Shown here in pieces: positions 1 to 38,220 of a stretch of 38,220 nt of DNA. Below the pieces are notes generated by a model that saw only the letters and a program-made list of their open reading frames with translations, searched no databases and was not told the origin of the DNA. How positions within the stretch are numbered: position 1 is the first letter of the stretch; each line of letters starts with the position of its first letter. The DNA comes from Slackia sp. ZJ119. GTDB taxonomy: Bacteria; Actinomycetota; Coriobacteriia; Coriobacteriales; Eggerthellaceae. The position numbers and the translations under genes were made by a program. Where the stretch lies: NCBI RefSeq assembly GCF_011039175.1, contig NZ_JAAKEN010000023.1, positions 1-38,220 of the forward strand. Reading direction: 5' to 3'.

Positions 1-237
1 ATGAACATAGACCATAGAGTCAAGGCTGTGTTTTGGTTTTGTTATATGGAGTCAGAAGAGCCTGTTTCCTACGCAAGAATGGCCAAAGAATTCCCAACTG
101 ATGAAGACATCACTAGATGCCATCGCCAAGCTGCAAGACAGCTTGGCGATGGCAGCGGATCCCCGGCGAGATGGGGAGAAGGCCTGGTTTGGTCGGAATT
201 CCATAACAGCACTCCCTACCCCTTTGCGATGGACTGA
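1..237 (+). CDS. Unrecognised edge ORF, possibly a degenerate gene
   Basis: An open frame of 78 residues begins with ATG at the first base of the window, so its true start may lie outside. The first part uses AT-rich codons unlike the GC-rich genes that follow. A second frame (from about base 86) opens inside it and runs on past base 237, so a frameshifted remnant is possible. No domain or motif is recognised. No ribosome-binding site can be judged because the upstream sequence is missing. It may be a real short gene, a decayed gene or non-coding. Confidence 0.2.
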   Translation: MNIDHRVKAVFWFCYMESEEPVSYARMAKEFPTDEDITRCHRQAARQLGDGSGSPARWGEGLVWSEFHNSTPYPFAMD

Positions 238-316
238 GTCTTACACACTTTTTTGCCTATATGCCGACCTCGAGGGGTTCGAACCCTTGCGTCTTCGTGT
301 CCCCCGGTTCGTCTCG

Positions 317-325
317 TGCTATAGT
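317..325 (+). promoter_or_regulatory. Extended -10 promoter of small-peptide locus 1
   Basis: TGC followed by TATAGT is an extended -10 element (TGnTATAAT type); no good -35 hexamer is seen at the usual distance. Transcription would start near 331-332. The predicted transcript then begins exactly where complementarity with the 3' tail begins. Locus 2 carries an equivalent element at 32115-32123. Confidence 0.5.
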
Positions 326-357
326 CGGGATCAGGCACCGGTCGGTCCGACGCGGGC

Positions 358-384
358 GGCGCTTCTTGAAGAAGGAGTGGTGCC
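358..384 (+). promoter_or_regulatory. Shine-Dalgarno hairpin of small-peptide locus 1
   Basis: CTTCTT (362-367) pairs with AAGGAG (372-377) across the loop GAAG, and GGC (358-360) can pair with GCC (382-384) to extend the stem. The AAGGAG is the ribosome-binding site for the ATG at 387, so the fold would block translation. The left side overlaps a block (353-362) that can instead pair with the 3' tail at 566-575, which suggests alternative mRNA states. The structure is read by eye, not computed. Confidence 0.55.
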
Positions 385-386
385 CT

Positions 387-527
387 ATGTTCGACTCGAT
401 CCTCTCCACCTTGGCAGCTGCTGCTGCCATTGCCACGTTCCTGCTGGAGGCGTGGCTCGCTTGGAAGGAATACCGGCCAGGCAGAAAACGATCGGATGGC
501 GACGGGAATGATGCTAATGAAAAGTAA
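387..527 (+). CDS. Small hydrophobic/charged peptide, candidate type I toxin (copy 1)
   Basis: This encodes 46 residues. After MFDS comes a hydrophobic Ala/Leu/Ile-rich stretch of about 20 residues that could span a membrane, then a strongly charged tail (KEYRPGRKR and an acidic end). The ATG at 387 was chosen over an upstream in-frame ATG at 261 because GAAGGAG lies 9 bases before it and because the leader architecture matches locus 2. A short hydrophobic segment plus charged tail is typical of Hok, Fst and TxpA type I toxins, but I see no clear match to any of them. The surrounding RNA elements (buried Shine-Dalgarno, 5'-3' pairing, antisense promoter) support the toxin reading. A plain small membrane protein is the alternative. 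Confidence 0.6.
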   Translation: MFDSILSTLAAAAAIATFLLEAWLAWKEYRPGRKRSDGDGNDANEK

Positions 528-607
528 TGGGCGGCAGTAGCAGCTGCCACCCATTCTAAAACCCCGCGCCGCCCGTAGAACGTTAACGACGAACGGGCCG
601 TGCCGGT
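519..607 (-). ncRNA. Predicted antisense RNA antitoxin of small-peptide locus 1
   Basis: The RNA is inferred from a minus-strand extended -10 (TGC TATAAT, 614-622), giving a start near 607, and the terminator hairpin at 526-555 with its T-run ending near 519. The roughly 90-base RNA would be fully complementary to the 3' untranslated tail of the peptide mRNA, including the blocks that close on the 5' leader. No expression evidence is available. Confidence 0.45.
526..555 (-). terminator. Hairpin at the copy 1 stop codon; terminator of the predicted antisense RNA
   Basis: Arms 526-537 and 544-555 form a 12-pair stem with a 6-base loop. Read as plus-strand RNA it has one C-A mismatch. Read as minus-strand RNA that position becomes a U-G wobble and the stem is complete, and it is followed by ACTTTTC. 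The strand asymmetry and the T-run point to termination of minus-strand transcription. Confidence 0.55.
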
Positions 608-613
608 GCCTTG

Positions 614-622
614 ATTATAGCA
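614..622 (-). promoter_or_regulatory. Extended -10 of the antisense RNA, locus 1
   Basis: The minus strand reads TGCTATAAT, a perfect extended -10. TGGCAA lies 17 bases upstream as a weak -35 (3 of 6 matches to TTGACA). The identical nine bases occur in the same orientation and at a similar distance behind peptide gene 2 (32372-32380). Confidence 0.55.
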
Positions 623-679
623 GCCTGCGCTGTCTCTTGCCATATCTGCAATGCGAGTGATTTCTGACGGGCGACGACA

Positions 680-707
680 AAGCGCCGCCAGATGGGTGGC
701 GGCGCTT
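680..707 (-). terminator. Probable terminator of mrp
   Basis: A perfect 11-bp inverted repeat (680-690 and 697-707) with a 6-base loop lies 36 bases beyond the mrp stop codon. The following tract on the minus strand is only weakly T-rich (TGTCG), so the call rests mainly on the stem and its position. Confidence 0.55.
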
Positions 708-742
708 GTGGTTCGGTCTGCTGTTTCGTGCCGAAGGCGGCC

Positions 743-1600
743 TTATTCGGCGTCTTCCTTCTTGCCGGCGGCCTCGATCTTGTCGACGATCGCGTCGAGC
801 GCGTCTTTCACGTCGTACTCTTCGACCTTGCCCTCGTCGCACAGGCGTGCGAAGTTCGGGTCGAGGGGCAGCGTGGCGTAGGCCGGAATCTCGTATTTCG
901 CGGCAACGGCCTCGCCCTGGGGTTCGCCGAAGATGTGGTGGCGCTTGCCGCATTCGTCGCATTCGTAGTAGGCCATGTTCTCGACGAGGCCCAGCACATC
1001 GACGTCCATGGAATGTGCCAGGTTCACAGCCTTGCCGACGATCATGGCCACGAGCTCCTGCGGGGCCGACACGGTGACGATGCCGTCGACGGGCAGCGAC
1101 TGGAAGACGGTGAGCAGCACGTCGGAGGTTCCCGGAGGCATGTCGACGAACATGTAGTCAACATCGCCCCAGTTCACTTCGTTGAAGAACTGCTTGACAA
1201 CGTTGGAGACGACCGGGCCGCGCCAGGCGACGGGCGTGTCGGCTTCGCGCAGCATCAAATTGGTGGAAACCACCTTCACGCCGCCTTGCGACTGGGAAGG
1301 GATGATGGCGCCGGTGGACATGTCGGCGGTCAGCGGATTGGAAATGCCGAACGCCTTCGGGATGGACGGGCCGGTCACGTCGGCGTCCAAAATGGCGGTC
1401 TTGAAGCCGCGCTTGGACATTTCGCTGGCAAGCAAGCTTGTGACCAGGGATTTTCCCACGCCGCCCTTGCCGGACACCACGCCGATGACGTGCTTGATGT
1501 TCGACTGCTCGTTCGGTTCGATGGTGGCAGGGCCTGCTTGGGTGCGGTCGCCGCAGCCTTCGACGCTGCAGCTTCCGCAATTGGAATTGCATTCAGCCAT
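743..1600 (-). CDS. mrp: Mrp/ApbC/NBP35-type P-loop Fe-S cluster carrier
   Basis: The protein has 285 residues. Members of this family bind a [4Fe-4S] cluster at a dimer interface and pass it to apo-proteins using ATP in the cytosol. Visible are a deviant Walker A motif GKGGVGKS at residues 44-51, a DADVTGPS stretch, the DMPPGTSDV motif, and the family CxxC in YYECDECGK near residue 213. Cys4, Cys8, Cys11 and Cys16 form an extra N-terminal Cys-rich segment, as seen in several anaerobe Mrp proteins; it may hold a second cluster. The start is the ATG at 1600, preceded by GAGGAGGAGAA; longer in-frame extensions lack such a site. Upstream neighbours diverge, so it is probably transcribed alone. 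Confidence 0.93.
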   Translation of the reverse strand: MAECNSNCGSCSVEGCGDRTQAGPATIEPNEQSNIKHVIGVVSGKGGVGKSLVTSLLASEMSKRGFKTAILDADVTGPSIPKAFGISNPLTADMSTGAIIPSQSQGGVKVVSTNLMLREADTPVAWRGPVVSNVVKQFFNEVNWGDVDYMFVDMPPGTSDVLLTVFQSLPVDGIVTVSAPQELVAMIVGKAVNLAHSMDVDVLGLVENMAYYECDECGKRHHIFGEPQGEAVAAKYEIPAYATLPLDPNFARLCDEGKVEEYDVKDALDAIVDKIEAAGKKEDAE

Positions 1601-1830
1601 GACATTCTCCTCCTCGTCTAAGCGCATGCCGTCTGCCGGATGCAACCGCTCGATCCGTCTGCGCGGCAAAGTCGACTGGCGCAGGACCGGCGTCGAAAGA
1701 GGTGCGAAAAAGGGACTGTCACATGCGCGTGGCTCTGGTTTTCCTGCCTTTGGTGCGAGGCAGGAAGTCTCTTCTCGGCGCGCATGATACCATAGATGCT
1801 CCTTTGTCGAGAAGAATGAAAGGAACAAAC

Positions 1831-3135
1831 ATGCTCTTCGCCAACATCGCGCTCGTCGACGACTCCTTCCAGTATCGCGAAGGACAGTGGGTCGGCGTGC
1901 GGGACGGCATGATCGCCTACGTTGGCGACGAGGCGCCCGAGTGCGGGACGGCGGCGTTCGGCGAAGTGTACGACGGCGCGGACCGGCTGCTCATGCCGGC
2001 GTTCTACAACGCCCATGCCCACGCGCCCATGACGCTTTTGCGCGGCTATGCCGAAAACCTGCCGCTGCAGGCCTGGCTCAACGACGCGGTGTTCCCGTTC
2101 GAGGCGAAGATCACGCCCGAGGACTGCTATTGGGCGACGATGCTCGCGTGCGCCGAAATGGCCCGTTTCGGCGTCGTCAGCTTTTCGGACATGTACTACC
2201 ACACGGAGATGGGCGCCCGCGCCGTGCTTGAGGCGGGCATGAAGGCGAACCTGTCCGACACGCTCATCGCGACCGGCGGCGAGAGACTGGCCGACCTGCC
2301 GCTGTACGAGCAGAACGAGATGCTGCTTGCGAAATGGCACGGAGCGGGGCAGGGCCGCGTTTTGATCGACTGCAACATTCATGCGGAATACACGACCAAC
2401 CCGGGCGCCATCCGAGACATCGTGTTCTTTGCGAAGGAGCACGGGCTGCGCATCCAGGTGCACGTGTCCGAGACGAAGCTCGAGCACGAAGAGTGCCGGC
2501 AGCGCCGCGGCGGCATGACGCCGGCGGCCTACCTCGACTCGCTCGGCGTGTTCGACGTGCCGTGCACGGCCGCCCATTGCGTGTGGGTCGACGGGCCCGA
2601 CATCGAGACGCTGGCCGAAAAAGGCGTGTTCGTCGCTGCGAACCCGGCGTCGAACATGAAGCTGGGAAGCGGGTTTGCGCCCTATGGCGCGATGCTGGAC
2701 GCCGGCGTGCGCCTGTGCTTGGGCACCGACGGCATGGCCTCGAACAACAGCCACGACCTGATGCAGGACATGTATCTGATGGCGCTCGCAGGCAAGGGCG
2801 CGGCGCTTGACCCGGCGGCCGTGACGCCGCAGCAGGCGCTTCGGGCCGCTACGCGCGAGGGGGCGCTGTCGCAGGGGCGTTCCGACTGCGGGCTGGTGAA
2901 GGAAGGCATGCGGGCGGACCTGTGCGTGCTCGACGTGTCCGGCCCGTCGTGGGCGCCGATGACGAACCCGCTCGTGAACCTGGTGTATTCGGGCCACGGC
3001 AGCGACGTGGCGCTGACGATGTGCGACGGCGAAGTCGTCTACCGCGACGGCGCGTGGCCGACCATCGACGTTGCGGGGGCGAAGGCGGAAGTCTCGGCGC
3101 GAACCCGGCGCATCCAGGCCGAGTTGGCAGGCTGA
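1831..3135 (+). CDS. mtaD: Amidohydrolase, 5-methylthioadenosine/S-adenosylhomocysteine deaminase type
   Basis: The protein has 434 residues. The family is zinc-dependent and deaminates SAH, MTA or related adenosines in the cytosol, helping to recycle methylation by-products. Motifs present are HAHAPMTLLRG (metal-binding HxH), a mid-domain VHVSETKLEHEE (metal His and active-site Glu), CTAAHCVWVD, the NPASNMKLGSG signature and LGTDGMASNN (metal Asp). The start at 1831 has AAAGGA 7 bases upstream; an in-frame ATG at 1816 would add five residues. The exact substrate cannot be read from sequence; a guanine- or cytosine-deaminase relative is less likely. No partner enzyme for SAH or MTA recycling lies next to it. 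Confidence 0.82.
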   Translation: MLFANIALVDDSFQYREGQWVGVRDGMIAYVGDEAPECGTAAFGEVYDGADRLLMPAFYNAHAHAPMTLLRGYAENLPLQAWLNDAVFPFEAKITPEDCYWATMLACAEMARFGVVSFSDMYYHTEMGARAVLEAGMKANLSDTLIATGGERLADLPLYEQNEMLLAKWHGAGQGRVLIDCNIHAEYTTNPGAIRDIVFFAKEHGLRIQVHVSETKLEHEECRQRRGGMTPAAYLDSLGVFDVPCTAAHCVWVDGPDIETLAEKGVFVAANPASNMKLGSGFAPYGAMLDAGVRLCLGTDGMASNNSHDLMQDMYLMALAGKGAALDPAAVTPQQALRAATREGALSQGRSDCGLVKEGMRADLCVLDVSGPSWAPMTNPLVNLVYSGHGSDVALTMCDGEVVYRDGAWPTIDVAGAKAEVSARTRRIQAELAG

Positions 3136-3264
3136 CGGCGCCGCGTTCGGGGCGTTTGTGCGCCGATTCGTGAAGGCAAAGGGCGTTTTGCGGCCGATCT
3201 TGGCGAAAACGGTCGCGGCAATCTGGCATTCTGGTTCGTTTCGCCGTCGACTTTGCGTTACACT

Positions 3265-3446
3265 CTTCTAGAGAAACACCGACCAAAGCCGGCTCGCCTG
3301 AGCAAGGCTGGCGGAATCGGTCAGCGTTTCCCTAGGGTAAGGACATGGGTGTTCGGCGCTGCGCGAAGCAAGGCGCCCCCCGTGAGGGAAAGCTTGTGGC
3401 GGCATCGCGAGCCGCTGCGGGCCCAACAAGGAAAGATGGTGGTTCT
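3265..3446 (+). promoter_or_regulatory. Structured leader upstream of the EF-G-like gene
   Basis: The 311-base gap between the amidohydrolase and the EF-G-like gene holds no convincing ORF. From about 3270 several nested complementarities appear: ACCGA with TCGGT enclosing GCCGGC with GCTGGC (about 3279-3325), GGCGC with GCGCC (about 3356-3376), and GCGGC (3399-3403) with GCCGC (3411-3415). It does not match a riboswitch class I recognise. TACACT at 3259-3264 could be a -10, but no good -35 is seen. Folding was done by eye. Confidence 0.3.
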
Positions 3447-5516
3447 ATGGCAGCTCCTGCTACCGAACACGTGCGAAACATCGTGCTCGTAGGCCAAGAC
3501 GGCGCCGGCAAGACATCGCTCGCCGAGGCGATGCTGCACGTCTCTGGGCGTACCGCTCGCATGGGAACGACCCATGACGGGAAATCCTATCTCGATTACG
3601 ACGAGGAGGAGATCCGGCGCAGGTTCACCATCGGCACCTCTATCGCCCCCATTCCGTACAAGGACTACAAGATCAACCTCCTTGACACGTCGGGCCATCC
3701 GGACTTCATCGGCGACACGCTGGCTACCATGCAGGCGGCCGAAATGGCCATGTTCGTGGTCGACGCCGTGGCCGGTCCCCAGGTCATGACGACGAAGCTG
3801 TGGCGCGAGGCCGAGGGCATGCGTCTTTCTCGCTGCGTGTTCATCAACCACATCGACCGCGAGAACGCCAATTTCGACATGGCTATGGCGCAGCTCCATG
3901 CCCGTTTCGGCTCTCGTCTGGGCGCGGTCACCATTCCCATCGGCGAGGATGCCGACTTCCGCGGCGTCATCGACATCATCCGCATGAAGGCCCGCTACTT
4001 CGATCAGGACGGCACGTCCGAGCGCATCGAAGACATTCCGGCCGATTTCGCCGACACGGCGCAGGACGCCCGCGACAAGCTGTGCGACCTCGTTGCCGAA
4101 GCCGACGACGAGCTGATGATGAAGTACCTGGAAGGCGAAGAGCAGCTGACGCAGGAAGAGCTTGAAAGCCTGCTTGACAAGGCCATCGCCCAAGAGCTGT
4201 TCATCCCGGTCTTCGTGGGATCGACCATCATCGAGCAGGGCATCCAGGGCATCATGGAAGACATCGCCTCCTACTTCCCGCATCCGCGCCACCACGGCCG
4301 CTTCCGCCTGGCCAACGGCGAAGAGACGCTGGTGAACGAGCACGGTGAGCCGGCCGGCTTCGTGTTCAAGACCGCGGCGGACCCCTATGTGGGCCGCTTG
4401 AGCTTCATCAAGGTCATCTCCGGCGTTCTTGAGCCGGGCATGGAGCTCATCAACGCGCGTACGGGCAAGAAGGACCGCATTGGGCACATCTACGTTATGA
4501 TGGGCAAGGAAACCAACGACGTGAAGAGCGCCAAGGCCGGCGACATCGTCGTTGTCCCGAAGCTTACCGAGGTCAAGACCGGCGACACGCTTTCCAAGTC
4601 GGGCGAGGTGGCCATCGATCCGCTGCCGCTGCCGACGCCGCAGTATCCGGTCGCCATCGAGGCCGTCAACAAGAAGGACGAGGACAAGCTCGGCACGTTC
4701 CTGTCGCGCGTGGTGGACACCGACCCCACGGTGAAGGTGACCCGCAGCGAAGAGACGCACCAGACGCTCGTCACGGCCATGGGCGAGACCCAGGTGGAAA
4801 CGCTGCTTGCCCGCTTGAAGGAGCAGACCGGCGTCGAGGCCAAGCTTGTTCCGGTGCGCATTCCGTATCGCGAGACCATTCGCAAGCAGGCCGAGGCGCA
4901 GGGTCGCCACAAGAAGCAGACCGGCGGCTCCGGCCAGTTCGGCGACTGCTTCTTGCGCCTTGTCCCGAACCCGGGCATGGGCTATGAGTTCATTGACGAG
5001 ATCAAGGGCGGCGCCATTCCCAACGGCCTCATTCCGGCCGTCGACAAGGGCGTGCAGGACGCCATGAAGGAAGGCTTCTTGGCGGGATACCCCATGGTCG
5101 ACATCAAGTGCACGGTGTTCGACGGCTCCTACCATGCGGTCGACTCCAACGAAATGGCGTTCAAGACCGCGGCCCGCATCGGCTTCCGCGCGTGCTGCGA
5201 AAAGGCCGACCCGGTCATCTTGGAGCCCATGGCGAACCTGGCCGTCACGGTGACGGAGGACTACGCCGGCCCGGTCATGGGCGACATCTCCACGCGTCGC
5301 GGCCGCATCGTCGGCACCGACTCCAACGACGCCGGCGAAACCATCATCAAGGTGCGCGTGCCGTACGCCGAGGTGGTGTCCTACACCAAGGATTTGCGCT
5401 CCATCACGCGCGGTTCCGGCTCGTACGTCATCGAGCTTGAAGGTTACGAGCAGGCGCCTGGCGACGTGCAGAAGAAGCTCGTCGACGCCTACCAGGCGGC
5501 GCGTGCGGCGAACTAG
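3447..5516 (+). CDS. Elongation factor G-like translational GTPase (FusA2 type)
   Basis: The protein has 689 residues with the EF-G domain order: an N-terminal GTPase, a beta-barrel domain II (around VFKTAADPYVGRLSFIKV), domain III, domain IV (GGSGQFGD region) and a C-terminal domain ending in the QAPGDVQKKL segment. G1 is GQDGAGKTS and G3 is DTSGHPDF. G4 reads NHID where canonical EF-G has NKxD. The switch I region (RRFTIGTSIAP) also departs from the classical EF-G pattern. These point to the EF-G-like paralogue family rather than the main translocase. Its role is not settled, and ribosome rescue, recycling or a stress function are all possible. The ATG at 3447 is chosen because homology begins at once (GTPase strand at residue 10); an ATG at 3345 would add 34 unlikely residues. 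Confidence 0.88.
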   Translation: MAAPATEHVRNIVLVGQDGAGKTSLAEAMLHVSGRTARMGTTHDGKSYLDYDEEEIRRRFTIGTSIAPIPYKDYKINLLDTSGHPDFIGDTLATMQAAEMAMFVVDAVAGPQVMTTKLWREAEGMRLSRCVFINHIDRENANFDMAMAQLHARFGSRLGAVTIPIGEDADFRGVIDIIRMKARYFDQDGTSERIEDIPADFADTAQDARDKLCDLVAEADDELMMKYLEGEEQLTQEELESLLDKAIAQELFIPVFVGSTIIEQGIQGIMEDIASYFPHPRHHGRFRLANGEETLVNEHGEPAGFVFKTAADPYVGRLSFIKVISGVLEPGMELINARTGKKDRIGHIYVMMGKETNDVKSAKAGDIVVVPKLTEVKTGDTLSKSGEVAIDPLPLPTPQYPVAIEAVNKKDEDKLGTFLSRVVDTDPTVKVTRSEETHQTLVTAMGETQVETLLARLKEQTGVEAKLVPVRIPYRETIRKQAEAQGRHKKQTGGSGQFGDCFLRLVPNPGMGYEFIDEIKGGAIPNGLIPAVDKGVQDAMKEGFLAGYPMVDIKCTVFDGSYHAVDSNEMAFKTAARIGFRACCEKADPVILEPMANLAVTVTEDYAGPVMGDISTRRGRIVGTDSNDAGETIIKVRVPYAEVVSYTKDLRSITRGSGSYVIELEGYEQAPGDVQKKLVDAYQAARAAN

Positions 5517-5545
5517 CGGTTCGATCTGGCATAGAGCTGCTGCAG

Positions 5546-5577
5546 GCGGGGTCGTCCAGGGGGCGGCCCCGCTTTTT
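5546..5577 (+). terminator. Rho-independent terminator of the EF-G-like gene
   Basis: GCGGGGTCG (5546-5554) pairs with CGGCCCCGC (5564-5572), with one G-U wobble and a 9-base loop, and is followed directly by five T residues. It lies 30 bases beyond the stop codon, in the convergent gap before the sortase gene. Without a T-run on the minus strand it should act only on plus-strand transcripts. Confidence 0.85.
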
Positions 5578-5590
5578 CGTCGGCGACGCG

Positions 5591-6379
5591 TCAGCGGGAT
5601 CGTTCCTGCTCAGAGCAGAAGACCGTGCACCGCTCGTCTTCGGGGTTGTAGAGGTAGGAGCACGTGACGAGCGTGACGGCGTGCTCGGGCACGGCGGCTG
5701 CGGGTTCAAGCGCCACGTCGGCGCCTTCGAGCGCGTCGTGCCACCACGCCGCAAAAGCCTCGTCGCTTGAAAACGCCGTGACTTTTGCGGCCTTGTGCCC
5801 GGCCACCACGTCGGCGGCGCGCACGAACAGGCGCATCTTCGCATCCGGCGTCTGTATCCAGACTTGTCGATGGACGCTTGCCCAAACGGGATCGGCGAAG
5901 GAGGCTATCGGCGTGAACATGGACCCGTCGAAGCGCAGCGAATGGCCGGAGACGACGGCGTTTTTCGAGCGGAAGCCGCCGCGGGCGCAGGCGGCGTCCA
6001 GGTAGGGGCAGCCGAAGACCGACCAGTTGCCGTACACGTCGTGGGAGAGGTAGTAGGTCGGGTCGTCGGCCGGAGCCTGCACGATGGGCAGGTCGATCGA
6101 GGTTCCCGGGACGGTCACCCACCCGACGACGGCAGGGTTCACGCCTTGCCAGAATCGCCAGTCGACCTCGGGAAAATCGGCATACGGGTCGAGCGGCGTC
6201 GGTGAGGTGCGGGTCAGCGCGGCGGCGGAAGGGCGCAAAGAGGGAGCGGGGTTCGCCGCGAGTTCGCGGCAGGAGCACAGCCACAGGACAGCTGCTCCGG
6301 CGGCGGCGAACAGCACGGCCGAAAGCGCCACGAGCAGCGCTCCGGCCAGCTTTGACGACGTTGGGCGCTGCGAGCGCAC
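5591..6379 (-). CDS. Class B-type sortase
   Basis: The protein has 262 residues: a short basic N-terminus, one hydrophobic membrane segment (about residues 11-35), then an extracellular sortase domain. Catalytic residues are visible as His146 in VVSGHSLRF, Cys240 in LVTCSY and Arg250 in NPEDER. The overall shape, with a long segment before the beta-barrel and the NxxxVGWVxVPGTxIDxPIVQ-type motif, fits class B. The start is GTG at 6379, preceded by AAGGAG 8 bases away. It lies 56 bases downstream of the giant wall-protein gene on the same strand, so the two are likely an operon and the adhesin its dedicated substrate. Some class B sortases polymerise pilins, but no other pilin gene is present here. 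Confidence 0.9.
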   Translation of the reverse strand: MRSQRPTSSKLAGALLVALSAVLFAAAGAAVLWLCSCRELAANPAPSLRPSAAALTRTSPTPLDPYADFPEVDWRFWQGVNPAVVGWVTVPGTSIDLPIVQAPADDPTYYLSHDVYGNWSVFGCPYLDAACARGGFRSKNAVVSGHSLRFDGSMFTPIASFADPVWASVHRQVWIQTPDAKMRLFVRAADVVAGHKAAKVTAFSSDEAFAAWWHDALEGADVALEPAAAVPEHAVTLVTCSYLYNPEDERCTVFCSEQERSR

Positions 6380-6435
6380 GGCGTTTCTCCTTTCAGGTCG
6401 TCTTGAAGCCTCGGCTTGAAACGCGCGGAGGCGTT

Positions 6436-9400
6436 TTACCGGGTGCGGTCGAGGAGGCGCTTGATGCCGTCTCGGCAGGAGAGCGCGGCGCTTGTGGCCA
6501 GCAGCATCGTCAGCATGGCTGTCGCCAGGGCGGCGGCGCCCGTCTTGTCGTAGGGGGTGGCCTGCGCCGGTTCCGGGGCGCCGGCGCCTGGGCCGGCCGG
6601 CACGTCAGGGCTTTTGCCCGGCCTGCCCGGTTCCGGCACGCAGGTTTCGCCCAGCACGTCTTGCACCGAGACGGTCTGGGCTTCGTCGTTTACGTCTGCG
6701 TGCGCGGCGACGATTCGGCCGTCAAGCGAAAGGGCTTCGAACGCGACCAGGTCGTGCCCGTCAAGCCCGGCGGTCGACAGCGCCATTTCCACGTCGACGG
6801 TCCCGCTTGGCTGGTTGGGGACGAACGATTTGCGTGCGGCGACCTCGATGCCGTTTGAGACGACGGGATGCCCGGTCTCCTTGTCGACGAGCGTGCCGGC
6901 AAGCACGTATTCGCGTCCGGGCACGACGTTTTCATAGCTCACCTCGTCAACGACGCGGACCCATTCGTTCCTGGCGAGGAACTGGTCGCTGTCGGAAGCG
7001 TCTTTCGCGTTGGTGAAGATCGCGGGGGCCATCACCGTGACGGTTTGGGCCTGGTCGTCCAGGTCTTCGTGGGCGGCGACGACGGCGCCTTCGCGCAGCA
7101 GCTTTTCGAAGACGACGATCTGCCGGTCGTTTTGGCCCGAGCAGTCGAACTCGAAGGCGACCTCGACGGAGCCGGCCGCTTTTGCGGGGATGAAGGCGAC
7201 GTCGGCCGTCACGGCGTTGCCTGCGGCGTCGGCGTAGGGCTTGCCGGTCTCCTTGTCCATGAGCAGGCCCGATGCCGTGTATTCCTTGCCTGGCACGAGT
7301 CCTTCGTAAGACAGCGTGTCGATAATCTTCGCCTTGGAGTCCGCTGCTGCCTGCTTGTCGTTGTCGGCGGCGTCTTTGGCGCTCGTTGCGATCCGGGGCG
7401 ATGCGACCGTGACGGTCTGCCCTTCGTCTTCGAGGTCTTCGTGACTTGCGATGACCTTTTCGGTCAATAAAAGCTTTTCGCAGGCGACGAGCGCCGCCTC
7501 GCCCAACATGCTGGCGTCGAAGTGGAATTCGATCCGCTCGGTGCCTGAGGGCACGTGCGGCCTGAAGGTCTTGGTCGCGCCCACGGGCTTGCCGTCCGCC
7601 CCGATGAGCGGCTCGCCGGTCGACTGGTGCACGAGCAGGCCCGATATCGTGTATTCCTTGTCGGGCACGAGCCCGTCGTAGGCCACGGTGTCGACGACGA
7701 CGGCCTCGGGGTCGGCGGCAACGAGCTTGTCTCCGTCTGCGCCGTCGGCCGCCGTCGTTTTGATTTTCAGCGCCGCCACCTCGACCGTCTGTCCCGCGTC
7801 GTCAAGGTCGGCGTGCGTTGCCACTTCGACGCCGTCTTTTGCGAGCGACTCGAACGCCACGACCTCCTGGCCGCCCAAAGCCGTTGCGTCGAAGCCCAGG
7901 TCGAGCTGCACTTCCCCTTCAGGAAACACCGGCTTGAAGGTCTTGGTCGCGCGGACGGGGTTGCCCTCGTCGTTGGCGAGGGGCTCGCCGGTCGATTTCA
8001 ACACGAGCGTGCCGATGAGCGCGTACTGGGCGCCCGGCACGAGGCCGGCATAGGCCACCGTGTCGGTCACCAGGGCGTTTGTGCCGGGCGATACCGTCTT
8101 GTTGCCATCCAGCGCGTCGACGGCGGTCGTGGCGATGGACGGTTCTTCCACCTCGACCGTCTGTCCTGCGTCGTCGAGGTCGGCATGAGCCGCCACTTCG
8201 ACGCCGTCTTGGAGCATCGTTTCGAAGACGACGAGGCGCTCGCCGGCGAGCTCTGTCGCGTCGAAGTCGAACGCAAGCTCCATCTCGCCGCTCGGCAGCT
8301 GGGGCGTGAAGGACCGTCCGGCTGCGACGGGGCTTCCTTCGGCGTCGAGCAGCGGCTTTCCGGTGGATTTGACCATCACCTGGCCGCGGACGACGTATTC
8401 GGCGCCCGGCACGAGGCCGGCGTACGACACCTGGTCGACGATGGACGCCCCCGGTCCGGCCGAGACGGTCTTGTCTCCGTCGGCCGCATCGGTCGCAGAT
8501 GTGCCCACCTCGGCGTTTGCAACGACGACCGTCTGGCTTTCGTTGTCGAGCTCGGCGTGCGTCGCCACTTCGGCGCCGTCGCGCAAAAGCGTTTCGAAGA
8601 CGACCACGCTGTCGGAGGCAAGCTCTGTCGCGTCGAAGGGAATCTCGACGTCGACGGACCCCTTGCTTTCGTCGGGTGTGAAGTCCTTGCGTGCGCGAAT
8701 CGTCTTGCCGGCGGCGTCTTCGACCGGCTTTCCGCTTGACTTGACGGCGAGCGTCGCTTCGAGGCGGTATTCCTTGTCTGGCACGAGGCCTTTGTAAGAC
8801 ACCGTGTCGACGACGGTCGCCGCAGGCCCCGCCGCCACCAGCTTGTCCTCGTCGGCGCCGTCGCGGGCGGTCGTCTCTATGGCGACGCCGGTGACGACGA
8901 CGGTCTGGGCCTTGTCGTTGATGTCTGCGTGCGCCGCCAGCTCAATGCCGTCCTGTGACAGCGCTTCAAACGCGACGATCTCTTCTCCGGCAAGCGTGCT
9001 CGCGTCGAAAGCGAAGAGCAGGTCCACTTCTCCGGATTCGTCCTCGGCGACGAACTCCGTTTTGGCCGTGACGGCAAGGCCGCTTTCGTCGCGCACCGGC
9101 TCTCCGGTCGACTTGCACATGAGCGTGCCGGCCATCGCATAGGTTTTGCCGGGAACGAGGTTTCTGTACGACACCGTGTCGAGCACTTCGGCCTGCGCGT
9201 CGGCGGCGATCTTCTTGTCGCCGTCGGCGGCGTCGGTCGCCTTGGTGCCGATTCTGGGCGCGTCGACGCGCACGGTTTGGGCGCCGTCTTCGATGTCCTT
9301 GTGCTCGGCCAGGGGCTTTGCGCCGGGCTTGGGGTTGCCCTCGGCGTCGACGTCGCTCGCCAGGTAGAGCTCTTCGAAGACGGTCGTCTGCGCTTTGGCG

Positions 9401-12400
9401 ATCACGGTCGAGTCGAAGGTGAAAGCCACGTTCACGAGCCCGTTTTTCGAGGCAGGCGTGAAGCGTGCGGAAGACGTGCCCTTCGAGGCTTCCTCGCCGT
9501 CGAAGACCGGGACGGCGGCGCCGTCGTCTCCTTTTTTCATGAGCGTGCCGACGAGCGCGTATTCGCGCCCAGGGACAAGCGACGTGTGGCTCACCGTGTC
9601 GATGATGCCGCCCGTCGCGTCGGCGTGCATGACCTTGTTGCCGTCGGCGGCGTCGGCGGCCTGCGTGCCGATCTCGGGGGTCCCGTCGCCGTTTTCCGCG
9701 TCTTCGAGCGTGCCGAGGTTGATGTAGTGCTTGTCGCGGTAGATGTGGATGTTCTTGACGGTTATCAGGTCGTATCCGACGGTCGCCTCGCAGGGCAGCT
9801 CTTCGAGCGTGTACCAGTCGTAGGGAAGGGCGCCCGCGCCGTCGACGACCGGCACGCTCCAGCCCTCGCTTGTCAGTCCGAACCACGTGCCGCGATGGGA
9901 CCGGTATCCCGTTGTCGTGTCGTCGTTGGCGTTGGTTTCGAAGGAGTGCGCCGCCCATTCGGCATGGGTGGAAGCCTCGCCGTTGGCGTCGGTGACGAGG
10001 ATGTGGCGCTCGCCGGTCGTCTGGCTGATGAGTGCGAAGGGCACGCCCGCAAGCCGCCTCATGTCGGGCGCTCCCACCTTCACGAGCTGCAAGTCGCCGC
10101 GCATGACCTGGTTGCGCCAGGACTTCGTGTTGTCCGAGGCTGCTTGGTCGTAGGTCTCGTCGCTCCAGGTGGCGTCCACCTCGCCTTCGGTGCGGATGCG
10201 GAAGCGGCGCTGCGCCCCGTCGAGCATCAGATACCCTTCTCCTGGCGCGACCTCGGCGATGTCGTAGGTGCCGTAGGGCAGCGCCTTGCCTTCGGTCTTT
10301 GCGATGCCGTCGGCGCCGGCGTATATCGTGGCGCACACCTCGCCCGGCTCGTAGGGCACGCCGCCCACGATGACGCGGTTTTCGCTGCGGTTCGTGATCT
10401 CGAAGGCCGTTTTCTCCAGCTTCGCGCCGCCGAGCGGGGTGAGCAGGTACGATTCGTTGTCGCGCTTGTGGACGAGCACGTCTCCGCGCACGACCATGTT
10501 CTTGTAGCGCTCGCCGTCGACGGTGCCGTCTTTGTGGAAAGGCTGGTAGACGACGCCGTCTTGGCGCACCTCGACCGTGCGCACGGATGTGTCGGTGAGG
10601 TTGTAGGTGTCGTTGGTCGCCGATTCGTACACCTCGTAGGTGCCGAAGGGCAGGCAGTCGGCCGCCGTTTTCGCATAGCCGTCTTTGTTCGTGGTGATCT
10701 GCTTGACCACTTCTCCCGGCTGGCAGAGGCGTCCTTCGACGAACACCGGGGCTGCCGAGACGTTCTTGATGTCGAAGACGATGCCGGAGAGCCACGCGTC
10801 GCCCTGGGGCAGGTTGTCGTCGCTTTCGACGTCCACCTTCCACAGCTCGACCCCGCCGCGCCACACCTTGTTGAAAAACGAGCTGCTGCCGGAAAACGGC
10901 GTGACGATCTTTTTGTCCTCGCGGATCGTGAACGTGCGTGCCGCGCCGTCGGTCAGGTGGTAGCCTGGGCTTGCGGCGGTTTCTTGGATGTCGTAGGTGC
11001 CGAACGGCAGCGTCTGAGTCCCGGTCGAGGCGTTGCCGTCCTTGTCGGTCGCAATCGTCGCCACGACGCGGCCGGGCGCGTATTCCACGCCGTCGACGAC
11101 GACGCTTCGGGCGGACCGGTTCGTGATGCGAAACACCGTGCCGGCGAGCGTCGCATCGCCTTGCGGGGCGTTGTGCCGGGTGTCGAAATCGCGCTTCTGC
11201 ACGGCAACGCCGCCGCGCACGACCTGGTTTCGGTAGTCGCCGCCCGCGTCGCACGGGGCTGCGATCTGGCCGTCGGCGGTGATCGAGAACGTGAGCGCCT
11301 TGCCGTCGGTCAGCCGGTAGCTGCCGTTCGTCGCCGACTCGCGTATCTCGTACGTGCCGATGGGCAGCGATTCGTCGCCGGTCGTCGCCGTGCCGGACGC
11401 GTCGGTCTCGATCGTCTTGACGTCTTCGTCGACGGAAAACTCGACCCCGTCCACCACCACGCTGTGCGTTGATTTGTTAGTTATGGTGAACTCTATGCCG
11501 GCAAGGCTCGCGTCGCCCTGCGGTTCGCGCCGCTTGGTCTGCGCGTCGGCCTTGCGGACTTCGACGCCTCCGCGCTCCACCTTGTTGAAGAAGGCGTCGT
11601 CATCGGCGAAAGGCTTGACGATTGCCAGGTCTTCGGCGATGGAAAAGGAGCGGGGCGCTCCGTCGGTCAGGCGGTAGCCTGCGGGCGCCTCCACTTCGCG
11701 GATCTCGTAGGCGCCGCAGGGCAGCAGGTTTTCGGCGGTGGCGGCGGCTCCGGCCTCGTCGGTCGTCATCGTGGCGACGACCTGCCCTGGAGCGTATTCG
11801 ACGCCTTCGACGACGACGCTTTGGGCGGACCGGTTCGTGATCGTGAAGACGGTGCCTTCCAAGACGGCGTTGCCCTGCGGCTCGCTGCGGTGCGTGTCGA
11901 AGTCCCGCTTCTCAAGCGCCACGCCGCCGCGCACGACCTCGTCTTTGAACGGGCCCGCGCCTCCTGCGCGGGGCGTGCTTTCCGCTTTGCCGCCTTCGGA
12001 CGCCGGGGCGGCGCTGGCGGCTTCGGTCTCGGTCGCAGCCGCTGCAACCGCCGCCGCGTTCGGCGAGCAGGCGTCGACCACCGCTCCCGGAGTGCGGATC
12101 GAGACGGTGCGCGTCGTGGCGTCGGTGGGGCGGTACGTGTCGTTTGAGGCGGACTCGCTGATTTCGTAGGTGCCGTAAGGCAGGCAGTTCGCCGGGGTCG
12201 CGGCGACTCCTGACGCGTCGGTGGCGATGGTCTTCACGACGGCGCCGACCGGGCATTCCGTCCCTTCGACCGTGACCGGATGTTTTGATACGTTTTTGAT
12301 CTCAAACTTGATGCCGGCGAGGCTTGCCTGGCCCTGCGGAACGGGCCGCCCCGTTTCGGCGTCGGTTTTCAGCACCGACACGCCGCCGGTGATCGGCGCA

Positions 12401-14502
12401 TCGGCGAAATCGAGCCTGAGGGCGGCGCTCGCGCTGCCGAACTGGGCCGTGGCTTTTGCGCCTGCCGTCTGCATGCCGTTGGCCGCCACCTTTATAAGCT
12501 TCTTGCCCGTGGCACGGACGTAGCCGGCCGGCGCCTTCGTCTCTTCGACGACATAGCAGCCGATCGGCCAGTACGCCTTCGATCCGTGCAGGTACAGCGG
12601 GCTGCCGGACGCCGGCTTGCCCGCGTCGATGCGCCCGCCGGCGTCGGTGGCGAAGACCCATGACGCGGCCAGGTGCCTGCTTTCAACCTGCGCGATCGTC
12701 GCTGCGTCGAACCCTGCGAACAGCGCGGGGCTGACGTCGTAGTAGGAGATGCGGAATTCGCCGCCTTCGAGCGTCGCGTCGCCTGCGGCCTGCGGCTTGC
12801 CGGTCGGCTGGTCGATCTTTTGCAGCACGGCCTGCGGCTCGAAGTACTGCACCTGGTCGGAGAACGTCGCGGCGTTGTCGCGGTCGGCCCGTGCGTCGAT
12901 GCGCTTTGCCTCGGAGCTCGCATTGAAGCCGGCCGGCGCTTTGATCTCCTTGACCCAGTAGGTGCCTGCGGGCAGCCACTTGCTTTCGGCGATGGCTCGT
13001 TCGCGGTAGTCGTAGGCCTGGTCGGCGGGCCGATAGGCCCCGCGCGGGTCTTTCGTGACCATCTCGTCGACCTTGTTCGTGCAGGCCGCGTCCGTGTAGA
13101 CGCCGAAGGTTGCGCCTCCGAGCGCATAGGCGCCGTTGTTGTTCGTCCATGCCTCGGCCGAGGTCTTCCACGCCTTCACGTAGGTTTCGGGCTCGTTGAA
13201 AAACGACAGGTAGCCCGAGCGGTCTTCGTCGTCGCGGACGGTGATCGACTTGACGCCGGTCGACAGGGAGTATCCCTTGGGCGCTTGGATCTCTTTGACG
13301 TAGTAGGTTCCGGGATCGAGCCAGGCGGTTTCGGCAAGCGACCAGGCTTGCGGGTCCTCGTGGCGGCTCGGCTCGTGCGTGGCGTTCGCGAAGTTGCTCG
13401 TCGTCGTGAGCGTCTGCACGAGGTTTGTGCAGGCCGCGTCGGAATAAACGCCGAACTTCGCTTTGGCCAGGCTGTAGTGGGCGTCGACGGTGACCGCCTT
13501 GTCTCGCGTCGACCCCTTCCACACCTCGAACCAGCCGCGCGGCTCGTGGAGGCGCCAGGTGGCGTAGACCTTCTGCTTGCCGATGGAGGCCTGGTCCCAG
13601 TCGCCGTAGGCGCCGCCGTTGTTGACCAGCAGAAAGAACGTCGCGGTGTAGTACTGCCCGTCGTCGCTCCAGTACGACTCGTTTTCCAGCAGGCAGAGCC
13701 GGGCGGGGCGTGGATTGGCATAGTCTCTCACCGTGTAGTTGTTGCCTTGGCAGCAGTGCGTCCTGCCCGTCGAGCTGAGGCCCGTGTACGTAAGGCCTCG
13801 GGAATTCGTCTCGCTCGTCAGTTCGTAGCGATAGTCCGAAATGCCCCAGCCGGGGAAGTTGCCGCCGGTGCTCGGGTCGTTCACGAACATGTAGTAGGCG
13901 TCGGTGAGGTTGGGCGGATAGGAGAACGGCGGGCTTCCGGAAAGCTCGGCGGTGAGGGTCACCCGCAGCGTCATGCCCGCCAGCTTGTAGGATTGGGTGT
14001 TGGGGTCCCACGTGAGGTCGCCGTTTTCGAAGGGGTTGCCGATGTTGTAGTTGAGCGCATAGACCGACGGGCTGCTGTACGCCCGGGGGCTTCGCAGGGC
14101 GACGGCCAGGTTTTCCTTGAAGGGGTTTTCCATGCCCTCGAGGGGGTCTGCGGGGCCGTCGGGGGAGGTGTGCTGGGAAAACGCGGGTGCGCTTGCCCGC
14201 ATCGGGTCGGCGCCGCCCTCGGCCCATGCCGGCGCGTCGCCGAACGGGTTGAAGGGCAAAACCGACGCGTCGTCGGTCCTCAAGTACTCGGCCCACAGCT
14301 CGTCTATGTCGGCGGGCGCCTCGGCTGCGGCGTCGGCGCGAGCGTCGGCGGCCTGTGCGGCGTCGGCGGCCGATCCTGCCGCGGGCGCATCTGCGAACGC
14401 CGCCGCTATGACCGGCTCTGCGAAAAGCGTCGCCGCTGCAAGCGCTGTTGCCGCGAGCGCCGTCGCGATTGCGCTTGCAAGCCTGCGCGTGGTCTTTCTC
14501 AT
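6436..14502 (-). CDS. Giant multidomain surface adhesin with Cna_B/SpaA and VaFE (T-Q ester) repeats
   Basis: The protein has 2688 residues. A basic, Ala-rich signal peptide (about 1-35) is followed by an N-terminal domain (to about 330) that may hold the binding function. Three Cna_B/SpaA-like domains follow (about 330-700), each ending in a VKEIKAPAG-type strand. Next are seven further SpaA-like domains (about 704-1600), most beginning RGGV or RGDx and carrying a YxIxE motif. Eight VaFE repeats of about 110-130 residues follow (from about 1608), each starting near a D-A-D-G-K motif and ending in H-x-D-x-x-D-x-x-QTV. In related domains a Thr-Gln ester bond links these positions. The C-terminus has a Pro/Gly-rich spacer, TPYDKTG, a hydrophobic segment and a basic tail, which is an unusual sorting signal. 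The ATG at 14502 follows an AGGAGA site; an upstream in-frame ATG lacks one. Confidence 0.92.
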   Translation of the reverse strand: MRKTTRRLASAIATALAATALAAATLFAEPVIAAAFADAPAAGSAADAAQAADARADAAAEAPADIDELWAEYLRTDDASVLPFNPFGDAPAWAEGGADPMRASAPAFSQHTSPDGPADPLEGMENPFKENLAVALRSPRAYSSPSVYALNYNIGNPFENGDLTWDPNTQSYKLAGMTLRVTLTAELSGSPPFSYPPNLTDAYYMFVNDPSTGGNFPGWGISDYRYELTSETNSRGLTYTGLSSTGRTHCCQGNNYTVRDYANPRPARLCLLENESYWSDDGQYYTATFFLLVNNGGAYGDWDQASIGKQKVYATWRLHEPRGWFEVWKGSTRDKAVTVDAHYSLAKAKFGVYSDAACTNLVQTLTTTSNFANATHEPSRHEDPQAWSLAETAWLDPGTYYVKEIQAPKGYSLSTGVKSITVRDDEDRSGYLSFFNEPETYVKAWKTSAEAWTNNNGAYALGGATFGVYTDAACTNKVDEMVTKDPRGAYRPADQAYDYRERAIAESKWLPAGTYWVKEIKAPAGFNASSEAKRIDARADRDNAATFSDQVQYFEPQAVLQKIDQPTGKPQAAGDATLEGGEFRISYYDVSPALFAGFDAATIAQVESRHLAASWVFATDAGGRIDAGKPASGSPLYLHGSKAYWPIGCYVVEETKAPAGYVRATGKKLIKVAANGMQTAGAKATAQFGSASAALRLDFADAPITGGVSVLKTDAETGRPVPQGQASLAGIKFEIKNVSKHPVTVEGTECPVGAVVKTIATDASGVAATPANCLPYGTYEISESASNDTYRPTDATTRTVSIRTPGAVVDACSPNAAAVAAAATETEAASAAPASEGGKAESTPRAGGAGPFKDEVVRGGVALEKRDFDTHRSEPQGNAVLEGTVFTITNRSAQSVVVEGVEYAPGQVVATMTTDEAGAAATAENLLPCGAYEIREVEAPAGYRLTDGAPRSFSIAEDLAIVKPFADDDAFFNKVERGGVEVRKADAQTKRREPQGDASLAGIEFTITNKSTHSVVVDGVEFSVDEDVKTIETDASGTATTGDESLPIGTYEIRESATNGSYRLTDGKALTFSITADGQIAAPCDAGGDYRNQVVRGGVAVQKRDFDTRHNAPQGDATLAGTVFRITNRSARSVVVDGVEYAPGRVVATIATDKDGNASTGTQTLPFGTYDIQETAASPGYHLTDGAARTFTIREDKKIVTPFSGSSSFFNKVWRGGVELWKVDVESDDNLPQGDAWLSGIVFDIKNVSAAPVFVEGRLCQPGEVVKQITTNKDGYAKTAADCLPFGTYEVYESATNDTYNLTDTSVRTVEVRQDGVVYQPFHKDGTVDGERYKNMVVRGDVLVHKRDNESYLLTPLGGAKLEKTAFEITNRSENRVIVGGVPYEPGEVCATIYAGADGIAKTEGKALPYGTYDIAEVAPGEGYLMLDGAQRRFRIRTEGEVDATWSDETYDQAASDNTKSWRNQVMRGDLQLVKVGAPDMRRLAGVPFALISQTTGERHILVTDANGEASTHAEWAAHSFETNANDDTTTGYRSHRGTWFGLTSEGWSVPVVDGAGALPYDWYTLEELPCEATVGYDLITVKNIHIYRDKHYINLGTLEDAENGDGTPEIGTQAADAADGNKVMHADATGGIIDTVSHTSLVPGREYALVGTLMKKGDDGAAVPVFDGEEASKGTSSARFTPASKNGLVNVAFTFDSTVIAKAQTTVFEELYLASDVDAEGNPKPGAKPLAEHKDIEDGAQTVRVDAPRIGTKATDAADGDKKIAADAQAEVLDTVSYRNLVPGKTYAMAGTLMCKSTGEPVRDESGLAVTAKTEFVAEDESGEVDLLFAFDASTLAGEEIVAFEALSQDGIELAAHADINDKAQTVVVTGVAIETTARDGADEDKLVAAGPAATVVDTVSYKGLVPDKEYRLEATLAVKSSGKPVEDAAGKTIRARKDFTPDESKGSVDVEIPFDATELASDSVVVFETLLRDGAEVATHAELDNESQTVVVANAEVGTSATDAADGDKTVSAGPGASIVDQVSYAGLVPGAEYVVRGQVMVKSTGKPLLDAEGSPVAAGRSFTPQLPSGEMELAFDFDATELAGERLVVFETMLQDGVEVAAHADLDDAGQTVEVEEPSIATTAVDALDGNKTVSPGTNALVTDTVAYAGLVPGAQYALIGTLVLKSTGEPLANDEGNPVRATKTFKPVFPEGEVQLDLGFDATALGGQEVVAFESLAKDGVEVATHADLDDAGQTVEVAALKIKTTAADGADGDKLVAADPEAVVVDTVAYDGLVPDKEYTISGLLVHQSTGEPLIGADGKPVGATKTFRPHVPSGTERIEFHFDASMLGEAALVACEKLLLTEKVIASHEDLEDEGQTVTVASPRIATSAKDAADNDKQAAADSKAKIIDTLSYEGLVPGKEYTASGLLMDKETGKPYADAAGNAVTADVAFIPAKAAGSVEVAFEFDCSGQNDRQIVVFEKLLREGAVVAAHEDLDDQAQTVTVMAPAIFTNAKDASDSDQFLARNEWVRVVDEVSYENVVPGREYVLAGTLVDKETGHPVVSNGIEVAARKSFVPNQPSGTVDVEMALSTAGLDGHDLVAFEALSLDGRIVAAHADVNDEAQTVSVQDVLGETCVPEPGRPGKSPDVPAGPGAGAPEPAQATPYDKTGAAALATAMLTMLLATSAALSCRDGIKRLLDRTR

Positions 14503-14967
14503 GTCCGTCTCCTGTCCTTGCGCCGCTCTGCCCGCCACGTCCGCCTTTTTGCGTCGGCGGGGCGTCGATGGCCGCATCGCGGGCTGCGGCCAGTCTAGCG
14601 CGGGGACCTTTCACGGATTTCACTCAGACCTTGCAAAACGTGCCATCGAATCTCACGCGCTTCGACGCGGTTTCTTGCCGAAACCTCGTCGCGCTGCCGC
14701 CAAAACGTGCCAAAACCTCTCGCCGGCCTTGCCGGAACGGGCCAAAAACCTTGCCAACTTCGACGTCGTTGCTTGTTCGGCCCGCGTCGCGGCCGTGCGC
14801 GAAACCGGCGCGTGTAACCTATCTTTAACAGGGGCGTTTCGTGCAGCGGCCCCCGAGCGGCCCCCGTTTCGGCTACCATGGCACGATGTCTGCAACGAAC
14901 GCGGCTTCGACCAGGGATGTTGCGGGCATGCAAGCAAAGACGGACCCCGGGGGAGAAAGGTGCGCGT
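14503..14967. other. Intergenic region between adhesin and glmS
   Basis: This 465-base divergent region must hold promoters for the minus-strand adhesin and plus-strand glmS. No confident -10/-35 pair was found. AAAACGTGCCA occurs twice in direct orientation (14635-14645 and 14703-14713), and further looser GCCAAAA variants lie between about 14700 and 14757. An AT-richer stretch at about 14813-14830 could be a glmS promoter. No credible ORF or RNA gene is seen. Confidence 0.4.
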
Positions 14968-16794
<1,827 letters not shown>

Positions 16795-16805
16795 GGGAGG
16801 CCGCA

Positions 16806-17408
16806 ATGGGCGACAAGGCTTCGGAAGCGGAAGGGCGCTTGGGCGCGACGGCGGCCGGGGAGGCCGGGCGCATCGACGGCGAGGCGGCGGCCGACGCGGC
16901 TGCCCGAGACGGCTTGTCCGATGCGCTCGCGTCGGTGAAAGGCCTGGTGGGCGTCGGCGTGGACATCGTCGACATCGATCGGATGCGTGCCATCCTTGAG
17001 CGTTCCCCGATGTTTTCCCGCAAGGTGTTTTCCTGCGAAGAGTGCTGCTATTGCGACGAGCGCTCCGATCCGGCCGTCCACTACGCCTGCCGGTTCGCTG
17101 CGAAAGAGGCGGTCATGAAGGCGCTTGGCACGGGGCTGTTCCAGGGCGTGGGCGTGCGCGACGTCGAAGTGGTGCGCAACGCCAAGGGCCGCCCTTCGGT
17201 GAGGCTTTCGGGCGGCGCGGCGCGCATCGCGCGGGCCCAAGGCGTTCGCGAGCTGCCGCTGTCGCTTTCCTACACCCACACCGAAGCCGTGGCTTTCGCG
17301 CTCGCCATCACCGACGATTCGGTCCGCGCGAAAGAAGAGCGTACCGACCAAAAGGCCGAGCTGGCCAAACGCTTCAAAGAAGTGCGCGGCATGCTCGACG
17401 CTATCTAA
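16806..17408 (+). CDS. acpS: Holo-[acyl-carrier-protein] synthase with N- and C-terminal extensions
   Basis: The protein has 200 residues and attaches 4'-phosphopantetheine from CoA to the acyl carrier protein in fatty acid synthesis. GVGVDIVDIDRM (Mg-binding Asp) starts near residue 49, and FAAKEAVMKALGTG carries the catalytic Glu/Lys. The final conserved motif reads SLSYTHTEAVAFA. The usual length is about 120-130 residues. The excess is an Ala/Gly/acidic N-terminal stretch of about 45 residues and a charged C-terminal tail of about 30. The ATG at 16806 has GGGGAGG just upstream and sits 11 bases after glmS. Internal starts nearer the domain are possible but have weaker sites. It is probably co-transcribed with glmS and nnrD. 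Confidence 0.9.
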   Translation: MGDKASEAEGRLGATAAGEAGRIDGEAAADAAARDGLSDALASVKGLVGVGVDIVDIDRMRAILERSPMFSRKVFSCEECCYCDERSDPAVHYACRFAAKEAVMKALGTGLFQGVGVRDVEVVRNAKGRPSVRLSGGAARIARAQGVRELPLSLSYTHTEAVAFALAITDDSVRAKEERTDQKAELAKRFKEVRGMLDAI

Positions 17409-17429
17409 TTATATATAAAGGAGCAAGCC

Positions 17430-18305
17430 ATGGAGGCCGTTTCGTACAGCATGTCCCGCCTTGCCGCGTTGGCGCCGTATCCGTCTCGCGACGCGAACAA
17501 GTACACGCGCGGGCGGCTCGTGTGCGCCGTGGGGTGTGACCGCTATCCGGGGGCCGCGGTGCTGGCATCGCGCAGCGCGGAGGTCACGGGGGCGGGATAC
17601 ACCCAGGTGATCACGGACGCGTCGGTCGCCGATCACGTCCGTGCGGCGAATCCGTCCGTCGTCGCGGCCGTCTGGCCCGACGTCGACCCGGCCCAGCTGC
17701 CGCCGGCGCGGGAGGGCCATCCGTGCGCCTACGTTGTCGGCAGCGGCTACGACGCCAGCGATTCCATGACGAAGATCCGCACGCGGCTCGTCCTGGAAAA
17801 CGCGCAGGCTCCGGTGCTGCTCGACGCCGGCTCGCTCGATGCGGCGACCTCTCAGAAGCTGCGCGACATCCTCGAGCGCCGCGCACGCGACGGGCTTGCG
17901 AACGTTTTCACGCCGCACGGGGGAGAGGCGGCCCGCATGGCGCGGCCGCTCGGCATCGAGACCGACGACGCCCCTGAGCTGGCGCGTCAGCTCGCACGCG
18001 CCTACTGCGGCACCGTCATGCTGAAAGGGCCGGTCACCTATGTCTGCGACGGAGAGGCGGTCGTGCGCATGGACGAGGGCACTGCGGCGCTTGCGAAGGC
18101 CGGCACGGGGGACGTGCTTGCCGGCATGACGGGGGCGCTGCTCGCCCAGGGGCTCTCGCCGCTCGACGCCTGCGTGCTCGGGGCGACGCTCCACGCGCTT
18201 GCCGGCCAAGAAGCGGCGGCGCGTCTGACGGAGATCTGCGTGCGGGCCGAAGACGTGGTCGCATCCATCCCGCAGGCGCTCATGAGGCTTGCGCAGGAAG
18301 GCTAG
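17430..18305 (+). CDS. nnrD: ADP/ATP-dependent (S)-NAD(P)H-hydrate dehydratase
   Basis: The protein has 291 residues and is a ribokinase-fold enzyme that repairs hydrated NADH and NADPH using a nucleotide cofactor. KYTRGRLVCAVG near the start, FTPHGGEAARM in the middle and AKAGTGDVLAGMTGALLAQG near the end are the family's conserved blocks. The Asp of the GTGD motif is the expected catalytic base. The NnrE epimerase domain often fused to it is absent, so the epimerase must be encoded elsewhere. The ATG at 17430 has AAAGGAG upstream and follows acpS by 21 bases. The pairing with acpS matches a common bacterial gene order. Confidence 0.92.
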   Translation: MEAVSYSMSRLAALAPYPSRDANKYTRGRLVCAVGCDRYPGAAVLASRSAEVTGAGYTQVITDASVADHVRAANPSVVAAVWPDVDPAQLPPAREGHPCAYVVGSGYDASDSMTKIRTRLVLENAQAPVLLDAGSLDAATSQKLRDILERRARDGLANVFTPHGGEAARMARPLGIETDDAPELARQLARAYCGTVMLKGPVTYVCDGEAVVRMDEGTAALAKAGTGDVLAGMTGALLAQGLSPLDACVLGATLHALAGQEAAARLTEICVRAEDVVASIPQALMRLAQEG

Positions 18306-18352
18306 CCGCTTGCGCGAAAGCACGCCGCCGTACGGCGAATTCCCCGGTCGAT

Positions 18353-18369
18353 ATACCCCCAGGGGGTAT
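18353..18369. promoter_or_regulatory. Perfect palindrome resembling a CsoR/CstR-family operator
   Basis: ATACCCCCAGGGGGTAT has 8-bp arms around one central base. C-tract/G-tract palindromes flanked by TA are typical of operators for the CsoR/RcnR/CstR copper- and persulfide-sensing repressors. It lies between the convergent ends of nnrD and the LysR gene, where no obvious promoter target exists. It has no adjacent T-run, so it is not a good terminator. Confidence 0.4.
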
Positions 18370-18434
18370 TACAGCATCTTGCAAGCGCTTTCCGGCGGCT
18401 TCTTTCGCTTGTGCGGCAGGCGTCTGCCGCCGCC

Positions 18435-19352
18435 TCAGTCCCCGTAGAGCGCCCCTAGCACGTCTTCGAACACCTGGGCGGGTGTCCATGCGCCGGCATC
18501 CGACGGCATTCCCACGCCGATGTCGTAGCGTGCCGCGTCGGAAAGCCGCACGCGCAAAAGCTCGCCGGTCATGGCCTCTGTGGCGTCGAGCAGGTTCGTG
18601 GGACAGAACACGCAGCCGACCGCGCTGGCGCACAATTCGAGCAGCGTCATCATGTTGTTCGACTCTACCAGGCCTTTTGCTTTGATTTGGGCGCGGCGCA
18701 GCTCGATGCGGGCTATGCGTCCCGAAATGTCGTCGATGCTCTCCAGCAGAAACGGCAGGTCGCGCAAGCCTTCCAGTCCCCGCGCAAGCGCCAGGCTGCA
18801 CGCCGTGTCCGACGGCAGGCTCCACGTCTGCGCGAGCAGCTTGGGGTGCACCGCGCACACCACCTCTTCGCGGAAGATGCGCCGCACCGTCACGCCGGGA
18901 TGCGCGTTGTCGAACAGGGCCACGGCCAGGTCCACCTCGCCGCGCTCGGCCATGCGCACCAGCTCTTCGTTCGTGCCTTCGAGCAGCCGCACCGCCACGC
19001 CGGGGAGGCTGCGGTGGAACTGCGTCATGACGTGCGGCATGAGCACCTGCCCGCGCATGTTGGAAATGCCCACCTTCAGCACGCCCGACCCGCCGCCGGC
19101 CACTTCTCCCAGCTGGCGCAGCATCGCCGTGCGCTCGTTGTCGACCTTGCGGGCGTACTCCAGAAACACTTCGCCCGCGCGGGTGAGCACAAGCGGCGTC
19201 GTGCGCACCACAAGCCGGCACCCCAGCCCGCGCTCAAGTGCCGCCAGCCTCGAGCTGAGCGTTTGCTGGGAGATCTGCAGCTCTTCGGACGCGCGGGTGA
19301 ACGACCCGCTCTCCGTCAGCTGGACGAGCCATTTCCACGATTCCAGCGCCAT
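18435..19352 (-). CDS. LysR-family transcriptional regulator
   Basis: The protein has 305 residues. An N-terminal winged helix-turn-helix (GSFTRASEELQISQQTLSSR, about residues 16-35) is followed by the usual dimerisation helix and a periplasmic-binding-protein-like effector domain (about 90-300). The ATG at 19352 is preceded by GGAGGGGAG; the frame stays open 46 codons further upstream without a better site. It is divergent from the TAXI TRAP operon across a 238-base gap, so it is a candidate regulator of that transporter; LysR proteins often control a divergent neighbour. The effector is unknown. Confidence 0.92.
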   Translation of the reverse strand: MALESWKWLVQLTESGSFTRASEELQISQQTLSSRLAALERGLGCRLVVRTTPLVLTRAGEVFLEYARKVDNERTAMLRQLGEVAGGGSGVLKVGISNMRGQVLMPHVMTQFHRSLPGVAVRLLEGTNEELVRMAERGEVDLAVALFDNAHPGVTVRRIFREEVVCAVHPKLLAQTWSLPSDTACSLALARGLEGLRDLPFLLESIDDISGRIARIELRRAQIKAKGLVESNNMMTLLELCASAVGCVFCPTNLLDATEAMTGELLRVRLSDAARYDIGVGMPSDAGAWTPAQVFEDVLGALYGD

Positions 19353-19482
19353 GCTGCTCCCCTCCGCGCCATTGTGCGCCCGTTTTGATTTGATGCGGCT
19401 CCGATATGCTTTGTGACCGATGAAGATTGTAGACCTACCGAAAATATTTGTCGATTGCCGAATTATGGGATTCTTCTTCCAC

Positions 19483-19509
19483 TTGTGCAAATATTATGGT
19501 ATGGCAACG
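19483..19509 (+). promoter_or_regulatory. Possible solitary copy of the right-end array motif, upstream of the TRAP operon
   Basis: The site starts TTGTGCA and ends GGTATGGCAACG. The same outer blocks, at about the same spacing, mark the repeat units at 37507-37900, which read TTGTGCA, a ten-base middle, then (GC)TGTGGCAACG or GTATGGCAGCG. It lies 82 bases before the solute-binding protein gene, in the region shared with the LysR gene. An AAATATT element nearby (about 19440-19450) resembles its centre. It could be a regulator site or chance. Confidence 0.35.
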
Positions 19510-19590
19510 TGCGCCTGACAGGAGGCCTCCCTCTCGGAGTTTTGGCGCGGATGGACGGGCCAAGACCGGCCCTGAAAGGAAGGGGACTTT

Positions 19591-20613
19591 ATGAAGAAGA
19601 AGATCAAGGCGTTTGCAGCCGTCGCTCTTGCGGGCGTTTTGGCTCTCGGCATTGCGGGCTGCAGCAGCGGCGGCGGCGATGCTGCCAGCGGCGACGGCGG
19701 GGCGGCTCCTGCGGCCAGCAGCTCGCTGCGCTTCATGACCGGCGGCGAATCGGGCACGTACTACGCTTACGGCAACGTGCTGGCCCAGTACGCCACCAAC
19801 GGCGACTACGGCCTGGACGTGACGGCGCTTGCCGGCAACGGCTCGCAGGCCAACATCGAGGCGCTGCAGGACGGCGACTCCGACATCGCGTTCTGCCAGT
19901 CCGACGTGCTCGCCTACGCCTATGACGGCACGAACCTCTTCGAAGGCGCTCCCTACAAAGACTTCTCCGTCGTCGCCGACCTGTATCAGGAGCAGGTCCA
20001 GATCGTGACGTGCGATCCTTCCATCAAGTCCGTCGAGGACTTGAAGGGCAAGACGGTGTCGGTCGGCGCCGCGAACTCGGGCGTGTACTTCAACGCCGTT
20101 GACATTCTGGGCGTTTACGGCATCGAGCTTTCCGCGGAAGGCTCCGCCGACTTCGAGCCGGTGTACCAGAGCTTCGCCGATTCGGCCGACTCGCTGAAGG
20201 ACGGCAAGATCGACGCGGCCTTCATCGTGGCCGGCGCTCCCACCACCGCCATCACCGACCTGTCCACCACGAAGGACACCTACCTGGTCTCGCTTGACCA
20301 GGCCCACATCGAAGAGCTGCTCTCTTCCAACCCGTACTATTCCGAAGCGACGATTCCGGCCGAAACCTATGGCACGGAAGGCCCGGTGGAGACTGTGTCC
20401 GTCGGTGCGGTCGTCATCGCGAACAACTCGGTTTCCGAGGACGCCGTCTACAACCTGACGAAGTCGTTCTTCGACGGCCAGCAGGACAACGCCGATGCGC
20501 ACGCGAAGTACAACGAGCTGGTGCTTGAGGACGCCGCCGCCATCACGTCGGTGCCGTATCATCCCGGCGCCGCCAAGTACTACGAGGAACAAGGCGTCAC
20601 GGCCGGCGAATAG
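19591..20613 (+). CDS. TAXI-family TRAP transporter solute-binding lipoprotein
   Basis: The protein has 340 residues. A signal peptide ends in the lipobox LGIAGC, with the lipidated Cys at about residue 26, followed by a Gly/Ser/Ala linker. The mature part begins LRFMTGGESGTYYAYGNVLA, the characteristic TAXI substrate-binding opening. SVEDLKGKTVSVGAANSG and a GAPTTAI block follow. It captures a small solute outside the membrane and delivers it to the fused permease encoded next. The ligand is unknown; glutamate-like or other organic acids are common for the family. The ATG at 19591 follows GGAAGGGG. Two strong hairpins separate it from the permease gene. Confidence 0.93.
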   Translation: MKKKIKAFAAVALAGVLALGIAGCSSGGGDAASGDGGAAPAASSSLRFMTGGESGTYYAYGNVLAQYATNGDYGLDVTALAGNGSQANIEALQDGDSDIAFCQSDVLAYAYDGTNLFEGAPYKDFSVVADLYQEQVQIVTCDPSIKSVEDLKGKTVSVGAANSGVYFNAVDILGVYGIELSAEGSADFEPVYQSFADSADSLKDGKIDAAFIVAGAPTTAITDLSTTKDTYLVSLDQAHIEELLSSNPYYSEATIPAETYGTEGPVETVSVGAVVIANNSVSEDAVYNLTKSFFDGQQDNADAHAKYNELVLEDAAAITSVPYHPGAAKYYEEQGVTAGE

Positions 20614-20632
20614 GTCGAAGCTTTTCTGACAG

Positions 20633-20714
20633 GGCAGCGCGGTTGCAGGGCGACCGCGCTGCCGGCTTGGTTCTGCGAGCGCCTTCCGGCCGGTGTGCGG
20701 GAAGGCGCTCGCAG
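20633..20714 (+). promoter_or_regulatory. Tandem stable hairpins between solute-binding protein and permease genes
   Basis: Stem 1 pairs 20633-20643 with 20653-20663 (11 bp, perfect, 9-base loop). Stem 2 pairs 20673-20687 with 20700-20714 (15 bp, perfect, 12-base loop). Neither has a T-run, so they suit 3'-end protection or processing, or a partial block that leaves more binding-protein mRNA than permease mRNA. That excess is common in binding-protein transporters. Confidence 0.6.
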
Positions 20715-20769
20715 AGGTAAGCGCTGAATGTGAGCATGGCGCGTTCCTTGAAGGAAAGAAGGTGTGGCA

Positions 20770-22896
20770 ATGTTTGGAAAGAAGAAACGCGAGGCAGGCC
20801 CGAAAGAAGTGCTCGACGGCGACCGGGAATTGGCGGCGGGCGCAGACGGGGCGCCCGTCGACATCGACGCCGACGAGGTGATGCGCAAATACGACAAGGA
20901 GTCGAACACGCGCATTTGGGAAGGCATTCCTAAGGTCGTCGTCACCACGCTGCTCGTCGCGTTCTCGGTCTACTGCATGGCCATGACGCTTCTGTCCACC
21001 GAACAGGCCGAGGCGCGTCTGGCCCGCTTCCTTGCTTTCGTCATCGTCATCGGCTTCATCATGTACCCGGCCCGCAAGAAGGGCCATCGGGTGAACCACA
21101 TTCCGTGGTACGACGTCGTCCTTATGCTTGCCGGCTTCGGGTCGTTCATGTACTTCGCGCTGAACTGCACCGAGATTCTGCTCATGGGCGCACGCATCGA
21201 GCCTCTGCAGGTGGTGCTCGGCATCGTGGGCATCGTCGTTTTGGTGGAGCTGTGCCGGCGTTGCGTGGGCCTGCCCATCATCATCGTGTGCGGGTGCCTC
21301 GTGATCTACGCCTTCTACTGGCAGCTCACCTCGGGCAGCACGATGGACGTGTACGCGTCGCTGCGCAAGGTGGTCCAGAAGCTGTTCTACACGACTTCCG
21401 GCGTCATCGGCACGCCTATCAATGTGTGCTACACCTACATCGTGTTGTTCGTCATCTTCGGCGCTTTTCTGGAGCGCACCGGCATCTCGAACTTCTTCAT
21501 CAGCTTCGCCAACCGCATCGCCGGCTGGTCGAGCGGCGGCGCGGCGAAGGTGGCCGTCATCGCGTCGGGGCTGTGCGGCATGGTGTCGGGCTCGTCGGTG
21601 GGCAACACCGTGACCACCGGGTCGGTCACCATCCCCATGATGAAGAAGACCGGCTACAAGCCCGAATTCGCCGGCGCCGTGGAAGCCGCGTCGTCTTCCG
21701 GCGGCCAGATCATGCCCCCCATCATGGGCGCGGCCGCCTTCCTCATGGCCGAGTACATGGGCATTCCGTATCTGGAGGTCGCCACGAAGGCCATCATCCC
21801 GGCCATCCTGTACTTCGCCGGCATCTTCATCGCCGTCCACTTGGAAGCGAAGAAGCTCGGCTTGAAGGGCGTGCCGAAAGACGAGCTGCCCAAGTGGTGG
21901 GAGCTTGCGCGTGACTGCTACCTGGTCATTCCGCTCGTGCTGCTCGTGTGGCTCGTGGCCAGCGGTGCCCGCACGATGGCCGCCAGCGCCGCCATCTCCA
22001 TCGGGTGCGCGTTCATCATCGGCTTCATCAACTTCGTGCTGTCCAACTGGCGCAACCGCGAAGAGGGCGAAGGCTTTACAGGCGTGCTGAAGGAGTCGGC
22101 CAGCGTGGCCCTGTTCGCCGCCGTCGACGCGTTCGCCGCCGGCGCGAAAAGCGTCATCTCCGTGGCCGTCGCCTGCGCGATGGCCGGCATGATCGCCGGA
22201 TGCATCACCGTGACGGGCCTGGCCTCCACCATCATCAACGTCATCGTGCTCATGGCCGGCGACATGATCATCGTGGGGCTCGTGTTCACCATGGTGTGCT
22301 GCCTCATCTTGGGCATGGGCGTGCCGACGACCGCCAACTACTGCATCATGGCGTCCACCTGTGCGCCCATTCTCATGCAGCTCGGCGTCGACCCCATCTG
22401 CGCCCATTTCTTCGTGTTCTACTTCGGCATCGCCGCCGACATCACGCCGCCGGTCGCGCTTGCCGCCTATGCTGCCAGCGCCATCGCCAAGTCGCGTCCG
22501 ATGGCCACCGCCGTCAACGCCACCAAGCTCGGCATCGCGAAGTTTGTCGTGCCTTACATTTTCGTCTTCAGCCCGGCGCTTCTGCTCGTGGGCGACAATC
22601 TCAGCCTGGTCACCGTGGTGCTCAACACGATCACGGCCTTGATCGGCGTGTTCGGTTTGCAGTGTGCGCTCACGAACACCCTGTTCGGACATCACCTCAG
22701 CCCGATCATCCGCATCGCGTTCGCGGCGGGAGGCCTGTGCATGATGGTCCCTGGCGCGGCGACCGACGTGGTCGGCCTGGTCGTCATCGCCGCGCTGTGT
22801 GCGCTGCAGATCGGCATTTCGCGCCGCCATGCGCCGAAAGAGGCGGACGCGGCCGTCTTGCCGCTTGACGTCGACGACGCCAAGGCGCAACAATAG
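20770..22896 (+). CDS. TRAP transporter fused permease (DctQM type, TAXI family)
   Basis: The protein has 708 residues and is very hydrophobic. After a charged cytoplasmic N-terminus (about 55 residues) come four small-subunit-like membrane spans, then the large DctM-like part. The large part carries the conserved SGSSVGNTVTTGSVTIPMMK, GGQIMPPIMGAAAF and MGVPTTANY blocks. It uses an ion gradient to drive uptake of the solute handed over by the adjacent TAXI lipoprotein. Two starts are possible: GTG at 20764 and ATG at 20770. I chose the ATG, with AGAAGG seven bases upstream; the difference is two residues. Confidence 0.93.
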   Translation: MFGKKKREAGPKEVLDGDRELAAGADGAPVDIDADEVMRKYDKESNTRIWEGIPKVVVTTLLVAFSVYCMAMTLLSTEQAEARLARFLAFVIVIGFIMYPARKKGHRVNHIPWYDVVLMLAGFGSFMYFALNCTEILLMGARIEPLQVVLGIVGIVVLVELCRRCVGLPIIIVCGCLVIYAFYWQLTSGSTMDVYASLRKVVQKLFYTTSGVIGTPINVCYTYIVLFVIFGAFLERTGISNFFISFANRIAGWSSGGAAKVAVIASGLCGMVSGSSVGNTVTTGSVTIPMMKKTGYKPEFAGAVEAASSSGGQIMPPIMGAAAFLMAEYMGIPYLEVATKAIIPAILYFAGIFIAVHLEAKKLGLKGVPKDELPKWWELARDCYLVIPLVLLVWLVASGARTMAASAAISIGCAFIIGFINFVLSNWRNREEGEGFTGVLKESASVALFAAVDAFAAGAKSVISVAVACAMAGMIAGCITVTGLASTIINVIVLMAGDMIIVGLVFTMVCCLILGMGVPTTANYCIMASTCAPILMQLGVDPICAHFFVFYFGIAADITPPVALAAYAASAIAKSRPMATAVNATKLGIAKFVVPYIFVFSPALLLVGDNLSLVTVVLNTITALIGVFGLQCALTNTLFGHHLSPIIRIAFAAGGLCMMVPGAATDVVGLVVIAALCALQIGISRRHAPKEADAAVLPLDVDDAKAQQ

Positions 22897-22929
22897 CGTT
22901 CGCCGCACAGCCAGACCGAAAGGGGAACC

Positions 22930-23781
22930 ATGGAAAACAACCAGATCGCGTGGGTGACGGGCGCGAGCGGCTTTGTCGGCAGGGCCATCTGCGAGCATTT
23001 GGAAGCATGCGGCTACACCGTGGTCGGCACGGGCTCGGAGCTGTCGGTGTGCGAGCCGGAACGCCTGGAATCGTTCGCCGAAGAAGTCATGCCGGGGCTC
23101 GTCGTGAACTGCGCCGGCATCCGTCGCGAGGCGGCGGGGCTTTCCAACCGCGTGAAGGCCTATGAGGTCAACGCGCTGGGCGCCCGCAACATGGCGCTCG
23201 TCGCCAACACCATCGGGGCGACCGTCGTGCAGGTGTCTTCCGACGACGTGTACTCGTCGCGCCTCGACGAGCCGGTGAACGAGTTCGACAACCCGCATCC
23301 GGACACGCCGTACGGCAAGTCCAAGCGCGCCGGCGAAACGATGGTGCGCAACACCACGCCGAACCACCTGATCGTCCGCTCGTCGTGGCTGTACAACGTC
23401 ACGGGACGCAGCATGAAAGACGTGCTGTCCGCCGCACGCGAAGGCAGGCACATCGAGGCCCGCACCGACCAGTTCGCCGCCCCCACAAGCCTTGCCACCT
23501 ACGTCGACTTCATCGTCCGCGCCGTCAGGCACGGGGCGAACGGCACGTTCCACATCGCGACGAAGGGCAGGGCGAGCCGCTACGACTTCGCCGCGAAGAT
23601 GCTCGAGCTTACCGGGCATGATCCGCAGGACGTGCTTGTTCCCGCGAGCGACCCGAAAACCGCCGAAAACGTCGTGCTCGAGTCGATGATGCTCGAAATG
23701 GCCGGCATCGAACTGCCGACGTGGGAAGAAGACCTGCGGGCCTATCTGGCTTCAGAAGGGCTGTTGGCGGCAGGGAAGTAG
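22930..23781 (+). CDS. RmlD-like NAD(P)-dependent sugar reductase/epimerase
   Basis: The protein has 283 residues with a Rossmann fold. TGASGFVG near residue 11 binds the cofactor, and YGKSK is the Tyr-x-x-x-Lys catalytic motif, with SSDDVYSS supplying the Ser/Thr. The closest recognised family is RmlD, dTDP-4-dehydrorhamnose reductase, but no other rhamnose gene is nearby, so the substrate is uncertain. It starts 33 bases after the TRAP permease behind AAAGGGG, so it may be co-transcribed with the transporter. A perfect terminator follows 45 bases after the stop. Confidence 0.82.
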   Translation: MENNQIAWVTGASGFVGRAICEHLEACGYTVVGTGSELSVCEPERLESFAEEVMPGLVVNCAGIRREAAGLSNRVKAYEVNALGARNMALVANTIGATVVQVSSDDVYSSRLDEPVNEFDNPHPDTPYGKSKRAGETMVRNTTPNHLIVRSSWLYNVTGRSMKDVLSAAREGRHIEARTDQFAAPTSLATYVDFIVRAVRHGANGTFHIATKGRASRYDFAAKMLELTGHDPQDVLVPASDPKTAENVVLESMMLEMAGIELPTWEEDLRAYLASEGLLAAGK

Positions 23782-23826
23782 CCGGGACAAGCCGGCGCCG
23801 GCGCCGCTTGGTCGAGCAAGCATGAG

Positions 23827-23860
23827 GAAGGGACGTAGCTTTGTTCGCGTCCCTTCTTTT
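23827..23860 (+). terminator. Rho-independent terminator after the RmlD-like gene
   Basis: GAAGGGACG (23827-23835) and CGTCCCTTC (23848-23856) form a perfect 9-bp stem with a 12-base loop, followed by a run of T. It closes the transporter-reductase transcription unit. Confidence 0.88.
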
Positions 23861-23910
23861 CGTGTTACGATCTGAAAAGAATGCGAACATTCTTCCGAAA
23901 GGAACGAATC

Positions 23911-24183
23911 ATGGCGGAAAACGAACGGCGTCCGGGCGACTGGCAGCACAAAGAGCAGCGCAGGCGCAGCGCCAACGACATCGTGGGCGCTGATTCTGGC
24001 AAGAAGTGGTACCAGGACACGTTTTGGATCATCTTCTTCCTCGTGGTGTTCTGGCCGGTCGGCATCGTGCTGTGCTGGCGCAGCTCGTGGCCGGTGTGGG
24101 GCAAGGCGACGGCGTCGGTGCTGCTGGCCGGCGTGATCTACGTGGCGTGGTCGATGCAGCAGGCCGTCTCCGGCATGATGTAG
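23911..24183 (+). CDS. Small hypothetical membrane protein with two spans
   Basis: The protein has 90 residues. A charged, Arg/Lys/Glu-rich N-terminus of about 40 residues is followed by two hydrophobic segments (about 46-62 and 69-87) with an intervening CWRSSWPVWGK loop. The Trp-rich first span (WIIFFLVVFWPVGIVLCW) is distinctive. ATG 23911 is chosen because AAAGGAA lies just upstream; an earlier in-frame ATG at 23881 lacks a site. It follows a terminator, so it probably has its own promoter. I cannot assign a function. Confidence 0.75.
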   Translation: MAENERRPGDWQHKEQRRRSANDIVGADSGKKWYQDTFWIIFFLVVFWPVGIVLCWRSSWPVWGKATASVLLAGVIYVAWSMQQAVSGMM

Positions 24184-24310
24184 AGCCTCCGTGCGCCGTT
24201 TGCCAATCCGCCGTCACTTTACCACTCTACTGTGCTAAAGTACCCACGTGCAGCCGGCCTCTGCGCCGCGCACGCACCCCTGAACCACCGATTTTGCAAG
24301 GATCCAAACC

Positions 24311-26113
24311 ATGAACCTCATCACACCAGCCGGCTTCCGCGACGTGCTGCCCGAAGAGGCGCTGCGCCGCGAAGCGCTTTCGCGGGCCGTGCAAGACTGC
24401 TTTGCCGCCCACGGCTACCTGCCGATAGAAACTCCCACGCTCGAAGTCATGGACGTGGTGCAGGCGAGCGGCCGGGCGCCTGCGTCGCCGTTCAAGCTCT
24501 TCGACGCGCGGGGGGACCTGCTGGCGCTCAGGCCCGACGTGACGCTGCAGGTCGCCCGCATGTGCGCGTCTCGGCTGAACGACGCTGCCGGTCCGCTGCG
24601 CTTCCGCTACACCCAGCGCATCTTCCGCGAGGCCGACGGGCCCTTGCAGGCGAAAGCCCGCGAGATGACCCAGATGGGCATCGAGTGCGTGGGCGGCTGG
24701 GGCGCGAACATCGACGCGGAGATCGTGTCGCTCATGGCCGAGGCGATGGAGCTCGTCGGCGTGCATGACTACTGCATCGCCATCGCCACCGTCGGCGTGC
24801 TGCGGGCCGTGCTGGAGGCCAGCGGGGCGCCGCAGGCGTGGCGGGCCGCGGTGCTCGAGGCCTACCACAGCTCGAACTACGTGGAGCTTGACGCGTTGTG
24901 CGGGCCGGACGCGCCGGTCGCAAGCGCCCTCTACGCCGAGGCGGTCTGCCGGCTGCGGTCCATCCGCGGCGGCCGCGAAGCCGTCGAAGAGGTGCGCCGG
25001 CTCATCGAGCCGCTCGGCTGCCCGTGCGACATCGACACGTTCGAGCAGACCTACGACGCGCTTGCCGCCCGCGGCCTGGCCGACCGCGTGCTCGTGGACT
25101 TTTCCGTCATGAGCTCGTTCGACTATTACACGGGCATGGTGTTCGAGGTGTATGCGCCGCGCTACGGGGCGGCGCTCGGCAGCGGCGGGCGCTATGACCG
25201 GATGATCGGCGTCTACGGGCAAAACCGCGTGGCCGCAGGGTTTGCGTTCTGCCTGGAATCGGTCATGGCGGCCGCCGAGCAGCAGGCGCGGGAAGCAAGC
25301 GCCGCAGATGCCGGCGCGGACGCAAGCGCTGGTGCGGCTGCCGGCGTTGAAGGCACTGAAAGCGAAGCAGGTACGGTAAGCGAACTTTCCGACGCCGTCT
25401 CTGCTGACGCCGCCGCGCCCGCCCCCGAAGCTCTGCCGCCTTTGCGCGTCGCGGTCCCGAAAGGCTCGCTCAACAAAGACGCCGTTGCGGCGCTTGCGGG
25501 CGCGGGGCTCGACACTGCCAACCTCGACTGCCCCGGACGCGCCCTCATCATTCACGGGCGCGGCGTCGACTACATCATCGTGCGGCCTTCCGACGCGCCC
25601 GCCTTCGTGGCGCTTGGCGCGGCCGACTGCGGCATCTGCGGGGAAGACTCGCTGCTTGAAGCCGACGTGGACGTGGTGAAACTGGCCGACCTGCGCTTCG
25701 GCGCGTGTCGCTTCGTCGTCGCCGAGCCGGCGGGCAGCGACGCCGCCATTCAGGAGCACTACCGCCGCCTCGGCTCCATCCGCGTCGCCACGAAATACCC
25801 GCGCATCACCCAGGCCCACTACGACGAGAGCGGCATGCAGGTGGAGATCGTCGCGCTGCACGGCAACATCGAGCTGGCGCCGCTCACCGGCCTTGCCGAA
25901 CGCATCGTCGACATCACGGCCACCGGCACCACGCTCAGGGAAAACGACCTGGTCATCGTTGACGAAGTGATGCGCTCCACCGCCCGCTTCTTCGCGAACG
26001 CGGGCTCGCTGCGAACCGACGAGCGCGTGGGGGACTTGGCCCGCCGCCTGGCCGAGTTCACCGCGGCCCAAGACTACGAACCCATCGCCGGCGCCGTGAC
26101 GCCTGCCTTATAG
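24311..26113 (+). CDS. hisZG: Fused ATP phosphoribosyltransferase: HisZ regulatory and HisG catalytic subunits
   Basis: The protein has 600 residues. Residues 1-320 are HisZ, a histidyl-tRNA-synthetase-like regulatory domain (start MNLITPAGFRDVLPEEA; ALRPDVTLQVARM; a SGGRYDRMIGVYG block). Residues about 321-377 are an Ala/Glu-rich, probably disordered linker. Residues 378-600 are short-form HisG (LRVAVPKGSLN, ADCGICGEDSLLEA, and the PRPP-binding DITATGTTLREN loop). Together they catalyse the first step of histidine synthesis, ATP plus PRPP to PR-ATP. HisZ and short HisG normally are separate chains of a hetero-octamer, and here they form one ORF with no internal stop. It opens the his operon, and hisD starts 15 bases after it. 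No histidine-rich leader peptide was seen upstream. Confidence 0.93.
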   Translation: MNLITPAGFRDVLPEEALRREALSRAVQDCFAAHGYLPIETPTLEVMDVVQASGRAPASPFKLFDARGDLLALRPDVTLQVARMCASRLNDAAGPLRFRYTQRIFREADGPLQAKAREMTQMGIECVGGWGANIDAEIVSLMAEAMELVGVHDYCIAIATVGVLRAVLEASGAPQAWRAAVLEAYHSSNYVELDALCGPDAPVASALYAEAVCRLRSIRGGREAVEEVRRLIEPLGCPCDIDTFEQTYDALAARGLADRVLVDFSVMSSFDYYTGMVFEVYAPRYGAALGSGGRYDRMIGVYGQNRVAAGFAFCLESVMAAAEQQAREASAADAGADASAGAAAGVEGTESEAGTVSELSDAVSADAAAPAPEALPPLRVAVPKGSLNKDAVAALAGAGLDTANLDCPGRALIIHGRGVDYIIVRPSDAPAFVALGAADCGICGEDSLLEADVDVVKLADLRFGACRFVVAEPAGSDAAIQEHYRRLGSIRVATKYPRITQAHYDESGMQVEIVALHGNIELAPLTGLAERIVDITATGTTLRENDLVIVDEVMRSTARFFANAGSLRTDERVGDLARRLAEFTAAQDYEPIAGAVTPAL

Positions 26114-26128
26114 AGAAAGGAACCTTCC

Positions 26129-27490
26129 ATGCGACGCATCGAGCTGAACCCGGGAGAGGCGTTCTCCCAAAGCCACCTGAAGCGCAAGAGCGCCTTCAAC
26201 GCTGCGGCCCTTGAGGCGGCCACGGCCATCATCGAAGACGTGCGCGAGAGGGGCGACGCGGCCTTGCGCGAATACACGAGCCGCTTCGACGGCGTGGACG
26301 TCGCCGACTTCCGTGTGCCCTATAGCGCCATCGCCGACGCGACGTCCCAGGTCAGCGACGAGGTTGCTGCGGCGCTGCGCCAGGCGGCCGACCAGATCCG
26401 CGACTTCCACGAGCGTCAGCGGCAGCAAAGCTGGTTTGCCGTGCGCGAAGACGGGGCGCTCGTGGGCAGCAAGGTGGTGCCGCTCGATTCGGTGGGCATC
26501 TACGTGCCGGGCGGCCGGGCGCTCTATCCTTCGACGGTGCTCATGAACGCCATTCCCGCTGCGGTGGCCGGCGTGCCGCGCATCGTGTGCACCACGCCGC
26601 CGACGAAGGACGGCACGGTCGATGCGGCTATTTTGGAAGCCTGCCGCATCGCCGGCGTCACCGAGGTCTACACGGTCGGAGGCGCCCAGGCCATCGGGGC
26701 GCTTGCCTATGGCACCGAATCGATCGAGCCGGTCGCGAAGATCACTGGCCCGGGCAACGCGTACGTGGCCGCGGCGAAGAAGGTCGTCTCGGGCGACGTG
26801 GGCATCGACATGATCGCCGGCCCGTCGGAGGTCTGCGTCGTCGCCGACGCCACGGCCGATCCGGCGCTGGTGGCCATCGACCTGATGGCCCAGGCCGAGC
26901 ACGACCCGCTGGCCACATGCTACCTCGTGTGCTTCGACGCCGCCTATGCCGACGCGGTCGAGGCCATGACGGCCCGCCACCTGCTCGCCTCCACCCGCGC
27001 CGACATCACGAAGGCGTCGCTTTCCGACCAGGGCGTCATCGTCGTGTGCAACGACCTCGCCCAGGCCGTCGAAGCGGTGAACGTCATCGCGCCCGAGCAC
27101 TTGGAGCTGCACGTCGACCACGCCCTCGACCTGCTCGGCGCCATCCGCCACGCCGGCGCCATCTTCTTGGGCGCCTGGACGCCCGAGGCCGTCGGCGACT
27201 ACGTGGCCGGCCCGAACCACACCCTTCCCACCGGCGGCACGGCCCGCTACGCCTCGCCGTTGTCCGTCGACGAGTTCGTGAAAAAGTCGAGCGTCATCCA
27301 GTATTCGTCTCAGGCGCTTGCCCGCGACGCGGAAACCGTCATGAGCATCGCCCGCCACGAGGGCCTGTGGGCGCACGCGATGAGCGTGGAGATGCGCAAG
27401 AACCTGCTGGACACCGGCAGCATCTACGGCATGGACGGCGACGATCTCCCGGTCGTGGCGGCGCAGTCGGAAGGAGAGGCGGATGCGTAG
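26129..27490 (+). CDS. hisD: Histidinol dehydrogenase
   Basis: The protein has 453 residues and performs the last two steps of histidine synthesis, oxidising histidinol to histidine with NAD and a zinc ion. The family signature runs through VGGAQAIGALAYGTESI, KITGPGNAYVAAAKK and GIDMIAGPSEV. The catalytic/zinc region is recognised in AEHDPLATCY, APEHLELHV and GPNHTLPTGG. Length is slightly above the usual 430. The ATG at 26129 follows GAAAGGAA. The stop codon overlaps the hisC start by 8 bases, indicating translational coupling. Confidence 0.97.
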   Translation: MRRIELNPGEAFSQSHLKRKSAFNAAALEAATAIIEDVRERGDAALREYTSRFDGVDVADFRVPYSAIADATSQVSDEVAAALRQAADQIRDFHERQRQQSWFAVREDGALVGSKVVPLDSVGIYVPGGRALYPSTVLMNAIPAAVAGVPRIVCTTPPTKDGTVDAAILEACRIAGVTEVYTVGGAQAIGALAYGTESIEPVAKITGPGNAYVAAAKKVVSGDVGIDMIAGPSEVCVVADATADPALVAIDLMAQAEHDPLATCYLVCFDAAYADAVEAMTARHLLASTRADITKASLSDQGVIVVCNDLAQAVEAVNVIAPEHLELHVDHALDLLGAIRHAGAIFLGAWTPEAVGDYVAGPNHTLPTGGTARYASPLSVDEFVKKSSVIQYSSQALARDAETVMSIARHEGLWAHAMSVEMRKNLLDTGSIYGMDGDDLPVVAAQSEGEADA

Positions 27491-28547
27491 CGTGCGGCCG
27501 GCGAACCCGGCGCTCGAGACGCTGGAGCCCTACGACCCTAAGTACCTGCCGGCAAACGCGTTTCTGTCGGCGAACGAAAACCCGCTCGACGTGCCGGCCG
27601 ACGTGCGCCTCGCCGTCAAGCGCGAAGTCAGAAGCGTCGCGCTCAACCGCTATCCCGACCCGCTTGCCAACGACCTGCGCGACCTTATCGCCGAGGCGAA
27701 CGGGCTTGACCGCGACTGCGTGCTGGCGGGCAACGGCGGAGACGAACTTTTGTTCGATATCGCGTTGGCGTGGGGCGGGCCGGGCCGCACGTTTCTCAAC
27801 CTGCCGCCGACGTTTTCCGTCTATGAGATCAACGCGCAGCTGACCAGCACCAACGTCGTGCGCATCCCGCGCCTGGCCGACTATTCCATCGACGAGGAAG
27901 CCGTGCTCGCCCGCGTGGAGGCCGGCGGCATCGACTACGTCATCGTGACCAGCCCCAACAACCCGACCGGCCAGCTGGCCGACGAAGCGTTTCTGCTGCG
28001 CCTGCTCGACGCGACCGACGCGCTCGTGGTGGTGGACGAGGCCTACTTCGAATTCTCGCGCCGCACGATGCGGCCCTGGCTTGAGCGGCACGCCAACCTG
28101 GCCATTCTGCGCACGTTCTCCAAAGCGTTCAGCCTGGCCGGCGTGCGCATGGGCTATGTGCTCGCCAGCCCGCACGTCATCCGCGAGCTGGCGAAGGTGC
28201 GCCAGCCGTATTCGGTCGACGCGGTGTCCCAGATCGTCGCGCGGGTGGTGTTCGAGAACCGCGCGAAGTTCGAGCCGGGCATCAAGGCCATCATCGCCGA
28301 GCGCGGCCGCCTCATCGAAGAGCTGGGCGCGATGGAAGGAGTGCGGCCGTATCCGTCAGATGCGAACTACGTACTGTTTCAGGTATCTGGGGCCGATGCG
28401 GTCTGGGAGCGTTTGTACGAGCAAGGCGTGCTCGTGCGCGACTTCTCGCACGCCCCGCTGCTGGAGGGCTGCCTGCGCGTGAGCGTGGGGACGCGCGAGC
28501 AGAACGACGCGTTTCTGGCGGCGCTCAGGGCCGCGAGAGAGGAATAA
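27483..28547 (+). CDS. hisC: Histidinol-phosphate aminotransferase
   Basis: The protein has 354 residues and is a PLP-dependent fold type I transferase that converts imidazole acetol phosphate to histidinol phosphate. SANENPLDVP near the N-terminus, TSPNNPTGQ, VVDEAYFEF and RTFSKAFSLAGVRMGY are present; the Lys in SKAF holds the PLP. The start overlaps the end of hisD, with GGAGAGG upstream inside hisD. hisB begins 3 bases after its stop. Confidence 0.96.
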   Translation: MRSVRPANPALETLEPYDPKYLPANAFLSANENPLDVPADVRLAVKREVRSVALNRYPDPLANDLRDLIAEANGLDRDCVLAGNGGDELLFDIALAWGGPGRTFLNLPPTFSVYEINAQLTSTNVVRIPRLADYSIDEEAVLARVEAGGIDYVIVTSPNNPTGQLADEAFLLRLLDATDALVVVDEAYFEFSRRTMRPWLERHANLAILRTFSKAFSLAGVRMGYVLASPHVIRELAKVRQPYSVDAVSQIVARVVFENRAKFEPGIKAIIAERGRLIEELGAMEGVRPYPSDANYVLFQVSGADAVWERLYEQGVLVRDFSHAPLLEGCLRVSVGTREQNDAFLAALRAAREE

Positions 28548-28550
28548 GCC

Positions 28551-29144
28551 ATGGCGCAAAGACGCGCGACCATTCGTCGCACCACGAACGAAACCGACAT
28601 CGAAATCACGCTTGACCTGGACGGACGCGGCATCGTCGACGTGGACACGGGCATCGGGTTTTTCGACCACATGCTTTCTGCGTTCGGCCGCCACGGCCTG
28701 TTCGACCTGACGGTGCGGGCGACGGGCGACGTGCACGTCGACGGCCACCACACGGTCGAGGACGCGGGCATCGTGCTGGGACAGGCGTTTTTGCAGGCCG
28801 CGGGCGACAAGCGCGGCATCCGGCGTTTCGGCTCCATCGCGCTGCCCATGGACGAGGCGCTCGTGCTGGCGGCGTGCGACCTGTCGGGCCGCGGACAGCT
28901 GCATTGGGCGGTCGACGTGCCGCCGGTCATGCTCGGCGCCTTTGACGCTGCGCTTGCAAAAGAGTTCTTCATCGCCTTCGCATCCAACGCGGCGCTGACG
29001 CTGCACGTGCGCGAGCTGGCAGGCGAAAACGCGCACCACGTCATCGAAGGCGCGTTCAAGGCGGCGGCCCGGGCGCTGCGCCAGGCCGTCGAGGCCGATG
29101 AGCGCATGGCCGGCGAGCTGCCCACGACGAAAGGCGCCCTATGA
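28551..29144 (+). CDS. hisB: Imidazoleglycerol-phosphate dehydratase
   Basis: The protein has 197 residues, the monofunctional form without the histidinol-phosphatase domain seen in E. coli. The manganese-binding motifs are present: GIGFFDHML and VDGHHTVEDAGI. The C-terminal repeat of the His motif reads GENAHHVIEGAFKA. It dehydrates IGP to imidazole acetol phosphate. The stop overlaps the hisH start as ATGA. Confidence 0.97.
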   Translation: MAQRRATIRRTTNETDIEITLDLDGRGIVDVDTGIGFFDHMLSAFGRHGLFDLTVRATGDVHVDGHHTVEDAGIVLGQAFLQAAGDKRGIRRFGSIALPMDEALVLAACDLSGRGQLHWAVDVPPVMLGAFDAALAKEFFIAFASNAALTLHVRELAGENAHHVIEGAFKAAARALRQAVEADERMAGELPTTKGAL

Positions 29145-29839
29145 TCGCCGTCGTCGACTACCACAAAGGAAACCTGCTGTCGGTCCAGCGCGGGCTTGAG
29201 GCGCTTGGCGCGAGCGTGCTCGTGACCGACGACGCGGCCGCCATCGCGCGGGCAGACGCCATCGTGCTGCCGGGCGTGGGCGCGTTCGCCGACGCGGCGG
29301 AATCGATGCGGGCGCTCGGGCAGCTGACGGCCGTTCGCGAGCGCATCGCGCTCGGCGTGCCGTTTCTCGGTATCTGCCTGGGAATGCACCTCATGTTCGA
29401 GGAAGGCACCGAAGGGGCGCCGCAGGAAGACGACGAGGAATCGTCGCACAACGCGCAAGGGCTGGCCGTGCTGCCCGGCGTCGTGGACCGCATGCCGCGC
29501 AGAGACGCGCAAGGCCGCGCCCACAAGGTGCCGCACGTCGGCTGGAACCAGGTGGTGCCGCCGGCAGACGGCAAGAACGCAGCCGGCCGTCCGGCCGAAG
29601 CCGCCTTCGCATCGCCCCTGTTCGCGGGCATCGATCCAGGCGAGTTCTTCTATTTCACGCACAGCTACGTGGTGCCCGACGGGCCGTTTTCCATCGCGGA
29701 AACCACCCACGCGACGGCGTTTCCCTGCGCCGTGCAGTACGGCGACGCGGCCTTCGGCGTGCAGTTCCATCCCGAGAAAAGCTCAGACGCGGGATCGAAG
29801 CTTCTCGGCAACTTCATTGCGATTGCGAAAGGGGCGTAA
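29141..29839 (+). CDS. hisH: Imidazole glycerol phosphate synthase, glutamine amidotransferase subunit
   Basis: The protein has 232 residues. The class I amidotransferase nucleophile is Cys79 in LGICLGMHLMF; the usual Gln after GM is His here. The C-terminal FHPEKSS provides the catalytic His and Glu. It releases ammonia from glutamine for HisF. A segment of about 25 residues around EDDEESSHNAQGLAV and a further Ala-rich insert (DGKNAAGRPAEAAF) make it longer than the usual 200-210. It overlaps hisB by 4 bases. Confidence 0.95.
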   Translation: MIAVVDYHKGNLLSVQRGLEALGASVLVTDDAAAIARADAIVLPGVGAFADAAESMRALGQLTAVRERIALGVPFLGICLGMHLMFEEGTEGAPQEDDEESSHNAQGLAVLPGVVDRMPRRDAQGRAHKVPHVGWNQVVPPADGKNAAGRPAEAAFASPLFAGIDPGEFFYFTHSYVVPDGPFSIAETTHATAFPCAVQYGDAAFGVQFHPEKSSDAGSKLLGNFIAIAKGA

Positions 29840-29845
29840 AGACTC

Positions 29846-30586
29846 ATGTATCTGCTTCCTGCCATTGACATTTTGGGCGGCAAGGCCGTGCGGCTTGCGA
29901 AAGGTGACTACAATGCCGTGACGGTCTACAACGACGACCCGGTCGACCAGGCGTTTCAGTTCGTCGACGAGGGAGCGTCGTGGGTGCACGTCGTCGATCT
30001 GGACGGCGCACGCTCGGGCCTGCCGGAAAACATCTCCATCATCGAGACCATCATCCACGACACGGGGCTCAAGGTCGAAGTGGGCGGCGGCATTCGCAGC
30101 CTGGCGACCGTGCGGCGTCTGGCCGACGCGGGCGTGTCGCGCATCGTGCTGGGAACGGTGCTCGTGACCGACCCGGCTTTCGCGAAAGACGCGCTCTACG
30201 AATTCGGCGACCTGCTGTCGGCCGGCATCGACGCGCGTGACGGCGAAGTGGCCGTTTCCGGCTGGCGCGAAGGGTCGGGCGTGAATGCGTTCGACCTGGC
30301 GCGGCAGATGTCTGACGTGGGCTTCAAGCACATGGTCTACACCGACATTTCGCGCGACGGCATGCGCACAGGCGTCGACGCGGCGGCCTACGTCGCCATG
30401 GCAGAAGCGTTCGGGCATCCGGTCACGGCGTCCGGCGGCGTGGCGAGCATCGCCGACATCGAGGCGTTGGCCCAGGTGGCGGACTCGATCGAAGGCGTCA
30501 TTGCGGGCCGGGCGGTCTATGAGGGCAACCTGTCGGTGGCGAAGGGCGTGGCGGTGTGCCGTGCGGCGACGGGGGCGTCATGCTAG
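29846..30586 (+). CDS. hisA: ProFAR isomerase
   Basis: The protein has 246 residues and is a TIM barrel that isomerises ProFAR to PRFAR. It begins [17 protein letters not shown] with the catalytic Asp8; [10 protein letters not shown] and [10 protein letters not shown] (second catalytic Asp) follow, and [11 protein letters not shown] binds a phosphate. It starts 6 bases after hisH. A dual HisA/TrpF role (PriA), common in other Actinobacteria, cannot be excluded from sequence alone. Confidence 0.95.
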
Positions 30587-31344
30587 CGAAGCGCGTCATT
30601 CCCTGCATGGACGTGAAGGACGGCCGGGTCGTCAAAGGCGTCAACTTCGTGAACCTGCGCGACGCGGGCGATCCCATCGAGCTGGCGTCGGCCTACGACG
30701 AGCAGAAGGCCGACGAGGTCATCTTTCTCGACATCACGGCCACCAGCGACGACCGCGCCACCACGGTGGAGCTGGCCAGCCACGCCAGCGCCAGCCTGCA
30801 TCTGCCGTACTGCGTGGGCGGCGGCTTTCGCAGCGTGGCCGACATCCGCCGCATGATAGCCGTTGGGGCCGACAAGGTGTCGGTGAACTCGGCCGCCGTG
30901 GCGAATCCCGCGCTCATTGCCGAGGCGGCGCGGGCGTTCGGCACGCAGGCCATCGTGTGCGCCATCGACGCGAAAGCGGTCGCGGGAAACCCCAACAAGT
31001 GGGAGGTCTACGTGGCGGGCGGACGCAAGGCCACGGGCATCGACGCGGTGGCCTGGGCGCAGGAGGCGGCGCGGCTCGGCGCGGGCGAGATCCTGCTCAC
31101 GTCGATGGACCGCGACGGCAGCCGCGACGGGTTCGACTGTGCGCTCACCCGCGCGGTGGCCCGGGCCGTGGACATCCCGGTCATCGCATCGGGCGGCGTG
31201 GGGAAGCTCGAGCACTTCGCCGAGGGCATCATCGAAGGGGAGGCCGACGCCGTGCTCGCCGCGAGCGTCTTCCACTTCGGCGAGCTGACGGTGCGCCAGG
31301 TGAAGGAGCACATGCGCTCCTGCGGCATCCCCGTGCGGCTGTAG
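30580..31344 (+). CDS. hisF: Imidazole glycerol phosphate synthase, cyclase subunit
   Basis: The protein has 254 residues and is a TIM barrel that uses HisH-derived ammonia to make IGP and AICAR. It begins [20 protein letters not shown] with the catalytic Asp11; [14 protein letters not shown] and [14 protein letters not shown] (second catalytic Asp) follow. The ATG at 30580 was preferred to an in-frame ATG at 30556 because the family begins at MLAKR. It overlaps hisA by 7 bases. Confidence 0.97.
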
Positions 31345-31441
31345 GGAAACGCTGATGAAAGCCGTCTTGCCATGCGTTTGCAGGGCGGATGGCTGGGAGC
31401 CGAAAACCGAGCGAGCGCACCGGCGTGCGTACATGAGGCTT

Positions 31442-31507
31442 GAGGCCTCCGGGCGCCGCCCTGCAGACGCAGGGCTGGCGGAATGCAGCCGTCCAGGCCT
31501 CTTTTTG
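31442..31507 (+). terminator. Terminator-like structure closing the his operon after hisF
   Basis: GAGGCCT (31442-31448) pairs with AGGCCTC (31495-31501), which is followed by five T residues. Inside it, 31555-31564 and 31569-31579 minus 100 (that is 31455-31464 and 31469-31479) form a second stem with loop AGAC and one bulged T. It sits about 100 bases after hisF and would uncouple hisI from the operon. Confidence 0.6.
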
Positions 31508-31523
31508 TTGCGAGTCGTTGGAC

Positions 31524-31630
31524 GGCGGGTTCGGTGGCAAGGGCTTCGCCTCGATGCGTCATCGACCTGAGCCAAGGTCTCAGGTCTTCTTTGGCTTGAC
31601 CTCGGCTGCGCCCTTGCCGCCGAATCCGCC
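31524..31630. repeat. Long inverted repeat with a nested terminator-like hairpin, between hisF and hisI
   Basis: Arms 31524-31544 and 31610-31630 can form 21 continuous RNA base pairs, two of them G-U. Within the loop, GACCTGAG (31564-31571) and CTCAGGTC (31579-31586) form a perfect 8-bp stem followed by TTCTTT. The whole could be a structured leader of hisI, or a small palindromic insertion. No ORF of interest crosses it. Confidence 0.5.
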
Positions 31631-31727
31631 TGCCGAAATCGTGCGTGGGCAGAAGCACATTGGTCTGTTTCGGGCGGCTGTGTTCCGCCGTCGCTTGAGG
31701 CTCGGTCTTCTTGGGAAGGATTTTGCT

Positions 31728-32048
31728 ATGGCTGACATTTCTGACGTGCGCTTCAACGAGGCGGGCTTGATCCCGTGCATCGTACAGGACGCCGACACGC
31801 TCGAAGTGCTCATGATGGCGTGGATGAACGCCGAATCGCTTGCACTGACGTTGGAGCGCCGCGAGACCGTCTTCTGGTCGCGCAGCCGCCAGGAGATCTG
31901 GCACAAGGGCGCTACCAGCGGAAACACGCAGAAGCTGGCAGACCTGCGCTACGACTGCGACGCCGACTGCCTGCTCGCCCTCGTCCATCCCGCCGGCCCC
32001 GCCTGCCACACCGGCAACCGCACCTGCTTCTACCGTTCGCTGCTGTAG
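31728..32048 (+). CDS. hisI: Phosphoribosyl-AMP cyclohydrolase
   Basis: The protein has 106 residues and opens the adenine ring of PR-AMP in the third histidine step. [18 protein letters not shown] and the metal-binding DCDADC segment, then [12 protein letters not shown] with its zinc-binding Cys residues, are diagnostic. The PR-ATP pyrophosphatase (HisE) domain often fused downstream is absent. The ATG at 31728 follows GGGAAGGA. It lies 383 bases after hisF, beyond a terminator and a long inverted repeat, so it probably has its own promoter or depends on read-through. Confidence 0.96.
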
Positions 32049-32055
32049 GTTGGGG

Positions 32056-32090
32056 CAGCTGACGAATACCCCGTCCCTCTGTCAGCTGCA
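32056..32090 (+). terminator. Inverted repeat after hisI, weak terminator candidate
   Basis: GCAGCTGAC (32056-32064) and GTCAGCTGC (32082-32090) form a perfect 9-bp stem with a 17-base loop, directly after hisI. There is no real T-run, so termination is uncertain. Confidence 0.35.
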
Positions 32091-32114
32091 GCTGGGATGA
32101 TTTTGGTTCATATA

Positions 32115-32123
32115 TGTTAGAAT
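32115..32123 (+). promoter_or_regulatory. Extended -10 promoter of small-peptide locus 2
   Basis: TGT followed by TAGAAT is an extended -10; the sequence around it is AT-rich and no clear -35 is seen. The start would fall near 32130, just before the first block (32132-32138) that is complementary to the 3' tail. Confidence 0.5.
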
Positions 32124-32161
32124 ATGCCCGTCAACGGATGTAAGTCCTGTACGCCGGGCGG

Positions 32162-32185
32162 CACCTTCTTCAAAGGAAGGAGGTG
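32162..32185 (+). promoter_or_regulatory. Shine-Dalgarno hairpin of small-peptide locus 2
   Basis: CACCTTCTTC (32162-32171) pairs with GAAGGAGGTG (32176-32185) across loop AAAG: 10 pairs, one of them G-U. The right arm contains the very strong ribosome-binding site for the ATG at 32194, so the site is fully buried. The first bases of the left arm also belong to the block that pairs with the 3' tail, so the two folds may compete. Confidence 0.65.
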
Positions 32186-32193
32186 ATACTGTC

Positions 32194-32304
32194 ATGGACG
32201 TTATCGCATCTGCCGTGAAGCTGGCGGCCTCGGTCGTGGCTCTTGCGCGTGAGATCGCGGCGCTCGTCAAGGCGTACGGTCGGCACAAAGAAGAGGATCG
32301 CTAG
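32194..32304 (+). CDS. Small amphipathic/charged peptide, candidate type I toxin (copy 2)
   Basis: This encodes 36 residues. A mostly Ala/Val/Leu segment with Lys9, Arg19 and Glu20 reads as an amphipathic or short membrane helix and ends in a charged tail (YGRHKEEDR). It resembles copy 1 in layout and in the ALVKAYGR versus WLAWKEYRPGR region, but identity is low. The start is set by GGAAGGAGGTG, 8 bases upstream. The stop codon lies within a perfect 10-bp hairpin. Its RNA context (buried Shine-Dalgarno, 5'-3' pairing in three blocks, antisense promoter) supports a type I toxin. I know of no named family for it. Confidence 0.65.
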   Translation: MDVIASAVKLAASVVALAREIAALVKAYGRHKEEDR

Positions 32305-32365
32305 CTGCAACTAGCGATCCAACTACCAAACGGTGCCGCCCGCCACAAACTACAGGCCTTCCGTT
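32286..32365 (-). ncRNA. Predicted antisense RNA antitoxin of small-peptide locus 2
   Basis: A minus-strand start near 32365 follows the extended -10 at 32372-32380. The end is set by the hairpin at 32295-32320 and the TCTTCTTT tract beyond it. The RNA of about 80 bases would cover the stop codon and the 3' tail of the peptide mRNA, including two of the three leader-complementary blocks and most of the third. It is predicted from sequence only. Confidence 0.5.
32295..32320 (-). terminator. Hairpin at the copy 2 stop codon; terminator of the predicted antisense RNA
   Basis: GGATCGCTAG (32295-32304) and CTAGCGATCC (32311-32320) form a perfect 10-bp stem with a 6-base loop. On the minus strand TCTTCTTTG follows, whereas on the plus strand AACTACC follows, so termination is expected for minus-strand RNA. 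Confidence 0.6.
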
Positions 32366-32371
32366 GGCTGC

Positions 32372-32380
32372 ATTATAGCA
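32372..32380 (-). promoter_or_regulatory. Extended -10 of the antisense RNA, locus 2
   Basis: The minus strand reads TGCTATAAT, identical to locus 1 (614-622). It lies within a larger palindrome, CATTAT-a-GCAC and GTGC-a-ATAATG (32371-32397), that could also end the sense transcript. Confidence 0.55.
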
Positions 32381-32397
32381 CACGGCGTGCAATAATG

Positions 32398-32844
32398 CCC
32401 TCTTCTGAAAAACTGTGCATCATTTGCTTGCGCTGACGAGCTCAGCCGCTTTTTGAAGGCATTTGAGACGTCGATTTCAAAACGATTTCATTTGTATATA
32501 AAGACCCAATTATGGTTCATCTGTTGCGCCGAAGGGGCTGCTTGGCAATGCGGCGGCTTGCCGATATGGTGTGCCCTGTGGTTCTTTTGATGTGCCTTTG
32601 TCGCGCCTGAGGTTTGTCAGCGCAGCTGTTTGCGCCGAGTTTTTCCTTGTTATCGCGGTGTTTTTCCGCCGGTGCCGTTGGCTTGAAATCCTTGCACTAC
32701 AACAAACGAACACAATTGTCAGGGCGAATCACCTGGTCGAAAGCGTTTCGATGCGGCGCGGTATAAAAAGCTTTTGCAAGATCGTTAATGTATGGCACAA
32801 TGGTTACGTCCTATGTTGTAAACCATATGAAGAAAGGTCAACAT
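32398..32844. other. AT-richer intergenic region before the second surface-protein gene
   Basis: No credible gene is seen in these 447 bases, which are AT-richer than most of the window. They hold the palindrome TCGAAAGCGTTTCGA (32738-32752), a TATAAA at about 32763 and TTGCAA near 32775 as loose promoter parts, and a possible solitary array-type motif (32772-32797). The next gene's promoter must lie here. Confidence 0.5.
32738..32752. promoter_or_regulatory. Operator-like palindrome upstream of the surface-protein gene
   Basis: TCGAAAGCGTTTCGA has perfect 6-bp arms around GCG. The form is like LacI-family operators (GAAAnCGnTTTC type). It lies about 95 bases before the start codon. No cognate regulator is encoded in the window. 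Confidence 0.35.
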
Positions 32845-35800
32845 ATGTCCAAAATAAAACCTCTTGCCTCCAAAACCTATGCGGGAGGGGGCAAGGTTCT
32901 CAGCGTGATCCTTGCTGGAACCCTCGCTCTTGGCATGACCCCGGCCGCCGCCCTGTCCCAGGCGGCGCTGGATGCGACTCCTGCGTACGCGACCGAGACG
33001 GCTGACGCTCAGTCTTTGACGACTTGGGATGGCTTTAATGCCAGCGATGCCGATACGATTGAGCTTACGGCTGTACCGGCGACTTCTTTTACCTACGATG
33101 GCGAATCGCACGTTTTGGCGACGACCGATTTCACGGTCCGACTCGTTGTTACCGGTGGCGCTGCGGCAGGCACGTACACCTTGGCGAATGGTGCCGCTGA
33201 AGGGGTTGAGGCGCTGTACGAGGTGACTTCTGTCGCCGATTCCGATAGCTCTCTCGTCTCCGAAAAGTCGGTGGAAAACGGCGGTGACTACACTGTCGAA
33301 ATCACTGCGACCACTGGTGCGCCCAAAGTAGACGGCAATGGTGAATATGATGAAGGTTCGGGAAGCGAACCTTCGTGTGACGCCACCCTCACTGTCGCTC
33401 CGTACTTGCTGGGGACTTCGCCGGTCACTCCGGCCAACGCTGTCGTGGGCGTCACGACGGGCGAAAAGCTGGTCGAGACCACGCTGGCCACTGCAGGAAC
33501 GACCTCTTTCGGCGTCGATATCAAAGACCTGCTGGAGGTTGCGTATACCGGCTCGACGGGCGACCAAACCAAGCCTGCCTACAATGTGGCTGGCGAGGTG
33601 GACGTTACCGTTGAGGTCAAGGACCAGGACGAAAACAAGAGCAACTATGCCTTCGCTGAAGGCGCCACGCCGGAAAATTACGTGCAAACTTTGAACAAAA
33701 AGGCTCAAGCCGAGGTCAAAGGCACTTATAACTTGGTGTTCGGCACTGCAAACCCAGACATCGTTGCCGATCCTGCGGTTTCGAAGACCAAGAATTTTCC
33801 AATTTCGCCGTTTCCGGACATAGCTGTGACTACGATGTTCCCTGGGAACCAGCCGGGCGATCCTGACGTCGAGAAGGCCATCCCTGCTGACGCCTATGAA
33901 GACGGCGTTGTTTGGAGGAAGAGCGGCGTCGTAGCAGATCCGGTCTTCCCTGGCGTGTACACGGGCAGCGCTCAGATTGGCGGTGCGAACGGCAAACAGG
34001 CCAACAACACCATTAGCCTGAAGATCGTCGGTCAGCTCGGCGACGTGACCGATGACAACAAAGAACAGATCTCGGCTACCGTTGGGGGGCAGCCTGTTTC
34101 CGGCACGGTTAAAATTGCCGGCGCTGCCACCAAGGAGGCCATCGAACAGCAGATCCTTGGTGCGCTGAAGGTGGAACTGTCTGATGGAGAATCTAAGCCC
34201 ACGACGATGGTCGTGCCTCAGGAATGCTTGAAGGTCTCCGTTCCCGGCACGGCTACGAGCGGCACGGCCGTCGTCATGGCGACCGAGGCTGCCGGCGGCC
34301 TGTACGAGGGCTCCTTCAATATCGCCTACGAATTCGGCCAGGCGTTCCCGAAGGCCGAGTTGACCTTCGATGGTGGCGAATTGCCGTACTTCGGCACCGA
34401 AGGCTACGATTTCGATAAGCTCGTGAAATTCGTCGATGACGAGGGCGAAACGATCAGCGATCGCGCTCCCCAAAAAGACACGGACTACGAGGTGAAGATC
34501 ACCCGCAAGGACGCCGAAGGCGAATTCGTCGAGGTCGAAGGCGTTGAAGACGTTGGCGAGTACAACATCGCCATCACCCCGAAGGGTACCACCTACTTCG
34601 GCGCCGTCCAAAACATCGGCGTCACGATCACGCCCGTCGAGGTGACTACGGCCAACTCGACGGCGACGTGGGACGGTCTGACCGGCGCCAGCACGAACTA
34701 CACCACCGTGTTCACCGGCTCCGAAGTGGCTCCGCTTCCCACGTACACGGTGAAGCTCGTGAATCCGTTCGATGAGGACGCCGATCCTGAGTTCTTCACG
34801 GTAAATGTTGTCAAGAAAACCGACGCTACCCCCGCCGACGCCACTGTTGTGACCTATCAGAACAACAAGAACGTCGGCGACGCCACGGCCACCGTCGAAT
34901 TCAACGGCAACTTCACCGGCGAGCTTTCGACGAACTTCGAGATCACGCAGGCCAACATCGCCAATGCGAGCGTCTCCGCTCAGTCGCAGCTCTACGTCGA
35001 GGGTGCCGACGTGACGGTCGAGAAGCCCATCGTCACCTACGGCGAAGCCACGTTGGTCGAAGGCGAGGACTATACGGTCGATCCCAAGAGCATTAAAAAG
35101 GATAGTGATGACGGGCCAGGCGTTGCCACTTACAGCTTCACCGTTGAAGGCATCGGCAACTACGCTGGCACGAAGACGGGCACCTTCAAGGTGACGAACA
35201 AGGACATCGCCGAGCTGTGGGCCATCACGGCTGACGATGGTCCGCACTTCTACAACATGGGTGAAGAAGTGCTTGCGCCGCTCACCATCAAGGATGCTAG
35301 CGCTGCTGCTGAGGTTCATGCGCTCTATGAGAACGTCACGGCTAACGATCCCGATGGCGCCTTCATCGTGGAATACGCCAACGACACCCAGGCCGGCACC
35401 GCTACGGTGACCGTCACGGGCACGGGCGACTATGCCGGCTCGCAGACGCTCACCTACGACATCCAGGCGTTGGAGCTCACCGACGCCTCTAACGCTGACG
35501 GCTCCGTGAAACTGGGCGGCGCGGACGACCTGGTCTACACGGGCAAGCAGCAAGTGCCGCGTGTGCTGACCGAGTCCGAGCTCACCCCGGTGAACGAGGG
35601 CTACGAGGACGGGCCGATTTCCTACATGGATTTCTGGGACGAGATGACGGCTGCTCCTGAGTCTGACGACTCCGGCATCAATGCTGGCACGTCGTACCTG
35701 GTCCTCACCCCGACAACCGACAACTTCACCGGCTCGGTGAAGGTTCCCTACGAGATCGCGCCTGCCGAGCTGACGTCCGAAAACGTGTCCTTTGCTGAGT

Positions 35801-36945
35801 CCATCGCCCCCGGCGCCTCTGCGTCTGACGCGGTGAAGGTCACGTTCGGCGACGCCATCCTCGTCGCCGGCACGGACTACACCGTCGAGGCTGCAGGCGA
35901 GCTTCCCGGCACGGTCGAGGCGACCGTCACGGGCAAGGGCAACTTCTCCGGCACGGTCGAGAAGGTGACGGCCAAGGTCCTCTACGACCTGTCGAAGGCC
36001 GACGTCTCGGTCGAGCCCGCCGTTTACAGCGGCGAGGCCCAGGAGCCCAAGGTCGAGGTCAGCTACGAGGCCGGCGGCGAGAAGGTCGTCGTCGACCCGG
36101 GCGCCTACGGCGTGACGGTCGAAGGCGAGGCCACCGACGCCGGCTCCTACCGGGTGACGGTGGCGGGCAACGAGGACGCCGGCTGGACGGGCGAGAAGCA
36201 GGCCGACTTCGTCATCAACCCGGCGACGGTCTCCGCCAAGCCGCAGGTGTCCTACGACGCGGCCGGCCTGCCGGTCGTGACGGTGCCCGGCCTGACCGCG
36301 AGCGACTTCGACTACAAGGCGGACCCGGCGACCAAGACCATCACGGTCACCTACAAGGGCAACTACACGGGCACGGCCACGGTCGACTACAAGCCCGCGC
36401 CCGCGCCTACGCCCGTCCCGGCCAAGGACGGCTGGGTCGGCTCCGGCGACGACTGGGCCTACTACGAGAACGGCCAGGCCGTCAAGGGCCAGTGGAAGTG
36501 GATCGACAACGCCTGGTACCACTTCGAGAAGAGCGGCCAGATGACGAACACCCAGTGGTTCCAGGACGCGGACGGCACGTGGTACCTCCTGAACCAGTCC
36601 CACAAGGGAAGCTACGGCGCCATGCTCACCGGCTGGCAGAAGGTCGGCGGCGAGTGGTACTACATGAACAAGTCCGGCGCCATGCTCTCCGGCTGGTTGA
36701 AGGACGGCGGCGAGTGGTACTACCTCAACGCCAAGCACGACGGCTCCTTCGGCCGCATGCTCACCGGCTGGGCGAAGGTCGGAGGCGACTGGTACTACCT
36801 GGACGCCTCGGGCGCCATGCTCACCGGCTGGCAGCTCGTCGGCGGCAAGTGGTACTACCTGGAAGCCTCCGGCGCCATGGCCGCAAGCGAGTGGGTCGGC
36901 CCCTACTGGGTCAACGCCTCCGGCGTGTGGACGGCCACCCGCTAA
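32845..36945 (+). CDS. Secreted surface protein with beta-rich repeats and C-terminal wall-binding repeats
   Basis: The protein has 1366 residues. A signal peptide (about 1-50; basic start, hydrophobic VILAGTLALGMT, AYA cleavage site) is followed by about 1140 residues of Gly/Thr/Val/Asp-rich beta modules. These repeat motifs such as YTVxxxxxxxxxxGTVEATVTGKGNFSG, resembling bacterial Ig-like or MBG-type domains. From about residue 1190 to the end there are Trp/Tyr repeats (GWxxxGGxWYYxxxSGAM) of the choline-/glucan-binding type, which hold proteins to the wall without covalent bonding. No LPxTG signal is present, so it does not depend on the sortase. ATG 32845 has GAAAGG 7 bases upstream; ATGs at 32788 and 32827 are less well placed. 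Codon use shifts sharply at about 35850. Confidence 0.88.
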   Translation: MSKIKPLASKTYAGGGKVLSVILAGTLALGMTPAAALSQAALDATPAYATETADAQSLTTWDGFNASDADTIELTAVPATSFTYDGESHVLATTDFTVRLVVTGGAAAGTYTLANGAAEGVEALYEVTSVADSDSSLVSEKSVENGGDYTVEITATTGAPKVDGNGEYDEGSGSEPSCDATLTVAPYLLGTSPVTPANAVVGVTTGEKLVETTLATAGTTSFGVDIKDLLEVAYTGSTGDQTKPAYNVAGEVDVTVEVKDQDENKSNYAFAEGATPENYVQTLNKKAQAEVKGTYNLVFGTANPDIVADPAVSKTKNFPISPFPDIAVTTMFPGNQPGDPDVEKAIPADAYEDGVVWRKSGVVADPVFPGVYTGSAQIGGANGKQANNTISLKIVGQLGDVTDDNKEQISATVGGQPVSGTVKIAGAATKEAIEQQILGALKVELSDGESKPTTMVVPQECLKVSVPGTATSGTAVVMATEAAGGLYEGSFNIAYEFGQAFPKAELTFDGGELPYFGTEGYDFDKLVKFVDDEGETISDRAPQKDTDYEVKITRKDAEGEFVEVEGVEDVGEYNIAITPKGTTYFGAVQNIGVTITPVEVTTANSTATWDGLTGASTNYTTVFTGSEVAPLPTYTVKLVNPFDEDADPEFFTVNVVKKTDATPADATVVTYQNNKNVGDATATVEFNGNFTGELSTNFEITQANIANASVSAQSQLYVEGADVTVEKPIVTYGEATLVEGEDYTVDPKSIKKDSDDGPGVATYSFTVEGIGNYAGTKTGTFKVTNKDIAELWAITADDGPHFYNMGEEVLAPLTIKDASAAAEVHALYENVTANDPDGAFIVEYANDTQAGTATVTVTGTGDYAGSQTLTYDIQALELTDASNADGSVKLGGADDLVYTGKQQVPRVLTESELTPVNEGYEDGPISYMDFWDEMTAAPESDDSGINAGTSYLVLTPTTDNFTGSVKVPYEIAPAELTSENVSFAESIAPGASASDAVKVTFGDAILVAGTDYTVEAAGELPGTVEATVTGKGNFSGTVEKVTAKVLYDLSKADVSVEPAVYSGEAQEPKVEVSYEAGGEKVVVDPGAYGVTVEGEATDAGSYRVTVAGNEDAGWTGEKQADFVINPATVSAKPQVSYDAAGLPVVTVPGLTASDFDYKADPATKTITVTYKGNYTGTATVDYKPAPAPTPVPAKDGWVGSGDDWAYYENGQAVKGQWKWIDNAWYHFEKSGQMTNTQWFQDADGTWYLLNQSHKGSYGAMLTGWQKVGGEWYYMNKSGAMLSGWLKDGGEWYYLNAKHDGSFGRMLTGWAKVGGDWYYLDASGAMLTGWQLVGGKWYYLEASGAMAASEWVGPYWVNASGVWTATR

Positions 36946-36988
36946 ACGGCGGCTCGTCAGTAGTTGACGCTTCTCCGAGGCCAAGGTT

Positions 36989-37158
36989 CGGGGCTTCCGC
37001 CCCGGCCTTAGGCCCCGGCGGCCGTGACCTGGGCTTCCGCCCGCGTCCCGACCGCCGGGCCCCTTGGGGGAGCCGCCTTCCTGGGGCTGGGGCCTGGGCT
37101 TCTGCTCAGGTCCCCGGCTCCGGGGTCGAGGGTTCGGCCTGGCCTGGGCTTTCGCCCA
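36989..37158. repeat. Four GGGC-tetraloop-GCCC hairpins
   Basis: Short stems occur at 36989-37004 (CGGGGC/GCCCCG, loop TTCC), about 37031-37042 (GGGC/GCCC), 37093-37110 (CCTGGGC/GCTCAGG, loop TTCT) and 37145-37158 (TGGGC/GCCCA, loop TTTC). Three of them share the word CCTGGGCTT. The first may end the surface-protein mRNA, although no T-run follows. They resemble degenerate REP-like units. Confidence 0.45.
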
Positions 37159-37506
37159 TCCTCCGCCCGCCTTTTCGATCCCGCCGACGACGTGCGGGGG
37201 CCTGCGCTCGCCCGAGCGCGAGCCCCCGCGGGCCGTCGGCCCGCGCCCGCCGCCGAGTTCGCGGCGGACCTCTTCGCGCCTTTGCCCGGGGCAACCTTTC
37301 TCATTCGACCCGCGGCGCGGCGCTGCGCGTCGGGCGACCTTTCACTTCAGCCGGACGCCGACAGAAGGGCCGGGGGCCCACGGACAGCCTTTCTTCACAA
37401 GCCCGCCCCCGGCTCCCTTTTCGCCTCGTTCGCCGACTTCGCTCTTTACGACCGCAATCCACGCTGGCCGGCGTCAATCCGGGATTCAAGGGTCAAGCTG
37501 GCGGTC

Positions 37507-37900
37507 CAGTTATGCAGCCTGTGGCAACACGTGGCATTGGAGGCAGCGGTTTTGTGCAGTTGTGCAGGCTGTGGCAACGCTCAATGGCGAACGCTGCGGT
37601 TTTGTGCAGTTATGCAGTCTGTGGCAACGCACTGCGGGGGAAAGACCGGGATTTCGTCCAGTTATGCAGCCTGTGGCAGCGTTTGACAACGGAAGCGGGA
37701 ATTCTGTGCAGTTATGCAGGCTGTGGCAATCCCCGTTTAAGCGGTGAATTCCCCCATGCTTCTGACCAGGCCTTTTGGAAACCAATAAGTTGGTATAGGG
37801 TAACTTTTTGGGGTAAATACGGAAATCCGCTGCCATACCCTGCATAACTGCACAAAAAACGAGAGTCCGTTGTCAAACGCTGCCACAGCTTGTAAATTTG
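37507..37900. repeat. 50-bp-period repeat array: five direct and two inverted units
   Basis: The core CAGTTATGCAGnCTGTGGCA occurs at 37507, 37557, 37607, 37659 and 37709 (spacings 50, 50, 52, 50). Inverted copies occupy 37831-37850 and 37881-37900, again 50 apart. Usually TTGTG or GTC precedes the core. Bases 37671-37693 and 37866-37888 are a perfect 23-bp inverted repeat, so unit 4 pairs with the last inverted copy and unit 5 with the first. Spacers are partly conserved, which argues against a CRISPR array. Confidence 0.8.
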
Positions 37901-38112
37901 CACAAGCGGCGGCGTTCTGCCTCGCCTAAGGCTTCTGTCGCTGCCGGGTTCCACTCGTCTGGAGTCTCGCCCATCCGTGATCAGGCCCCTTCCGGACCAA
38001 CGCCCGCTCGGAGTTTTCCCTCAGCCGGCCCCCTGCCTGTGCCGGCATAGTGCCCATCCGCGGTTTCGACCAACGCCAGCCCCGTTCGCCGACCCTTCAT
38101 TGAATTTGTTTT

Positions 38113-38128
38113 CTGGACAAGTGTCCAG
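38113..38128. promoter_or_regulatory. Perfect 16-bp palindrome
   Basis: CTGGACAAGTGTCCAG has 7-bp arms around AG. It lies in an AT-richer patch about 35 bases before the terminator. It could be an operator or the first stem of a structured RNA that ends at the terminator. Confidence 0.35.
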
Positions 38129-38161
38129 GTTAATTCTGCAGAAGGATGAGCCGAAGGCTCT

Positions 38162-38209
38162 GCCGCATGCGAGGGCCATCTGACCCGAGCATGCGGCCTT
38201 TTCTTTTTT
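38162..38209 (+). terminator. Rho-independent terminator at the right edge
   Basis: GCCGCATGC (38162-38170) and GCATGCGGC (38189-38197) form a perfect 9-bp stem with an 18-base loop, followed by CTTTTCTTTTTT. It ends some plus-strand transcript, yet no accepted gene lies within 1.2 kb upstream. A small hairpin GAGCC-GAA-GGCTC (38148-38160) sits directly before it. Confidence 0.8.
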
Positions 38210-38220
38210 CTAGTCTTTCC

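What the first reader, a model, noticed from the sequence alone, without database searches (positions are those of the whole stretch)
32115..32397. Copy 2 of the same candidate type I toxin-antitoxin layout, 31 kb away
A 36-residue peptide gene has a leader complementary to its own 3' tail in three ordered blocks: CAACGGA (32132-32138) with TCCGTTG (32360-32366), CCTGTA (32146-32151) with TACAGG (32351-32356), and CGGGCGGCACC (32155-32165) with GGTGCCGCCCG (32332-32342). Three collinear complementary blocks are unlikely by chance. The ribosome-binding site is buried in a 10-pair hairpin.
Basis: partly seen in the sequence, partly recalled or inferred. Interest (0 to 1): 0.82.

Follow-up and report, generated by a model that had tools for sequence, protein, structure and literature searches.

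The report
Candidate toxin peptide with antisense RNA
A short hydrophobic peptide gene in an actinobacterium related to gut species is paired with a second RNA predicted from the opposite DNA strand; many relatives share the layout, which looks like an undescribed family of RNA-controlled toxins and suggests a meaning for an RNA motif (Collinsella-1) that had none.

Summary
In detail: all six blocks lie at the stated coordinates and the locus folds better than shuffles (z -3.9). The interpretation gains support. Peptide profiles matched two subfamilies in the order: A (copy 2) in 87 of 395 genomes at E <= 0.01, B (copy 1) in 72 of 395 at E <= 0.001; not every match was checked for layout. In 44 + 40 dissimilar loci, leaders pair with their own 3' arm better than with other loci's arms (0 of 2000 swaps in each of four tests). 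A convergent promoter lies just outside the 3' arm. The hairpin at the stop codon fits the opposite strand: its mismatches are 2 G·U to 21 A·C on the sense strand in A, and a T-rich tail follows it on the antisense side in 64 of 79 loci against 4. So a short antisense RNA is likely. In one other family of the order this RNA is Rfam Collinsella-1 (no known function): 20 of 40 such loci carry a B peptide on the other strand. It works most like BsrG/SR4, but the repeats are inverted and no toxin family is matched. RNAs and toxicity are untested.

The parts
32118..32123 (+). sense promoter -10 (TAGAAT, extended TGTTAGAAT from 32115); transcript expected to start near 32130
   Evidence: sense -10 score >=9/11 in 24 of 45 representatives, 4% expected in shuffles; one search repeats this for both subfamilies
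32132..32165 (+). leader (left) arm: CAACGGA, CCTGTA, CGGGCGGCACC
   Evidence: co-variation with right arm
32162..32185 (+). hairpin that holds the Shine-Dalgarno sequence (AGGAGG 32178-32183)
   Evidence: sense G·U 19 against A·C 1 in subfamily A
32194..32304 (+). 36-aa peptide gene (candidate toxin, subfamily A)
   Evidence: homologues; pN/pS 0.33 in 106 near pairs of both subfamilies
32295..32320 (-). hairpin around the stop codon, read as terminator of the antisense RNA; its T-rich tail is the complement of C-terminal codons (about 32285-32294)
32332..32366 (+). right arm: GGTGCCGCCCG, TACAGG, TCCGTTG; in the 3' part of the peptide mRNA and, on the other strand, the 5' half of the antisense RNA
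32285..32366 (-). predicted antisense RNA (RNA II, about 80 nt; ends estimated)
   Evidence: promoter, terminator
32372..32377 (-). antisense promoter -10 TATAAT (extended TGCTATAAT, 32380-32372)
320..325 (+). copy 1: sense promoter -10 (TATAGT, extended TGC)
333..362 (+). copy 1: leader arm
387..527 (+). copy 1: 46-aa peptide gene (subfamily B)
526..555 (-). copy 1: hairpin that begins in the stop codon, read as antisense terminator
566..610 (+). copy 1: right arm
614..619 (-). copy 1: antisense promoter -10 TATAAT

Best explanation
A chromosomal type I toxin-antitoxin-like module. Two promoters about 250 bp apart face each other. The plus strand makes an mRNA for a short hydrophobic peptide with a charged tail; its SD lies in a hairpin. 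The minus strand makes a short antisense RNA (RNA II) of about 80-100 nt that starts just outside the 3' arm and stops at a hairpin at the toxin stop codon, so it is fully complementary to the last codons and 3' part of the mRNA. The mRNA leader carries much the same sequence as the 5' half of RNA II, so leader and RNA II compete for one target, the 3' arm. Most likely RNA II pairs with the 3' part, marks the mRNA for RNase III, and releases the leader so that the SD hairpin completes itself and translation stays off; without RNA II the peptide is made and harms the membrane. Supported from sequence: both promoters, the antisense terminator, the co-varying arms, the overlap of arm and SD hairpin, selection on the peptide. 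Inferred: expression, toxicity, RNase III, the on/off order. The confidence given is for the module with its antisense RNA; for the on/off order just described I would give about 0.5, against 0.3 for the reverse order (second rival).
For: The layout recurs at loci found through the peptides in genera of three families of the order (f1, f2, f4; one further locus, L233, in f9). Arms: own pairs beat swapped pairs for inner and outer helices in A (27.5 v 19.7, sd 0.69; 25.4 v 18.8, sd 0.57) and B (31.5 v 28.4, sd 0.42; 27.7 v 20.2, sd 0.70), 0 of 2000 swaps each. Mismatches in the arms lean to G·U on the sense strand (A 35 v 13, B 38 v 8 A·C). SD hairpin 19 v 1; stop hairpin the reverse, 2 v 21 (A; Fisher 5e-9 between them). 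At least 4 T in 8 nt after the stop hairpin: antisense 30/42 and 34/37, sense 1/42 and 3/37. -10 boxes scoring >=9: sense 23/44 and 21/40, antisense 22/44 and 23/40, 1.1-2.1 expected; opposite-strand controls 2, 2, 5, 0. Inner arm and SD hairpin overlap in 39/43 and 36/40 loci. Predicted SD exposure falls when RNA II's target is blocked (A 0.213 to 0.170, p 7e-4; B 0.259 to 0.194, p 0.002). pN/pS 0.33. A hydrophobic 18-residue window (KD >=1.6) in 44/44 A and 33/40 B peptides.
Against: No transcript, translation or toxicity data. The SD is predicted mostly paired in every state and the change with RNA II is small. The local right-arm hairpin leans to the sense strand in A (13 v 1) but to the antisense strand in B (5 v 13), so where the mRNA ends is unclear. 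A few loci lack good arms or long-range pairs (for example L027, L058, L118, L125). In the predicted fold of copy 1 the inner arm is used in a longer SD hairpin instead of the 3' arm, and the shorter RNA gives it only 0.8 long-range pairs. The arm mismatch test alone is modest in A (p 0.019 inner, 0.061 outer), and the outer window in A also catches the symmetric -10 boxes. The stop-hairpin count in B is small (0 v 3), and in B the hairpin overlaps the stop codon in only 15 of 37. Near pairs in the pN/pS count are not independent, and the lysine-rich tail may add T to the antisense side for coding reasons.
Confidence: 0.78

Rival explanations
1. A small membrane peptide with a physiological, non-toxic role, held under antisense and long-range RNA control. 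The RNA anatomy is the same; only the word toxin is wrong.
For: Several profile matches in one genome are common (G187 six, one with a stop inside; G191, G205, G295, G309 four each). No match to a toxin family above its cut-off; below-cut-off matches to unrelated families are as good as the one to TisB (DUF6162 0.0061, DUF6223 0.0014, Rop-like 0.015).
Against: Layered silencing (SD hairpin, long-range pairing, antisense RNA) and peptide shape are what type I toxins look like; one of 23 A3 members is weakly similar to TisB (E 0.0033; another peptide 13.9 bits, cut-off 25). Antisense RNA loci without a peptide match are common (20 of 40) and loci with a lost start codon or a frameshift occur (L152, L026).
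Confidence: 0.15
2. Hok/AapA-like order: the 5'-3' closure is the inert storage form, 3' trimming activates the mRNA and RNA II acts only on the trimmed form. Same parts, opposite role for the long-range helix.
For: Long-range pairs dominate the predicted ensemble of full-length RNA (>=10 pairs in 37 of 45; 37 of 44 and 33 of 40). This is the known order in AapA3 (PMC6733600, passages read).
Against: Trimming would remove most of RNA II's target here, unlike hok or AapA. The arm overlaps the 5' strand of the SD hairpin, so closure weakens that hairpin; predicted SD exposure is slightly higher, not lower, in the closed form.
Confidence: 0.3
3. A MITE-like element or other DNA-level inverted repeat; the arms pair as DNA or bind a protein, and the RNA reading is a by-product.
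For: Copies sit at scattered sites and two near-identical copies lie in the own genome. Target-site duplications were not looked for.
Against: Mismatches are G·U on one strand or the other depending on the element, which DNA pairing would not give; the open frame is under purifying selection; arms differ widely between loci.
Confidence: 0.04
4. Chance inverted repeats in a G+C-rich genome.
For: Other 11-base inverted pairs occur in the window (29 in all, this locus included; 2.1 in shuffles).
Against: Swap tests and homologues in many genera.
Confidence: 0.01

Closest known systems
BsrG/SR4, TxpA/RatA (Bacillus type I systems)
   Same: [quoted passage not shown] in BsrG/SR4 binding at the 3' end changes structure round the SD (PMC8167048, passages read).
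   Different: Here the antisense RNA stops at the toxin stop codon, its 5' half is repeated as the mRNA leader, and the 23 + 15 peptides scanned match none of these families. How far the Bacillus systems share such a leader was not tested.
par / Fst (RNA I / RNA II, pAD1)
   Same: Two convergent small RNAs with repeats at both 5' ends and a hairpin between them; small peptide with charged tail (PMC8167048, passages read).
   Different: par has direct repeats, making the two 5' ends complementary, and a bidirectional terminator. Here the repeats are inverted (leader v RNA II shows no own-over-swapped signal) and the T-rich tail is mostly on the antisense side (64 of 79 v 4 of 79). No Fst family match.
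hok/Sok and AapA/IsoA
   Same: 5'-3' long-range pairing of a toxin mRNA plus antisense RNA (PMC6733600, passages read).
   Different: Antisense target lies at the 3' end, and the arm covers the anti-SD strand instead of the SD.
Collinsella-1 RNA (Rfam RF01700)
   Same: In family f4 the antisense RNA of subfamily-B loci, with its promoter and terminator, is what the model matches: L135 at 212 bits, L149 at 132 bits, L146-L148 at 43-49 bits.
   Different: The window's own copies do not match the model, and half of the loci examined show no peptide match.
TisB/IstR-1
   Same: Short amphipathic peptide; weak similarity of a few members below cut-off.
   Different: Other families come as close. Layout of tisB is recalled, not tested.

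Membership tests
Type I toxin-antitoxin system | small hydrophobic peptide with charged tail, open frame under selection | tested here: met
   (33 of 40 B peptides pass the hydrophobic threshold)
Type I toxin-antitoxin system | antisense RNA gene overlapping the toxin gene | tested here: met
   by sequence only: promoters, terminator, mismatch asymmetry
Type I toxin-antitoxin system | peptide is toxic and the RNA prevents its synthesis | not testable with these tools
   needs expression experiments
par/Fst | direct repeats that make the 5' ends of RNA I and RNA II complementary | tested here: not met
   leader v RNA II own = swapped in A and B; repeats are inverted
par/Fst | terminator serving both RNAs | tested here: not met
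   at least 4 T in 8: antisense 64 of 79, sense 4 of 79
par/Fst | Fst-family peptide | tested here: not met
   no such match in Pfam or NCBIfam
[quoted passage not shown]
   by sequence:
BsrG/SR4 and TxpA/RatA | toxin of those families | tested here: not met
BsrG/SR4 and TxpA/RatA | RNA binding at the 3' end closes the SD region | tested here: inconclusive
   small predicted shift in that direction
hok/Sok, AapA/IsoA | 5'-3' long-range pairing of full-length mRNA | tested here: met
   co-variation, predicted ensemble
hok/Sok, AapA/IsoA | SD sequestered by the 3' end in the closed form | tested here: not met
   predicted SD exposure is not lower in the closed form; an anti-SD-like CACCTC in the 3' arm is seen only in some f1 members (read by eye)
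TisB | match above the family cut-off | tested here: not met
   13.9 bits, cut-off 25; one of 23 members at E 0.0033
Collinsella-1 (RF01700) | match above gathering score at the antisense RNA of loci that have the peptide | tested here: met
   L135, L138, L139, L142, L144, L146-L149, L151; other loci with peptide score 23-34 bits, below the cut-off of 35, except L152 (37.3 bits, start codon lost)
Collinsella-1 (RF01700) | match above gathering score for the window's own copies | tested here: not met

The most novel reading that the evidence does not exclude
The toxin mRNA carries in its leader a mimic of its own antitoxin: leader and antisense RNA share sequence and compete for the same 3' arm, so the ratio of the two decides whether the SD hairpin closes. 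Lone antisense copies (Collinsella-1 without peptide) are retained antitoxins that silence toxin copies elsewhere, an RNA anti-addiction system. If so, this is a type I family in Actinomycetota with a regulatory logic that I have not found described for the others.
Probability: 0.35. Interest if true: 0.88.

Novelty: new variant of a known kind. Interest (0 to 1): 0.8.

Why it matters
A 2025 paper states that type I systems were known only in Proteobacteria, Firmicutes and Tenericutes before its own cyanobacterial case (PMC12390103, abstract and passages read). A chromosomal family in Coriobacteriia (Actinomycetota; named members include Adlercreutzia and Slackia) would add a phylum, and it offers a function for Collinsella-1, an RNA motif that a 2010 table rates probably an RNA, probably not cis-regulatory and probably not a riboswitch (PMC2864571, table row and legend read; its supplements were not seen). 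The mismatch-asymmetry test used here, which tells from sequence alone which strand's RNA folds, could find other hidden antisense RNAs.

Tried and rejected
Fst/par membership: rejected on repeat orientation and terminator direction. A first duplex-energy swap test on long segments was uninformative because long gapped duplexes scored well everywhere (own mean -59.1, swapped -51.9, own often not first); contiguous-helix scores replaced it. Peptide hits at E 0.1-1 are doubtful: L015 and L017 were read and show no such layout; L011, L014, L018, L019, L041, L042 and L044 were set aside on E-value and frame length without being read. L037 looked wrong because the match was read at the wrong place; it holds a good member. 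One hit outside the order (G664, L251) is a piece of a 183-codon frame without the layout. Of 27 named stretches that hold one DNA pattern, 14 have a subfamily-A peptide at the right place and 13 have none, among them two labelled Atopobiaceae. Plasmids: no match to one subfamily-A peptide. Viral contigs: no match to one DNA pattern. Dropped before counts: L123, L015 and L108 by name and others by weak SD score or short flanks (98 to 89 in all); the two copy-1-type loci moved out of A (89 to 87) and B cut from 62 to 59 by SD and flank filters; then only representatives under 80% similar.

The predicted effect of RNA II on SD exposure is small and I do not treat it as proof. The mRNA 3' end could not be fixed, since the right-arm hairpin leans to different strands in A and B. 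No covariance model of my own was built and no structure was predicted.

Full report
What is in the window. Copy 2 lies at 32115-32380, downstream of a hisI-like gene and upstream of a large repeat protein (both my reading, not searched). It has, in order: a -10 box, a leader arm, a hairpin holding the SD, a 36-codon frame, a hairpin on the stop codon, a second arm complementary to the first, and a -10 box on the other strand. Copy 1 at about 316-622 has the same order with a different peptide; a near-identical copy 3 lies at G000:C12, about 60.8 kb, and a fourth member at G000:C37, 73.4 kb.

Distribution. A profile of 8 and then 23 peptides like copy 2's matched subfamily A in 87 of 395 genomes of the order at E <= 0.01, 27 of 123 genera; the weakest of these were not checked and some lie in long frames. 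A profile of 15 peptides related to copy 1's matched subfamily B in 72 of 395 at E <= 0.001, 30 of 123 genera. The layout was read or computed at 87 A and 59 B loci. Families f2 and f4 are unnamed; f4 is probably that of Collinsella, since the Collinsella-1 model scores highest there (inference; f4 alone and the own genome were searched with it). In 396 genomes spread over the phylum, 10 matched the A profile, 9 of them in the order (not all verified) and the tenth a false hit. Several genomes list four or more matches (G187, G191, G205, G295, G309).

Arms co-vary. In 44 A and 40 B representatives under 80% similar, the best contiguous helix between a leader and its own 3' arm beats pairings with other loci's arms: inner helix 27.5 v 19.7 (sd 0.69) in A and 31.5 v 28.4 (sd 0.42) in B; outer helix 25.4 v 18.8 (sd 0.57) and 27.7 v 20.2 (sd 0.70); none of 2000 swaps reached the observed mean in any of the four. 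Shared descent is not fully removed by this test, although swaps stay within each subfamily. Examples of inner arms: CGGGCGGCACC/GGTGCCGCCCG, GCTGGGCAGCGCC/GGCGCTGCCCAGC, GCTGGGTCGCGCC/GGCGCGACCCAGC, GGGCAGAGCC/GGCTCTGCCC. The same test between leader and antisense RNA shows nothing (observed mean reached by 418 to 1610 of 2000 swaps), which speaks against the par/Fst kind of pairing.

Which strand folds. A single transition in a G-C pair gives G·U on the strand that folds and A·C on its complement. On the sense strand the SD hairpin shows 19 G·U to 1 A·C (A) and 8 to 0 (B), and the two arms together 35 to 13 (A) and 38 to 8 (B): they appear to fold in the mRNA. The stop-codon hairpin shows 2 to 21 (A) and 0 to 3 (B): it appears to fold in the antisense RNA (Fisher 5e-9 for SD against stop hairpin in A). 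Separately the arm tests in A are modest (p 0.019 and 0.061; B 0.0074 and 0.00088). The tail agrees: at least 4 T in the 8 nt beyond the hairpin in 30 of 42 (A) and 34 of 37 (B) loci on the antisense side, 1 and 3 on the sense side. Lysine codons contribute to this. The hairpin overlaps the stop codon in 38 of 42 A loci but only 15 of 37 B loci, where it more often lies just after it (19 of 37). The local hairpin of the right arm is 13 to 1 in A but 5 to 13 in B, so its role may differ.

Promoters. Extended -10 boxes scoring 9 or more of 11 occur on the sense strand in 23 of 44 (A) and 21 of 40 (B), on the antisense strand in 22 of 44 and 23 of 40, with about 1 to 2 expected from shuffles and 2, 2, 5, 0 on the wrong strands. 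The antisense box begins 71-76 nt after the stop in 20 of 45 loci (boxes scoring 8 or more).

Peptide. Median 41 residues, hydrophobic window in 44 of 44 A and 33 of 40 B, positive tail in the median. Near pairs differ mostly at synonymous sites (354 v 325 single-base codon differences over 3359 v 9391 sites, pN/pS 0.33; pairs not independent). No curated family is matched above its cut-off where the output shows one; in the alignment-wide scans the best E-values are 0.0033 and 0.0023, each for one member. No solved relative of A was found. A and B peptides are not shown to be homologous: a profile of 11 Collinsella-1-linked B peptides finds the other B peptides (copy 4 at 8.6e-4, copy 1 only 0.28) and at best 0.026 for A.

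Collinsella-1. A weak hit of RF01700 on the antisense strand of L038 led to a search of 65 genomes of family f4: 28 with a match at E <= 0.01, 21 over cut-off, none of 14 control genomes. In 20 of the 40 hit loci examined (of 46 rows listed) a B-profile peptide lies on the other strand and ends at the RNA's terminator, including L135 at 212 bits and four other strong hits, while 12 of the 17 strongest (over 150 bits) have no profile match. Of the 20 without a match, L155 and L164 are cut by a contig end and L167 keeps only the tail of a peptide; in others that were read the sequence next to the terminator is different sequence. One of the 20 with a match (L152) has lost its start codon. The 2010 paper names Collinsella-1 once, in its table. 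The window copies do not match the model.

How it may work. The arm and the SD hairpin use the same bases in 39 of 43 A and 36 of 40 B loci. Predicted SD exposure is slightly higher in the closed full-length mRNA than with RNA II's target blocked, in both subfamilies (A 18 loci up by more than 0.05, 4 down; B 17 up, 5 down). I therefore favour competition between leader and antisense RNA for the 3' arm, with RNA II binding leading to SD closure and decay, as in BsrG/SR4 (PMC8167048, passages). In copy 1 the predicted fold does not use the inner arm in this way. The hok/AapA order remains possible.

Literature. Searches for type I systems with Coriobacteri- (0 papers), Eggerthella (2, listing only), Actinobacteria with two more terms (0) and Collinsella with related terms (118 papers, 8 listed, listing only), and for Collinsella-1 by name (1 paper), gave no description of this family; the library holds open-licence papers only.

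Noticed in passing
window 37491-37903: Several direct copies of a unit ending GTTATGCAG.CTGTGGCAA, with inverted copies at 37831-37903; they also dominate the inverted-pair count.
   Followed up: no
window 6436-14577 (-) and 32788-36945 (+): Two very long frames (2713 and 1385 codons) with internal repeats spaced 372/357 nt and 135 nt, probably cell-surface proteins; the second lies next to copy 2.
   Followed up: no
L129, L137, L140, L145, L150, L153, L157, L158, L160: Collinsella-1 RNA loci without a peptide match on the other strand: lone antisense RNAs or decaying copies.
   Followed up: partly
L026/L016, L152, L006: Broken or altered peptide genes with the RNA parts kept: a frameshift, a start codon lost, and a changed stop codon that lengthens the frame.
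   Followed up: partly
L038, L034, L113, L101: Two members side by side within a few hundred to a few thousand bases.
   Followed up: no
L006, L007, L009, L010, L023, L026 3' arms: An anti-SD-like CACCTC stands in the 3' arm next to CAGG (TACCTC in L008 and L012); read by eye, absent from the window's copy 2.
   Followed up: no
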